From positions 1 to 64,000 of the forward strand of contig JADLBP010000323.1 of the NCBI GenBank assembly GCA_020847695.1: a stretch of DNA of 64,000 bases, given 5' to 3'. Below, in pieces: positions 1-64,000 of this stretch; position 1 is the stretch's first letter; every line of letters begins with the position of its first letter. A program made the position numbers and the translations under genes. This DNA comes from Planctomycetota bacterium. Lineage in GTDB: Bacteria > Planctomycetota > UBA1135 > GCA-002686595. Below the pieces are notes generated by a model. The model saw nothing but the letters and a program-made list of their open reading frames with translations. It was not told the origin of the DNA and searched no databases.

Positions 1-584
1 ACCGCGAGCATCGCGAGCAACGCACCGCCGCCGGCGAGCGCCATGTCCTTCTGCGCGTCCCACTCGTCTCCTTGCGTGCCGACGTACGCCGCGCCGGTGC
101 CTTCGCCGAAGCTGACCGCGGCGAGCCATTCGACGAGCTCGTACAACGCCGACCACGAGAGCGTCATCTGGATCGGAAGCATGTAGCTGATGAGCCCGCG
201 CGCATCGACCAGCCGCAGGAAGATCTCGCGCATCGGCGGCGCGAGCAGCAACCCGAACGCGAAGTGCACCAGCCGGTCGTAGTGGTTGCGCTCCCAACCG
301 AAGAAGGAGTTCAGCGTGCGTCCGCACAACGCCTCGCACCAGCGGTCGTACGGCACCTGCGTGTACGTGTAGTGCGCGCCGATCGCGTGCAGCACGCTGA
401 AGACGAAGATCAACGTGTACGCGGTGTCCGTGAAGCGCAGCTTCTTGCGCGTCAGCACGAGCCCGACGACGCCGGCGATCATCAGCGAGCTCTCCAGCGC
501 CCACGTCAGCCGATCGGGCGTGCCGAAGGCGAGCGCAGCGAAGACGAGCGCGAGCAGCGCGAGCAGGATCGCCGGGTACCGCAT
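1..584 (-). CDS. DUF2238/YjdF-like integral membrane protein, C-terminus off the left edge
   Basis: Manual reverse-strand translation from ATG at 584 stays open to the edge: MRYPAILLALLALVFAALAFGT...HYTYTQVPYDRWCEAL...NHYDRLVHFAFGLLLAPPMREIFLR...SALYELVEWLAA...GTQGDEWDAQKDMALA; typical DUF2238. Missing from the ORF track because it is open-ended. Confidence 0.78.
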   Translation of the reverse strand, partial: MRYPAILLALLALVFAALAFGTPDRLTWALESSLMIAGVVGLVLTRKKLRFTDTAYTLIFVFSVLHAIGAHYTYTQVPYDRWCEALCGRTLNSFFGWERNHYDRLVHFAFGLLLAPPMREIFLRLVDARGLISYMLPIQMTLSWSALYELVEWLAAVSFGEGTGAAYVGTQGDEWDAQKDMALAGGGALLAMLA

Positions 585-773
585 CGCGCGTAAACGTACT
601 CCTTCGCTGCGCGGGATCCACCCGCGCGGTGGTTCGAACGCTCCGGAGTGCGGCGTGCTCGCGCGCCGTCCGAATCGATGAAACGCGCGCGAGGCTGACC
701 GCCCCCTCGAGCAGCCAGCCCCGCACGACTCGGATCAGAGGCCCGTCGACGGCGCTTGACCGGTCCGTGCCTA

Positions 774-2408
774 TCAGGGGCAGAAGACCACGCGCAGTCC
801 GTCGGTCAAGTCGTAGCCCGCGCCGACGCCGGGGTCGCGGTACCAGCACTGGAAGTACCATGTCGAGCCCGGCGCGATCGTGCCGGGACCGCTACCCGCC
901 GGCGCGACGGTGAAGTCGACGTGCCGCGAGAGATGCCCGTTGGTGTCGGCGGGCGCGGACGGGTTCAGGCGGAAGACGCCGATCGAGCCGCCGAGCACAC
1001 AGGCCCAGCCGTTGCCGAACGGTACTTGCGCGCTCACCGGCCCGTAAAAGAACACGCCCTGCTTGTTGGGCGGCAGGTTCTGCGCGTGCAGCGTGAAAGT
1101 GTTGGCGCCGGTCGACAGCGAGCCCGTGTACGTGATCTCCGCGGCGACACCGGTCGAATTCGGTTCGCTGACGCAGGTGTTGGTAGCCTCGCCGCCGATC
1201 TCGAACACGTAATCTGCGCCGGATTGGATGCCCCACGTGGCGTCCCGGACTGCGCTGAGCGCCACGGTGCCGCCGTCGAGCGCGACCCAGTGTCCGAACT
1301 GGTGGTCCGCTTGCGGATCGGGCGCAGTGAAGCGCGCGCTCTGCTCCCAACCGCCGGTGCCCTTCACGAAGAGGTAGCCGGCGCCCGCGGTCATCGCGCC
1401 ATCGTCGTCCCACGGTGCGCCGATCACGGCGAGGTCGCCCTGGAGCCCGACGCTCGCGCCGAATAGGTCGCCCTGCTGCGCGTCGCTCGCCACCAGCTTG
1501 GTCGATTGTTGCCACGCGCCGCCCGCGTAGTCGAAGACGTAGACCGAGCCCGACTGCACGCCGTTCTCGTCGTTGCCGGTCGCGCCGCACAGGATCCGAT
1601 CGCCGTCGAGCGCGACGCTGCGCGCGAAGCCATCGAAACTCTCCGGATCCTGCGCGCCGAGCTGCGCGGTTTGGGTCCAGACGCCGCCGACGAACTCGAA
1701 CACGTAGGCCGCGCCGGTCCAGAGCTCGCCCGACGGAGCCGACGCCGGCGCGCCGACGACGATGCGGTCGTCGTCGATGTCGACCGCTTCGCCGAAGTGA
1801 CGAGCGACCGTCGGATCGCCGGGGGCGAGCTCCTGTTTCTCGATCCACGCGCCGTTCTCGAAGCGGAACACCCAGACCTTGCCGAGGTCGAATGCGTCGC
1901 CGAGGTCCGTGGCGCCGATCACGACCCAGTCGCGATCGGCCGCGACCGCGTACCCGGCGTACTCGAACGCCGACGCGCTGCTGCCGACCAGCTTCTGGTG
2001 GTAGACGAAACCACTCGGACCGCGTTCGAAGGCGTGGACGGCACCCGCGATGGTGCCAGCGTCGTTGTCGGCATACGCGCCGACGAGCAAGTGGTCGCCC
2101 GCGAGCGCGACGCCCCAGCCGAACTGAGTGTTGCTGGTGTTCTGGTTCGCGTGGATCGTCTCGGTGAGCGTCCACGTGCCGCCGCTTCGGACCCAGCGCA
2201 GCACCGCGCCTTGCTGCACGCCGAACGGACCGTCGTGGTTCGGCGCGCCGGCGAAGAGTTCGTCGCCAGCGAGTACGAAGCGATCGCCGAAATGCTCGGC
2301 GAAGCCGCCGATCGGATCGACGAGCTTCTGGACGGTGCATTGCGCCGCGACCGGCGAGGCGAGGAAGGCGAGCGGGGTGAGCAGGACGAGTGAGCGAATC
2401 ACGGTCAT
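774..2408 (-). CDS. Secreted FG-GAP/integrin-alpha-like repeat protein
   Basis: Signal peptide MTVIRSLVLLTPLAFLASPVAAQ; repeated units of the type FG..VALDGD.ILVGA...G..SGSVYVF; start moved to ATG at 2408. Confidence 0.85.
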   Translation of the reverse strand: MTVIRSLVLLTPLAFLASPVAAQCTVQKLVDPIGGFAEHFGDRFVLAGDELFAGAPNHDGPFGVQQGAVLRWVRSGGTWTLTETIHANQNTSNTQFGWGVALAGDHLLVGAYADNDAGTIAGAVHAFERGPSGFVYHQKLVGSSASAFEYAGYAVAADRDWVVIGATDLGDAFDLGKVWVFRFENGAWIEKQELAPGDPTVARHFGEAVDIDDDRIVVGAPASAPSGELWTGAAYVFEFVGGVWTQTAQLGAQDPESFDGFARSVALDGDRILCGATGNDENGVQSGSVYVFDYAGGAWQQSTKLVASDAQQGDLFGASVGLQGDLAVIGAPWDDDGAMTAGAGYLFVKGTGGWEQSARFTAPDPQADHQFGHWVALDGGTVALSAVRDATWGIQSGADYVFEIGGEATNTCVSEPNSTGVAAEITYTGSLSTGANTFTLHAQNLPPNKQGVFFYGPVSAQVPFGNGWACVLGGSIGVFRLNPSAPADTNGHLSRHVDFTVAPAGSGPGTIAPGSTWYFQCWYRDPGVGAGYDLTDGLRVVFCP

Positions 2409-2883
2409 GGTGGGCTCCTGGGTGGGGACGACGAAACGAGTCTGACAGCCAGCACGCCACGCGGGCGCCAGAGCGTTCAAGAAGCCGAACGAATCCGTCG
2501 ACGCGCGCTCCGGGGACGCCCACCGAACCGCGGACTTCCAGCGGCCGACGACGCCTTTCACGTGGCGCCGCGAGCTCGGGGCGCGCGCGTGCTCGCGTCG
2601 CGACGGCCCCGGATCGGGCGCGCTGGAGCGCCGGAAGGACCTTCCTTGCTCGTTCGCGGCCGGGCCGGCTCTAGAATGCCGCGCCCTTTTTTCGACAGAG
2701 CCCCTCCCGAAACCCCCGTTCGGGCCGCTCGCTCCCGGGTCGTCGACCCGGCGTGCGCGGTTCGCGCGGCGCCCCGCGGAAGTCCCGAGCTCCTGGATCG
2801 TCCCACGACGACTCCACGGCGACCGGGCCGACCCTTCGGGCGGACGGGTGCGGTCGTGGTTCGACGAGCGTCAAGGAGACCGA

Positions 2884-4359
2884 GTGAAGTTCGAAGAGAT
2901 CAAGGAACGCGCCGCGAAGGCGAAGCAAGACGGCCAGGAGATCATCGTGGTCCTCGGCCTCGGATTCGTCGGCACCGCGGTGGTCGCCAACCTGGCGCGG
3001 ACGATGGCGAACGCGAAGCGGATGTTCTTCGTCGTCGGCCTCGATCGCGACGACGCACCCGGTCGCGAGAAGGTCGCGCGGCTCGACGCCGGCCGTTCAC
3101 CGACGTACGCGAACGATCCTAGCCTGGAGACCGTGATCGGCGCCGCGGCGAAGGAGCCGCGCAACGCGATCGGCACGACCGATCCGCGCGTGATCTCGCT
3201 CGCCGATGTCGTGATCTCGTGCATCAACCTCGACCTCGTGCGCGAGCCCGGCCAGACCGAGGTTCTCGACTGCCCGACCGCCGGCTACGCCGCGGCGATG
3301 AAAATGGTCGGCGAGCACATGCAGCCGGGCACGCTGGTCACGGTCGAGAGCACGCTCCCGCTCGGTTGCTCCGATCGCGTGCTCTATCCCGCGCTCTGCG
3401 AAGGCCAGAAGAAGCGCGGCGTCGACGTCGTCAAGGACCCGCCGATGCTCGCGTACTGCTACGAGCGCGTGATGCCCGGTCCCGATTACCTCGACTCGGT
3501 CAACAACTTCTGGCGCGCGTTCGCCGGCATCGACAAGCGGAGCTCCGACCGCGCCGAGGCGTTCCTCGCGAAGTACGTCAACGTCGAGAAGTACCCGCTC
3601 TGGCGACACAAGACGATCCGCGCGGCGGAGATGGGCAAGTTGCTCGAGAACAGCTACCGCGCGACCAACATCGCGTTCATCGAGGAGTGGGCGAAGATGG
3701 CCGAGCGCGTCGGCGTCGATCTCTTCGACGTCGTGCGCTCGATCCGGCTGCGCAAGGGCACGCACGACAACATGATGTTCCCCGGCCTCGGCGTCGGCGG
3801 TTACTGCCTGACCAAGGACGCGCTGCTCGCGGCGTTCGGCGCGGAGAAGTTGCTCGGCGTCGAAGCCGAGCTCCCGTTCTCGCGCCGTGCGATCCTGACC
3901 AACGAGAAGATGCCGTTGCGCGCCGTCGAGGCGATCGAGAAGCACTTCAAGGCCGGGCTCGCCGGCAAGCGCGCCGCGTTGATCGGCGTCACGTACCGCC
4001 CGGGCGTCGCCGATACGCGTAGCTCGCCCTCGGAGATCGTCGCGCGCGAGCTCGTGAAGCGCGGCGTCGAAGTGCGCGCGTACGACCCGTTGATCGACCT
4101 CTGGGAGGAGTTCCCGGAGATCGCGATGTCCAAGGACGCCGCGAGCGCGCTGACCGGCGCCGACATCGTCGTGATCTGTCTGCCGGACGCGCACTACAAG
4201 AACTACCTGCCCGAGCTCCTGAAGCAGAAGCTCGCGCGCGGCTCGATCGTGGTCGACGCGTGGAGCTTGATCACCGACGCGCTCGGCGCGCACTGCGCGG
4301 AGAACGGGATCAAGCTGGTCGTCTACGGGCGCGGTGACGTGCCGGCGCTGAAGGCCTGA
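2884..4359 (+). CDS. UDP-glucose/GDP-mannose dehydrogenase family (nucleotide sugar dehydrogenase)
   Basis: Rossmann motif VVLGLGFVGTAVVANLA; GVGGYCLTKDALL; C-terminal domain ALIGVTYRPGVADTRSSPSEIVARELVKRG. GTG start at 2884 with upstream AAGGAG. Confidence 0.9.
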   Translation: MKFEEIKERAAKAKQDGQEIIVVLGLGFVGTAVVANLARTMANAKRMFFVVGLDRDDAPGREKVARLDAGRSPTYANDPSLETVIGAAAKEPRNAIGTTDPRVISLADVVISCINLDLVREPGQTEVLDCPTAGYAAAMKMVGEHMQPGTLVTVESTLPLGCSDRVLYPALCEGQKKRGVDVVKDPPMLAYCYERVMPGPDYLDSVNNFWRAFAGIDKRSSDRAEAFLAKYVNVEKYPLWRHKTIRAAEMGKLLENSYRATNIAFIEEWAKMAERVGVDLFDVVRSIRLRKGTHDNMMFPGLGVGGYCLTKDALLAAFGAEKLLGVEAELPFSRRAILTNEKMPLRAVEAIEKHFKAGLAGKRAALIGVTYRPGVADTRSSPSEIVARELVKRGVEVRAYDPLIDLWEEFPEIAMSKDAASALTGADIVVICLPDAHYKNYLPELLKQKLARGSIVVDAWSLITDALGAHCAENGIKLVVYGRGDVPALKA

Positions 4360-4366
4360 GGCGGCG

Positions 4367-5317
4367 ATGGGCGCACGCATCCTGGTCACCGGCGCCGCGG
4401 GCGTGATCGGTTTCGAGCTCGCGCGGCAGATCGCCGAGCGTGGCGACGAGCTCGTCGCGATCGATTGCGGCAAGAAGGGCGGGCTCGAGGACCTCGATGC
4501 GCTCGCCGCGAAGCACGGGAAGCGCGTCAAGGTGCTCCACGACGACCTCGCGCTCGCGCCGCTCGAGCTCGACGGACGGTTCGACGCGATCTTCCACCTC
4601 GCGGCGATCGTCGGCGTGAAGTACGTGACCGACCATCCCTACGAGACGATGGTCGTCAACATGCGGAGCACGCTCGAGGTGCTCGACTTCGCGCTTCGTT
4701 CGAAGTCCGGTCCGTTCTTCTTCGCGTCCTCGAGCGAGAACTACGCTTCCGGCGTCGACGCGGGCTTCGTCAAGGTGCCGACGCCCGAGGACGTGATCCT
4801 CTCGATCGATCGCATCGCGTTGCCGCGCTGGTCCTACGCGGCGAGCAAGCTCGCCGGCGAGAGCGCGGTGTTCGGCGCCGCGAGCGAGCACGGGCTCCAT
4901 CCGATCGTCGTGCGCTTCCACAACGTCTACGGACCGCGCATGGGGCAGACGCACGTGATCCCCGAGATGCTCCAGCGCGTGCGCGAGCGCGTCGATCCGT
5001 TCCCGATCTACGGCGCGGACCAGACGCGCTCGTTCCTCTACGTCGAGGACGCCGGGCGAGCGCTGTTGACCGTGCTCGACGCGGCGCTCGCGGGCGCGTC
5101 GGGGCTCTACAACATCGGTTCGCCGCACGAGAAGCGCATCGACGAGCTCGCGCGCACGATCTTCGACGTCACCGGCTTCCATCCGAAGCTCGATCCGCAT
5201 CCCGCGCCTCCAGGCTCGGTCGCGCGCCGGGCGCCGGACCTCGCCAAGCTCTCCGCCCTCGGCTTCGCGCCGCGCTTCGGGCTCGAAGAGGGGCTGCGAG
5301 CCTGCTGGAAGCGCTGA
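4367..5317 (+). CDS. NAD-dependent epimerase/dehydratase (extended SDR)
   Basis: ILVTGAAGVIGFELARQ, SYAASKLAGES (YxxxK), HNVYGPRMG; 7 bp after the previous gene. Confidence 0.9.
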   Translation: MGARILVTGAAGVIGFELARQIAERGDELVAIDCGKKGGLEDLDALAAKHGKRVKVLHDDLALAPLELDGRFDAIFHLAAIVGVKYVTDHPYETMVVNMRSTLEVLDFALRSKSGPFFFASSSENYASGVDAGFVKVPTPEDVILSIDRIALPRWSYAASKLAGESAVFGAASEHGLHPIVVRFHNVYGPRMGQTHVIPEMLQRVRERVDPFPIYGADQTRSFLYVEDAGRALLTVLDAALAGASGLYNIGSPHEKRIDELARTIFDVTGFHPKLDPHPAPPGSVARRAPDLAKLSALGFAPRFGLEEGLRACWKR

Positions 5318-5465
5318 ATCGGTTGGCCGCGAGCTCGTGCTCGCCGTCGTCGCAGCGGAAGGCTTTTCCCGACCGCCCGTCGAAACGGCGCGTTCTGGGA
5401 CGCGCGGGGTCGCGTGCTAGCATGACCGCTCGGCTCGCGCTCGAAAGGCGCGCCGGATCCCATTC

Positions 5466-7487
5466 ATGACGCACGCCCGCCAACGACTCCGTCGCGCTCT
5501 TTCGATCGCTCCGTTCGTGCTCGTCGCAGGTTTCTTCCTGCCGGCGTGCGAGGACTACTTCGACATCGTCAAGAACGAGATCGAAGACATCTTCCTCGGC
5601 GAGGACGACGACGGTACGACCGCGTTCGAGCCGCACACGACCAAGCTCGCGACGCTGTCGAGCTCCAAGATCGTGTTCGCGAACCACCGCTTCGTCTACC
5701 TCGCGAACGAGGCCGCGTCCGGCAAGAACTTCAACGCGAAGAACGGCGACGCGTCGTTCACCGACAACTGCGCGGTCGTCGTCAACATGAAGACGCGGCG
5801 CGAGCTCCCGCTCAACGTCGACACGAAGAGCGCCGAGTTCGTCGGGCGGCACCTCTATCTCGCCGTCAGCGAACGCGACGACTCCTGGGATTGGAACCAG
5901 GACGGCGACGTCACCGACACGGTGCTGTTGCACTACCCCGGCAAAGGCGGCGGCAGCCCGTCCGCGCCCGACGTCGAATACCTCGACGACCTCGACGCCT
6001 CGGCGACGACGCCGTTCCTGCTCGCGTCCGATCGGCTCTACTACGCCGCCGATCGACTGCAACCGCTCGCGGGCGGCGAGACCAACCTCAAGTGGTTGGA
6101 TCGCGACGCGCCGACGACGCCGACGCGCGTCCTGCACAACGTGACGGCGAGCTCCGGCGGCGGGTGCCACGTCCGGCTGTCGGAGGTCGACGAAGAGCTC
6201 CTGTTCCTGGTGATCTCCGAGTTCGTCGAGGCCGTCGACCACAACAACGACGGCGATACGGACGACCCGGCGGTGCTCGCGTTGCTCGATTCGACCGATG
6301 TCGCGGCCGAGGTCCTCAGCACCGAGCTCTGCATGGAGAACGTCGCGAGCCCGGTGCGCGCTCGCACGCTCGGCGCGGGTGATTGGCTCGTCGCGTTCCT
6401 GGTCAGCGAGGGCCAACAGGCCGATTTCACGACCGGCCTGAACGACGCGGTCGGCCTCGGGTTCCCCGCGGGTTGGGAGCCGACCAGCTGCGGCGGTTAC
6501 GACGACACCGACACGGCCGACGAAGTGCTGCACTTCCTGACCTTCGCCGCGTGGGCTGCCGATCCGATCGCGAGCCCGGTGCAGAACACCGGACTCGCCG
6601 GCATCAATCGCGTGCTCGCGGTGCCGGGGTTCGTCGGCACGACGGTGCTCGAGTCCGCCGACGGCTCCGACATGGGTGCCGGCGGCTGCGACGCGAATGG
6701 CGACGGCGACGTCAACGACGCGATCTTCCGTTGGACGAGCACGGCGACGCCGCTGCAGCCGTTCAACGATCCGGCGGAGCTGGTCGCGATGACCGTCGTC
6801 GGCGGCAACTCCGACGGCATCAGCGACCTCGACGATCGCTTCCTCTGCATCGTCGACGAGAACGCCGACAGCCGCAACCACGACAACGACTCGAACGTCG
6901 ACAACCTGCTGCTCGCCTGGATGGATCCGACGCTCGGCGTCAACACCGTCTGGAACTTCGACCGCGAGCCCAGCAAGGCGGGGATCCAGAGCGCGATCGT
7001 CACCTGGATGTCGGACCGAGAGAAGCGCGATCGCGTGCTCGTCGACATTGCCGAGCAGTCCTTCGGCAAGACGCAGAACAAGTCGTGGAAGGACAAGGAC
7101 GTCCTCGACGAGGTCCCGGCGTTCGCGTACTTCCCGAACTCCGATCCCGATCGCTTCGTCTTCCCGCGCGGGCCGGCCGCTCTCTCGGCGGGCAACGGCG
7201 GTCTCGTCCAAGCCAAGAACAGCGTCTTCTTCCGCGTCTCCGAAGCGTCCGACACGCGCGACTGGAACCGCGACAACATCGGGTCGTTCATGCTGGTGCG
7301 CACGACGCTGTCGCACCAAGGGCTCGACTACGTCAGCCCGCTGAACAACCTCGCGCAGCCGAGCGTCTCCACCGACGGCCGGTACGGCGCCGCGTTCCTC
7401 GTCCAGGAGCAGTTGGTCAACACCGACTACAACCACGACGGCGACAAGGCCGATTTCGTGGTCCGGTGGATCCGGATCAACCCGTAG
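5466..7487 (+). CDS. Hypothetical secreted/lipoprotein-like protein with repeated D-x-N-x-DGD (EF-hand/dockerin-like) motifs
   Basis: N-terminal hydrophobic segment VLVAGFFLPAC; motifs DWNQDGDVTD, DHNNDGDTDD, DANGDGDVND, DYNHDGDKAD. Confidence 0.85.
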   Translation: MTHARQRLRRALSIAPFVLVAGFFLPACEDYFDIVKNEIEDIFLGEDDDGTTAFEPHTTKLATLSSSKIVFANHRFVYLANEAASGKNFNAKNGDASFTDNCAVVVNMKTRRELPLNVDTKSAEFVGRHLYLAVSERDDSWDWNQDGDVTDTVLLHYPGKGGGSPSAPDVEYLDDLDASATTPFLLASDRLYYAADRLQPLAGGETNLKWLDRDAPTTPTRVLHNVTASSGGGCHVRLSEVDEELLFLVISEFVEAVDHNNDGDTDDPAVLALLDSTDVAAEVLSTELCMENVASPVRARTLGAGDWLVAFLVSEGQQADFTTGLNDAVGLGFPAGWEPTSCGGYDDTDTADEVLHFLTFAAWAADPIASPVQNTGLAGINRVLAVPGFVGTTVLESADGSDMGAGGCDANGDGDVNDAIFRWTSTATPLQPFNDPAELVAMTVVGGNSDGISDLDDRFLCIVDENADSRNHDNDSNVDNLLLAWMDPTLGVNTVWNFDREPSKAGIQSAIVTWMSDREKRDRVLVDIAEQSFGKTQNKSWKDKDVLDEVPAFAYFPNSDPDRFVFPRGPAALSAGNGGLVQAKNSVFFRVSEASDTRDWNRDNIGSFMLVRTTLSHQGLDYVSPLNNLAQPSVSTDGRYGAAFLVQEQLVNTDYNHDGDKADFVVRWIRINP

Positions 7488-7490
7488 AGC

Positions 7491-7889
7491 TCACCGCGCG
7501 GGCAGCTCGCCATCGACGCGATGGCCCGCGCTCTCGAGCGCGCGCCGCGCCTCACCGAACTTGTCCGCGCTGACCAGCAACCAGTCGGTGTCGTAGGTCG
7601 AGATCACGAAGACCGGCACGCGCGCTTCTGCGAGCGCGCCGCACAGCGCCGCGAGCACGCCGATCGTCGTCATCGGCACGGTGCCGACGATTCCGAACGC
7701 GATCTTCCCGCGCTCGTGTCGCACGTCGCCCGGCACGTGCGCTTCCGGGCAGACGATCGAGAGCTCGTCGGGCGTCCGCGCGAAGTTGACGAAGCGTCCC
7801 CGCGCCCAATCCGGCAAGTTGGCTCCGTGCGCGAGCCGTGCGATAGCGAGCCGCTCGTCGTGGATGCGGAAGTGGAAGCCGGTGCTCAT
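7491..7889 (-). CDS. ACT domain-containing protein
   Basis: ELSIVCPE....FGIVGTVPMTTIGVLAALCGALAEARVPVFVISTYDTDWLLVSADKFGEARRAL; ATGA overlap with the upstream gene. Confidence 0.85.
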   Translation of the reverse strand: MSTGFHFRIHDERLAIARLAHGANLPDWARGRFVNFARTPDELSIVCPEAHVPGDVRHERGKIAFGIVGTVPMTTIGVLAALCGALAEARVPVFVISTYDTDWLLVSADKFGEARRALESAGHRVDGELPAR

Positions 7890-8803
7890 CGCGCGAGCTT
7901 ACCCGCGGCGTCGCGCGTGACCCAGCTCGGCAACGAATGCCGCTTCACCCACGCGTCGGTCACCGGATGGCGGAACGCGAGCGCCGAGGAGTGCAGCAGG
8001 TAGCCGCCCGCTCCCGGCGGCGCGTCGCTCTTCGGCGTGCCGCCCGGTCCGAACAGCGGGTCGCCGACGATCGGCGCGCCGGCGGCCGCGAGATGGATGC
8101 GGATCTGATCGGGGCGTCCGGTGATCGGTTGCGCTGCGACCAGGCTGCGCGCGCCCGAGCGAGCGAGCACACGCACGCGGGTCAGCGAGGGCTTGCCGCG
8201 CGAGGCCGCGACGTGGATCTCGAGCGGTCCGTGCGCGACACGCGCGATCGGTTGGCGCGCGGCGAACGACGTCGGGAGCTCGCGACCCTCGACCCACGCG
8301 AGGTAGGTCTTGCGCGGCGCGAACTCGCGGAACTGGCGCGCGAGCGAGGAACGCGCGAGCGCGCTCTTGCCGAAGACGATCAAGCCGGACGTGCCGCGTC
8401 CGAGTCGGTGCGCGGGTGCTGCCTCCGCGCGCGACGGCGCGCTCGCGCGGACGAGCTCGAGCAACGTGCGTGCGAGGAACGGGCCGGCGGGGAGCACCTG
8501 CAGTCCCGCGGGCTTCGAGACGACGAGCACGTGCTCGTCCTCGAGCTCGACCGCGAACTCAGCGGGCGCGTCGGGCTCGTCCCACGGCGGGCGGTGGAAC
8601 TCGAGCTCGTCGCCGGCGCGCAGGCGCGCGTCGACGGTGGTCGGTCGGCCGTTGACGAGCACGCGACCGAGCTCGATCGACTCGCGCCATGCGCCTTCGT
8701 TCGAATGGCGAAAGCGCGCGACGTGGTACGCGAGCACCTCGAGCCCGTGGGCTTCCGGGCCGACTTGGGCTCGGTAGATCCAACCTCGATTCGCCACGTC
8801 CAT
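7886..8803 (-). CDS. RluA-family pseudouridine synthase
   Basis: VLVVSKPAGLQVLPAG, APAHRLGRGTSGLIVFGKS, TGRPDQIRIHLAAAGAPIVGDPLFGPGG; start at ATG 8803 (MDVANRGWIY). Confidence 0.9.
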   Translation of the reverse strand: MDVANRGWIYRAQVGPEAHGLEVLAYHVARFRHSNEGAWRESIELGRVLVNGRPTTVDARLRAGDELEFHRPPWDEPDAPAEFAVELEDEHVLVVSKPAGLQVLPAGPFLARTLLELVRASAPSRAEAAPAHRLGRGTSGLIVFGKSALARSSLARQFREFAPRKTYLAWVEGRELPTSFAARQPIARVAHGPLEIHVAASRGKPSLTRVRVLARSGARSLVAAQPITGRPDQIRIHLAAAGAPIVGDPLFGPGGTPKSDAPPGAGGYLLHSSALAFRHPVTDAWVKRHSLPSWVTRDAAGKLAR

Positions 8804-8954
8804 GCGGTGCGCACATCGTAGGCGACGGGCTCGATCGGGCGACGCCGCGCGGCGCGTGCGCCACCTGGAATTCCGTTCCGGCGCGAACCCTGGCGACCCC
8901 GCCGTGACTCTCCTCCGACACAGACGCGCCTCGCGCGCACCACGGAGAACGGAA

Positions 8955-9164
8955 ATGCTGTCCAAGCTGCTGCCCACCAACGAACACCCGATCGAACGCC
9001 TGGTTCGTGTCGCCCTCGGCGCGACGCTGCTCGCGATGGTGTTCGTGGGCCCGAAGACGCCGTGGGGTTGGATCGGCGTCGTTCCGCTGCTCACCGGATT
9101 GATCGGGAGCTGCCCGCTTTACACGCTGTTCGGATGGCGCACCTGCCCGCTGAAGGCGCAGTGA
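8955..9164 (+). CDS. DUF2892/YgaP-like small membrane protein
   Basis: NEHPIERLVRVALGATLLAM...WIGVVPLLTGLIGSCPLYTLFGWRTCP. Confidence 0.8.
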   Translation: MLSKLLPTNEHPIERLVRVALGATLLAMVFVGPKTPWGWIGVVPLLTGLIGSCPLYTLFGWRTCPLKAQ

Positions 9165-9718
9165 ACGGAGACGTCGAGTTGCTCTCGGCTGCGGCGCGCG
9201 GCGATCGCGCTGCGTTCGAGCGCTTCGTCGAACGCCACGAGTTCGCGGTCTGGCGCGTGATCAAGACGCTCGAGGTCGACGTCGCCCGGGCCGAGGATGC
9301 GCTCCAGGAGACGTTCCTCGCCGCGTGGCGCTCGGCGGCGGGCTTTCGCGGCGACGAATCCGCGCGAGCGTGGCTGCTCTCGATCGCGCGACACGCGGTC
9401 TATCGCCAACATCGCAAGCGCTCCGGCGAGCCTGCGGAGATGGGCTCGCTGGTCGAGCTCGGAAGAGCCGCCGGCCTCGGCGCGGAGCCGACCACCGATC
9501 CGATGAACACCTTCGAGCAACGCGACGAGATCCTGCGCGCGTTCGAGAGCCTCAGCGCCGCGGACCGCGAAGCGATCGTGCTGCGCGACGTCGCCGAGCT
9601 CTCCGCGGAGGAGGCCGCGCGCATCGCCGGCACCAGCGTGCCCGCGCACAAGAGCCGCTTGCACCGCGCGCGCCTGAAGTTCGCGGCCTTCGTGAGGGGA
9701 GTCGACCATGTTGCCTGA
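9161..9718 (+). CDS. RNA polymerase sigma-70 family (ECF) sigma factor
   Basis: Region 2 AEDALQETFLAAWRSAAGFRGDESARAWLLSIARHAVYRQHRK and region 4 LSAADREAIVLRDVAELSAEEAARIAGTSVPAHKSRLHRARLKF; GTG start overlapping the previous stop (alternative ATG at 9134). Confidence 0.88.
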   Translation: MNGDVELLSAAARGDRAAFERFVERHEFAVWRVIKTLEVDVARAEDALQETFLAAWRSAAGFRGDESARAWLLSIARHAVYRQHRKRSGEPAEMGSLVELGRAAGLGAEPTTDPMNTFEQRDEILRAFESLSAADREAIVLRDVAELSAEEAARIAGTSVPAHKSRLHRARLKFAAFVRGVDHVA

Positions 9719-9965
9719 TCGCGAAGTCGGCGGGATGCGCTGCAGTGAGGTGCTCACCGACCTCTCCAGCTACTTCGACGGCGAACTCGACGCGGCCCGT
9801 CGCGCGCAGATCGAGTCGCACGTCACCGGCTGCGACGTGTGCGCGCGCTTCGGCGGTCGTTTCGCGGAAGCGGTCAAGGCGCTGCAACGCGAGCTCAACT
9901 CGCGCGCGCCGGCGGACGCCGAGGTCCTCGCGCGGCTGCGCACTCGGTTGACGCGCGAGCTCTGA
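9708..9965 (+). CDS. Zinc-finger (zf-HC2-like) anti-sigma factor
   Basis: MRCSEVLTDLSSYFDGELDAARRAQIESHVTGCDVCARF (H-x3-C-x2-C); overlaps the sigma gene by 11 bp. Confidence 0.8.
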   Translation: MLPDREVGGMRCSEVLTDLSSYFDGELDAARRAQIESHVTGCDVCARFGGRFAEAVKALQRELNSRAPADAEVLARLRTRLTREL

Positions 9966-10171
9966 GCTCGTGTGAACGAATCGATCGCTCGGCCCCACGC
10001 GCGCAAGCGAGCTCGTGTGGCCGCGATCGGTGCCCAGCCGACCACGCGCAGCACGTTCCGCCGCCGCGGACCGCGTGGCGCCGGCTCGCGTCGGCTTCGT
10101 GTCGCCGCGCACGGCCGGCGTCCGTCGCTCGGGCGCATCTGGTAAGCTCGCTCGCCGAGGGAATCGCGCGC

Positions 10172-11143
10172 ATGAGCCAGAAACGACCCGACGAGGCCGC
10201 CGCCGGCGCGTCCGTGAACCCGGCCTGGAGCTCCGAGAAGCCCGCCGGCATCCCGGTGCGCACGCCGAAGCCGGCGTGGTTGAAGGTGCCGCTGCCCGGC
10301 GGCGAGGGCTACGCGAAGCTGAAGGCGCTGACCGAGTCGCTGAAGCTGAACACCGTCTGCCAGGAGGCGCGCTGCCCGAACGTCGGCGAGTGTTGGAAGG
10401 GCGAGCACGCGACGATGACGCTGATGGTGCTCGGCGACGAGTGCACGCGGCGTTGTCGCTTCTGCGCGGTCAAGACCGTCGATCGCGCGGCGCCGCCGGA
10501 TCCCGACGAGCCGTTGCACGTCGGGCAGGCGGTCGCGGCGATGAAGCTCGCCTACGTGGTGATCACCAGCGTCGATCGCGACGACCTCGCCGACGGCGGC
10601 TCCGCGCACTACGCGGAGTGCATCCGCCGTGTGCGCGAGCTCGCGCCCCAGACGATCGTCGAGACGCTGATCCCGGACTACCAGGGCGATTCGCTCGCGA
10701 CGCTGATGGCCGCGGCGCCCGACGTGCTCGCGCACAACGTCGAAGTCGTCGATCGGCTCCAGCGCAAGATCCGCGATCCGCGTTGCTCGTTCGAGCGCTC
10801 GCTGTCGACGTTGCGCGGCGCGAAACGGCTCGACGGCAAGGTCTTCACGAAGTCGTCGCTGATGCTCGGCCTCGGCGAGACGCACGAGGAGGTCGTCGAG
10901 AGCCTCGAACGACTGCGCGCGGCGGAAGTCGACTTCCTGACGCTCGGCCAGTACCTGCGGCCGACCGAGAACCACGCGCCGGTGCGCGAGTACGTGCACC
11001 CCGATCGCTTCCTCGCGTACCAGAAGCTCGGCGAGCAACTGGGCTTCCGCTACGTCGCGTCCGGCCCGTTGGTGCGCTCGAGCTACAAGGCGGGCGAGTT
11101 CTTCGCCGCCCGCCTCGTGCGCGAGCGTCGCGCGGAACGCTGA
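10172..11143 (+). CDS. lipA: Lipoyl synthase
   Basis: CQEARCPNVGECWKG...GDECTRRCRFCAVKT (auxiliary and radical-SAM cluster Cys), KSSLMLGLGETHEEV. Confidence 0.95.
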   Translation: MSQKRPDEAAAGASVNPAWSSEKPAGIPVRTPKPAWLKVPLPGGEGYAKLKALTESLKLNTVCQEARCPNVGECWKGEHATMTLMVLGDECTRRCRFCAVKTVDRAAPPDPDEPLHVGQAVAAMKLAYVVITSVDRDDLADGGSAHYAECIRRVRELAPQTIVETLIPDYQGDSLATLMAAAPDVLAHNVEVVDRLQRKIRDPRCSFERSLSTLRGAKRLDGKVFTKSSLMLGLGETHEEVVESLERLRAAEVDFLTLGQYLRPTENHAPVREYVHPDRFLAYQKLGEQLGFRYVASGPLVRSSYKAGEFFAARLVRERRAER

Positions 11144-11164
11144 ACTCGTCCGGTCGCGTTGGCC

Positions 11165-11773
11165 ATGACGCTCGGAGGCCTCCTCTCGGACGTGCCGCAG
11201 TGGGTGTACGACACGTCGGGCTCGGTGTGCGTCGTCGTCTCGCTCGTCCATCTGTTCGAGAAGCGCGTCACGTACTGGCACTGGTCGAACGCCAGCCTGA
11301 TCCCGTACTTCCTGCTGTTCGCGGGCACGCGTCAGTACATGCTCGCCGGGCTCCAGGTCAGCTACCTGATCTTCGGCATCCACGGTTGGTGGTTGTGGAA
11401 GCTCGAAGCGCGGCGCGATCGTCACGGCACCCGTTTCGCCGAGGGCTTCTGGTACAACCTCGGTTGGGTCCTCACGCTCGCGATCTTCGCGTACACCGCG
11501 GCGATCACCGAGTTGGTGGGGGTGTGGGCGTGGCTGCAGTTCGCGATCACGAGCCTCGCGCTGATCGCCAACTGGGGCACGACGCGCAAGTGGCGCTGGA
11601 GCTGGTTCGTCTGGATGGCGGTCAACGTCGCGAGCGCGATCTACTTCGCACGCCAGGGCTTCTGGGCGCAGTTCGCGCTGCAGTTCGTCCTTTTCGCGAT
11701 GTCGGTCCAAGGCGCCCGCGCTTGGCGTCGGAAGAGCTCGACGAGCACCTCACCGCATGCCGTCGTCATTTGA
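11165..11773 (+). CDS. pnuC: PnuC-like nicotinamide riboside transporter
   Basis: Multi-TM; QYMLAGLQVSYLIFGIHGWWLWKL...NWGTTRKWRWSWFVWMAVNVASAIYFARQGFWAQFALQFVLFAM. Confidence 0.9.
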   Translation: MTLGGLLSDVPQWVYDTSGSVCVVVSLVHLFEKRVTYWHWSNASLIPYFLLFAGTRQYMLAGLQVSYLIFGIHGWWLWKLEARRDRHGTRFAEGFWYNLGWVLTLAIFAYTAAITELVGVWAWLQFAITSLALIANWGTTRKWRWSWFVWMAVNVASAIYFARQGFWAQFALQFVLFAMSVQGARAWRRKSSTSTSPHAVVI

Positions 11774-12803
11774 GCACGCGCTGATCGTCGGCAAGTTCGC
11801 GCCTCCGCACCGCGGACATCAGCTCCTGATCGAAACGGCGCTCGCGGAAGCCGCCCGAGTCACCGTGCTCGTGTGGTCGAACCCCGACTTCCCTTCGATG
11901 CCGAGCGCGCGCCGCGCCGAGTGGCTGCGCGAGCTGTACTCGAACGAAGGCCCGTCGCGCTTGACGGTCCACGTCCCGACGCAGCCGCCGCTCGACGACG
12001 CGCCGGACGAAGTCCAACAGTCCTTCACGCGCGCCTGGTTGCTGGAGCACGGGCTCCGTCCGGACGTCGTGTACACGAGCGAAGCGTACGGAGAGCCTCT
12101 CGCGGCTCGACTCGGAGCGCGCCACCGCGAAGTCGATCGCGCCCGGGTGCGCGTGCCGGTGTCCGGCACGCTGCTGCGCGAGGACGTTCACGCTCACCGG
12201 CGCTTCTTGGATCCGCGCGTGTATCGACACTTCGTCGAGCGCGTCGTGTTGCTGGGCGCGGAGTCGACGGGCAAGACGACGCTTGCGGCTCGACTCGCCG
12301 CCGACTTCGGGACCGTTTGGGTGCCCGAGTACGGTCGCGAGCACTACGAGCAGCGCGGTGGGCGGCTCGAGTTCGAGGACTACCTCGAGATCGCGCGCCG
12401 GCATCGGGAGCTCGAGGACGAAGCCGCGTTGCGCGCGACGCGCTACGTCTTCGTCGACACCAACGCGCTGACCACGCTCTTCTTCAGCCACTACTACGGC
12501 CGGGACAGCCTGCCGGCTCTGCGCGAGCTCGCCGACGAGTGCTCCAGCCGCTACTCGCGCACGTTCGTCTGCGGAGACGACATCCCCTTCGTGCAGGATG
12601 GTTGGCGCGACAACGCGGTGTGGCGCGCGCGGATGCAGGGCATGGTGCTCCACGACCTGATCGTGCGCGGGATCCGCTACGAGGTCGTCGAGGGCAGCCT
12701 CGACCAGCGGGTCGCGCGGGTCCGCGAGGCGCTCCTGCGACCGGTCGAGACGCCGCCGCCGTCGCGCCGCGGATGGAACCTCGGCCCGCGTCCCGGCGCG
12801 TGA
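11757..12803 (+). CDS. nadR: NadR-like NMN adenylyltransferase/ribosylnicotinamide kinase
   Basis: LIVGKFAPPHRGHQLLIETAL and VVLLGAESTGKTTLAARLAADFGTVWVPEYGREHYE; overlaps pnuC by 17 bp. Confidence 0.92.
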   Translation: MPSSFEHALIVGKFAPPHRGHQLLIETALAEAARVTVLVWSNPDFPSMPSARRAEWLRELYSNEGPSRLTVHVPTQPPLDDAPDEVQQSFTRAWLLEHGLRPDVVYTSEAYGEPLAARLGARHREVDRARVRVPVSGTLLREDVHAHRRFLDPRVYRHFVERVVLLGAESTGKTTLAARLAADFGTVWVPEYGREHYEQRGGRLEFEDYLEIARRHRELEDEAALRATRYVFVDTNALTTLFFSHYYGRDSLPALRELADECSSRYSRTFVCGDDIPFVQDGWRDNAVWRARMQGMVLHDLIVRGIRYEVVEGSLDQRVARVREALLRPVETPPPSRRGWNLGPRPGA

Positions 12804-12823
12804 CCGAGGTCCCGGCGGACGGG

Positions 12824-13321
12824 TCACCGCGCGTCGCGCTCGAACGAGCGGTCGACCGAGAAGCGCCCGCCGCCGCGCAGCACGAGCACCGCGGCGAGGC
12901 CGATCACCAAGAGGTGGTACTCGAAGCCCTCGCCTTGCTGCGCGCCGAACCAGTTCATGAAGAAGCCGTGCTGGGCGTGCACGGTGGTGATCGCGCCGAG
13001 CATCAGTCCGACCACGCCGAGCGCGACCGGGCGGGTGAGGAACCCGAACAGCAGGAAGAGCGGTCCGAAGAACTCGAGCAGGATCAGACCGGCGGCCAGC
13101 GGAGTCGGCACGCCGATCGTGTCGGTGAAGTAGCCCATCGTTCCGCTCCAACCGTAGCCGCCGAACCACCCGAGCAGCTTCTGCGCGCCATGCGGCCACA
13201 GCACGACGGCGAGAGCGAGGCGCGCGACCGGCAGGCCGAGGTCGTCGTGGGTGGCGAAGACCTTCGAGAGCAGCGAGGTCGTCGGACGGGTTGCTTGTCG
13301 TGTCAGTGCTTGACTAGTCAT
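12824..13321 (-). CDS. DoxX family membrane protein
   Basis: LPVARLALAVVLWPHGAQKLLGWFGGYGWSGTMGYF...LEFFGPLFLLFGFLTRPVALG. Confidence 0.88.
   Translation of the reverse strand: MTSQALTRQATRPTTSLLSKVFATHDDLGLPVARLALAVVLWPHGAQKLLGWFGGYGWSGTMGYFTDTIGVPTPLAAGLILLEFFGPLFLLFGFLTRPVALGVVGLMLGAITTVHAQHGFFMNWFGAQQGEGFEYHLLVIGLAAVLVLRGGGRFSVDRSFERDAR
13311..13320. promoter_or_regulatory. Candidate MarR operator TGACTAGTCA at the DoxX gene start
   Basis: Perfect 10-bp palindrome, overlapping the DoxX ATG; same sequence at 13931-13940. Confidence 0.55.
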
Positions 13322-13389
13322 GTGTTCTACCTGGGGTCGTGAGTCGGTCGTTTCGTCGATCGCGCGGACGACGTGCCCGCGCGGCGGTC

Positions 13390-13905
13390 TCAGGGGTACA
13401 GCGCGCGGAGCGCGTCGAGCATGCGGATCAGCTCGCGCAGCTCGGCGTCGTCGAACGCGCTGTCGGGCAAGTCGTCGAACTCGTCGACGACCGCGTCGAG
13501 CTTCGCGAGCAGCGCGAGGCCGGAACGGCTGACTTTGCAGCGCACCTGACGGCGGTCCTCCGCGGAGCGCTGGCGCTCGATCCAGCCCTTGAGCTCGAGC
13601 CGATCGAGCAAGCGGGTGACCCCCGGCGTGCGCTCGATCATGCGCTCCGCGATCTCCAGCGTCGGCAGTCCCTCCGCACCGGCGCCGCGCAGGATGCGCA
13701 GCACGTTGTACTGCTGGCGGGTGATGTCGCCGGCGGCGGCGAGCTCGCGATCGAGCCGCGAAGCCAGCCGATCGCTGGTGACCATCACCGCGAGCAGCGC
13801 CTCCTGCGCGAGCGACCGGAACGGTCTGGATTGCTTCAGCTCCTCGGCCACGCTGCGGGCGACGGGTGCGGCGGACTTGCGGCGGGAGCGAGCTTGGGCG
13901 GACAT
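13390..13905 (-). CDS. MarR family transcriptional regulator
   Basis: DITRQQYNVLRILRGAGAEGLPTLEIAERMIERTPGVTRLLDRLELKGWIERQRSAEDRRQVRCKVSRSGLALL; ATG at 13905 preferred over TTG at 13941. Confidence 0.88.
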   Translation of the reverse strand: MSAQARSRRKSAAPVARSVAEELKQSRPFRSLAQEALLAVMVTSDRLASRLDRELAAAGDITRQQYNVLRILRGAGAEGLPTLEIAERMIERTPGVTRLLDRLELKGWIERQRSAEDRRQVRCKVSRSGLALLAKLDAVVDEFDDLPDSAFDDAELRELIRMLDALRALYP

Positions 13906-13930
13906 GCAGGGCAGTATCGGCGCGATTGCA

Positions 13931-13940
13931 TGACTAGTCA
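13931..13940. promoter_or_regulatory. Candidate MarR operator TGACTAGTCA upstream of the marR gene
   Basis: Perfect 10-bp palindrome 25 bp upstream of the MarR ATG; shares the 13-mer TTGACTAGTCATG with the DoxX site in opposite orientation. Confidence 0.55.
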
Positions 13941-14046
13941 ACTATTTGTCCGAAAAACTCCCGGCTCCGACCGGCGGGGCGGTTCTGCGCCGGCGGGCGG
14001 CCTCCGCGCGGCTGGAGATCCCGGCCTGCGCCCGTATCGTGGAGCG

Positions 14047-15006
14047 ATGCGCTCCTTCGCCGCGTGTCTCCTGCTCTGGATCGCGAGCTGCGCCGCCGTC
14101 GACGGGTCGGCCGCGCGCGCGACGGTCACCGATCGCGCCACGGCGCGCGGACCGCGCGTGCTCGTCGTGATCGCCCACCCCGACGACGAAACCGCGTTCG
14201 CCGGCGCGCTCTACAAGGTGACGACGCACCTCGACGGCGTGTGCGACGTGCTGGTGATCACCAATGGCGAAGGCGGCTTCAAGTACGCGACGCTCGCCGA
14301 GCGGATCTATGGCGTCGAGCTGACCGACGAGCGAGTCGGTCGCGCCGAGCTGCCCGCGATCCGGCGCCGAGAGCTGATCGAAGGCGCGCGCGTGCTCGGC
14401 GTGCGGCGGATCGAGTTCCTCGCGGAGCGCGATCATCGCTACACCACCGACCTCGCGGAGGTGCTCGGACCGGACGCTCGCGTGTGGGACCTCGCGCGGA
14501 TCCGCGCGGCGCTCGCGCGCGCGCTCGCCGACGAGCCCTACGACTTCGTCTTCGCGCTGCGGCCGACCGCGACGACGCACGCGCACCACCAGGCGGCGAC
14601 TCGGCTCGCCCGCGAGGCGGTGCTGGCGACGCCCGCGTCGCGGCGACCGGCGCTCCTGATCGGCTCGGTCAGCTCGCCGAGCCAGCCCAGCGAGTCGCCG
14701 ACCTCACCCGATGGCGTCGATCTGCCCGCGCCGACGTTCCACTTCGATCGGCTGCAGAGCTTTGGCTTCCAATCCAAGCTCGACTACCGCGTCGTCGTCA
14801 ACTGGGAGATCGCCGCGCACAAATCGCAGGGCACGATGCAGCTCGCGATGAACCGCGGCGAGCGCGAGGACTTCGCGTTGTGGGGGACCGAGAGCGAAGC
14901 GGACGTCGCCGCGGCGACCGAGCTCTTCCGACGCCTCGCCGAACCGCAGTTCGAGTCGAAGACGTACGGCGCGTCCGCCGGCACCAACGCGGAAGCGAAG
15001 CGATGA
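14047..15006 (+). CDS. PIG-L family deacetylase (secreted)
   Basis: VLVVIAHPDDETAFAGAL...NGEGG...RRRELIEGARVLGV; signal-like N-terminus. Confidence 0.88.
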   Translation: MRSFAACLLLWIASCAAVDGSAARATVTDRATARGPRVLVVIAHPDDETAFAGALYKVTTHLDGVCDVLVITNGEGGFKYATLAERIYGVELTDERVGRAELPAIRRRELIEGARVLGVRRIEFLAERDHRYTTDLAEVLGPDARVWDLARIRAALARALADEPYDFVFALRPTATTHAHHQAATRLAREAVLATPASRRPALLIGSVSSPSQPSESPTSPDGVDLPAPTFHFDRLQSFGFQSKLDYRVVVNWEIAAHKSQGTMQLAMNRGEREDFALWGTESEADVAAATELFRRLAEPQFESKTYGASAGTNAEAKR

Positions 15007-16097
15007 ACGCGGCGAGCGGTCGCCTGCGCTCGCTCGACGCGTTGCGCGGCTTCGACATGCTCTGGATCATCGGCGGCGGCGCGATCGTCGGCGCGTGGGC
15101 GGATGCGAACGACTGGGCATGGCTCGACGCCGCGAAGGCGCAGACCGAGCACGTCGAGTGGCACGGCTTCCACCTCTGGGACCTGATCTTCCCGTTGTTC
15201 CTGTTCGTCGCCGGTGCGTCGCTGCCGCTTTCGTTCGCGAAGCGGCGGGAGCTCGGCGCGAGCGACCGGACATTGGCGCTGCACGCGCTGCGCCGCGGGC
15301 TGGTGCTCGTGCTACTCGGGCTCGTCTACAACGGGCTGTTGAAGTTCGACTTCGCGACGCTGCGCTGCGCGAGCGTGCTCGGACGGATCGGGCTCGCGTG
15401 GATGTGCGCCGCGTGGATCGTGCTCGGCACGCGCACGGTGCGCGCGAGGCTCGCTTGGGTCGGCGCGCTGCTGATCGGGTATTGGCTCGCGCTGAAGCTC
15501 GTGCCCGTGCCGGGGTTCGGCGCCGGGAACCTCGAGCCGGGCGCGACGTTGACCGACTGGCTCGATCGCGAGTTCCTGCCGGGGCGACTCCATCGCGAGG
15601 TGCGCGATCCCGAGGGGCTGCTGGCGACGCTGCCGGCGATCGGCACCGCGTTGCTCGGCACGGTCGCGGGGGAGGAGCTCCGCGACGGTGTGCGTTCGGG
15701 CACCGCGCGTGTCGGGCGGCTCGCGCTGTGGGCGGTCGCGTGCTTCGCCCTCGGTTGGCTATGGTCGCTCGACTTCCCGCTGAACAAGAACCTGTGGACG
15801 AGCTCGTTCACGTTGTGGTGCGCGGGTTGGAGCTTCGCGTTGGTCGCGGGATTCCATCTCGTGTTCGACGTGTGGCGCGTCGAGCGCGGCGCGTTCTTCC
15901 TCGAAGTGATCGGTGCGAACGCGATCACGATCTATCTGCTGCAGGCGTTCGTCGACTTCGACGCGCTGGCGAGCCTCCTGCTCGGCGGTCGCGGCGCGCT
16001 GAAGCTGCATCCCGCGCTGGTCGCGAGCGGCGGGCTCGCGCTGCGCTGGCTCTTGCTCTGGCTGCTGTACCGCGCGCGGATCTTCCTGCGCGTCTGA
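15003..16097 (+). CDS. Heparan-alpha-glucosaminide N-acetyltransferase-like (HGSNAT/DUF5009) membrane protein
   Basis: RLRSLDALRGFDMLWIIGGG...HLWDLIFPLFLFVAGASLPLS; ATGA overlap with the PIG-L gene. Confidence 0.82.
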   Translation: MNAASGRLRSLDALRGFDMLWIIGGGAIVGAWADANDWAWLDAAKAQTEHVEWHGFHLWDLIFPLFLFVAGASLPLSFAKRRELGASDRTLALHALRRGLVLVLLGLVYNGLLKFDFATLRCASVLGRIGLAWMCAAWIVLGTRTVRARLAWVGALLIGYWLALKLVPVPGFGAGNLEPGATLTDWLDREFLPGRLHREVRDPEGLLATLPAIGTALLGTVAGEELRDGVRSGTARVGRLALWAVACFALGWLWSLDFPLNKNLWTSSFTLWCAGWSFALVAGFHLVFDVWRVERGAFFLEVIGANAITIYLLQAFVDFDALASLLLGGRGALKLHPALVASGGLALRWLLLWLLYRARIFLRV

Positions 16098-16103
16098 ACC
16101 CGT

Positions 16104-17447
16104 TCACGCCTTCGTGCGGGCGTCGATGCGGCGTGTGACGACGACGAACACGGTCATCGCGACGAGCGACAACGCGCCGACTCCCGTGAACGCGTACCAG
16201 ACCCAGTGCGCGTGCGCGTACGCCGTCGGCATGGCGCCTTGCCCCGCGATCCACGCGGCGTGTTGCGATCGCTCGGCTTCGGCGAGCGACGACGGATCCG
16301 GGCAGAACGCCTTCAGCAGGTAGCCCGCGAACACGAAGCCGAAGAGCCACGCGAAGAACGTGTTCATGTGCGCATAGCCGAGATACAGACCCTCGCGGCC
16401 CGGCGGCGCCTGCTTCGACGCGAACTCCAGGTACTTCGGGCTCAGGAAGCACTCTGCGATGCCCTGGATCGCGATGCCGATCACCATCATCAAGGTGATC
16501 GGGTGCACCACGGCGCCGAGGATGTCGAAGTTGCGAGTGAAGAGGCTCGAGCACGCCATCGTCAGCGCGGAGAACGGGATCAGCACCATCGCGACCGTGA
16601 TCGCGTTCTCGGGCTTCCACTTGGCGACCAGCTGCGTGACCCACACGACGCACAGCACGACCACGAGCGGGTTGACGTTCGCGTACCACTCCGGCTTGTA
16701 GGTTTCGCCCGCCATGCGGATCACGTAGTCGGGCATCGAGGCGTAGAGCTGTCCCTGGATCGCCCAGAAGCCCGCCGTGATCAGGATCAGCGCAGTGAAA
16801 CGCGCGTTGCGTATCACCGTCCACATCCCGGCGAACGTGTCGCCGATGCTCCGTGGTCGCGCGACCGCGTCCTCCTTCGGCCGGAAGAAGAGGGCGACGA
16901 TCACCAGGGCGACGAGCGACGCGGCCGACGAGAAGTACGGCACGTTGTTCACGCCGAGCTCGATACGGATCGGAGCGACGATCGTCTTGCCGGTGAACGA
17001 GCCGATGTTCACCACCATGTAGAAGATGCTGAAGGCGCGCGCGCGGTTGGTGTCGTCGGAGCTCTTGCTCGCCGTTCCGGTGATCACCGGCTTGACGAAC
17101 GACCCGCCGACGACGACCAGGAACAACGCGCCGAGCACCGGCACGAGGTCGTGGGAGAGCCCGAGTCCTCCGTAACCGAGCGTGAGCAACGCGAACGCGA
17201 GGATCAGCGAACCGCGGAACCCGAGTCGGTCGGCGATCGCGCCGGTGAAGAACGGGAAGAGGTAGATCAGCGCTCCGAACAGGCCTGCGATGAAACCCGC
17301 TTCGACGTCGTCGAGCCCGACGACCCGAAGGAGGTACGTGCGCAGCGCGATGAACGTGCCGTAGTACGCCGCCCGCTCGCAGAGTTCCGAGGCGTTGGCG
17401 ACCCAGAACGCGCGCGGGAACTTCCAAGTGCTCTTGGTGTCGGCCAT
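16104..17447 (-). CDS. MFS/POT-family transporter
   Basis: FPRAFWVANASELCERAAYYGTFIALRTYLL...GFIAGLFGALIYLFPFFTGAIADRLGFR...FSIFYMVVNIGSFTGK; start at ATG 17447. Confidence 0.88.
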   Translation of the reverse strand: MADTKSTWKFPRAFWVANASELCERAAYYGTFIALRTYLLRVVGLDDVEAGFIAGLFGALIYLFPFFTGAIADRLGFRGSLILAFALLTLGYGGLGLSHDLVPVLGALFLVVVGGSFVKPVITGTASKSSDDTNRARAFSIFYMVVNIGSFTGKTIVAPIRIELGVNNVPYFSSAASLVALVIVALFFRPKEDAVARPRSIGDTFAGMWTVIRNARFTALILITAGFWAIQGQLYASMPDYVIRMAGETYKPEWYANVNPLVVVLCVVWVTQLVAKWKPENAITVAMVLIPFSALTMACSSLFTRNFDILGAVVHPITLMMVIGIAIQGIAECFLSPKYLEFASKQAPPGREGLYLGYAHMNTFFAWLFGFVFAGYLLKAFCPDPSSLAEAERSQHAAWIAGQGAMPTAYAHAHWVWYAFTGVGALSLVAMTVFVVVTRRIDARTKA

Positions 17448-17479
17448 GGAGCGCGAGTCGAGCACCCGGGCTCGCGGAG

Positions 17480-17769
17480 CGCCAGCGCGAACTCGCCCGT
17501 GACCCGGCGCGAACGTCGGCCGCGGCGCGCGAGCAGCCGCGTCGAGAGCATCCGATGCTGCTGTTCGGTCTCGATCGCCTTCGCGGGCGGGGTGAACTCC
17601 TTGCGGACCGACTTCCAGTCGATCGACGTCGTCGCGAAGCGAGGAGCCGCACTGCTGCTCGAGCTCGCCGAGTGCGTACGCGACGTCGCGTTCGTAGGGC
17701 GACCGTGCGCGCGATCGGTGCGGCGAACGCCAGTGCAAGCGACAACCAGAACAGGATCAGCCGGCGCAT
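17480..17769 (-). pseudogene. Possible frameshifted remnant of a short secreted protein
   Basis: Signal-like MRRLILFWLSLALAFAAPIA in one frame, SPYERDVAYALGELEQQCGSSLRDDVD in the next, TSIDWKSVRKEFTPPAKAIETEQQHRMLSTRLLA in a third, each with strong GC3 bias and consecutive. Confidence 0.35.
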
Positions 17770-18037
17770 CGCACGCCGAGCGAAGCGAGGTCACGCGAGC
17801 GCGCCAGAGCGGAAGCGCACGGCGTTCGCGTTCGCTCGATGTCGGCGCAGACACCGAAGTGGAACGAATTGCCGCGCGTGTCGCTCGACCCAGCGAGCGC
17901 GCTCGTCGCGTGACGCGTTCGATACGTACACGGCGCGTTCAAAGACATCGCATTTCGTCGAAGTCGGGCGCGGGTCCGGTAGGCTTCCGGACGAAGGCGG
18001 ATACAAGCAGCGCTCGCGCGCACGATCGCCACCGAAA

Positions 18038-18631
18038 ATGTCCGCCCTCGACCCAAGCAATCCGCGCGTGTCCGTGAACGCTCTGCATCCGCTCGCGCCT
18101 CGCGCGCTCCGACTCCGCCTCGCCGCTCTGGCGGCGGCGTGCTTCTGCTCGGTCGCGCTCGCGTTCGACGACGACTTGGTCGGCTACGGCGCGCTGCCCG
18201 AGCCCGAGGCGGTCGGCTTCTACGAACGCGCGACCGGCCGGTACCACGCCGACCTGCGTTCGGTCGACGAGACGCTGGCGTCGGTCTGCACGTTCGCGCG
18301 CGGCCGTAACGTCGACCTCGATTGGGAGCGCTCGCGCCACTTCGGTCGCCGCGGCCCGATCGCGAGCCTGCACCGTTCGGCCTCCGACGGACCGGCGCGC
18401 CGGCCGGCGGCCGTCGCGAACGCGTTCGCGCCGGGCGCCGAGGGCCTGGCCGCTGCCGAGCTCGAATGGCTGAACCTCGACGCCGCGCCGGAGGGCTCGC
18501 TCGGCTCGACGTGGGACGCGCCGCGCGCCGGCTGCCACTGGTTCGGCGGCTATCCGACCAACCCGTTCGCGGCGATGTGGATGCGCGCCGACGCGCTCGC
18601 GCCCGATCACGGCGACGCGCGCGGCAACTAG
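18038..18631 (+). CDS. Hypothetical secreted protein
   Basis: Signal-like RLRLAALAAACFCSVALAFDDD; convergent with the WYL gene (4-bp overlap). Confidence 0.6.
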   Translation: MSALDPSNPRVSVNALHPLAPRALRLRLAALAAACFCSVALAFDDDLVGYGALPEPEAVGFYERATGRYHADLRSVDETLASVCTFARGRNVDLDWERSRHFGRRGPIASLHRSASDGPARRPAAVANAFAPGAEGLAAAELEWLNLDAAPEGSLGSTWDAPRAGCHWFGGYPTNPFAAMWMRADALAPDHGDARGN

Positions 18632-19836
18632 CGCCGGCGGCTCGCCGCCGAAACGCGCCCGCGAGCATCCGCGAGCTCGGTCGGAAGCGTCCCGGGTGGC
18701 TTGCCGCGCAACGGCGTCCAACGGTGCCACTCGCGCCACGGCGGCGGGAGGTCGGGGTGCTCGGCCTGCGCGATCGCGCAACGCAGCACGTCCTCGACGC
18801 ACGGATCCTGGTTCGAGTGCGTCAGCTTGCAGAGTCGCGTGAAGAGCTCGCGCGGATCGCCGCCGACCAGGTCGTCGACGCGCCGGAACCCGAGCAGCAC
18901 CAAGTCGCGCGCGGACTCGAGGCCGATCGAGCCGAGCCGTTGGAACCCGGCGAGCGCGACCAGCTCGGCGCAGCGCGCGAGCTCGATCGCCCCGCCGGTG
19001 CGCGCGGCCAGCTCGTCGGCGGACAGCGCCGCGAGCTCGGCGACGCGGACCTTCGCGCGCGCGAACGCGCGGCGCTCGGCGGCGCTCAGCGCGAGCTTCG
19101 GCGGCTTGACCGCGCGCGGAGTCGGATTCGTCGGCGCGCGATCCGCGGGCGGGGGCTCCTCGCTCGCCAAGCGCGCCAGGTAGTCCTCGAACGTTCGCCC
19201 GGGCTCGTCCTCGAAGCGCCGCGCGAGCGCGGTCGTCGCTCCGATGCGGTCGAGCCGGAAGCTGCGGAAGTCGCGGCGCAGCTCGCACCACGCGGTCAGC
19301 GTCCACGTGCGACCCCAGAACGAGAGCGCGAGCGGCCGCACCTCGCGCCGACTCGCGCGCGAATGCTCGTCGCGGTACTCGAGACGCAACACACGTTGCT
19401 CGTCGAGCGCGCCGCGGATCGTCGTCATCGCCGCGAGCGACTCCTTGGGCACGAAGAAGCCGGGCGCGTAGAGGCGGTTCTTCGCGCTCTGCGCGGCGAG
19501 CTTGGCCGGCAGCACGTGCTCGACCTTCGCGAGCGCGCTCCTCGCCGCGCGCGCCAGCCGTTCGTCCGACCAGCTCTCGACCATGCGCGCGCCGAGCACG
19601 AGCGCCTGGACCTCCTCGCGATCGAACATCAGCGGCGGCAGGTCGAACGAAGCCGGCAGCGCGTAGCCTACTCCGGCTTCGCCTTGGATCGGCACGCCGG
19701 AGAGCACGAGGTCCTGCACGTCGCGATAGATCGTGCGCTCGGAGACCTCGAGCTCGCGCGCGAGCGACGCCGCGGTGACCGCGCGCTCGCGCCGAAGGTA
19801 CTGGACGATCTGGAACAGTCGATCGGCGCGGCGCAC
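18628..19836 (-). CDS. YafY-type HTH/WYL regulator with C-terminal helix-hairpin-helix (Cdd1/pathogenicity-locus-like) domain
   Basis: N-term MRRADRLFQIVQYLRRERAVTAASLARELEVSERTIYRDVQDL; WYL core LEYRDEHSRASRREVRPLALSFWGRTWTLTAWCELRRDFRSFRLDRI; C-term ELVALAGFQRLGSIGLESARDLVLLGFRRVDDLVGGDPRELFTRLCKLTHSNQDPCVEDVLR. Confidence 0.88.
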   Translation of the reverse strand: MRRADRLFQIVQYLRRERAVTAASLARELEVSERTIYRDVQDLVLSGVPIQGEAGVGYALPASFDLPPLMFDREEVQALVLGARMVESWSDERLARAARSALAKVEHVLPAKLAAQSAKNRLYAPGFFVPKESLAAMTTIRGALDEQRVLRLEYRDEHSRASRREVRPLALSFWGRTWTLTAWCELRRDFRSFRLDRIGATTALARRFEDEPGRTFEDYLARLASEEPPPADRAPTNPTPRAVKPPKLALSAAERRAFARAKVRVAELAALSADELAARTGGAIELARCAELVALAGFQRLGSIGLESARDLVLLGFRRVDDLVGGDPRELFTRLCKLTHSNQDPCVEDVLRCAIAQAEHPDLPPPWREWHRWTPLRGKPPGTLPTELADARGRVSAASRRR

Positions 19837-19846
19837 GGCACTCCTC

Positions 19847-20245
19847 CTACCGGATGCAGGCCTGGAACTCCACCGCGGCCGGGATCGGATGCGACACGAA
19901 GAGCACGATCCCGTTGGGATCGAGCGCGACGAAGCCGCGAGAGCCCCACGGCTGGTCCTTCGGCTCGGCGACGATCGGGACGCCGAGCGCGCGCAGTCGC
20001 TCGCACTCGCGATCCGCGTCCTCGACCTCGATCGAGAAGCTCGCGCCGCGGCCGTCGAACGCGTCGGGCCATTCCGCGTCGGGGCGCATGAACGCGATCT
20101 CGGGCGCGCCTTTCGCTCCGGCGCGCAGGCCGAGGTAGTGGTCGTGGTCGAAGGAGACTTGGAAGCCGAGCTTGTCCACCCAGAACTCGCGCGCCTCGCG
20201 AATGCGGTCGGTGGTGAAGATCGGGACGATCGATTGGACGTTCAT
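19847..20245 (-). CDS. VOC family (glyoxalase/bleomycin-resistance-like) protein
   Basis: SIVPIFTTDRIREAREFWVDKLGFQVSFDHDHYLGL...PWGSRGFVALDPNGIVLFV. Confidence 0.88.
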   Translation of the reverse strand: MNVQSIVPIFTTDRIREAREFWVDKLGFQVSFDHDHYLGLRAGAKGAPEIAFMRPDAEWPDAFDGRGASFSIEVEDADRECERLRALGVPIVAEPKDQPWGSRGFVALDPNGIVLFVSHPIPAAVEFQACIR

Positions 20246-20358
20246 GCGGTGCTTTCCGCTTCGAGCACCCTTGCCCGAGAGCTGTGCGCATCGTCCAGAC
20301 CCCTCCTGACAACGTCCTGTCAGCAGTCTCGCGCGAACTTCGCGAAACCGCGCGCGCC

Positions 20359-21774
20359 TCACGGCTTGCGGCCGGTGATCAGGCGCGCTCCGCGCTGGTA
20401 CGTGAAGTACGCCCACGCCCATTCGAGGAGCACCACCACGCGATTGCGGAAGCCGATCAAGAAGTAGATGTGGATGAACAGCCACGCGATCCAGGCGGGC
20501 CAGCCGCTGAGCTCGAGTCGGCCGAGCTTCGCCACCGCGGCCGAGCGTCCGATCGTCGCCAGCGTGCCGCGGTCGGTGTAGCGAAACGGCGAGCTCGCAC
20601 CACCCGCGAGGCGCGCGCGAATGCAGCGCGCGGCGTGTCGGCCCATCTGCATCGCCACTGGGCTGACGCCGGGCAGCGCGGTTCCACCTTGATGGAGGAA
20701 GGCCGCCATGTCGCCGATCGCGAAGACCTCCGGATGCCCGGGCAGCGAGAGGTCGGGCTCGACGAGCACGCGCCCCGCGCGGTCGAGCGGCACGCCGAGC
20801 GAGGCGGCGAGAGGACTGCCGCCGACACCCGCCGCCCAGATCACGGTGTCCGCGTCGATGCGATCGCTCGACGTCTGCACTCCGCTCGCATCGATCGACG
20901 TCACGCGCGTGTCGAGTCGGACCTTGACGCCGAGGCGGGCGAGCTGTCGTGCCGCGCGCTCCGACAACTTGGGCGAGAACGTCGGAAGGACGCGCGGCCC
21001 GCCCTCGAGCAACAGCACGCACGCCGCGCTCGGATCGATCGACCGGAAATCGCGCGCTAGCGCGAAGCGCGCCAGCTCGGCGATCGCGCCGGCGAGCTCC
21101 ACGCCGGTCGGGCCGGCGCCGACCACGACGAACGTCAATTGAGCGCGTCGTCGCGCTGGATCGAGCTCCTTCTCGGCGCGCTCGAACCCCATCAACACGC
21201 GACGCCGGATGTCGAGCGCGTCGTCGAGGTCCTTGAGACCCGGCGCGACCGCCGCCCATTCGTCGTGTCCGAAGTAGCTCGTCCGTCCGCCGGCGGCGAG
21301 CACCAGGAAGTCGTACTCGAGCTCGGCGCCCGTGACGCGCAGCCGGCGCCGCTCGAAGTCGACACCGACGACCTCCGCCAACATCACCGACACGTTGGGC
21401 TGGCGTCGCAGGATCGAACGGATCGGCGCGGCGATCTCGGACGGCGAAAGGCCGGCGATCGCGACTTGGTACAGCAGCGGTTGGAAGAGGTGGTGATTCG
21501 TGCGATCGACGAGCGTGATGTCGACATCGGACCGCGCGAGCGTCCGCGCGGTCGCCAAGCCGCCGAAACCTCCGCCGACGATCACCACGCGCGGTCGACG
21601 GGGCGCATCCGAGCGCTTCGACGCGTCCGGGCTGCCGCGCGGGAGCTCGCGCTCGCCGACGGTGTCCGCGCGCGTCGAGAGCAGTCGATCCAAGCCGCGC
21701 GAGCCAGCAGCGGCCCGTGGACGCGTGGCCTCGAGCGCTTGGCCGGCCGGCGTGGTCGCGGCGCTCGTGTTCAT
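20359..21774 (-). CDS. NAD(P)/FAD-dependent oxidoreductase, type II NADH dehydrogenase (NDH-2)-like
   Basis: VVIVGGGFGGLATARTLA, HHLFQPLLYQVAIAGLSPSEIA, FVVVGAGPTGVELAGAIAELA, VFAIGDMAAF. Confidence 0.9.
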   Translation of the reverse strand: MNTSAATTPAGQALEATRPRAAAGSRGLDRLLSTRADTVGERELPRGSPDASKRSDAPRRPRVVIVGGGFGGLATARTLARSDVDITLVDRTNHHLFQPLLYQVAIAGLSPSEIAAPIRSILRRQPNVSVMLAEVVGVDFERRRLRVTGAELEYDFLVLAAGGRTSYFGHDEWAAVAPGLKDLDDALDIRRRVLMGFERAEKELDPARRRAQLTFVVVGAGPTGVELAGAIAELARFALARDFRSIDPSAACVLLLEGGPRVLPTFSPKLSERAARQLARLGVKVRLDTRVTSIDASGVQTSSDRIDADTVIWAAGVGGSPLAASLGVPLDRAGRVLVEPDLSLPGHPEVFAIGDMAAFLHQGGTALPGVSPVAMQMGRHAARCIRARLAGGASSPFRYTDRGTLATIGRSAAVAKLGRLELSGWPAWIAWLFIHIYFLIGFRNRVVVLLEWAWAYFTYQRGARLITGRKP

Positions 21775-22105
21775 CGAGTGCCAGGGTAGCGCGGCGACGA
21801 TGTCCTCGGACGCGAGGATACGCTCGATCCGTGGGCGCTCGATCGCTGGGTCGAGCGCGCTCGTAACGATCACGCATCGCGCGTCCGCGGAGCGCTCGCG
21901 GCGCGGTCGGTTCGAGCGCGGCGCTACCTGGATCCGCTCGCGCGAATACGCAGTTTCGGACGCGCGGAGAGCGCTTGCCGCTACGCGCGAACGCCGCTCA
22001 ACGGACGGATCGAAGCGCCCGAAACAGCCCCCGGTGCTCGACTCGCGGCGCGCGGACGCGAACACTCGCTCGGCGCACGCGCGTGCGAAGCACCGGTGAG
22101 CGTTC

Positions 22106-23386
22106 TCAGCGTTGAGCGGCGGTCTTCCAGCCCGGGAAGAGCTCGTCGAGGTCGTGTTTCTCGATCACCGGCTGACCGCGCTCGTCGCGTTCCGCGAGCG
22201 TGAACGTGCAGCCGCTCAAGACGACGCCGTTGGGAGGATCCGTGAAGAAACCCTCGGGTTCGCGCGTGCCTGGGAAGCTGCAACGATCGAACACGAGCGT
22301 CGCGCGCTCCTGCAGATGTCGACTGGGGACGTCCAGGTTCGCGAGGACACAGTTCTCGAAGCGCGCGAGCAGCGCCGAGGTCCGCACGTCGAAGAGCGAG
22401 CCGCTGCTCGGGTGCCTTCCGTAACCGACCTCGATCCGCGAGTCGCGAACGAGCCACGCGCTGCCGCGCGTGTCGAACGCGGACGAGCTGCCTGCGCCGC
22501 AGTCGAACCCGACGACGCGCACGCGCTCGAGCACGACGGTCGCCGGGTTGGTGCGCAGGTCGAAGACGTTGTCGGCGTAGATCGTCGCGTCGCTGATCTC
22601 GATGCGTTCGAGCACATCGCGCGCGTGCAGCGCTTCCCAGACGAGCAGTGTGCGATCCATTCCCGCGCCGCGCAGCGCGAGACAGCGCGGGAACCGTCTG
22701 CCGCCGTTCACGTTCGACAGCGCAACGCGATGGACGCCCGCGCCCCAGCGCAACTCGGCACCGTCCGGCACGGGCGTGTCGCGGTTGGCGGCGAGCGTCG
22801 CACCCTCGAGCACTTCGCCGCTGACGCCGCTCTTGCAATCGAAGAGCTTGGCGAAGCGCTCGGCGTCGCCGACGAGCTCGACGAACGGACCGACTTCGTC
22901 GCGCTCCATGCATTCGAGCAGCGTGAACGCATCCGCGGAGGCGAGCGCGTTCGCGAGCGCTTCCGCCTGAGTCGCCGCCTCGGCGAGGCGTGTGCCGATC
23001 GCGTCGGGCAGGGCGAGCACCTCGGCCCGGAATTGCTGCCAGCCCGCGTCGAGCGTCGCCTGGGGAATCGGCTGCGAGCGCAGCTTGCGCCACGCGGCTT
23101 CGATGCCGTCGCGCGCGTAGCGCTCGAGCGCTGCGGAGAAGAGCGGGTCGGCGCTCGACGACGCCGACGAGCCGCGAGCAGCGGGCGCATCCGCGGTTTC
23201 GCGCTGAGCTTCCGTCGTCGCGACGACCAGTTCGGTCGGCGGCGGGGTGCGCGCAACGGGAGCGCCGTCTGCGTCGAGCGAGCCCTCGTCCGACGAACTC
23301 GCCGGACCTGAGCGAAGCCCGAAGAACGCCGCGGCGGATCCGAAGCCCACGGCGAGTCCGACGACGAGTGCGAGCGGAGACTTCAT
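22106..23386 (-). CDS. Hypothetical signal-anchored protein with right-handed parallel beta-helix-like region
   Basis: N-term MKSPLALVVGLAVGFGSAAAFFGL; C-terminal repeated ILxxVRVxGFD/LVRDSRIEV/ARFENCVLANL/LVFDRCSF rungs. Confidence 0.7.
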   Translation of the reverse strand: MKSPLALVVGLAVGFGSAAAFFGLRSGPASSSDEGSLDADGAPVARTPPPTELVVATTEAQRETADAPAARGSSASSSADPLFSAALERYARDGIEAAWRKLRSQPIPQATLDAGWQQFRAEVLALPDAIGTRLAEAATQAEALANALASADAFTLLECMERDEVGPFVELVGDAERFAKLFDCKSGVSGEVLEGATLAANRDTPVPDGAELRWGAGVHRVALSNVNGGRRFPRCLALRGAGMDRTLLVWEALHARDVLERIEISDATIYADNVFDLRTNPATVVLERVRVVGFDCGAGSSSAFDTRGSAWLVRDSRIEVGYGRHPSSGSLFDVRTSALLARFENCVLANLDVPSRHLQERATLVFDRCSFPGTREPEGFFTDPPNGVVLSGCTFTLAERDERGQPVIEKHDLDELFPGWKTAAQR

Positions 23387-23639
23387 TCGCCCAGCGTGCC
23401 GCGCCGCGCCGCGCCTGTCGAGTCTTCGAGGCCGGTCGAACGGATCGAACGCGCTTCGACCCTCGTTCGGCGAGTCGGCCGCGTCGTCGGGGACGCGAGT
23501 CCGCTCTGCCGAGCAGATGAATCGCACGTGCTCATGGTCGGACAACCGCTCGCGTCGACGTGCTCTCGACTCGGACCCGCGTCCTTTCGCGGCGACGGTT
23601 CGCAGCGGCCGACGGAGACGCGGCGCGCCGAGGATCCGC

Positions 23640-24167
23640 TCAGATCGAGCCGTCGGGCATCACGCGGCCGTCGGCGCCCCACTTGTCGCAGTCCGCGTCT
23701 TTGCCCGGAACTCGACCGCACAGAGAGTCCCCGTGGTACGTCGTGAAGCCGTCCTTCGATCCGGAGACCATGCCGCAGTCCGAATCGGTGTTGGACTTGC
23801 CCTCGGGAGTGAACGACGCGCAATCGTCGTCGGACGAGACCTCGAGCTGAGCGCTGAAGCTCAAGGGCATCGCGCAGTCGTAGTCGCCGGGCGATTGCTG
23901 GTAGTTGCACTCCGCGTCGATCAGCAGCACGCCGTTCTCGTTGTACTTGCCGCAGCCGTCGTGCGGCGGCGGGAAGTCGAGCCCGCAGTCGTACCATTCG
24001 CACGACTTGTCGTTGAAGGCCCTCGCCAGCCGAGTGCCGCCGAAGAGGAACACGAAGTTCGTCAGAGCGAGCCGGCGCAACAGTTCGCGTCGGTCGCGGG
24101 GCTCTCCGTCCTGAGCTGCTTCGTTCGGTTCGGGTCGCTGCTGTTCGTTGGGCTGTTCGGCGTTCAT
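23640..24167 (-). CDS. Cys-rich exported protein with Tat-like leader; candidate substrate of the adjacent radical SAM maturase
   Basis: RDRRELLRRLALTNFVFLFGGTRLARA leader then 9 Cys; ATG overlaps the maturase stop codon (ATGA). Confidence 0.8.
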   Translation of the reverse strand: MNAEQPNEQQRPEPNEAAQDGEPRDRRELLRRLALTNFVFLFGGTRLARAFNDKSCEWYDCGLDFPPPHDGCGKYNENGVLLIDAECNYQQSPGDYDCAMPLSFSAQLEVSSDDDCASFTPEGKSNTDSDCGMVSGSKDGFTTYHGDSLCGRVPGKDADCDKWGADGRVMPDGSI

Positions 24168-25699
24168 GGCTTGCTGTCTCCGTGTGCAGGGGGCGCACTC
24201 CGCTCGCCGGCCGGAGTCGACGTGGACTCAGCCTCGATCGCTGCGAGCCAGAGCAGTCGTTCGGTGCCGCGTCGGATCTCGTCGCAGCTCGCGTCGTCGG
24301 GAGTTCCCACATGACCGTCGGGGCGCGACAGGTACCACGGGCACTGGCCGCCGCAGATCGCGCGGGCCCAGCAGGCGGAGCAGTGCCGGTCGTATCCGTC
24401 GAAGATCTCGGCGAAGTAGCGGCCGAGGCGTTCGCGGTCGATACCGGTGCTCAGAGTCCCGATCCGGTAGCTCTCCTCGCCTGCGTAGCGGTGGCAGGGA
24501 TACAGATCGCCGTGCTCGGTTACCGCGGTGGTGTTTCGACCCGTGCCGCACATCGGAGTGCGACGTACTTGCAGCCCCGACGCGAGACCGTCGCGCACGC
24601 GCTTCAGCCCTGCGCTGAAATCGAATCCGAGCGGAGGGCGAACCGTATCGTCTCTGCGCGACTCGAGATACTGGTCGAGCGCACGTTCGACATCGGCGTT
24701 CGCAGAGGCGGTCTCGCTGCCTCCGAAGTCGGTCCAGCGTTTCTCGTGCGCGCGGCCATCGCTCGAACCGATCATCGTGCGCTGGAAGTCATTCTCGGCG
24801 AAATACCCTGCGACGGCTTCGCGTGATGGATTCTGCTGTGTCAACGTCGCACGGATCATCGCTTCGCGCATTCCGGCTGCCCGCTGCGCGGCGATCAGCC
24901 TGCGAGCATTGGCGACCGCTTTGGCGGTCGTTCCCCGTCCGGCGTGATCGATACGTTGCCGATCGGCGAACTCAGGCGGCCCGTCGATGCTCACCATCAC
25001 GGCAAATCGGTGCTCGACGAGGAAGGCAATCTTCTCGTCGTCGAGCAGCGTTCCGTTGGTGGTCATTCGGAAGCCCACCGTCTTGCCGAGCTCTTCGGCT
25101 CGCACGTACGCCCGAGCGACCAGCTGCCGCACGAGCGCGAAGTTGAGCAGTGGCTCGCCTCCGAAGAACGTGATGTCGAGGTGCTTGCGCTTGCCAAGAC
25201 GCTGGAAGAGGAGCTCGAGCGACTGGAGCCCCGCGTCCAAGGACATCGACTTGCCGGTGTCGTGGAACTTGGCTGCGACTTCGTAGCAGTAGGTGCACTT
25301 CAGGTTGCAGGAGGTCTGGACGAGAACCTGTCCCGAGCGCGTCGGCAGCTCGATGTGTCGGCGGATCGAGTCGTCGCGTTCCTCGGGCGTTTCCAGTCGT
25401 TCGAGGACGAACAGGCCGAGATCGGCGAGCATCGTCACCTCCGCGAGGACGCTCTCGAGCGTCACGCCGCCGAAGTCACGCGTCAACCGGTCGGCGAGCA
25501 GCTCCGTCAGCTCGGCGTGCTCGAAGCCGCGGAGGAGCTCGAACGCCGCGGGGCTCGGTTGGAGCAACGAGCCGCTGTAGAGGTCGTACAGGATCCGGCG
25601 CCCGCGGTACTCGAAAGCATGGAACGTCGGTCGCTCGGGCGCGATCCGTTGGCGCAGTTCGTCGAGAGCGAGGCACAACGATTCCAGCGTGGCTTGCAT
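24164..25699 (-). CDS. Radical SAM/SPASM peptide/protein maturase
   Basis: CNLKCTYCYE (CX3CX2C), ITFFGGEPLLNF, MTTNGTLLDDEKI, SPASM-like Cys: MCGTGRNTTAVTEHGDLYPCHRYAGEE...CSACWARAICGGQCPW; N-terminal RRE/PqqD-like segment FHAFEYRGRRILYDLYSGSLLQPSPAAFELL. Confidence 0.92.
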   Translation of the reverse strand: MQATLESLCLALDELRQRIAPERPTFHAFEYRGRRILYDLYSGSLLQPSPAAFELLRGFEHAELTELLADRLTRDFGGVTLESVLAEVTMLADLGLFVLERLETPEERDDSIRRHIELPTRSGQVLVQTSCNLKCTYCYEVAAKFHDTGKSMSLDAGLQSLELLFQRLGKRKHLDITFFGGEPLLNFALVRQLVARAYVRAEELGKTVGFRMTTNGTLLDDEKIAFLVEHRFAVMVSIDGPPEFADRQRIDHAGRGTTAKAVANARRLIAAQRAAGMREAMIRATLTQQNPSREAVAGYFAENDFQRTMIGSSDGRAHEKRWTDFGGSETASANADVERALDQYLESRRDDTVRPPLGFDFSAGLKRVRDGLASGLQVRRTPMCGTGRNTTAVTEHGDLYPCHRYAGEESYRIGTLSTGIDRERLGRYFAEIFDGYDRHCSACWARAICGGQCPWYLSRPDGHVGTPDDASCDEIRRGTERLLWLAAIEAESTSTPAGERSAPPAHGDSKP

Positions 25700-25854
25700 G
25701 ACGCTCCTTCGCGACGTCTCGGCCTCGTGCACGTGGAGCGCGGGATCGCTGTCGCGCACGACGACCTCGGGGAGTACGTCGGTGAGTGTCGGCTGCCCGC
25801 GAGTTGGTTTGCGGACCTCGAAAAATCGCTCGCGGTGCGGCCGAGAGAGCCGAC

Positions 25855-27699
25855 TCAGCGCTTCGGCAGCGCGGTCGGGGCGGGGAGTTCCTCGCCCGGG
25901 TTGACGAAGCGCTCGTGCTCGAAGGCGTACTGACGGTCGTGCAGCTCTTTGTAGCGGCCGGCTTTTGCCAGCAGCTCGGCGTGCGTGCCGCGTTCGACGA
26001 TCTTGCCGTGCTCGAGCACCAGGATCTGGTCGGCGGAACGGATCGTCGAGAGCCTGTGCGCGATCACGAACGTCGTCCGGCTGCGGCGCAGGTTCTGCAG
26101 CGCGTCCTGGATCTTGAACTCGCTCTCGGAGTCGAGGCTCGACGTCGCTTCGTCGAGGATCAGCACCCTCGGCCTCGCGAGCAACGCCCGCGCGATCGCG
26201 ACGCGTTGGCGCTGGCCGCCGGAGAGCTTGATGCCGCGCTCGCCGACGATCGTGTCGTAGCCCTTCTCGAACTGCGCGACGAAGTCGTCGCAGTGCGCGA
26301 GGCGACACGCTTCCTCGATCTCCGCGCGCGTCGCGTCCGGGCGCGAGAACGCGACGTTCTCCGCGATGGTGCCGTCGAAGAGGAAGTTGTCCTGCAGCAC
26401 GACGCCGAGGTGCGCGCGGAAGTCGGCGAGCTTGAGGCTCGCGAGGTCCTTGCCGTCGACGGTGATCCGGCCGGACTTCGGGCGATTGAACGCCATCACC
26501 AGGCTGACCAGCGTGCTCTTGCCGGAGCCGCTGGAGCCGACCAACGCCGTCGTCGAGCCCGCGGGCGCGGTCAGCGAAACGTGCTCGAGCACCGGCTTGC
26601 CTTCGTCGTACTCGAACGACACGTCCTCGAACGTGAAGTCGCCTCGCAAGTCGGGGCACGCCGCGCGTTCGGCGTCGTGCTCGTCCTCGCGCGCGACGCG
26701 CCGGATCTCGCGCAGGCGATCGAGACCGGCGAACGCCTCGCTGATCTGGGTGCTGATCGACGCGATCTGCACCAGCGGTCCGACGACGAGCCCGATGAAC
26801 ACCAGGTACATCACGAAATCGCCGAGCGACATCTCCCCGGCGAGGATCGCGCGGCCGCCGACCAACGTCAGGATCACGCCGACGACGCCGACGATCGCGG
26901 TCGACACCGACGTCGTCAGCGACACGCCCATCATCGAGCGCCGGATGTTGTCGAAGAGCTTGTCGACGCCCGCCGAGAACACGCGTTCCTCGTGCTCCTC
27001 CGCGACGTACGCCTTGACGACGCGCACGCCGCCGAGCGTCTGCGTCAACCGGCCGCTGATGTCCGCCTGGATCTTGCCGCGCTCGCGGAACAAGGGCCGC
27101 AGCGTCTTGAACGCCTGCGTCATCGCGAGCCCGAAGATCGACAGCACGACCAGGATGATCAGCGTCAGCTTCCAGTTCAGGTAGAACAGCACGCCGATGC
27201 CGAGCACCGCCGACAACACGCCGCCGACGAGCTGCACGATGCCCGTGCCGACGAGGTTCCGGATGCCTTCGGCGTCGTTCATGATCCGCGAGATCAGCAC
27301 GCCGGTCTGCGTCGAGTCGAAGTAGCGCACCGGCAAGCGACCGATGTGCGCCTGCACCGTCTTGCGCATGTCGTTGATCGCGCGCTGCGCGGCGACGCCG
27401 AGCACTTGGCTGAGCCCGTACCCGGTGACCGCTTGCACCAACGTCGCGACGCCGCCTGCGATCGCGATCGGCCACAAGAGCTCGGCCTTGCCCTTGCCGA
27501 CGACGTCGTCGATCAGGATCTTCGAAGTCGCGGGCAACACCAGGCCCGCGAGTCGGCTGATCAACATCAAGAACAGCCCGATCAGCAGACGCTGCTTGTG
27601 CGCCGCGACCAGCTCGCGCGTCTCGCGCCACGCGTCCGAGAGCTTCGGTTTCTTCTTCTCGCCCGCGATCTTCTGGGCGGCGGTCGACGGGGCGGCCAT
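25855..27699 (-). CDS. ABC exporter, fused permease-ATPase (MsbA-like)
   Basis: TALVGSSGSGKSTLVSLVMAF, LSGGQRQRVAIARALLARPRVLILDEATSSLD, TTFVIAHRLSTI. Confidence 0.92.
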   Translation of the reverse strand: MAAPSTAAQKIAGEKKKPKLSDAWRETRELVAAHKQRLLIGLFLMLISRLAGLVLPATSKILIDDVVGKGKAELLWPIAIAGGVATLVQAVTGYGLSQVLGVAAQRAINDMRKTVQAHIGRLPVRYFDSTQTGVLISRIMNDAEGIRNLVGTGIVQLVGGVLSAVLGIGVLFYLNWKLTLIILVVLSIFGLAMTQAFKTLRPLFRERGKIQADISGRLTQTLGGVRVVKAYVAEEHEERVFSAGVDKLFDNIRRSMMGVSLTTSVSTAIVGVVGVILTLVGGRAILAGEMSLGDFVMYLVFIGLVVGPLVQIASISTQISEAFAGLDRLREIRRVAREDEHDAERAACPDLRGDFTFEDVSFEYDEGKPVLEHVSLTAPAGSTTALVGSSGSGKSTLVSLVMAFNRPKSGRITVDGKDLASLKLADFRAHLGVVLQDNFLFDGTIAENVAFSRPDATRAEIEEACRLAHCDDFVAQFEKGYDTIVGERGIKLSGGQRQRVAIARALLARPRVLILDEATSSLDSESEFKIQDALQNLRRSRTTFVIAHRLSTIRSADQILVLEHGKIVERGTHAELLAKAGRYKELHDRQYAFEHERFVNPGEELPAPTALPKR

Positions 27700-28145
27700 C
27701 AGACGCGCAGCCAATCCGCTTGCCAGCCCTGGATGCGCCGCTTGACGTCGTCGGGTCGCTCGAACTTGCCCGCGAGCACGTCGCCGAAGAGCCCGGGGAG
27801 CTCCGCGTCGCTCGCGAAGCGCAGCGCGACGAGCCACGGCACGCCGACGCGTTCGATGTCCGCGCGCCGCGCCGCACCGAGCACGCGCTCTAGCCTCAGC
27901 CGCATCTCGAGCCGGATCACGCGGTCCTGCACGATCTGCGCGCGACGACGGCTCGCCCACCACGTCACGATCAGCGCGATCGGCACCAGCACCTCGAAGC
28001 CGTTCCAGAAATCCGGCGCCTCTTTGAGCAGCCAGGCGCGACGGCCGAGCTCGATCACGAGCACCACCCCTGCGAGCGCGTAGCCGGTGCCCGGCCACGC
28101 TCGGTGATTCCCGAAGGACTGCGGACGCGCGGAAACGGTGCTCAT
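27699..28145 (-). CDS. DUF6526-like membrane protein
   Basis: QDRVIRLEMRLRLERVL...VPWLVALRFASDAELPGLFGDVLAGKFERPDDVKRRIQGWQADWLRV; 1-nt TGATG overlap with the ABC gene. Confidence 0.75.
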   Translation of the reverse strand: MSTVSARPQSFGNHRAWPGTGYALAGVVLVIELGRRAWLLKEAPDFWNGFEVLVPIALIVTWWASRRRAQIVQDRVIRLEMRLRLERVLGAARRADIERVGVPWLVALRFASDAELPGLFGDVLAGKFERPDDVKRRIQGWQADWLRV

Positions 28146-28348
28146 GCGGGGCGGCTTTCTCGTGGGGGCGACGAGCGTGGACCCGAGCGAGCTCCCCTTC
28201 AAGGCCGGAAGCCCGTCCGCGGCCGTTCGGCGCGCCTCGGCGGCGTGCGCTGGGGCCTCGTTCGATCGCGCGCCCGACGCTAACATCTCCCGACTCTCAA
28301 ACCCCCGCGACGGCGCCGTCAAAGCCCGGTTCGGGAGGAGCCCCCAAC

Positions 28349-29467
28349 ATGACCTCCCAGCAACTGCTTTCGGTGATCGAGCCCGATGGCTCGACCAACG
28401 GCCACGAGTCCGGGCTCTCGAAGGACGAGCTCCTCCACTGCTACCGCACGATGCTGCGGGTGCGGGCCTTCGACGACACGTGCATGAAGCTGCAGCGGTC
28501 CGGCCGCATCGGCTTCTCGATCCCGAACAAGGGGGTGGAAGCCTGCCAGGTCGGCGCCGCGAGCGCGCTTCAGAAGACCGACTGGATCTTCCCGAGCTAC
28601 CGCGACTTCGGGATGGCCCTTTATCACGGCATCACGCCGCTGGACATGATGCACAACATGTTCGGCAACGCGAACGACAGCGCCCGCGGCCGGCAGATGC
28701 CGGTGCACTTCAGCTTCGTCAAGCCGATCCGTTTCGTCTCGATCAGCTCGCCGATCGGCACGCACCTGCCGCAGGCGGTCGGCGCGGCGTACGCGATGAA
28801 GTTGCGCGGCGAGAAGCACGCAGCTCTCGTGAGCTTCGGCGACGGCGGCACCTCGAGCCTCGGCTTCCACTCCGGCCTCAACTTCGCCGCGGTCTGGAAG
28901 GCGCCGGTGGTGTTCCTCTGCCAGAACAACGGCTGGGCGATCTCCTGCCCGTCGTCGGAGCAGACCGCGAGCGAGAGCTACGCGATCAAGGCGAAGGCGT
29001 ACGGCATGCCCGGCGTCCGGGTCGACGGCAACGACGTGCTCGCGATGCGCAAGGCGATGCTCGACGCGCTCGACCATGCGCGCGCCGGCCACGGACCGAC
29101 CCTGATCGAGGCGGTGACGTACCGGATGGGCGGCCACTCGACCTCCGACGATCCGACCCGCTACGTGCCGAAGCACGAAGTCGAGGAATGGACCAAGAAG
29201 GACCCGGTGGCGCGGTTCGAGCGCTTCCTCGCGACCCGCAAGCTCTGGACGAAGGAACTCGGCGAGAAGCTCTACGCCGAAGCGATGGAGGAGATCGGCG
29301 CCGCGGCGAAGCTCGCCGAAGCGACCGCACCGCCGCCGCTCGAGACGATCTTCAGCGACGTCTACGCGACCGTTCCGCAGCACATCCGCAAGCAAGGCGA
29401 GGCCTCGTTCGAGCTCGCGCGCCGCAAGGGCGACGCGTCCGCAGGCGACGGCAAGTTCCCGCTCTGA
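28349..29467 (+). CDS. 2-oxoacid (pyruvate/branched-chain) dehydrogenase E1 alpha
   Basis: YRTMLRVRAFDDTCMKLQRSGRIGF...HLPQAVGAAYAMKL...GDGGTSSLGFHSGLNFAAVWKAPVVFLCQNNGWAIS. Confidence 0.93.
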   Translation: MTSQQLLSVIEPDGSTNGHESGLSKDELLHCYRTMLRVRAFDDTCMKLQRSGRIGFSIPNKGVEACQVGAASALQKTDWIFPSYRDFGMALYHGITPLDMMHNMFGNANDSARGRQMPVHFSFVKPIRFVSISSPIGTHLPQAVGAAYAMKLRGEKHAALVSFGDGGTSSLGFHSGLNFAAVWKAPVVFLCQNNGWAISCPSSEQTASESYAIKAKAYGMPGVRVDGNDVLAMRKAMLDALDHARAGHGPTLIEAVTYRMGGHSTSDDPTRYVPKHEVEEWTKKDPVARFERFLATRKLWTKELGEKLYAEAMEEIGAAAKLAEATAPPPLETIFSDVYATVPQHIRKQGEASFELARRKGDASAGDGKFPL

Positions 29468-29496
29468 TCCCACACGAGTTCACGAAGAGACACGAC

Positions 29497-30471
<975 letters not shown>

Positions 30472-30490
30472 CCCGACTCTCTCCAAAGCT

Positions 30491-32203
30491 ATGGCCCTGC
30501 AATTCAAGCTGCCCGACATCGGCGAAGGCGTCGCCGAGGGCGAGATCGTCAAGTGGCTCGTCAAGGAAGGCGACGTCGTCGCCGAGCACCAAGCGGTCGT
30601 CGAGGTGATGACCGACAAAGCGACCGTCGAGATCCCGTCGCCCGCCGCCGGCAAGATCCTGAAGCGGCTCGCGAAGGACGGCGACGTCGTTCCGGTCGGC
30701 ACGGTGATCTTCGAGCTCGAAACCTCGGGCCCGGCGCCCGCGCAGAAGAGCCACGGCCACGTCGCGCCGGCCGCCGCGCCGGCCGCCGCGCCGGCCGCAG
30801 CGTCGGCCAAGCCCGCGGCACCCGCTCCCGCGAAGCCCGCTCCGACCGCCGCGCCCGCGCACGCGCCGGCCGCCGCGGTGCCCGCGACCGGCGGCGGACG
30901 CCTCGACTTCAAGCTCCCCGACATCGGCGAAGGCGTCGCGGAGGGCGAGATCGTCAAGTGGCTGGTCAAGGTCGGCGACGTCGTCGCCGAGCACCAAGCG
31001 GTCGTCGAGGTGATGACCGACAAGGCGACCGTCGAGATCCCGGCGCCCGCGCCGGGCAAGATCGTCGCGCTCGGCGCGCAGGCCGGCGAAGTCGTCGCGG
31101 TCGGCACGGTGATCTTCGTGCTCGAAACCGCGGGCGCGACGAACGTCAAGACCGGCCACGCGCCGGCTCACGCTCCGGCGCAGGCCGCCGGCGTCGCGGC
31201 CGCCGCTCCGGCGCGCGAACTCGTCACCGCGGGCGCCGCGGCGACGACCAGCGACAAGGTGCTCGCCGTGCCGAGCGCTCGCCGCCTCGCGCGCGAGCTG
31301 GGCGTCGACCTCGGCCGAGTGCGCGGCTCCGGCCGCAACGGCGTGGTGCGTCGCGCGGACGTCGAGACCTTCTCGCGCTCCGCGGCTCCGGCGACTCCGA
31401 CTGCGCCCGCGCCGACGCGCGCGACTCCGGCCGCTCAAACGGCCGCCGCCGCTCCGGTTCGTCCGGCCGCCGCGCCGGTCAGCTTCGCCGCGGGCGAGCG
31501 CGAGACGCGCATCCCGTTCCGCGGCGTGCGCCGGAAGATCAGCGAGGCGATGGTGCGCTCGAAGTTCACCGCGCCGCACTTCACGGTCGTCGAGGAAGTC
31601 GACGTCACCGAGCTCGTCAAGCTCCGCGAGACCGCGAAGGGCTTCGGCGCCGAGCAGGGCGTCAAGGTCACCTTCATGCCGTTCATCATGAAGGCGGTCG
31701 CGATCGCGCTCGCCAAGCACCCGATGCTCAACGCGCACCTCGACGAGGCGGCGCAGGAGCTCGTGCGCTACGGCTATGTCAACCTCGGCATCGCGATGGA
31801 CACCGACAACGGCCTGATCGTGCCTGTGGTCAAGGAGATCCAAGCGAAGGGGATCCTGCAGATCGCGGCGGAGCTCAACGAGCTCGCCGAGCGCACGCGC
31901 GCCGGGAAGGTCAAGCCGGACGAGCTCAAGGGCTCGACGTTCTCGATCACCAACGCGGGCAACATCGGCGGCATCCTCGCGACGCCGATCATCAACTTCC
32001 CCGACGTCGCGATCCTCGGCGTGCACCGGATCATGAAGCGCCCGGGCGTCGTCGAGACGCCGCAAGGCGACAAGATCGAAGTGCGCCAGTACATGAACTT
32101 CTCCTGCTCCGTCGACCACCGTCTCGCCGACGGCGCGGACGGCGCGCGCTTCCTCGTCTACCTGAAGAAGCTCCTGGAGAACCCGGGCTTGCTCGCGCTC
32201 TAG
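30491..32203 (+). CDS. Dihydrolipoamide acyltransferase E2 with two lipoyl domains
   Basis: Two copies of EGEIVKWLVK.GDVVAEHQAVVEVMTDKATVEIP; E3-binding VPSARRLARELGVDLGRVRGSGRNGVV; catalytic SCSVDHRLADGADGARFL. Confidence 0.95.
   Translation: MALQFKLPDIGEGVAEGEIVKWLVKEGDVVAEHQAVVEVMTDKATVEIPSPAAGKILKRLAKDGDVVPVGTVIFELETSGPAPAQKSHGHVAPAAAPAAAPAAASAKPAAPAPAKPAPTAAPAHAPAAAVPATGGGRLDFKLPDIGEGVAEGEIVKWLVKVGDVVAEHQAVVEVMTDKATVEIPAPAPGKIVALGAQAGEVVAVGTVIFVLETAGATNVKTGHAPAHAPAQAAGVAAAAPARELVTAGAAATTSDKVLAVPSARRLARELGVDLGRVRGSGRNGVVRRADVETFSRSAAPATPTAPAPTRATPAAQTAAAAPVRPAAAPVSFAAGERETRIPFRGVRRKISEAMVRSKFTAPHFTVVEEVDVTELVKLRETAKGFGAEQGVKVTFMPFIMKAVAIALAKHPMLNAHLDEAAQELVRYGYVNLGIAMDTDNGLIVPVVKEIQAKGILQIAAELNELAERTRAGKVKPDELKGSTFSITNAGNIGGILATPIINFPDVAILGVHRIMKRPGVVETPQGDKIEVRQYMNFSCSVDHRLADGADGARFLVYLKKLLENPGLLAL
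30512..30637 (+). repeat. First lipoyl-domain DNA repeat in E2
   Basis: Near-identical at nucleotide level to 30917-31042. Confidence 0.85.
30917..31042 (+). repeat. Second lipoyl-domain DNA repeat in E2
   Basis: Same offset (405 bp) throughout, only a handful of substitutions. Confidence 0.85.
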
Positions 32204-32282
32204 CGGATTCCTGCTCGTAGCCGAGTCGAGGCACCTCCCAACAGTTGCAGCAAGCGGGCACCAATCTCGACAACGCAGACTC

Positions 32283-33797
32283 ATGAAGAACCTCCGAGCG
32301 GTCGGTTCCTTTGGTGGCATTGACGCAGACACGGATGCGCTTCTCGACGACTGCTTTCAGGACCACGAGGCGTACGCTGCGGCCATCAAGCACGAGCGAC
32401 CGCTCGTGCTCGGACGGAAAGGCAGCGGGAAGACTGCAATCTATCGCCGCATCGTTGGCATCCACAGCCACAACGCTTTTGCGCTGGGCCACACCTTTCT
32501 CGAATATCCATGGCACCATCACAGACTGCAGGAGCTCGTGGGTGTGCCTGAGGAATCCCGATACATCCAGAGTTGGCAGTACCTGATTCTGCTCGGTCTC
32601 GCGCGCCTTCTCATCAATGATGACCAGAGTCAACCCTGGAGCACGTTCGCGCTGGAAGAGATTCAAACGCTTGAGCAGTTCGTCACCGACTCATACGGCA
32701 CGAAACGTCCAGAGCTTGGCGCCCTTTTCACGCCGGAGCGGCGATTGCGCATTGAACCACACTTTCGGTTCGGCACCGAGTTGATCGGCGGAGGCCTCAA
32801 CCTCGAGCGCCTGCCCGTGTCCGACCTACCCAAAGTGGTGCAAGAGGTCAATCGGCGTGTGCGCAACGCTGTGCTCGGCTGCCTGAACCCGGATATCGAC
32901 TACTATGTGTGTTTTGACGAGCTGGACCGAGGATTCAGCCCGTCGGATTCGTCATACCATCATATGCTGACGGGCTTGCTGCTGGCGGCGAAACTGATGA
33001 ACGACGAAGCAGCCCGAGTCGGAAAGCGCCTTTCGGTGATCGTCTTCCTTCGGGATGACATCTATCAGGTCTTGCGGTTCGAAGACAAGAACAAGATCAC
33101 GGAGGCCCGCGCGTCGGTCATTGAGTGGGATTCGCCGCGCACCCAATGGACCCTGCGTCAGCTCATGGAGCGCCGGTTCTCTGCGTTGCTTGGGGAGGGT
33201 GTTGCCGTGAACTGGTCAGATGTGTTTGACGAAAGCAAGGAGATGAGTGGCCGTCAGCGGAAGTATAAGCACATTCTCGACCGCACGTTCCGCCGCCCGC
33301 GAGATATCATCAAGATGTGCAACGAAGTTCTACTGGCGTACAAGGCTGACGAGCATTGCGACTCGGAGCTATTTCTCAATGGTCACGTCATCGCGGCCCG
33401 CCGTGGGTACTCGGAGTACTTGTTGAGGGAGCTCGTTGACGAAGTCCAGAAACACATGCCACGGCATGACAAGTACTTCGAGATCCTGAGGTCGGTTGGA
33501 TCTGGCGCGTTCACGCGAGAGCAATTCGATTCTGTCTGCTCTCTGAGGGCAGCGCTACTGGGCGATGGCGATACCGCCGAATCGATCCTCAGAGGCTTCT
33601 TCGACTTCTCTATCATCGGGTACCAGAAGACGGGTGGGGCGGGTGGTGGCTCAACGTTCGTCTGGCGGTACCTGGAGGCTGGTGCGCGTTTCGACGAGAC
33701 GGCGAGCACGTTGCGCGTGCATCCAGGGCTTGTTGAAGCCTTAGGACTCAAGAAGTGGGAGCATCGAGACGACGTCGACGACACAGAAGGAACGTGA
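32283..33797 (+). CDS. P-loop ATPase, Sll1717-family-like
   Basis: Walker A VLGRKGSGKTAIYRRI; Walker B-like DYYVCFDELDRGF; RPRDIIKMCNEVL; visibly lower GC and less biased codon use than neighbours. Confidence 0.85.
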   Translation: MKNLRAVGSFGGIDADTDALLDDCFQDHEAYAAAIKHERPLVLGRKGSGKTAIYRRIVGIHSHNAFALGHTFLEYPWHHHRLQELVGVPEESRYIQSWQYLILLGLARLLINDDQSQPWSTFALEEIQTLEQFVTDSYGTKRPELGALFTPERRLRIEPHFRFGTELIGGGLNLERLPVSDLPKVVQEVNRRVRNAVLGCLNPDIDYYVCFDELDRGFSPSDSSYHHMLTGLLLAAKLMNDEAARVGKRLSVIVFLRDDIYQVLRFEDKNKITEARASVIEWDSPRTQWTLRQLMERRFSALLGEGVAVNWSDVFDESKEMSGRQRKYKHILDRTFRRPRDIIKMCNEVLLAYKADEHCDSELFLNGHVIAARRGYSEYLLRELVDEVQKHMPRHDKYFEILRSVGSGAFTREQFDSVCSLRAALLGDGDTAESILRGFFDFSIIGYQKTGGAGGGSTFVWRYLEAGARFDETASTLRVHPGLVEALGLKKWEHRDDVDDTEGT

Positions 33798-33904
33798 AGT
33801 GGTGCCACACCGCGCCGCGTGCGCGACGGCGGATAGCGAGCGTGTGTGGCTCGAAGCTCAGGGTCATTTGCTCTGGAATCGCGCGCAGATCGCGGAAAGC
33901 GTGC

Positions 33905-34295
33905 AGCTTCCATCCCTACACCGTTCAAGCCGCGACCGCCGCGATGCACGCGGAGGCGTCGAGCTCGGCAGCGACCGATTGGGAGGAGATCGTCGCGCTG
34001 TACGACGTGCTCCTGCGCCTGTCGCCATTACCCGTGATCGAGCTCAATCGCGCCGCCGCGGTCGCGTTTCACGCAGGCCCGGCCGTCGGCCTTGCGTCGA
34101 TCGATGCGTTGTGGGCACGCGGCGAGCTCGTCAACTACCACCGCGCGCACGCCCCTCGCGCCGACCTGTGTCGCCGCTTGGGTCTCACCGCCGAAGCGCG
34201 CGATGCCTACCAAACGCGCGCGTGCTTTGGCTCGGCAGAAACCGGAGCGGCGATTCGTGGAGCGGCGGTTGCGCGAGCTCTCGCCGCTCCTCTAG
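33905..34295 (+). pseudogene. C-terminal remnant of ECF sigma factor (DUF6596-type C-terminal domain)
   Basis: FHPYTVQAATAAMHAEASSSAATDWEEIVALYDVLLRLSPLPVIELNRAAAVAFHAGPAVGLASIDALWARGELVNYHRAHAPRADLCRRLGLTAEARDAYQTRA, then a shift of frame to ARALARQKPERRFVERRLRELSPLL; no sigma region 2/4 upstream. Confidence 0.75.
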
Positions 34296-34355
34296 CGCGA
34301 TCGAGCCGCCTGGGCTGACGCGAGCTGAGTGGAATGCGAGCATTGGTGACCGGAC

Positions 34356-34664
34356 ATGAGACATGGTTCAGGGCAGCGCGGCGCCGACACTTCAGCCGCT
34401 GACACCGCTCGAGCGGAGCGGGTCGCGGTCGGCTCGACCGAGTTGCGGGTGCGGCTGACCGACGGCCGTTCGATCAGCGCGCCCCTCGAGTGGTTTCCGC
34501 GGTTGGCGAACGCGACGCGCGGCGAGCGCGCGGACTGGCGCCTGATCGGTGCAGGGGTCGGAATCCACTGGCCGCGCATCGACGAGGACATCAGCGTCGC
34601 AGGCTTGCTGGCCGGCGGACCGGCGCCGACTCGGAAGCGGCGCGCGACGAAGCGGAAACGCTGA
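34356..34664 (+). CDS. DUF2442 domain protein
   Basis: LRVRLTDGRSISAPLEWFPRLANATRGERADWRLIGAGVGIHWPRIDEDISVAGLLAG. Confidence 0.75.
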   Translation: MRHGSGQRGADTSAADTARAERVAVGSTELRVRLTDGRSISAPLEWFPRLANATRGERADWRLIGAGVGIHWPRIDEDISVAGLLAGGPAPTRKRRATKRKR

Positions 34665-34802
34665 GCGGGGCCGAGCAAGGAATCGGTCGCGAGCCGTCTC
34701 GCCCGTGCCGAGACGCGACTTCGACAGCGCCGGAAAGTGCAGCGTGAGGCTTCGGGGGCGACGATTCGGCGCCCGAGCTCCCGCGTGCGACTCCCGACGG
34801 CG

Positions 34803-35462
34803 CTACGCCGCGCTGCGCGTCGAGTCGGAGGCGGCGAGCAAGCGCTCGAGCTCCTCGATGCGGCCCTCGACGGTCGCGAGGTGCTCGGGGACGATGAGCG
34901 AACGTCTGGTGCGCGCCGGGATCGTCCGCGCCGGCGCGGTCTTCGCGCCGTGCTTGGCGATCAGCGACTCGACCAGCGCGCCGCGTGCGTCTCGGACCTC
35001 GACCAGCGAGAAGTCGTCGTTCGGGAACTTCGCCGACGCGTGGAAGTCGCGGCCGCAGACGAACACGATCCGGCGCTCGTCGACCTGGAACGCGAAACAC
35101 GCGCCCTCGTCGTCGACTTCGGCGAGCTCGACGACCGCCGACGCGCGGATGTGGACGACGTGCGCTTCGTCGCGCGCGAGCACGTCCTCGAGCGCTCGGA
35201 TGGTCACGCCGAGCTCGCGGCGCGTGCTGATGTTCGACCACGCGGCGATCACCACGGCGATCACGGCCCACGCGAGCACCACGATCGGTGCGCGCACGCC
35301 CGACGCCCAAGACGTCAACACGCAGAGACCACCGCACAGCACGCCCGTCGCCCCGAGGCTGCGCAGCAGCGCGCTCGAGAGCTGCTTGCGGCGCGCCGTA
35401 AGCGTCGCTCGCAGCACGCGACGCTCGGATTCGGACAGCCTGCGGGTGGAGTGCTCCAGCAT
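34803..35462 (-). CDS. Hypothetical membrane protein
   Basis: GC3-consistent ORF, two adjacent hydrophobic segments, soluble C-terminal part. Confidence 0.7.
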   Translation of the reverse strand: MLEHSTRRLSESERRVLRATLTARRKQLSSALLRSLGATGVLCGGLCVLTSWASGVRAPIVVLAWAVIAVVIAAWSNISTRRELGVTIRALEDVLARDEAHVVHIRASAVVELAEVDDEGACFAFQVDERRIVFVCGRDFHASAKFPNDDFSLVEVRDARGALVESLIAKHGAKTAPARTIPARTRRSLIVPEHLATVEGRIEELERLLAASDSTRSAA

Positions 35463-35666
35463 GACCCGTCGAGTATCGGCCGTCGGTCGCGGTCGGCTCG
35501 AATCGACCCAGTGGCTGGGCACGTCGGCCGTCCGGCCGGTGTGAACGGCGGTCGTCCGGGCCGCGCGGCCGGGCGCTCCGGCGTGCGGTCGCCGCGCGCG
35601 CCGAAAGGCGGAAGCCTGCGCTCAGGATTCCGCGGATCGGCGGTCGATAGGGCCGTTTCTTCCATC

Positions 35667-36917
35667 GTGTCCAGGACGCGCAACAAGAGACGGAAGCAGC
35701 GAGTGCAGCGTCCCACCGAAAACCCCGACCCCGTCGCCGCGTCCGTCGTCGCTTCCGCCTCCGCTCCGGTGGCGACGCAGGCGTGTGACTCCGCGCCGAC
35801 GCGGGCGCGTGAGCCCGATGCGGGCGGCGAACCGCTCGCCGCGCTGCCGAGCGAGCCCGCGGCATCCTCGGCGAGCTCGACCGAGCCGCAGGCGTTGCTC
35901 GAGATGCCGGTCGTCGCGACGCCGACCTCGAACGCGCCGAGCGAGACCGCCGACTCGAGTTCCGCAGCGCACGCCGAGCCGGGCGCGCGCGCGGCGCACG
36001 ACGTGTCGTCGAGCGCCGCGGCCGCGTCGCGCGATGCGAACGCGACCGACGCGTCGAGTGCGTCGACGGACACGAGCGTTGCGAGCGTGTCGAGCTCGTC
36101 GAGCTCGCCTGGGGCGCCGCACGACTCCAACGCGCCCGCACCGGCGCACGACGCGCGCGGTCCCGGCCGCTGGAGCTTCGCTTCGCGCGCGTTGCGCGCA
36201 GCCAAGAAGCTGCTGATCGAAGACGACATCTTCGGCGGGCAGGCAGAAGCGACGCTGTTGGTCGACGCCGAGCCGTCGCACGCGTCGGGAACCGCGCCCG
36301 CGGACGGCTCCGTCGACGCTTCGAACGACGCGTCCGCCGCCGCCGACCCTGCTGCTTGCGGGGAAGCCGCTCCGGTCGCCGCCGCCGCGCCCGCGTTGTG
36401 CGGACACTCGTCGGTGCTCGCGGTGCCGGAGGTGCTCGGGTTGCTCGCGAACCTGCACAAGAGCGGCATGTTCACCGTGTGGAACGAGCACGACGCGTTC
36501 CGCATCCGATTGCTGCGCGGCACCGTCGTGTCCGCGCAGGCGACGTCCTCGGAGCACCGGCTGCTGCTCGGGCGCATCCTGGTCGACCACGGCGCGCTGA
36601 CCGAGGAAGCTCTGCACGCGTTCGTCGAGCGCATGCCCGCGCCGAAAAGACGGCTCGGCGACGCGCTCGTCGAGGCAGGGCTGATCGAGCGCGCGACGCT
36701 CGAGAGCGCGATCCAGTTCCAAGCGCAGCGCGTGTTCCACTCCGCGTACGACCTGCGTGACGCGTGGTACCGGTTCGACGTCGAGCGCGACGAGCCGGCG
36801 CACGAGCGTGGGCTCTCGGTGACGCACCTCCTGCTCGAGAGCGCTCGCATGCGCGACGAGACCGAGCAGCGGCTCTCCGACGTGCTCGGCGATCCGTTCG
36901 ACGAACCGCAGCGTTGA
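35667..36917 (+). CDS. DUF4388 (PATAN)-like protein with long Ala/Ser-rich low-complexity N-terminal region
   Basis: C-term HSSVLAVPEVLGLLANLHKSGMFTVWNEHDAFRIRLLRGTVVSAQATSSEHRLLLGRILVDHGALTEEALHAFVE...RLGDALVEAGLIERATLESAIQ; GTG start uncertain (35667 or 35703). Confidence 0.75.
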   Translation: MSRTRNKRRKQRVQRPTENPDPVAASVVASASAPVATQACDSAPTRAREPDAGGEPLAALPSEPAASSASSTEPQALLEMPVVATPTSNAPSETADSSSAAHAEPGARAAHDVSSSAAAASRDANATDASSASTDTSVASVSSSSSSPGAPHDSNAPAPAHDARGPGRWSFASRALRAAKKLLIEDDIFGGQAEATLLVDAEPSHASGTAPADGSVDASNDASAAADPAACGEAAPVAAAAPALCGHSSVLAVPEVLGLLANLHKSGMFTVWNEHDAFRIRLLRGTVVSAQATSSEHRLLLGRILVDHGALTEEALHAFVERMPAPKRRLGDALVEAGLIERATLESAIQFQAQRVFHSAYDLRDAWYRFDVERDEPAHERGLSVTHLLLESARMRDETEQRLSDVLGDPFDEPQR

Positions 36918-37019
36918 CGCGGCGCGCACGGCGTTGCTGAGCCGAGCTCGGCGGCCGCCTACGTCGTCCGGCCGAGCCGCAGCGTGCTCGGGCGCCGCTA
37001 CGATCGCGGCAGGCTTCGA

Positions 37020-37472
37020 ATGAGCACGCCGAACCCGAGGCCGGTCGTCGAGCGCGAGCGACACGCGAACGTGCTCGTCGCCGCGGCGTTTTACTTCGGC
37101 GTCGTGTTCGCGACAGGGTTCGTGCTCGGCGCCGTGCGCGTGACGTGGATCGTGCCGCGGCTCGGCGAACGGTGGGCCGAGCTCCTCGAGCTGCCGCTGA
37201 TGGCGGTCGCGAGTGCGCTCGGCGCGCACGAAACGGTGCGGCGGTTTCGTCTCGCCGGCGAGCGCGGCCGTGCGGTCGCGGTCGGGCTGCTCGCGCTCGC
37301 GTGCCTGATCGCGGCGGAGCTCGGCGTCGTGCTAGCGACCAGCGACCGCAGCCTCCCCGAGTACGTCGCGTCGCGCGATCCGGTGTCCGGGAGCGTGTAC
37401 CTCGCGCTGTTGGTCGTGTTCGCCGGGTTGCCCGCGGCGTTCACGCGGCGGCGCGCGCCGCTCGACGGCTGA
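37020..37472 (+). CDS. Hypothetical four-TM membrane protein
   Basis: Hydrophobic segments AAAFYFGVVFATGFVLGAV etc.; ATG at 37020. Confidence 0.65.
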   Translation: MSTPNPRPVVERERHANVLVAAAFYFGVVFATGFVLGAVRVTWIVPRLGERWAELLELPLMAVASALGAHETVRRFRLAGERGRAVAVGLLALACLIAAELGVVLATSDRSLPEYVASRDPVSGSVYLALLVVFAGLPAAFTRRRAPLDG

Positions 37473-37540
37473 ACGGCGCTTCGCTGCGCCGCGATGGACC
37501 GCCGACCGGCGCGCTCGGCGCGATCCGGCGAACGAGCGCG

Positions 37541-38608
37541 TCAGTCGCGCAGGAAGTGGCAGGTGTAGCCGCGCGGGTTCTTGACCAGGTAGTCCTGGTG
37601 GTAGTCCTCGGCGGGCCAGAACTTGGCGGCGGGCTCGAGCGTCGTGACGATCGGCTTCTTCCACTTGCCCGACGCGTCGACCTTGCGGATCACTTCCTCG
37701 GCGATGCGCTTCTGCTCCGCGTCGGCGAAGAAGATCGCGGAGCGATACTGCGTGCCGCGGTCGTTGCCTTGGCGATTCAGCGTCGTCGGGTCGTGCATGC
37801 GGAAGAACCAGTGCTCGAGCAGGTCCGCGTACGTGAGCTTCGCCGGGTCGAACACGATCCGCACGGCTTCGGCGTGACCGCTCTTGCTGTCGTGCGTGTC
37901 CTCGTACGTCGGGTTCTCGAGCGTGCCGCCGGTGTAGCCGACCTCGGTCTCCAGCACGCCCGGGATCTTGCGCAGCAAGTCCTCCATGCCCCAGAAGCAG
38001 CCGCCGGCGAGCACCGCGGTCTCGGTCGCCACGGGGTTCGAGCTCGCGGCCTGTTGGCCGAACAGCGGCGCGAACTCGCCGTAGCCTTCCTTGACGAGCT
38101 GGTCCGCCGGCACGAAGCGCAGCGACGCCGAATTCATGCAGTAGCGCAATCCGGTCGGCTCGGGGCCGTCGTCGAACACGTGCCCGAGGTGCGAGTCGGC
38201 GCGCTTCGAGCGCACTTCGACGCGCAGCATGCCGAGCGTCACGTCGCGCTTCTCGACCACCGCATCCGACTTCAGCGGGCGGGTGAAGCTCGGCCAGCCG
38301 GTGCCCGAGTCGAACTTGTCGAGCGACGAGAAGAGCGGCTCGCCCGAAACGACGTCGACGTAGATCCCCGGCGCGTGGTTGTCCCAGTACGCGTTGCGGA
38401 ACGGACGCTCGGTCCCGTTCTCCTGCGTCACTTCGTACTGCTCCGCGGTCAGGCGCGCGCGCAGGTTGCTCTTGTCGATCGCGTCGGAGCTCGCGGAGCC
38501 GGCGTCGGGCTGTTTCGGCACGGGATCGGTCGAGCGCGCGCAACTGGTGACGGCGCACGAGCACGCGAGCAACGCGGCGAGCAGCGCGAGGGGGATCCAA
38601 TCTTGCAT
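37541..38608 (-). CDS. msrBA: Exported bifunctional methionine sulfoxide reductase (MsrB-MsrA fusion)
   Basis: Msr[12 protein letters not shown]...[27 protein letters not shown]; Msr[22 protein letters not shown]...GYTGG...[11 protein letters not shown]; lipoprotein-like N-terminus. Confidence 0.93.
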
Positions 38609-38891
38609 GGCCACGGTTCCTTCTCGGAGGCGAAGCGACGAACGCGCCGGCGGTGCGCCGGCGCGGGAAGCACGCTCATAGGGCTCCGGCCCGTTGCGTG
38701 CAACTGCGAGCTTCGATGCCGGACTCCGCCGGCGATTTCTCACGTTGCTCGACCTTACACCGGGCGCATTCGGCCGGGGGCTGCCGAATTCACGACGGCG
38801 CTCCAGGGCTCGTGCGCGGCCTGCTCGGCGCGCCGGCTCCGACCGCGGAACGCGAGCGACGCCCGCGCGTCGGCCGCGGGCTCCTGCTCGA

Positions 38892-40529
38892 CTAGAACGG
38901 GCTCGGCGGCGCCGCGCGCTCGTCGCGCGCGAGCGTCAGGCTCATCCGGAACACCGCACCCGGTTGGGTCCGCGGCAGCGCGACCAGGGTGCCGCCGTGC
39001 AGCTCGACGTTCTTGCGCGCGATCGGCAAGCCGAGGCCGGTGCCGCGGCTCTTTTGCGTCACGAAGGGCTCGAAGACGCGCTCGATGTCCGCCGCGGGGA
39101 TGCCCGGACCGGTGTCGATCACGTCGACTTCGACCCCGCGCCCGATCGTTCGCGCCTCGACTCGCACCTTGCCCGGCCCGGACAGCGCTTGCACCGCGTT
39201 GATCAGCAAGTTGTCGAACGCCTCGGCCATCATCCGCGCGTCGAGCGCGACGACGAGCCCCTCCTCGATCGCGACCTCGAACAACACGCCTTGCGACCCG
39301 AAGCGGCGCTTCAACGGCTCGATCAGGTCCTGCACGAACGTGCGCAGGTCGGTTGGCTGCGTGCGCGGCGGCAGCGGGCGCGCGAAGTGGAGCAGGTCGA
39401 GCACCGTGTCGTCGAGCCGGTGGATCTCCTCGCCGACCTCCGCGAAGACCTCGCGGCGCGGATCGTCGGGCGCGAGCTCGCTCGCGAGCACTTGCACCGA
39501 CGCATGGATGCCGGCGAGCGGATTCTTGATCGCGTGCGCGATCTTCGCGGCGAGCTCGCCGATCATCGCGAGCATGCGAGCCCGCTCCAGCGCGCTCTCG
39601 GTCTCGCGTTGCTCGGTGATGTCGCGCAGCTGCGCGGTCGAGCCGATGCTCGCGCCGTGGCTGTCGTGCAGCAGCGTGCGGGTCAGACTGACCCAGCGAA
39701 CGGTGCCGTCCTTGCGCATGCGCCGCGTGATGTAGTTGCGGACGAGCTCTCCGGCGGCGAGCTTCTTCTGGAGCATCCCGAGCTCGTCGTTCGCGAGCAG
39801 GTCGGGCGGCAGGATGAAGCCCGCCTTCCGACCGACCGACTCCGCGCGGGTGAACTGGAACATCTGCTCCGCGCCGCGGTTCCAGTAACGGACCATGTTG
39901 TCGTTGTCGAGCAGGATGATCGCGTCGGACGTGTTCTCGAGCAGGTCGGCGAGCGACAGGTCGAAGTCGCCCATCGAGCGGCCGAGCGTGCCGAGGAAGA
40001 AGCGCGCGCTGCCGGACGGCGCGGCGGGCGGCGGCTCCTGATCGAGTCGGTAGGAGTGGGCGGGCACGATCTCGAAGCCCGCGTCCGGCCGCGCGGGATC
40101 GATCGGCGCCGAAACCAGGTCGAGCCCGGTCGCCGCGGCGACGAAACCGGTCAGGAAACCGCGCGCGGCCGGCGGGGCGGCGTCGGAGCCTCTCGCGCCG
40201 GACTCGCCGGGCTCGCCGACGATCCGCGCGCGGACGCGGCAGTCGCGCTGGCTGGGATCGTGGCGCACGTCGTCGAGGAGCGCGGTGCCGAGCCCGAGCT
40301 CCTTCAGCCGCGACGCGCCGAGCTCCAGCCTGCGCGCCAAGGGCCCGGCGGGCTCGAGCTCGCTCGCGGCGGCGCGTCCCCAGCTCTGGCCGACGCGGAA
40401 GAGCACCTCCTCGGCGAGCTCGCGCCCCGCGACCGAGGCCACGGCGTCGATCACCGCGCCCAGCGTCTCGAGCCTAGGGGTGTTCGGACGCATGGCGCCG
40501 CGGGTCGGCTCGTTGGAAGGTCGCTTCAT
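38892..40529 (-). CDS. PAS-domain sensor histidine kinase (NtrB-like)
   Basis: [34 protein letters not shown]-box [21 protein letters not shown] boxes [43 protein letters not shown]. Confidence 0.92.
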
Positions 40530-40598
40530 GTCGCAAACCTAATGGGCACATTGCGGTCAGCGCACGGGCACGAGTCCGTAGAGTTCTGGAGCATCGAA

Positions 40599-40613
40599 TG
40601 GCATACCCTGTGC
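40599..40613 (+). promoter_or_regulatory. Candidate sigma-54 (-24/-12) promoter upstream of the NtrC-like gene
   Basis: TGGCATACCCTGTGC: GG and GC invariant dinucleotides 12 bp apart, compared with TGGCACG-N4-TTGC. Confidence 0.35.
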
Positions 40614-40711
40614 CTGGTTGCGATCGCGGCGCCTGGAGGCGACCGGCGAGCCGCCGGGTCCGGGCATTTTCCCCGACGGTGGGGATTCTCGCGCGCGATC
40701 GCCTCCACGCC

Positions 40712-42148
<1,437 letters not shown>

Positions 42149-42278
42149 ACGACGCACTACTCGGAACTCCGAGCGGGGCGAAGTGCGTACCCGGTTGCGC
42201 GGGGGATTCGTTCGATAGACTGCGGCACCTCCGCGACGGCGCATGCTGCGCCGGCGAACGAGCGTGAGGCCATCCCCG

Positions 42279-43769
42279 ATGTCGACCGCCGACAGATCCA
42301 CCCCCCTCCGTCGAAACGAGAGAGCCCGCGTCTCCCGCTTCGCGGGTTTGTCGACGCTCGCGATCGCGGCGACGGCCGCGTGCGTCGCTCCTGCCACGCA
42401 AACGCCGCCACCGAAGTCCACCGACGCCGGGCTCGAGAACGATCGAGTCGCAGGGGACCAAGATGGGCCGAGCGCATCGACACAGACGTCGAACGCCGTC
42501 GCGGAACCCAAAACACCGACGAAGAGCGAGAAGCCGTTCGTCACCGGCAGCAGCACGACGCGCGTGATCGCGCGCTCGAGCGACGACGCCGACGACGTCG
42601 ACCTGCGCGAGAGCTTGGTGCTCGACTTCGGCGATTCGAAGACCAGCCGCGTCACCGGCCACGTGTTCGGCGTGTTGACCGCCGATCTCGACGGCGGCAG
42701 CGACCGCGCCGATCAGTTCGCGTTCACCAGCCTCGCCGACACGTTCGACGGCGCGGTCGACGCCTGGCTCTACCAGGCCTACGTCGACGTCGAGCGCACC
42801 AGTGGCCTCGATCGCCTGCGGATCGGCCGTCAAATCGACTACGAGACGCCCGAGTTCGCGTTCTTCGACGGCGTCGCGGTCTCGACCGCCGAGCGCGGCG
42901 AGAAGCGCGCGCGGTTCGGGCTCTACGGCGGTATCCCGGTGCACCTCTACGAGTCGTCGCGCTCTGGCGACGTGCTCTTCGGCGCGTTCGGCGAGTGCGT
43001 GCCCTGGACCAAAGGGCGCGCGCGGGTCGACTGGATGCACCTCGAGGACGAGACGCGGCTCGCGCAGCACGAGGACGACCTGCTCGGCCTCAGCCTCTGG
43101 CAGCGCGTCGGCGAGAAGCTCCGCTTCGACGGCCGCTACTCGCGCCTCGAAGGCGAGGATCGCGACGTCGAGCTCGGCACGTCGTGGAACGACTCGCGCC
43201 GTGACTTCGTCGTGCGCGCGACGTGGCGGCGCTTGCTGTCGACGCAGAAGGACCTGGTGCTCGAGCTCGATCCGTTCTACGGCTCGCTCCAGAGTCTCTA
43301 CCCGTACGATCAACTCGGCCTTTCTCTCGAGAAGGGCCTCGGCGAGCGAGCGACGCTGCGCGGTGGTTTCGACCTGCGCCGCGTCGAGGACGACGGCGAC
43401 ATCGGCACGTTCAACCGCGATTACGATCGCGCGTACGCCGGTGCGACGCTGCACGATCTGTTCGTCCACGGGCTGGAGCTCGAGCTCGACGCCGACGCGT
43501 GGGACGCCGACGGCCGTGAAGTCAACGGCTGGGGCGTGTCGCTGTCACGCGCGTTCGCGTCGGGGCTCCAGGCCTCGCTCGGCACCTACTACTCGCTCTA
43601 CAAGTTCGACTTGCTCTCCAGCAACGAACGTGAAGACGTGCGCACGTGGTTCGTCAAGGTGTCGCGCACGTGGAGCAAGTCGCTGCGCGGTGAGATCGGC
43701 TACGATCTCGACGACGAGGAGGACGACACGTTTCACACTTTGCGCGTGGGGTTCACATGGCGCTTCTGA
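42279..43769 (+). CDS. Outer-membrane beta-barrel (porin-like) protein of an electron conduit
   Basis: Alternating amphipathic strands, C-terminal ...TFHTLRVGFTWRF, next to and overlapping a multiheme cytochrome by 13 bp. Confidence 0.78.
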   Translation: MSTADRSTPLRRNERARVSRFAGLSTLAIAATAACVAPATQTPPPKSTDAGLENDRVAGDQDGPSASTQTSNAVAEPKTPTKSEKPFVTGSSTTRVIARSSDDADDVDLRESLVLDFGDSKTSRVTGHVFGVLTADLDGGSDRADQFAFTSLADTFDGAVDAWLYQAYVDVERTSGLDRLRIGRQIDYETPEFAFFDGVAVSTAERGEKRARFGLYGGIPVHLYESSRSGDVLFGAFGECVPWTKGRARVDWMHLEDETRLAQHEDDLLGLSLWQRVGEKLRFDGRYSRLEGEDRDVELGTSWNDSRRDFVVRATWRRLLSTQKDLVLELDPFYGSLQSLYPYDQLGLSLEKGLGERATLRGGFDLRRVEDDGDIGTFNRDYDRAYAGATLHDLFVHGLELELDADAWDADGREVNGWGVSLSRAFASGLQASLGTYYSLYKFDLLSSNEREDVRTWFVKVSRTWSKSLRGEIGYDLDDEEDDTFHTLRVGFTWRF

Positions 43770-44785
43770 GTCGCTTCCCCGGCAAGCTCGCGCTCGCCGC
43801 GCTGATCTCCGCGCTCGCGGGCTGCGCGATCTTCGAGGCCTGGGGTGACGGCGCGCGCGAGTGGGGGTTCAACCACCGCGTGCACGTCGTCGACGAAGGG
43901 CTCGACTGCAGCGACTGCCACGCGATCCCCGAAGGCGAATCGGCCTCCGGAGTCTCCGACGTGCCGGGCCTGCCCGCGCAAGCCGCGTGCAATCTCTGCC
44001 ACGCCGAGCTCGACGCCGAGAAACCGGCCGAAAAGCAGGTTTCCGCGCTGTTCCAGAACGGTTCGTTCCGCGCGGCGCACGTGAGTGCGCTGTCGGACGA
44101 GCTGCGCTTTCCACACGGCCGCCACGTGGCGTCCGGCGTGGAGTGCGCCGCGTGCCACGTCGGCATCGACACCAACGAGCGCGTGAGCGAGCTCCCGCCG
44201 CCGTCGATGTCCGCGTGCACGAACTGCCACGACGAACGCAACGTGGCGAACGAGTGCTCGACCTGCCACACGCAGCTCTCGCCGGAGAAGGCGCCGAGCT
44301 CGCACGAAGGCAACTGGTTGCGTGGCCACGGCGGGTGCGTGCGCGCGAAGAGCGGTGCGACCGCGGACCGCTGCGACCTCTGCCACACGGAATCGAGCTG
44401 CAGCTCGTGCCACTTCGAGCAAGCACCGGAGAACCACGGCGGACACTGGCGACTGCGCGGCCACGGCATCGTCGCCAGCATGGATCGTCAGAGCTGCGCG
44501 ACGTGTCACGACAGCGACTCCTGCGACAGCTGTCACGCGACGATGCAGCCGAAGAATCACTCCGCGACGTGGGGTGCGCCGCTCGATCGGCACTGCACGA
44601 CTTGCCACTTCCCGTTGCGTGACGAAGGTTGCGCGACGTGTCACGGCGGGACGCCGAGCCATGCGCTCGCAACCCCAAAACCACCTACGCACAATTCCGC
44701 GATGAACTGTCGGATGTGCCACGGAAACGGTCAGCCGCTGCCGCACGTCGACAACGGCGACGACTGCAACTACTGCCACCAGTGA
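43757..44785 (+). CDS. 13-heme c-type cytochrome lipoprotein
   Basis: Lipobox-like LISALAGC; 13 CXXCH motifs counted. Confidence 0.93.
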   Translation: MALLSRFPGKLALAALISALAGCAIFEAWGDGAREWGFNHRVHVVDEGLDCSDCHAIPEGESASGVSDVPGLPAQAACNLCHAELDAEKPAEKQVSALFQNGSFRAAHVSALSDELRFPHGRHVASGVECAACHVGIDTNERVSELPPPSMSACTNCHDERNVANECSTCHTQLSPEKAPSSHEGNWLRGHGGCVRAKSGATADRCDLCHTESSCSSCHFEQAPENHGGHWRLRGHGIVASMDRQSCATCHDSDSCDSCHATMQPKNHSATWGAPLDRHCTTCHFPLRDEGCATCHGGTPSHALATPKPPTHNSAMNCRMCHGNGQPLPHVDNGDDCNYCHQ

Positions 44786-44788
44786 GCG

Positions 44789-44808
44789 CTCGGCGCGCGC
44801 GCGCCGAG
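44789..44808. other. 20-bp perfect palindrome CTCGGCGCGCGCGCGCCGAG just after the 13-heme stop
   Basis: Seen in sequence; potential hairpin. Confidence 0.6.
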
Positions 44809-44984
44809 GAGATTCCAAAGCGCCGCGCGTCGCGTACGCGGTTCCGGGAACGGTCGGCCGCGGAGTCTCGAAGTCGTTTCCCGGGAAGAAGAGCGTATTG
44901 GTCGCGCGCGCGCGAACGTCGACAAACGGGCACGGCTCTGTTCAGCGCTTGGATAGGCTGCCGCATCCAGAGGAAGCTCCCCAC

Positions 44985-47891
44985 ATGAAATCCATCGCCA
45001 CCACTTCGTTCGCGTCGCTCCGCTCGTTCGCATCGGCACTCTGCCTCTCTTCGTTGCTCGTGATCGTCGGTTGCGACGGGAGCGACGGCGACACCGGACC
45101 CGCCGGGCCCCCGGGGGATTCCGGCGATACGGTGACCGACAACGAGCTCGAGCCCTCGGAGGATTCTCCGGGCGTCGTGCTCGAGATCCTCGGGCTGAGC
45201 GGCGGCAGTGGCGCGGGCGGCGCGTTCGAGCCGGGCGACACGGTGTCGGTGCACTTCACCGTCGAGAAGGACGATGGCAGCACGTGGAATCTCTCCGAGC
45301 TCGGGCTCGGACGCACGCTGATCAGCGGCCCGACGTTCAACTACCAACGCGTGTTGCCGGAAGTCACCGACGTGCTGACGCGCGCGACGCAGAACGACGA
45401 CGACTCGTACACGTACGTCTACGCTTCGCCGATCCCGGCGACGTACGCGGCTCCGTACAACGACACTGCGTCGTTCGACGAGGACGACGGCGAGCTGACC
45501 GGCCAAGCGCTGCTCTCCGGGACCTACACGGTCGGCATGTACGTGCGCTGGAACTACACCGTCGACGGTGAGACGTTCCGCGACGTCGACAACGCGACGT
45601 ACGACTTCGCGCTCGGCACGGTCGGATCGCTACAGCCGCGCGAGGTCGTCACCGACGCGAACTGCAACGCGTGTCACGACGAGCTCCAAGCGCACGGCGG
45701 TAGCCGGCGTGACGTGGTGCTCTGCTTGATGTGCCACACCTCGGGTTCGGAAGACCGGAACACCAACACCGTGGCGAACGGCACGCCCGGCGTGTCGATC
45801 GACTTCAAGGTGATGATCCACAAGATCCACAGCGCCGCCCACCTGCCCTCGGTGCTCGGCGTGTCGACCAACGTCGACGGCACGCGCAACTACGCCGCGA
45901 CGCCGCAGCCGTACGAGATGATCGGGTTCCAGGACTCCCTGATCGACTTCTCGGCGTTCACGTTCCCGGTGTGGCCGGGCCTGAACATCGCGATGCCGCG
46001 CGACCAGGGCTACACGGCGCTCTCGTCGGGCAACCAGACGCTCGAGAACACGATGCGCACCACCGGCATCGTCGCATGCGACAAGTGCCACGGCGACCCC
46101 GATGGCGCGGGCCCGCTGGCGGCGCCGGCGCAAGGCGACCTGATCAACACCCAGCCGACCGAGCGCGCGTGCGGCTCCTGTCACGACGACATCGTGTGGG
46201 GCGAGCTCTACACCTCGAACGGCCAGACGATGCCCGAGACCGCGGACGACTCGAACTGCACGCTCTGCCACGCGGCGTCCGGCGATTCGCTCGCCGTGGT
46301 CGACGCGCACACGCACCCGCTGCTCGATCCGACGTTCAACGGCGGCATCAACATCGCGGTCACGTCGGTCGACGAAGGCACGGGCGCGGACGACGACGGC
46401 ACGATCGATCCGGGCGAGAAGGTCGAGCTGACCTTCACGATCCAGGACGACGCGGGCACCGATGTCGCCGCGAGCGCGCTGGCGTCGATGAGCATCGTGC
46501 TCGCCGGCCCGACCAGCAACCAACAGATCCTGCTGAACACCAGCGTCCCGGTCGCGGCCGTCACCGGCGCGCAGCCGTACACGATCGCGGTGCCGCAGCC
46601 GGTCACTTGGGAAGTCGTCGGCGAGTCGACGGGCTCGAACGGCGACGTGTTCACGACCTCGCGCACGCCTCACTGGAACGTGTCGGGCGGGACCACCTCG
46701 GTCTTCGTGCGCACGGGCTTCGGCGTCGGCAACACGACGCTCGCCGAGGACGCGGCGGCGGTGCAGAACTACATCGACGTCGCCGACGCGACGGGCTTCG
46801 CGCGCGACGACTACGTCGTGATCGACGACGACGTCGCGAACACCGAGGAGTACCTCAAGATCCAATACGTCGACGGCACGCGCTTGTGGTTCGGCTCGCT
46901 CGCGAGCACGAGCTACCAACCGAGCCTGCGCGTCGCCCACTCCGCCGGAGCGGCCGTGCGGGAAGTGACGCTTTCGAGCGCGAAGACGGTCAACACCGAC
47001 TACGCGCTCGACGCGGCGGCCGGTGAGATCACCGAGCTCGTCGAGTTCGGCTCGGGCAACGACATCCTCGTGTCGTACACGAGCGACTACGTGATGCCGA
47101 GCGTGTTCCCGAACGCGATCAACGACTCGCCGGACCTCGACGAGACCGACGGTGACTGGTCGGGCAAGCCGATCGCCGACGGCACGTACGTCGCGACGCT
47201 CTGGGGCTACAAGTCGCTGTCGCTGGTCGCGTACGGCGAGACCAACAGCTATCGCGCGGTGTCCGACGAACCGGGCGCGGAGTTCCTGGTCGGCGACGCG
47301 AGCTCGCTCGAGTCGTGGAGCCTGATCGACGATGCGTCGAGTTGCTACGCGTGCCACAACGATCTGTACCTGCACGGCGCCGGTCGTCGCGGCTTCGATC
47401 AGTGCATCGCTTGCCACGGCGCCGCGGGCGCAGAAGATCGTCCGCCGTACGTCGCGGGCAACGCTCCGGACACGTCGCGCACTTCGGTGTCGTTCCGCGA
47501 GATGCTGCACAAGATCCACATGGGCAAGGAGCTCGCGAACGCTTCTTCCTACGAGGTCGTGGGCTTCAGCTCGACGGCGTGGCCGAACAACTACAGCGTC
47601 GCGCTCTACGACGAGGTCGGCTTCCCGACGATGCCGCGCGGCGTGCAGAAGTGCTCGACCTGCCACGGTGCCGACGACGAGTCGTGGTTCACTCCGAGTG
47701 ACCGCGATCACCCGACGACGCAGACGCTGCCGGCGCGCGAGTGGCGCACGGTCTGCAGTGCGTGTCACGACGCCGACTACGCGCTCGCCCACATCGACGT
47801 GCAGACGTCGCTCGGCGGCGCCGAGTCGTGTGAAACGTGTCACGGCCCGGACGACGAGCTCTCGATCGAGCTCGTCCACAAGGTGCGCTGA
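44985..47891 (+). CDS. OmcA/MtrC-family decaheme surface cytochrome lipoprotein
   Basis: Lipobox LLVIVGC; 10 CXXCH in two groups of five separated by beta-type domains; collagen-like GSDGDTGPAGPPGDSGDT after the lipid Cys. Confidence 0.93.
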   Translation: MKSIATTSFASLRSFASALCLSSLLVIVGCDGSDGDTGPAGPPGDSGDTVTDNELEPSEDSPGVVLEILGLSGGSGAGGAFEPGDTVSVHFTVEKDDGSTWNLSELGLGRTLISGPTFNYQRVLPEVTDVLTRATQNDDDSYTYVYASPIPATYAAPYNDTASFDEDDGELTGQALLSGTYTVGMYVRWNYTVDGETFRDVDNATYDFALGTVGSLQPREVVTDANCNACHDELQAHGGSRRDVVLCLMCHTSGSEDRNTNTVANGTPGVSIDFKVMIHKIHSAAHLPSVLGVSTNVDGTRNYAATPQPYEMIGFQDSLIDFSAFTFPVWPGLNIAMPRDQGYTALSSGNQTLENTMRTTGIVACDKCHGDPDGAGPLAAPAQGDLINTQPTERACGSCHDDIVWGELYTSNGQTMPETADDSNCTLCHAASGDSLAVVDAHTHPLLDPTFNGGINIAVTSVDEGTGADDDGTIDPGEKVELTFTIQDDAGTDVAASALASMSIVLAGPTSNQQILLNTSVPVAAVTGAQPYTIAVPQPVTWEVVGESTGSNGDVFTTSRTPHWNVSGGTTSVFVRTGFGVGNTTLAEDAAAVQNYIDVADATGFARDDYVVIDDDVANTEEYLKIQYVDGTRLWFGSLASTSYQPSLRVAHSAGAAVREVTLSSAKTVNTDYALDAAAGEITELVEFGSGNDILVSYTSDYVMPSVFPNAINDSPDLDETDGDWSGKPIADGTYVATLWGYKSLSLVAYGETNSYRAVSDEPGAEFLVGDASSLESWSLIDDASSCYACHNDLYLHGAGRRGFDQCIACHGAAGAEDRPPYVAGNAPDTSRTSVSFREMLHKIHMGKELANASSYEVVGFSSTAWPNNYSVALYDEVGFPTMPRGVQKCSTCHGADDESWFTPSDRDHPTTQTLPAREWRTVCSACHDADYALAHIDVQTSLGGAESCETCHGPDDELSIELVHKVR

Positions 47892-47905
47892 ACCGCATCG
47901 GCCGG

Positions 47906-48754
47906 ATGGTGCAGCGACGCACCTCTGAAGGGCACGCGGGGACGTGGATCGTCCTCGCGTGCTTCGTTGTCGGCGCGGTCGCGGCGACGTGGTACGTCCG
48001 TGGGTCCGAGCCGGAGGCGGTCGAGCCCGCGGCGAGAGCCGCGAGCGACGCGGCGCGGCCGGCGAGCGCGGAGCCCGGTTCGCCCGGCCCGTCCGAGGCG
48101 CGCGCGGCGCGCTCCGGCGCCGCCGCGGGGTCGGGGAGCCTCGAGCCAGACGAGCTGGAGCTCTCTCCCACCGATCCACGCCCCGGCGACCGCGCCGCCA
48201 CGCACGAGCGCGCGGCGTACCTCGCCTTCCTCGCCGACGAGGCGCGCGCTCCGGGCAGCCTCGACGCGCGCGCCGCGGAGCTCCTGAGCGGTCCCGAGCC
48301 CGCGGCGGTCAAGCTCGCGTTCCTGCGCGCTCGCCTCGAACGTCGGACGCCCGGCCGTCTGGACGGTTTCCTCGACGTCGTGCGCTCGAAGACCCAGCTG
48401 ACTACGCCCATGGGCGAATCGCTTGCGGAGGCCGCCGTGCGTTTCCTGGGGGAGACCGCGAAAGAAGACCCAGGGGCCCGCGACATGATCCGCCGAATCG
48501 CCTTCGAAGAGCAACCGATCGCCAGCCAAGTGCGTGTGCGCGCCGCGCAGGCGTTCGCTCGCTGCGCGACCGGTTCCGATCTCTCGGCGCTCGAGCGACA
48601 CCTCGCTTCGGAGACCGATTCGCGACTGCTCGCGGGTGCGCTGCACGGTCTCGCGGAGAACCCGGACGCGGACCAAGCGCGCCGCGTCGCCGAGCAGCTC
48701 GGCCTCTCGCTCTCCGACTTCGCCCCGGCCGCCGACGAGGATCGCGAACCGTGA
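47906..48754 (+). CDS. Membrane-anchored HEAT-repeat-like protein
   Basis: N-terminal TM GTWIVLACFVVGAVAATWYV; helical repeats MIRRIAFEEQPIASQVRVRAAQAFARCATGSDLSALERHLASETDSRLLAGALHGLAENPD. Confidence 0.7.
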   Translation: MVQRRTSEGHAGTWIVLACFVVGAVAATWYVRGSEPEAVEPAARAASDAARPASAEPGSPGPSEARAARSGAAAGSGSLEPDELELSPTDPRPGDRAATHERAAYLAFLADEARAPGSLDARAAELLSGPEPAAVKLAFLRARLERRTPGRLDGFLDVVRSKTQLTTPMGESLAEAAVRFLGETAKEDPGARDMIRRIAFEEQPIASQVRVRAAQAFARCATGSDLSALERHLASETDSRLLAGALHGLAENPDADQARRVAEQLGLSLSDFAPAADEDREP

Positions 48755-49005
48755 TCTCGCTAGGGTCGGGAGCTCGTGTAGCAGACACTGACGCGGGCGC
48801 GGAGCCTGCGACCGCGGTGCTCGAGCCACACGGCTGTCGGCGCTGCGGCCGGAGCCCGAATGCGGGAAACGCGAGCGGACGGTCGCTGCGTTGCCTGCGC
48901 TGCAAGTTCAAGATGTTCACTCGTTCGGCGGCGGGAGCGGAGAGACTTCGCGTTCCCGGCCGTGTCCAACCAGGATCGGAGTCTCCAGGAGACGTTCAGC
49001 GATGA
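48751..49005 (+). CDS. Possible 84-aa zinc-ribbon-like protein (GTG start), embedded between neighbours
   Basis: HGCRRCGRSPNAGNASGRSLRCLRCKFKMFT; start overlaps the previous stop (GTGA) and stop overlaps the next start (ATGA). Weaker GC3 bias than neighbours. Confidence 0.38.
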   Translation: MISLGSGARVADTDAGAEPATAVLEPHGCRRCGRSPNAGNASGRSLRCLRCKFKMFTRSAAGAERLRVPGRVQPGSESPGDVQR

Positions 49006-49697
49006 AACTGCATTCGAAGAAGGGCGCCATTGCCACGGCGTTCGCGTTGGGTCTGGCTCTCGCGGCGATGGCCGCGCTTCCGTTCACGACCTCGAGCTCG
49101 AGCTCTTCCGCCGCCGATGCCAAGTACATCGGCTCCGGCAAGTGCAAGAACTGCCACAAGGTCGACGAGAACGGCAATCAGTTCGCGCACTGGGAGAAGA
49201 GCGGTCACGCGAAGGCATTCGCGACGCTTGCCTCCGACGAAGCCAAGCGCATCGCGAAGGAAAAGGGCATCGAGGACCCGCAGAAGGCCGACGCGTGCAT
49301 CAAGTGCCACACGACGGCCTTCGGCGTCGCCGCCGATCAGATCAAGAAGGGCTTCGAGCAGAAGGACGGCGTGCAGTGCGAGACGTGCCACGGCCCGGGC
49401 GAGAACCACATGAAGACTCGCATGGCCGAAGCCGCCAAGAACGAAGGCAAGAAGGAACGCGTTCAGATCCCTGAAGGCGAGATGATCATGAAGGTGGAGG
49501 CGAAGGTCTGCACCGCTTGCCACAACAGCGAGAGCCCGACGTTCAAGCCGTTCTGCGCGCACGAGCGCGGCGCCAAGATCCGCCACCTCGATCCGCGCTA
49601 CGACCATGCCGGCAAGACGCTGGTGTGCGGCTGCGACGCCAAGGAAGGCTGCAAGCACAAGTGCGACGACAAGTGCGGCGGAACGCCCGCGAAGTAG
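49002..49697 (+). CDS. Tetraheme cytochrome c554-like protein with Cys-rich C-terminal tail
   Basis: CKNCH, CIKCH, CETCH, CTACH; tail LVCGCDAKEGCKHKCDDKCGG. Confidence 0.92.
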   Translation: MKLHSKKGAIATAFALGLALAAMAALPFTTSSSSSSAADAKYIGSGKCKNCHKVDENGNQFAHWEKSGHAKAFATLASDEAKRIAKEKGIEDPQKADACIKCHTTAFGVAADQIKKGFEQKDGVQCETCHGPGENHMKTRMAEAAKNEGKKERVQIPEGEMIMKVEAKVCTACHNSESPTFKPFCAHERGAKIRHLDPRYDHAGKTLVCGCDAKEGCKHKCDDKCGGTPAK

Positions 49698-49705
49698 CCT
49701 GAACG

Positions 49706-49732
49706 CGAGCCCTCGCCGATCCGTAGGGCTCG
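49706..49732 (+). terminator. Candidate hairpin CGAGCCCT-N11-AGGGCTCG after the tetraheme gene
   Basis: 8-bp perfect stem 9 bp after the stop; no clear T-tract. Confidence 0.4.
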
Positions 49733-49849
49733 AAACCAAGTCCGCTCGCACCGGACGCGTCGCCTACGCGACGCTCGTGATCCGGAGCGAGCGGACGATC
49801 GCTTCTCCCCGTCCCACTGGAATCACCCCGAACCTGCGCGGTCCTGCCG

Positions 49850-50500
49850 ATGCTGCTGATCCTCGCGAGCGACACCCCTGACGCGAAGCTGGACGAGATC
49901 GTCGCCGAGGTCGTCAAGCGCGGCTGGCGCTGTGAGGTCTCGCGCGGCGCCGAGCAGATCGTGCTGGGCCTGACGGGCACCGGCGACGTCGCCGCGCTCG
50001 AGACCGCGCTCTCCGCGCGCGCCGACATCGACGTGCTGCCGCTGCTCTCGCACCGCGAGTACTCGCTGTTGCGTTCACGGCGGCGCATGCTGACCGGGCT
50101 GGTCGCGGGCTTCGGCGCGCTGACCGCCGCGGCGGCTTCGCTGCCGGTCGTCGGCTTCCTGCTGCCGCCGAAAGGCACGCTCTCCGATCGCAGCCTGGTG
50201 CGCGCCGCCGCGAAGTCCGAGCTCGCGGAGCGCACCGCGAAGAAGGTGACGGTGATCGGCAAGCCGATCTTGCTCGTACGCCTCGAAGGCGAGCGCTTCT
50301 TCGCGCTGAGCGCCGTGTGCACGCACATGGACATCTGCCACCTCGACTGGAACGAAGCGCGCCGCGAGTTCGTGTGCCCGTGCCACGGCGGCGCGTTCGA
50401 CGTGTACGGCAACGTGGTGAAGGGGCCGCCTTCCGTGCCGCTGAAGTCGTACGACATCGAGCAGCTCGGCGACGAGCTCTACATCCGCCGCGAGGGCTGA
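49850..50500 (+). CDS. Rieske [2Fe-2S] protein with N-terminal DAHP-synthase FXD-like domain
   Basis: CTHMDICHL...CPCHGGAFDVYGNVVKGPP; N-term LDEIVAEVVKRGWRCEVSRGAEQIVLGLTGTGD...VLPLLSHREYSLLRSR followed by one TM. Confidence 0.92.
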   Translation: MLLILASDTPDAKLDEIVAEVVKRGWRCEVSRGAEQIVLGLTGTGDVAALETALSARADIDVLPLLSHREYSLLRSRRRMLTGLVAGFGALTAAAASLPVVGFLLPPKGTLSDRSLVRAAAKSELAERTAKKVTVIGKPILLVRLEGERFFALSAVCTHMDICHLDWNEARREFVCPCHGGAFDVYGNVVKGPPSVPLKSYDIEQLGDELYIRREG

Positions 50501-50503
50501 GCG

Positions 50504-51142
50504 ATGCAGAGCGGCGAGCAAGGCGTGCTGAAGGCGATCTGGAGCGCATTGCGCACTCCGGTCGCTCCCGAGCACCGAGGCGACCTCGCATTCGGTTGGC
50601 TGATCCTCGGGCTGTTCTTCCTGCAGGTGTTCACGGGCATCCTGCTCTCGCTCTACTACCAACCGTCGCCGCCGATGGTCGCGGAGAGCGTTCAGTACAT
50701 CATGCGCGACGTCGATTGGGGCTGGCTGGTGCGCGGCGTGCACCACTGGACCTCGCACGCGATGATCGTCGTCTGCGCGTTGCACCTCTTGCGCGCGGTG
50801 ATCACCGGCTCGTACCGCGGCGCGGGCACGCCGAACTGGTACGCGGGGACGTTGGTGATGGCGGTCGTGCTGGTCGCGACGTACACCGGCGACCTGCTGA
50901 CCTGGGACCAGTCCTCGTACTGGCGCCTGACCGGCGCGCTCGCGCGCATCGAGTCCTTCGGCAGCGTCGGTGCGTTCTTCGCGGACGTCGCGCGCGGCGG
51001 GAGCGAGGTCAACGCGACGACGCTGAGCCGCACGTACTCCGCGCACAGCTTGCTGTTGCCCTGGATGATCTGGGTGCTGCTGGTCGCCAACCTCTGGTTC
51101 CTCGGACGTCGGCTCGGCATGCGCCGCGGAGGTACGCGATGA
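50504..51142 (+). CDS. Cytochrome b N-terminal (b6-like) subunit
   Basis: LGLFFLQVFTGILLSLYY...VRGVHHWTSHAMIVVCALHLLRAV...GDLLTWDQSSYW...SAHSLLLPWMI. Confidence 0.9.
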   Translation: MQSGEQGVLKAIWSALRTPVAPEHRGDLAFGWLILGLFFLQVFTGILLSLYYQPSPPMVAESVQYIMRDVDWGWLVRGVHHWTSHAMIVVCALHLLRAVITGSYRGAGTPNWYAGTLVMAVVLVATYTGDLLTWDQSSYWRLTGALARIESFGSVGAFFADVARGGSEVNATTLSRTYSAHSLLLPWMIWVLLVANLWFLGRRLGMRRGGTR

Positions 51143-51717
51143 TCGTCGTCTTGCGTCTCGGCGCGACGCCGCCCGAGGTCGAGGAAGTCGAGCGCGAGCT
51201 CGCTCGCCGCGGGCTCGAGACCCGTAAGGTCGAATCCGGCGGCCGGATGCTGCTGCACATCATCGCGGGCCCGACGCGCCGCGCCCGGCCGGTCGTCAAG
51301 CTCGAGCAAGTCGAAGCGCTGGTGCCGACGTCCGGTCCGCGCGTGCGACGCGAGGGGCGGCGCTTCTACCCGTACCACTTCGTGAATTGGAGCGCGTTCA
51401 GCGTCGCCCTGCTCGGCGTGCTCGTGTTCCTCGCCGGCATGTTCCCGACCGGGATCGGCCAGGAGATCGATCCGCGTTCGGCGCCCGCCGAGCTGCCGAC
51501 TCCGTGGTACCTGCGCGCGCCGCTGATGTTCGTCGCGCTGTTCCCCGAGTCGCTCGCGTGGCTCGGCTGGTCGATCTTCGCGTTGGGCGGCGTGTTCCTG
51601 TTCGCGCTGCCGTTCATCGATCGCAGCACCGGCGCGAACGCTCGCGTGTTCCGCGTGATCGTGGCGTTGCTGCTCGCGATCTTCTTGCTCGCCTCGCTGA
51701 AGGGAGCGTTCGCATGA
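51139..51717 (+). CDS. Cytochrome b C-terminal (subunit IV-like) protein with N-terminal FXD-like domain
   Basis: MIVVLRLGATPPEVEEVERELARRGLETRKVESGGRMLLHIIAG...; then FYPYHFVNWSAFSVALLGVLVFLAG and further TM segments; ATGA overlaps on both sides. Confidence 0.87.
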   Translation: MIVVLRLGATPPEVEEVERELARRGLETRKVESGGRMLLHIIAGPTRRARPVVKLEQVEALVPTSGPRVRREGRRFYPYHFVNWSAFSVALLGVLVFLAGMFPTGIGQEIDPRSAPAELPTPWYLRAPLMFVALFPESLAWLGWSIFALGGVFLFALPFIDRSTGANARVFRVIVALLLAIFLLASLKGAFA

Positions 51718-52964
51718 GCGCCTGGCTTTTCGCAGCGTGGCTCGCGCTCGCCCCCCTCGTCAGCGGTCAGGACGAGCCCGCGCCCGCCTCGAACTGCGCG
51801 ACTTGCCACGGCAAGGAAGCGCGCGTGTTCTCCGAGAGCATCCACCGCGTCGCCGGCGTGACGTGCATCACGTGTCACGGCGGTTCGCCGGACTCGGTCG
51901 ACGTCGCGGGAGCTCACGGAGCCGATCTCAAGAGCCTGCGCGATCCTCGCGCGGCGGTCGAGTCGTGCGGCGGTTGCCACTCCGACGTCGAACGGATGCG
52001 CGCGTTCGGGCTGCGCACCGATCAGCTCTCGCTCTACTGGACGAGCGGCCACGGCCAACAGCTCGCGAAGGGCGAGAACGCCGACGTCGCGACGTGTGTC
52101 AGTTGCCACTCGAGCCACGCGGTGCTCTCGGTCAAGGATCCGCTCTCGCCGGCCCACCCGACGAAGCAAGTCGAGACCTGCGGGGGCTGTCACTCCGACG
52201 CCCAGCGCATGGGCAAGTACGGATTGCCCGCGGACCAGGCCGACGAGTACCGCAAGTCGGTGCACGGACGCGCGCTGCTCGAACTCGGCCACCGCGCCGC
52301 GCCCGCGTGCGCCGATTGCCACGGTTCGCACGGTGCGTTGCCGCCGCGGGTCGATCAGGTCGAGTTCGTCTGCGGCAATTGCCACTCGACGGTCGACGGC
52401 TTCTTCAAGCAGAGCCCGCACGCGAAGCGCTCCGGCTCGCCCGCGACGATCGAGTGCGTGTCGTGCCACGACAACCATGGCGTGCAGAAGCCGAGCCCGC
52501 AGATGTTCCTCGGCGACGACGCCGGCCACTGCGGTGCGTGCCACGCCGACGCGGCCGATCCGGCGCGGGCGGTCGGGCAGAAGCTCTTCGACGACGTCGA
52601 GCAACTCGCCGCGACGATCGAAGCGGCGACGCTCGAAGTGCGCACCGCCGGCGAGCGCGGCCTCTTCCTCGGCGAAGAGCGCGGGTACCTCGACGACGCA
52701 CGCGGACTGCTGGTGCGCGCTCGTGCGATGACCCATGCGCTGTCGCCCGCGTTGCTCGACGACGTGCTCGAGCGCGGCAAGGGCATGGTCGCGCAGACGC
52801 GCGACAGCCTCGCGACCAAGAACCGGATGTTCCGCGACCGGCGGATCTTCACCGGGATCTTCTTCGGACTCGCGCTGCTGTTCGCCGTCATGCTCTGGAT
52901 GTACGGCCTCGAGGTACGCGGTCGGGCGCGGCAGGCGTCCGCGGCGCGTGGGGGCGGTGCCTGA
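51714..52964 (+). CDS. Nonaheme c-type cytochrome with C-terminal TM anchor
   Basis: 9 CXXCH counted; TM IFTGIFFGLALLFAVMLWMYGL. Confidence 0.93.
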   Translation: MSAWLFAAWLALAPLVSGQDEPAPASNCATCHGKEARVFSESIHRVAGVTCITCHGGSPDSVDVAGAHGADLKSLRDPRAAVESCGGCHSDVERMRAFGLRTDQLSLYWTSGHGQQLAKGENADVATCVSCHSSHAVLSVKDPLSPAHPTKQVETCGGCHSDAQRMGKYGLPADQADEYRKSVHGRALLELGHRAAPACADCHGSHGALPPRVDQVEFVCGNCHSTVDGFFKQSPHAKRSGSPATIECVSCHDNHGVQKPSPQMFLGDDAGHCGACHADAADPARAVGQKLFDDVEQLAATIEAATLEVRTAGERGLFLGEERGYLDDARGLLVRARAMTHALSPALLDDVLERGKGMVAQTRDSLATKNRMFRDRRIFTGIFFGLALLFAVMLWMYGLEVRGRARQASAARGGGA

Positions 52965-55036
52965 TGCTCCCCGGCTTCGGCAGGCGGCTCGTCGATCGCA
53001 GCAGGAACCTGCTCGGTCTCGTTTTCGTGGTCGGGCTCTTCAGCGCGGCCGCGTTCGGCATCGTGATGTACGCGACGGTGCACCACACCGCGCAGCCGGA
53101 GTTCTGCAACTCCTGCCACATCATGGAGCCCTACTACGAGTCGTGGCAGAACTCCGAGCACAAGAACGTCGCGTGCATCGAGTGCCACTACGAACCGGGC
53201 TCGCTCGAGACGCTCGAAGGCAAGTTCAAGGCGCTCTCGCAGCTCGCCAAGTACGTCACGCGCACGCAGGGCACCAAGCCGTGGGCGGAGGTCAGCGATG
53301 CGAGCTGCATGCGCTCGGGCTGCCACTCGGTGCGCATGCTCGACGGCCCGGTGATGTTCGGCAACATCAGCTTCGATCACCGCCAGCACCTGCTCGAGAC
53401 GCGTCGCGGCCGGCGACTGCGCTGCACGTCGTGCCACTCGCAGATCGTCCAAGGCCAGCACGTCGCCGTGACGCCGACGGTCTGCGTCACCTGCCACTTC
53501 ATGCCCGGCGACGACGGCCATCCGCCGGCGGAGACCAGCGACTGCCTGCTCTGCCACGGACCTCCCACGCAGCCCGTCGAAGTCGAAGGTCGGCCGTTCG
53601 TGCACGCCGACTACGTCGAGCGCGGCGTCGGTTGCCGCGAATGCCACAACCCGGTCGTCGAGGGCGACGGCGTCGTCCGCAAGGATCGCTGCCACGCCTG
53701 CCACGCCGAGCAAGGCCACGTCGAACGCATCGGCGAGACCGCGTTCCTCCACGAGAAGCACGTCACCGATCACAAGGTCGAGTGCTTCGAGTGCCACGAC
53801 GAGATCCGCCACGGGCTGCTGCCCCTGAAGAAGCCCGAAGCGACCAAGCGCGAGGGCTGTGGCGTCTGCCACGAGAGCGCGCACGATGCGGCGAGTCTCG
53901 TCTACTCCGGCACCGGCGCCGTCGGCGTGCCCGACGATCCGAGTCGGATGTACCAGACGCGCGTGGTGTGCGAGGCGTGTCACACCGGCCGTTCGGGGCA
54001 GACCGTGATCGACGACGGCGACATGGGCGAGCTCGTGATCGCGCCCGACGATTCGACCGGCGCGAGCTCGAACCCCGCGCATCACTCCTCGCACGCGTCG
54101 ATGGTCGCGGCGGCCGGCAACGTCGATTGCATCCATTGCCACGGTCCGGAGTTCAACGGCATGCTCGACCAGTGGCAGTCCGCGGTCGGCGAGCAGCTCG
54201 ATCGCCTGAAGCCGATGCTCGCCGACCTCGAGAAGCGCATGCCGAAGGCGAGCCCGGCGGCCGCGCCGCTCGCGGACGCGCAGCGCAACCTCTCGCTCGT
54301 CGCGCTCGACGGCTCACGCGGCGTCCACAATCCGACGTACGCGCTCGCGGCGCTCAAGGTCAGCGCGGAGCGTCTCGATCAAGCCGCGGCGACGCTGGGC
54401 GTCGAGCTCGGCACTCGCGCCGCCGACGGCTTCCCGTTCGTGTCGAAGGACGGTTGCAGCGAATGCCACCCCGGCGCGGGTCGTCCCGCGAGCGTCTGGA
54501 AGGGCGAAGCGGCGTTCCCGCACGCGAAGCACCTCGGCCAGGGCTTCGAATGCTCGCAATGCCACAGCACCACCGAGCACGGCAAGCCCGCCTTCCCGCG
54601 CAGCGACTGCGCGAGCTGCCACCACCAGGAGACGGACAAGTTCGACGTCTCCGATTGCTCGCGCTGTCACGGCGCGCAGCTCGGGATGCTCGGCGGCGCG
54701 CTTAGCGGCTTCGCGGAGCTCAAGGGACCGATGTCCGAGATGGATTGCGGCGATTGCCACGGCGAGGCGCCGGACATCCTGCGCCCGAAGCCGTCGAGCT
54801 GCGTGATCTGCCACTCCGAGGGCTTCGATCAGAAGGCGATCGACTGGAAGAAGGAGCTCGACGGCCTGACCGCGGAGCTCGAGCGCGAGCTCGGCGCCTC
54901 CAAGGCCGACGCGACCGTTCGCGAAGCCGCTCGCGCAGCGCTCGACGCCGTCCTCCGCGACGGCAGCAACGGCGCGCACAACTTCGAGTACGCGAAGAAG
55001 CTGCTGGTCGACGCCCTGGCCGCCCTGCGCGGCTGA
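52964..55036 (+). CDS. NapC/NirT-type membrane-anchored multiheme cytochrome (17 CXXCH + 1 CX4CH)
   Basis: N-terminal TM then PEFCNSCHIMEPYYESWQNSEHKNVACIECHYEPG...SCMRSGCHS; 17 CXXCH counted. Confidence 0.93.
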   Translation: MLPGFGRRLVDRSRNLLGLVFVVGLFSAAAFGIVMYATVHHTAQPEFCNSCHIMEPYYESWQNSEHKNVACIECHYEPGSLETLEGKFKALSQLAKYVTRTQGTKPWAEVSDASCMRSGCHSVRMLDGPVMFGNISFDHRQHLLETRRGRRLRCTSCHSQIVQGQHVAVTPTVCVTCHFMPGDDGHPPAETSDCLLCHGPPTQPVEVEGRPFVHADYVERGVGCRECHNPVVEGDGVVRKDRCHACHAEQGHVERIGETAFLHEKHVTDHKVECFECHDEIRHGLLPLKKPEATKREGCGVCHESAHDAASLVYSGTGAVGVPDDPSRMYQTRVVCEACHTGRSGQTVIDDGDMGELVIAPDDSTGASSNPAHHSSHASMVAAAGNVDCIHCHGPEFNGMLDQWQSAVGEQLDRLKPMLADLEKRMPKASPAAAPLADAQRNLSLVALDGSRGVHNPTYALAALKVSAERLDQAAATLGVELGTRAADGFPFVSKDGCSECHPGAGRPASVWKGEAAFPHAKHLGQGFECSQCHSTTEHGKPAFPRSDCASCHHQETDKFDVSDCSRCHGAQLGMLGGALSGFAELKGPMSEMDCGDCHGEAPDILRPKPSSCVICHSEGFDQKAIDWKKELDGLTAELERELGASKADATVREAARAALDAVLRDGSNGAHNFEYAKKLLVDALAALRG

Positions 55037-55041
55037 TCGCC

Positions 55042-55389
55042 ATGGCGTTCCTGCTGCTCGCACCGACGGTGCTGAGCTTCTTGATCTTCAGCGCGCACCT
55101 CTTCCGAGCCGGCGCGTTGATCTTCATCCCGCCGCTGATCTTCTCGCTCGCGCTGCTCGCGGTGCGACGGCCATGGGTCGCGCGCTTCTTCCAGCTGCTG
55201 CTCGTCGGCATCGCGTTCCTGTGGATCCTGCAAGCGTTGCTGACCGCGGGCTCGCGGATCGCGGACGGCCAGCCGTGGGTCCGCATGGCGGTGATCTTGA
55301 CCGGCGTGGCGGTGTTCGCGCTGATCTCGGCGCTGTTGTTCGAGGCGCGCCCGCTGCGCCGCCGCTATCCGCGTCGCTCGTTGATGTGA
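55042..55389 (+). CDS. Small hypothetical multi-TM protein
   Basis: MAFLLLAPTVLSFLIFSAHLFRAGALIFIPPLIFSLALLAV...; related to a fragment at about 57417-57531. Confidence 0.75.
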   Translation: MAFLLLAPTVLSFLIFSAHLFRAGALIFIPPLIFSLALLAVRRPWVARFFQLLLVGIAFLWILQALLTAGSRIADGQPWVRMAVILTGVAVFALISALLFEARPLRRRYPRRSLM

Positions 55390-55571
55390 GCGCGCGATCG
55401 CCGGGGCTCTTGGGCGTAGCCCAGGCGTAGCCGCGATGGTCGTTGTTGCAGAGCGATCGGTCGAAGTTGCTCGCGCGCTTCGGCGACTCGCGCGCCCGCG
55501 ACGCACAGCAGCGGTTCGGCCGCGTCGGAACGGGCTTTGCCAAGCGCGGGGCTCCGCCGCTCTTCACACGC

Positions 55572-56141
55572 ATGGCCGCTCGCTTCATCGGACTCCGAAT
55601 CCTGCCGTCGGCGGCGATCTTCGTCGCGCTGGTCGCGAGCGCGGTCGCCGTCGACTTCGGGCTCCACGCGGCGGAGCTCGCGGAGATCGGCCGTTGGCTC
55701 GGCCCGGTGGGCGCGGGGCTGCTGCTGGTCTCGTTCGTCTATTCGCTGCGCAAGCGCAAGTGGATCTCGAGCGGCTCGCCCAAGCGCCTGCTCCAGTTCC
55801 ACGAGACGCTCGGTTGGCTCGGAGCGTTGGTGCTGCTCGTCCACGGCGGCATCCACCTGAACGCGTGGGTGCCGTGGCTCGCGCTCGCGGTGCTGTTGGT
55901 CGTCGTGATCAGCGGCTTGACGGGCAAGTACCTGCTCGCGCAGGCGAAGGAGACGCTCGCGGGCAAACGCGCCGAGCTCGCGCAGCGCGGAGTCGTCGGC
56001 GACGAGCTCGAGCGCGAGCTACTCGGTCTCGCGTTGCTCGTCGGCACGATGCAGAAGTGGCGGAGCGTCCACATGCCGTTGACGATGGTTTTCCTCGGGC
56101 TGTCGTTGGTCCACGTGGTCGTCACGTTGGTGCTGTGGTGA
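55572..56141 (+). CDS. Membrane b-type cytochrome-like protein (four TM, conserved His)
   Basis: LLQFHETLGWLGALVLLVHGGIHLNAWVPW...SVHMPLTMVFLGLSLVHVVVTLVLW. Confidence 0.78.
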   Translation: MAARFIGLRILPSAAIFVALVASAVAVDFGLHAAELAEIGRWLGPVGAGLLLVSFVYSLRKRKWISSGSPKRLLQFHETLGWLGALVLLVHGGIHLNAWVPWLALAVLLVVVISGLTGKYLLAQAKETLAGKRAELAQRGVVGDELERELLGLALLVGTMQKWRSVHMPLTMVFLGLSLVHVVVTLVLW

Positions 56142-56145
56142 GCGC

Positions 56146-57090
56146 ATGAACCGCTCGGTCGCCTTCCTGCTCGCGACCCTCGCGGTCACAGGTGTGCTCG
56201 CATGGCTCGCGCCGTCCGCCGCGGTGCAGCCCGGCCGCGTCCAGACCGCGCACATGGGCTTCGCGGACGACTGCCTGGCGTGCCACACCGCCTTTTCCGG
56301 CGTCCGCGAGCAGAAATGCGCCGCGTGTCACCACGTCGACGACATCGGCAAGCTGCGCGTCGACGGCACCGCGCTCGCGACGCCGCGGCCGGCGCTCGAG
56401 CGGCTGCACGCCGGCGCGCGCAGCGCGGGCGCGGAGTGCAGCGCTTGCCACGCCGAACACGCCGGGCGACTCGGCGCCGGCAAGGCGACGCGTTTCGAGC
56501 ACGCGGCGCTGCCCGCGGACCTGCGCGCGAGCTGTCACGCGTGCCACGCCGATCGCGTGCCCGCGGACGAGCTCCACCGACAAGTCGAGGTCGCCGCGGA
56601 CGGTGCGTGCGCGGCGTGTCACGGCACCGAGGGCTGGAAGCCCGCGACATTCGCTCACGAGCGTTTGCCCGCCGATCGCCGCGCCGCGTGCGCCGCGTGC
56701 CACCGGGAGAGCGCGCCGAAGGACGAGCTGCACGGCGCGTCCGCCGACGATTGCGCCGCGTGCCACGGCACGACCGCGTGGAAGCCGTCGACCTTCGATC
56801 ACTCGCGCTTCTTCCGCTTCGACGCCGATCACCCAGCGCGCTGCGCCGACTGCCACCTGCCCGGCAAGCCGCTGTCGGAGTACACGTGCTACGGCTGCCA
56901 CGAGCACACGCCCGCGAACCTCGCCGAGGAACACCGCGAGGAGGGCATCCGCGACTTCACGAACTGCGTCGAGTGCCACCGCAGCGCCGACGAGCACGGC
57001 GGCGAAGGCCGGGGCGATCGCGGGCGCAACGGAGGCAACGAGGGAGACGGGGGCGGCGAGCACGGCGGCAGCGAGCGCGACGACGACTGA
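56146..57090 (+). CDS. Decaheme c-type cytochrome with Gly/Asp/Glu-rich tail
   Basis: 10 CXXCH counted; tail GGEGRGDRGRNGGNEGDGGGEHGGSERDDD. Confidence 0.92.
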   Translation: MNRSVAFLLATLAVTGVLAWLAPSAAVQPGRVQTAHMGFADDCLACHTAFSGVREQKCAACHHVDDIGKLRVDGTALATPRPALERLHAGARSAGAECSACHAEHAGRLGAGKATRFEHAALPADLRASCHACHADRVPADELHRQVEVAADGACAACHGTEGWKPATFAHERLPADRRAACAACHRESAPKDELHGASADDCAACHGTTAWKPSTFDHSRFFRFDADHPARCADCHLPGKPLSEYTCYGCHEHTPANLAEEHREEGIRDFTNCVECHRSADEHGGEGRGDRGRNGGNEGDGGGEHGGSERDDD

Positions 57091-57203
57091 CCGAGCTCGG
57101 GCGCCCTGCCGCCGCGATCACGCGACTCCGGAGTCGACGCGGAGCTCCACGGCTCGACCGGTGCAGCGCGATCCGCCGCCGCGTGCCGCTACGATTCGGC
57201 GCG

Positions 57204-57531
57204 ATGGCGAGCGAACGGTCGATTCGGCTCCTCGTGTTCGGCAACTCGGGGTCGGGGAAGAGCACCTTCGCGCGGGCGGCGGCGGCGAAGCATGCGCTCG
57301 CGCACCTCGATCTCGACTCGATCGTCTGGGAAGCGGGTCAGTTTGCGGTCGAGCAGGCGCGTGCGGACGTCCTGCGCTCGCTCGCCGGCGTGCGTGCGCA
57401 ACTCCGCGGGCGAGGCGTGGATCCGCTTGGCCGTGATCCTGGCGAGCATTGCCTCGTTCGCGATCGTCGCAGCGCTGCGGTTCGAAGCGGGCCCGCTGCG
57501 CCGTCGCAATCCGCGTAGCGCGTTGGCGTGA
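57204..57531 (+). pseudogene. Chimeric remnant: 5' part of a FlaR/adenylate-kinase-like gene joined to the 3' end of a paralog of the 55042-55389 gene
   Basis: SIRLLVFGNSGSGKSTFARAAAAKHALAHLDLDSIVWEAGQ then, in another frame, GEAWIRLAVILASIASFAIVAALRFEAGPLRRRNPRSALA (compare GQPWVRMAVILTGVAVFALISALLFEARPLRRRYPRRSLM). Confidence 0.75.
57227..57330 (+). repeat. Direct repeat copy 1 (104 bp)
   Basis: Matches 58520-58623 with one mismatch by eye. Confidence 0.92.
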
Positions 57532-57612
57532 GATTGCCCGGGCCACGGAGCTCGGCGCGTCGGCGTCGATCCCCGGTTGCCAGCGTGCGCCGCCGCCGCT
57601 TACAGTTGCCGC

Positions 57613-57939
57613 ATGGACGCGCACGTGTTGGCCGAAGCCCGGAGTCTCGCGCTCCATCGCGAAGTTCTCGCGCGCATCCAGCACCAGCCCGCGTTGCTCG
57701 ATCGCGTGCGCGATCGGCTGCGTCGATGGCGAGAGGATCCCTCCAAGCCGCAAGCGTATGTGATCGCCTGGTGCGAGCTCATCGATGGTCCATTCGAGGT
57801 GCTGAGCAGCACGATGACCTCCGATGACGAGCGCGCGAAGTCCTTGCGGCAAGCGACACCGTTCGCCGGAATCGTCGATGCACGTACACGCTGGCGCATC
57901 TGGGCGGCGGTGCGCGAGCAACTCCTTCGTTCCGCATGA
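57613..57939 (+). CDS. Small protein, first gene of a toxin-antitoxin-like pair
   Basis: MDAHVLAEARSLALHREVLARIQHQPALLDRVRDRLRRWREDPSKPQAYVIAWCELI...; ATGA overlap with the next gene. Confidence 0.75.
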   Translation: MDAHVLAEARSLALHREVLARIQHQPALLDRVRDRLRRWREDPSKPQAYVIAWCELIDGPFEVLSSTMTSDDERAKSLRQATPFAGIVDARTRWRIWAAVREQLLRSA

Positions 57940-58475
57940 ACCGCCGTCAGCTAGAACACCTGATCCGTGCCGCGACCACGATCGCCGCCGACGACGAACT
58001 GATCGTGATCGGCAGCCAGGCGATCCTCGGGCAGTACCCGAATGCCCCGAGCGAGCTGCTGCGATCCATGGAGGCCGATGTCTATCCCCGCAACAAGCCC
58101 GAGCGAGCAGACCTGATCGACGGAAGCATCGGCGAAGGCTCGCCATTCCACGAGATGTTCGGCTACTACGCGCAAGGTGTTGGGCCCGAAACGGCTGTCC
58201 TCGCGCCAGGGTGGCGCGATCGACTGGTGCCGATTCGAAGTGAAGCCACGCGCGGCGCGACGGGCTGGTGTCTCGAAGCCCACGATCTCGTGCTCTCCAA
58301 ACTCGTGGCGGGGCGAGCGAAGGACCTCGACTTCGCCGCGTGCGCGGCGCGCGCGGGGATGGTCGACGCGGAGGAGCTGCGGCGTCGTCTCCACGAGCTC
58401 GAGATCGACCCTCGCTTGCGCGACGCGGCCGCGGCGAGAATCGAACGCACCGTCGCTCGCTCGCGCGACGGCTGA
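57936..58475 (+). CDS. DUF6036-like nucleotidyltransferase
   Basis: DELIVIGSQAILGQYPNAPSELLRSMEADVYP...LSKLVAGRAKDLDFAACAA. Confidence 0.8.
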   Translation: MNRRQLEHLIRAATTIAADDELIVIGSQAILGQYPNAPSELLRSMEADVYPRNKPERADLIDGSIGEGSPFHEMFGYYAQGVGPETAVLAPGWRDRLVPIRSEATRGATGWCLEAHDLVLSKLVAGRAKDLDFAACAARAGMVDAEELRRRLHELEIDPRLRDAAAARIERTVARSRDG

Positions 58476-58514
58476 CGCGGCCGCTCCACTGCACACGTGG
58501 GTCGGGTTCGTCCG

Positions 58515-59000
58515 ATGAAGCTCCTCGTGTTCGGCAACTCGGGGTCGGGGAAGAGCACCTTCGCGCGGGCTGCGGCGGCGAAGCATGCGCTCGCGCACCT
58601 CGATCTCGACTCGATCGTCTGGGAGCCCGGCAAGATCGCGGTCGAACGGCCGCGCGACGAGGTCTTGCGCTCGCTCGGCGAGTTCCTCGACGCGCACGAG
58701 CGCTGGGTGATCGAAGGCTGCTATGGCGAGCTCGTCGAAGCGGCGGCTCCGCGTTGCACCGAGCTCGTGTTCCTCGACCCCGGGCTCGACGCGTGCCTCG
58801 CGAACAACCGCCGGCGCCCGTGGGAGCCTCACAAGTACGCGTCGCTCGAAGCGCAGAACGCGATGCTCGCGAACTTGCAGGCGTGGGTGACCAGCTACTA
58901 CACCCGCGACGATGCCTGGTCGCACCGCGCGCATCGCCGCATCTTCGACGCGCACCGCGGCGCGAAGAGCGTGCACCGCGGCCCGCCGCCGATGCCATGA
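58515..59000 (+). CDS. P-loop kinase-like protein (FlaR/adenylate-kinase-like)
   Basis: LLVFGNSGSGKSTFARAAAAKHALAHLDLDSIVWEPG...WVIEGCYGELVEAA...ELVFLDPGLDACLANNRRRPWEPHKY. Confidence 0.82.
   Translation: MKLLVFGNSGSGKSTFARAAAAKHALAHLDLDSIVWEPGKIAVERPRDEVLRSLGEFLDAHERWVIEGCYGELVEAAAPRCTELVFLDPGLDACLANNRRRPWEPHKYASLEAQNAMLANLQAWVTSYYTRDDAWSHRAHRRIFDAHRGAKSVHRGPPPMP
58520..58623 (+). repeat. Direct repeat copy 2 (104 bp)
   Basis: See copy 1 at 57227-57330; offset 1293 bp, no indels. Confidence 0.92.
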
Positions 59001-59073
59001 ACCGGCAGGATCGGACTCCGGACTCGCGGCGCCACCCGTCCTCGGAGCCGGCGGCCGGCCGTGGAAACGCGAA

Positions 59074-59098
59074 CGGCGCCGAGTCGAGCTCGGCGCCG
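59074..59098 (-). terminator. Strong hairpin CGGCGCCGAG-TCGAG-CTCGGCGCCG downstream of the 19-heme gene
   Basis: 10-bp perfect stem, 5-nt loop; on the minus strand followed by TTCGCGTTT. Confidence 0.6.
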
Positions 59099-59133
59099 TC
59101 GCTTCGGGAGAACTTCGAGAGAGTGTGCGAGGC

Positions 59134-62007
59134 TCAGATCGCGGCGATCATCGCCCACGCGATCAGCACCGCGAGCGACAGGCCGACGACCAACGCCGTC
59201 AGACCGAACACGCGCGCGGCCTTCGACAGCGCGGCGGTCGGCGGCGGAACCAGGTGCTGCTCGAGCTCGCCGGTCGCCACCAGGCGGTCGTAGAGCGCCG
59301 GGCGGTCGTGCTGCAGCTCGGAGAGGCCCATCGAGCCGGTGAAGATCACCGGGTCCATCGGGAACTTCTCGGGGCGGAAGTGCGTGTTGAAGAAGTGGAT
59401 CGTGAAGATGAAGCCGGTCGCGAGCAGGGCCTCGTCGCTGTGGATGATCGTCGCGACGTTGATCGACCAGCCCGGCAGGAAGAGCGTGAAGAACTCGGGG
59501 AACCACAGGCTCAGGCCGGTGGTGCCGATCACGACGACGCCCCAGAACACCGCGAGGTAGTCGAACTTCTCCCAGTACGTCCAACGGCCGTAGCGCGGCG
59601 CCGGACCGCGGCCCAGGAACCACTTGATCGTCGCGACGAGCTCCTTCGCGTCGCTCCACTTCGGCATCAGCGAGTCTTCGCCAAAGAAGAACTCCTTGAC
59701 GCTCTTCTTCGTCTTGCGGAAGCGCGTGAAGACGTCCCAGACGTGCGCGCCCATGTAGCCGAACGTCGCGATCGCGCACACCCGGTGCACCCAGCCCGCG
59801 CCGTCGATGCCTCCGAAGATGTTCGAGACCGCGTGCGCCCACTGCGTGTTCGAGAACTTCAGCATCATCCCCGTGATCGCGAGCCCGAAGAAGCTCAGGA
59901 TCACGGTCAGGTGCAGCGCACGCTGGTAGGGAGTGAAGCGAGCGAAGTGCTTCTCTCCCTCGGCCTTCGCGACGTGCTGGCGATAGACGTCGCGCAGCTT
60001 CCAAGAGCGCGGCAACCAGATCGCGGTGTGCAGCCAGAAGAACGCGAACGTGCCCACCAGCAGCACCGTCATCGAGACGAACACCCAGTAGAGCGTCGGG
60101 TAGCGCTCTTTGTCGCGGTGGGTCGCGTGGGTGAGGAAGCCCGCGAACTGCTCGTGCGAGTCCTCGTGGCACTTGCCGCACGTCCCGACGATGTTCGCCT
60201 TGGACAGGTGCGACTTCGGATCGTCGCGGCCGCGGATGTCGTGCGCGCCGTGACAGTCGTAGCACTTGGCGCGCGTGGTGTCGCCGAGCGCCGTCGCCTT
60301 GCCGTGGTAGGTCTCGAAGTATGACTCGGTGATGTCGTCGTGGCACTTGCCGCACTGCTCCATCACGCCGAGCTTGAACGCGGCGCCGTCGGTGCGGGTC
60401 ATCGTGTGAGACGAGTGGCAGTCGTTGCACTCGGGCAGCGGCGGCATGTCGCGCAGCTGCACGTAGTCGGGGTTGCCGGTCTTCGAGTGGACGCTCTGCT
60501 GGAACTGCTCGTAGATGCCGTCGTGGCATTGGCCGCACGTCTTCGCGATGTTGCCCGGGTGCACCGTCGACTCGGGATCGTTGGACGGGAGCTCCTTGTG
60601 CGGCGTGTGGCAATCGGTGCAGACCGCGGTCACGACCAGGCCCGACTGGATCAGACCTTGCCCGTGGATCGACACCGAGTACTTCTCGATGATGCCGGTC
60701 TCGGGGCCCATGTAGCGTTGCGCGGCCGGCGCACCGTCGCGGTGGCAGCGAGCGCAGAGCTCGGGCACGTTGCGGCTGTACGTCGGCGACGTGCGGACGA
60801 GGTCCTTGAGCTCGCTGGTCGCGTCCTCGGCGATCGAGCTCTCGAGGATGCCGTGCTTGCCGTGGCAGTCGATGCACATCGGCGCGTTCGCGTCGCCCGC
60901 GGCGTGCAGCGCGCCGTGACGGCCTCGCTTGTAGTCGACCGACGGTGCTTCGTGGCAGACGGAGCAGTCGACCTTCGACGTGATCGTCGCGCACGAGCGT
61001 TCCAGCGACGGCGTCGCGCCCGTGTGGCACTGCGCGCAGGAGACGCTCTTGCGGCCGTGGATCGAGCGCTCGTGCTCCGCGGTGTCGACGAAGAGCGAAC
61101 GTCCGTCCGACGTCGCCTTGATGTCCTGCGCGGAGTGGCAACGCAGGCAATCCGCGTTCGCCATGTTGGTGTTGTAGAAGACCTTGCGGACCTCGTGCGG
61201 CGAGTGGCACTCGACGCACAGCGGCACCATGCCCTCCTTCTCCCAGAGCTCGCCGCCGATCACCTTGCGGTGCACTTGCTCGATCTGGCCGTGGCACTTC
61301 TCGCAGGTCGCGACGACGTTGTCCTTGTGGATCGTCGACTTCGGATCGCCGTGGGGGAGCACGTTGTGGCCGGTGTGGCAGCTCGTGCAGACCGCGGTGA
61401 CGCTCAGGCCTTGCTTGTAGAGGCCTTCGCCGTGGATCGAGTCCTTGTAGCGTTGGAAGACCTGCTCTTCCGGGATGTCGTACGCGCGCTCGACCGCGGC
61501 GCCTTCGGCGTGGCACTGCGCGCACATGCCGGGCACGTTGAACGGCGAGATCGACGAGTTCGGGTCCTTGAGCTTCAGGACGTAGTGGTTGCCGTGGCAG
61601 TCCTGGCAGAGCGGCGCGAGCGCGTTCCCCTCCGCCGCCTTCTTGCCGTGCGTGCTCTCGCGGTACGCCGTGATCGGGCCTTCCTCGTCGTCGTGGCACT
61701 CGGTGCAGTCGACGCGAGCGAGCCCCTTCGCATGCGGGTAATCCTCGACGCCGTCGAGGTCGGTGTGGCACGCGATGCAGTCGAACGCCTTGTGCACGCT
61801 CGTGCCGAAGCGCTCGGCGTCGACGTGCAGCGAGACCGTCCGTCCGTCGCGCTCCATCGACAGCTTCGTGACGCCGTGACACTCGAGGCACTTCGCGTTG
61901 TCCTGCGCGCTCGCTTCGGCCGCCCACAGCACGAGGACGACCACCAGGAAGATGACGACGCGCATGACCTTTTGGGACTCGCGCGCGGGATTGCGGTAGT
62001 TCGACAT
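59134..62007 (-). CDS. CbcL-like fusion: 19-heme c-type domain + C-terminal FdnI/cytochrome b-type membrane domain
   Basis: 19 CXXCH counted; C-term RALHLTVILSFFGLAITGMMLKF...WVHRVCAIATFGYMGAHVWDVF...IHSDEALLATGFIFTIHFFNTHFRPEKFPMD. Confidence 0.93.
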   Translation of the reverse strand: MSNYRNPARESQKVMRVVIFLVVVLVLWAAEASAQDNAKCLECHGVTKLSMERDGRTVSLHVDAERFGTSVHKAFDCIACHTDLDGVEDYPHAKGLARVDCTECHDDEEGPITAYRESTHGKKAAEGNALAPLCQDCHGNHYVLKLKDPNSSISPFNVPGMCAQCHAEGAAVERAYDIPEEQVFQRYKDSIHGEGLYKQGLSVTAVCTSCHTGHNVLPHGDPKSTIHKDNVVATCEKCHGQIEQVHRKVIGGELWEKEGMVPLCVECHSPHEVRKVFYNTNMANADCLRCHSAQDIKATSDGRSLFVDTAEHERSIHGRKSVSCAQCHTGATPSLERSCATITSKVDCSVCHEAPSVDYKRGRHGALHAAGDANAPMCIDCHGKHGILESSIAEDATSELKDLVRTSPTYSRNVPELCARCHRDGAPAAQRYMGPETGIIEKYSVSIHGQGLIQSGLVVTAVCTDCHTPHKELPSNDPESTVHPGNIAKTCGQCHDGIYEQFQQSVHSKTGNPDYVQLRDMPPLPECNDCHSSHTMTRTDGAAFKLGVMEQCGKCHDDITESYFETYHGKATALGDTTRAKCYDCHGAHDIRGRDDPKSHLSKANIVGTCGKCHEDSHEQFAGFLTHATHRDKERYPTLYWVFVSMTVLLVGTFAFFWLHTAIWLPRSWKLRDVYRQHVAKAEGEKHFARFTPYQRALHLTVILSFFGLAITGMMLKFSNTQWAHAVSNIFGGIDGAGWVHRVCAIATFGYMGAHVWDVFTRFRKTKKSVKEFFFGEDSLMPKWSDAKELVATIKWFLGRGPAPRYGRWTYWEKFDYLAVFWGVVVIGTTGLSLWFPEFFTLFLPGWSINVATIIHSDEALLATGFIFTIHFFNTHFRPEKFPMDPVIFTGSMGLSELQHDRPALYDRLVATGELEQHLVPPPTAALSKAARVFGLTALVVGLSLAVLIAWAMIAAI

Positions 62008-62020
62008 CTCGACGTTGCCT

Positions 62021-64000
62021 CTACAGGGGCTCGTGTTCCGACGAACGTCGGCGCTCGAGGATCCGAAGGTACTCCTCCGGATGGTGGTGACGCAGCTCCT
62101 TGCGCGAGATGCGTCCGTTCAGCCACACCCAGCTCATCGGGAAGTTCCCGGGGCGCAGGTGGACGTGATACATGTGCCAGATGATGATCGCGAGGAAGGC
62201 GAGCGTCGCTTCGAAGCCGTGCACCACGCGGCACACGTCGAACGTCCAGCTCGGCATCCAATCGAGGAACCAATCGGGGCGCCAGAGGATCGCGCCGCTC
62301 GCGATCATCACGAAGTTGCCCCACACGACCGCGCCGTACTCGAGCTTCTCGACCAGCCCGTAGCGGCCGAGCGCAGGACGCTCGTCGAACTTCAGCCAAG
62401 GCCAGCGCTCGAAGAGCTTCTTGAACCAGCCGCGCCGCGCCATCCACGCGGTTAGGCCGAGATTGAACATCACCTCGCCGATGAAGTCGGTGATGTCGCG
62501 CGGCGTGAAGATCATCAGCTTGAGCCACTTGCGCATGCGGCTCGAGATCAGGATCGCGGCGACGTGCCAGAGCGAGAGCCCGATCAGCCCGTACGCGGCG
62601 ATGCGGTGCAGCTGGCTGCGCAGCTTGAAGCCACCCTCGAGGTCGATGATGCGCTGCATCCACTCGGAGTCGTGCAGGAACACCGGCAGTCCGGTCAGCA
62701 CGAGCAGCGAGAACGAGGTGACGAGGATCGCGTGCTGGATCCGGCCGTGGAACGTCATCCGCTCGAACGCTTCGTGCGGCGACACCAGACGATCCTCGTC
62801 CGGCCACGCGCGCGGGTCGACGTGCTCGGTCTCCTTCGGGCCCCAACCCATCCGCAAGCGTAGGCGACCGAAAAGGTCGATGACGACCAGCAGGATGAAC
62901 GCGCCGATCACGCCGCCGAGCAGCACCGCGTAGATCCGCTTGACCCACCACGGCACCGGGTTCTCCTTCTCGCCTTCGACGGAGTGCACCGGGACCTGCG
63001 AGAACGCCGCGCCCGCGTTCGGGTGGCAGTTGCCGCAGGTTTGATCGAGGTTCGCCGCGTGGACCGACGAGCGCGGATCGGTCGACGGGAAGATGTCGTG
63101 GAAGCCGTGGCACGACGCGCAGTTCGCGGCGCCTTGCTCGCCGAACGCGGCGGCGATGCCGTGGTAGGAGCTGCCCCACGAGCTGCGCGCGCTCTGCTTG
63201 AAGCCGTAGCGAGTCGCGAGCTCGCTGTCGTTGTGGCAACGCGCGCAGGTGTCGGCGACCAGGCTCGGCGAAACGCTCGAGTTCGCTTGAGATGGACCCT
63301 GGACGGCGTGCTCGCGGTGGCAGTCGGTGCACACCGGCACGTCCTTGCCGCCCTTCTCGAAGTCCTCTCCGTGCACACCGGCGAGGTAGCTCTTCAAGAT
63401 CCCCATGTGGCACGACCCGCAGGTGTGCGGGATCTGCATCCGCGAGGTCGGCGCGGTCGGATCCGCGACCTTCTTGACGTCGTGGCCGCCGTGGCACGAC
63501 GCGCAGGTCGCGGTGACGATCAAGCCGTCGTTGCGCAGCGCGAGCCCGTGCGCGCTGGTCTCGTACTGCGAGACCTTCGCGCCGCCAGGAGCCGGGTGTT
63601 CCGCGCTCGGGTTCGGCTTGTGGCACGACTCGCAGGTGTCGGGCAGGTTGAGCGGATGGGTCCGCGAATCCGGGTTCTTCGCGCTCTGCGCCTCGTGCGC
63701 GCCGTGGCAGTTCACGCAGGTCGCCGCGGGACTGCCGTTGCCCGGATCGCCGGCGTGCACGCTCTGTTGCCAGTGCTTCGCCGAGTCGCCGTGGCAGGTC
63801 GCGCAACCGACCGGCTTCGCGTCAGCGAGCCCGATGTCGTGCGGCGTGTGGCAGTTCGCGCACCGATCGGAATTCTCCGCGTGGGCGCTCTTCGCGAACG
63901 CGAGCTCCTGGTCGGCGTGACATGCGACACAGGACGCGGGCGGCACCGGACGCGCGTGCTCGTCTTCGGTCGGATCGTAGGTCGCGAGCGCGGTGTGGCA
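62021..64000 (-). CDS. CbcL-like multiheme/cytochrome b fusion, N-terminus off the right edge (11 complete CXXCH + CH of another at the edge)
   Basis: Reverse frame open to 64000, first codons CHTALATYDPTEDEHARPVPPASCVACH; C-term RIQHAILVTSFSLLVLTGLPVFLHD...HRIAAYGLIGLSLWHVAAI...VHGFEATLAFLAIIIWHMYHVHLRPGNFPMS. Confidence 0.93.
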   Translation of the reverse strand, partial: CHTALATYDPTEDEHARPVPPASCVACHADQELAFAKSAHAENSDRCANCHTPHDIGLADAKPVGCATCHGDSAKHWQQSVHAGDPGNGSPAATCVNCHGAHEAQSAKNPDSRTHPLNLPDTCESCHKPNPSAEHPAPGGAKVSQYETSAHGLALRNDGLIVTATCASCHGGHDVKKVADPTAPTSRMQIPHTCGSCHMGILKSYLAGVHGEDFEKGGKDVPVCTDCHREHAVQGPSQANSSVSPSLVADTCARCHNDSELATRYGFKQSARSSWGSSYHGIAAAFGEQGAANCASCHGFHDIFPSTDPRSSVHAANLDQTCGNCHPNAGAAFSQVPVHSVEGEKENPVPWWVKRIYAVLLGGVIGAFILLVVIDLFGRLRLRMGWGPKETEHVDPRAWPDEDRLVSPHEAFERMTFHGRIQHAILVTSFSLLVLTGLPVFLHDSEWMQRIIDLEGGFKLRSQLHRIAAYGLIGLSLWHVAAILISSRMRKWLKLMIFTPRDITDFIGEVMFNLGLTAWMARRGWFKKLFERWPWLKFDERPALGRYGLVEKLEYGAVVWGNFVMIASGAILWRPDWFLDWMPSWTFDVCRVVHGFEATLAFLAIIIWHMYHVHLRPGNFPMSWVWLNGRISRKELRHHHPEEYLRILERRRSSEHEPL

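Follow-up and report, generated by a model that had tools for sequence, protein, structure and literature searches.

A radical SAM/SPASM maturase and a Tat-leader DxxC-repeat protein form a recurrent two-gene unit in Planctomycetota

The gene pair and its recurrence

The locus described here lies in a window of 64,000 nucleotides—the whole stretch of planctomycete DNA that was analyzed—and comprises two genes, which like all features of the pair given below are located on the minus strand. The first (24164–25699) encodes a radical SAM/SPASM maturase of 511 amino acids with an N-terminal RRE-like domain, whose best PDB match by both fold and sequence is CteB. The second (23640–24167) encodes a protein of 175 amino acids with a Tat-type leader and D-x-x-C repeats; it is the predicted substrate of the maturase and is referred to as the partner in the following. 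The two genes overlap by an ATGA (24164–24167) combining the TGA stop of the maturase with the ATG start of the partner, just as the initial annotation had read it. Overlaps of four bases between maturase and partner are seen in L021, L022, and L037 as well.

A maturase profile built from eight relatives was searched in 154 genomes of the planctomycete class and in 392 genomes of the phylum. Core maturases (E ≤ 1e-113) are separated by a sharp gap from all other homologues (E ≥ 1e-87) and are present in nine of the 154 class genomes. The profile of the partner repeat unit (A3), which is independent of the maturase profile, matches in exactly the same nine class genomes, each time adjoining the maturase. 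Phylum-wide and over all searches, 15 of 15 core maturases adjoin a repeat partner with a twin-Arg leader—located downstream of the maturase in most loci, and upstream in L104, L105, and L122—while the weaker homologues that were inspected (E about 1e-70 to 1e-87) come without a DxxC-repeat partner. Maturase and partner are also the only gene families recurring in most loci. The comparison across class and phylum genomes hence bears out the two-gene unit proposed from the window alone. It is a real two-gene family that is unlabelled in the searched libraries: neither the pair nor the partner family has a counterpart in the family libraries or the literature searched, no Pfam or NCBIfam family was found for the partner, and the literature search combining radical SAM and twin-arginine with RiPP or thioether returned no paper. 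In a scan of named genomes with six short peptide patterns, relatives were found almost exclusively in Planctomycetota, which does not imply absence elsewhere.

Cys-rich homologues without a radical SAM neighbour had been named beforehand as an observation that would refute the initial interpretation. None is found in the 154 class genomes, and the wider phylum sample holds a single one. In this sample, two further genomes carry partners, G300 and G391. In G300, two partners adjoin a maturase that misses its radical SAM half. The orphan partner of G391 (L180, 3409–4110, plus strand) is leaderless and has a transposase-like gene as neighbour; its contig, 5.7 kb in length, carries no maturase. 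The partners of both genomes look like decaying copies. Partial maturases were seen at several loci—L023 (4700–5740) and L179 (13785–14562) lack the radical SAM core, and L140 (about 2500–3170) bears a shortened type-two enzyme—suggesting frequent decay of such units. In strain Pla86, whose pair occupies 9926–11473 and 11513–12388 of L017, a second DxxC partner (L017, 12389–13213, plus strand) directly follows the first, with a frame shift within its leader that marks either a pseudogene or a sequencing error.

On the same strand upstream of the maturase lies the gene of an MsbA-like ABC exporter (25855–27699; below curated cut-offs). Its distance of 155 bp had been stated correctly; its suggested role as alternative exporter of the partner is unsupported, as no such gene was found beside the other loci save for one weak and distant match in L104. 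The exporter was, therefore, rejected as a member of the unit. This bears on the reading of the partner as a conventional antimicrobial or signalling RiPP, which would be released by proteolysis and leave the cell through this transporter. Such a route has a precedent in QhpC, whose 28-residue leader is cut by QhpE and which exits via the ABC transporter QhpF (PMC7876137). Nevertheless, no peptidase or immunity gene recurs near the loci, the product is long and repetitive, and the partners bear a Tat-type leader, which leaves a conventional RiPP very improbable. On the other side of the pair, 95 bp downstream of the partner, the window encodes a protein of 479 amino acids (22106–23545, minus strand) without a Pfam match, which is likely membrane-anchored or secreted and is not found beside other loci.

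Anatomy and family placement of the maturase

The maturase scores 59.1 bits against Pfam Radical_SAM (PF04055; cut-off 29.5) and carries the 4Fe–4S cluster motif CX3CX2C, recognized already in the initial annotation, as CNLKCTYC (aa 131–138; 25286–25309). The motif is kept in all rows of alignment A1 that cover the site. What had been described as a SPASM-like Cys tail is a complete seven-Cys region (aa 384–472; 24284–24550), with C384, C402, C440, C443, C449, C453, and C472 invariant in the same alignment. The proposed RRE-like segment (aa 25–95; 25415–25627) is supported by the AF2 model (mean pLDDT 86.9), which shows a strand-strand-strand-helix-helix-helix succession for aa 26–93, and by alignment to the N-terminus of CteB (5wgg); a Pfam RRE/PqqD match was not found in the maturase.

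The closest NCBIfam models are those of the PapB, QhpD, NlpM, and SCIFF maturases. PapB (NF047865) scores best with 225 bits against a cut-off of 340—the maximum of the clade being 289 bits for the L123 maturase—against 223 bits for QhpD (TIGR03906; cut-off 453) and 203 bits for the SCIFF maturase (TIGR03974; cut-off 425). The enzyme reaches the curated cut-off of none of the named families, and filing it as QhpD, PapB, or SCIFF maturase was ruled out. In a tree, a supported branch (SH-aLRT 96) separates the 13 DxxC-paired maturases tested from CteB, QhpD, NlpM, and unpaired planctomycete homologues. The QhpD-like grouping assumed earlier gains comparative support, and membership in TIGR03906 itself does not hold. 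Furthermore, the structural genes QhpA, QhpB, and QhpC were not found in the operon.

In the structure search, CteB is the top match, followed by anSME structures as second fold match. The SCIFF maturase CteB is the closest solved structure across the full length, RRE included. SCIFF, however, is a small clostridial peptide with six Cys, whereas the neighbour of the window maturase is a long repeat protein with a Tat leader. Judging by their names, the CXXX-repeat and Cys-every-fifth systems (TIGR04115, NF038107) likewise combine a radical SAM/SPASM enzyme with neighbouring Cys-repeat targets. Their models score far lower, and to our knowledge neither an Asp rule nor a Tat leader is described for them.

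Repeat body and leader of the partner

The repeat body of the partner runs from C56 to the C-terminus (23643–24002). Nine Cys had been counted in it, six of them directly after Asp or Glu; the count is correct, but the Asp/Glu-Cys step is not what relatives conserve. Among 220 body Cys of 17 partners, the residue at position −3 is Asp in 200 cases, Glu in three, and Asn in one, whereas Asp at −1 is optional (89 of 220). The D/E-C step was, therefore, dropped in favour of D-x-x-C, which in the window occurs as D84/C87, D95/C98, D113/C116, D128/C131, D147/C150, and D157/C160, with D172 as terminal Asp. In an earlier set of 14 proteins with 178 Cys, Asp occupies −3 in 161 cases versus 24.8 expected by shuffling. 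At positions +1, +2, and +3 of Cys, Asp is depleted.

The two ends of the chains reveal a polarity. The first Cys carries Asp(−3) in only eight of 17 partners, as opposed to 192 of 203 internal Cys (Fisher p = 1e-6), with about 5% of the internal Cys deviating. An Asp follows the last Cys in 17 of 17 chains (shuffled mean 13.7, P about 0.01), which alone is weak evidence since Asp is abundant (14%). Taken together, the frequent lack of Asp(−3) at the first Cys and the Asp after every last Cys let the unit be read as Cys-x(n)-Asp with Cys in the leading position, as in PapB and QhpD substrates. Among the common Cys-to-Asp distances, the shortest is 4, the CX3D spacing native to PapB, and the main mode lies at 11–14. 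Repeated units with Cys on the N-terminal side of the acceptor are also the arrangement of ranthipeptides, which fits the linkage proposed below and does not prove it; the polarity could reflect the start of the repeat unit instead of chemistry. Read in this direction, the predicted links of the window partner would include C56–D60, C72–D84, C87–D95, C98–D113, C116–D128, C131–D147, C150–D157, and C160–D172.

SPASM enzymes are known for a range of Cys chemistries, and the maturase might install another one: an α-carbon thioether to the Gly after Cys or to another residue, a formylglycine, or rings that run backward to Asp(−3). The anSME fold match is in line with this, as is Gly directly after Cys in 87 of 178 cases of the 14-protein set. 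This Gly is, however, far less constant than Asp(−3), which a formylglycine or a Gly link would leave unexplained, and sulfatase-maturase models score far below those of PapB, QhpD, and SCIFF maturases. Backward rings would need Asp(−3) at the first Cys, where it is missing in nine of 17 partners. We, hence, regard these chemistries as unlikely, albeit as the most serious competitor of the Cys-to-Asp link.

Less likely still, and rather improbable overall, is that the partners are secreted repeats that bind metal—for instance Ca2+—or form disulfides, with the radical SAM enzyme acting once or never. In composition, the Asp/Gly-rich Cys repeats do resemble calcium-binding repeats, and free Cys could form disulfides once exported. 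Against this stand the perfect co-occurrence with a single maturase clade in the class, the lack of a Pfam calcium-binding or other domain in the partner, and a Cys count that is odd in 12 of the 17 partners. Metal ligands usually vary, while Asp(−3) is almost never swapped for Asn, Glu, or Ser. Moreover, the leader is of the Tat and not of the Sec type.

This leader—the twin-arginine-type signal of aa 25–50, DRRELLRRLALTNFVFLFGGTRLARA (24018–24095)—contains D-R-R-E-L-L followed by a hydrophobic stretch. The nine aligned partners keep both Arg without exception, and further intact leaders have the pair as well, which supports the twin-Arg-like leader proposed originally. Curated Tat signal models gave no match to the window partner; the L123 partner comes close with 15.6 bits (cut-off 16.7). 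As the source genome encodes TatC and the leader Arg pair is invariant, we infer that the partner would be modified in the cytosol and then exported by the Tat pathway. Predicted by AF2 as a chain on its own, the partner is unfolded (pLDDT 46.8, from a shallow alignment). Since the naked chain is predicted to be unfolded, rings would supply its shape.

Proposed modification, export, and wider group

The formation of successive Cys-to-Asp thioether rings in the cytosol, followed by Tat export, would best explain the pair, and we consider it the probable reading. The maturase would bind its partner, presumably via the RRE domain contacting the partner N-terminus, and would use SAM and its Fe–S clusters to abstract a hydrogen from an Asp side chain. 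This Asp carbon—presumably the β carbon—would then join the sulfur of the preceding Cys in a thioether. Repeated unit after unit, the modification would lay down Cys-x(n)-Asp rings in line and thereby stiffen an otherwise unstructured chain, before the ringed chain crosses the cytoplasmic membrane. The Tat pathway accepts pre-formed structures. Most likely, the final product would be a secreted or cell-surface protein with a structural or binding role. A small diffusible peptide is less likely in view of the length of the mature part, the lack of a recurrent protease or immunity gene nearby, and the fact that the two genes alone travel together.

Two characterized systems come closest to this proposal. 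QhpD, which acts in the maturation of quinohemoprotein amine dehydrogenase, forms three thioethers from Cys to Asp/Glu in QhpC in the cytoplasm, before translocation to the periplasm (PMC7876137). Both pairs combine an enzyme of RRE, radical SAM, and SPASM domains with a protein-sized substrate and with a linkage of Cys to Asp/Glu—predicted for the window—and an ATGA overlap likewise couples the Paracoccus genes for QhpD and QhpC (L181, 5380–5383; L182, 2910–2913). QhpC, on the contrary, is not repetitive and belongs to an enzyme operon, and QhpD falls outside the DxxC clade. PapB, the maturase of the ranthipeptide freyrasin, joins Cys to the Asp β carbon in CX3D motifs and tolerates n = 0–6, and PapA carries six CX3D/E motifs in one peptide (PMC9413430). 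PapA and the DxxC partners share several Cys-x(n)-Asp units per substrate, and the CX3D spacing occurs in the latter too. PapA is a peptide, however, whereas the DxxC partners have mostly x(5) to x(15) units, 7–21 Cys, and a Tat-type leader. Their modal Cys-to-Asp distance of 11–14 exceeds the range of n tested for PapB, which counts against the proposed chemistry. The initial interpretation as a whole is partly supported: enzyme–substrate pair, QhpD-like group, and Tat leader gain comparative support, and so does the Cys–Asp chemistry—by Asp(−3), polarity, and the likeness to PapB and QhpD—with the linkage itself still a prediction.

The substrates of Cys–Asp thioether makers known to us are short peptides or one enzyme subunit. 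If the proposal is true, a single protein receives up to about twenty rings in succession by this chemistry and is then passed through Tat, which would unite RiPP-type modification with the export of folded proteins. The pair would be a new source of multi-ring proteins that are stable and genetically coded. Comprising two genes and occurring in the sequenced strain Pla86, it would also be a minimal system for studying how a radical enzyme processes many variably spaced sites and which functions ringed proteins have on the planctomycete surface.

Related but distinct maturases, whose best model is again PapB, are found near other Tat-leader repeat proteins, suggesting a wider group. Tentatively, and with somewhat less than even confidence, one may envisage that planctomycetes have a whole class of polythioether repeat proteins exported by Tat, whose PapB-related maturases follow a simple code: a Cys and, at a fixed position ahead of the next Cys, its acceptor. 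The acceptor would be Asp(−3), Asn(−2), or Phe/Trp(−2), and the cross-link chemistry would have diversified within one architecture, giving long, covalently ringed secreted proteins. The Asn(−2) and Phe/Trp(−2) types are a lead only, as they comprise four proteins, and the maturases of L046 and L049 do not directly adjoin the repeat proteins. The proteins of L046 (4877–5971 and 6005–7186, minus strand) and L119 (9052–9819, plus strand) bear 19–33 Cys in N-x-C repeats, with a PapB-like maturase nearby. Asn precedes Cys at −2 in 58 cases versus 10.7 expected; it is missing from the first Cys (0 of 3), and Asn or Asp follows the last one. In L049, a PapB-like maturase lies at a distance of about 2 kb from the gene (4523–5062, minus strand) of a Tat-leader protein whose repeats are of the [F/W]-x-C type; an aromatic residue occupies −2 of seven out of nine internal Cys of this protein.
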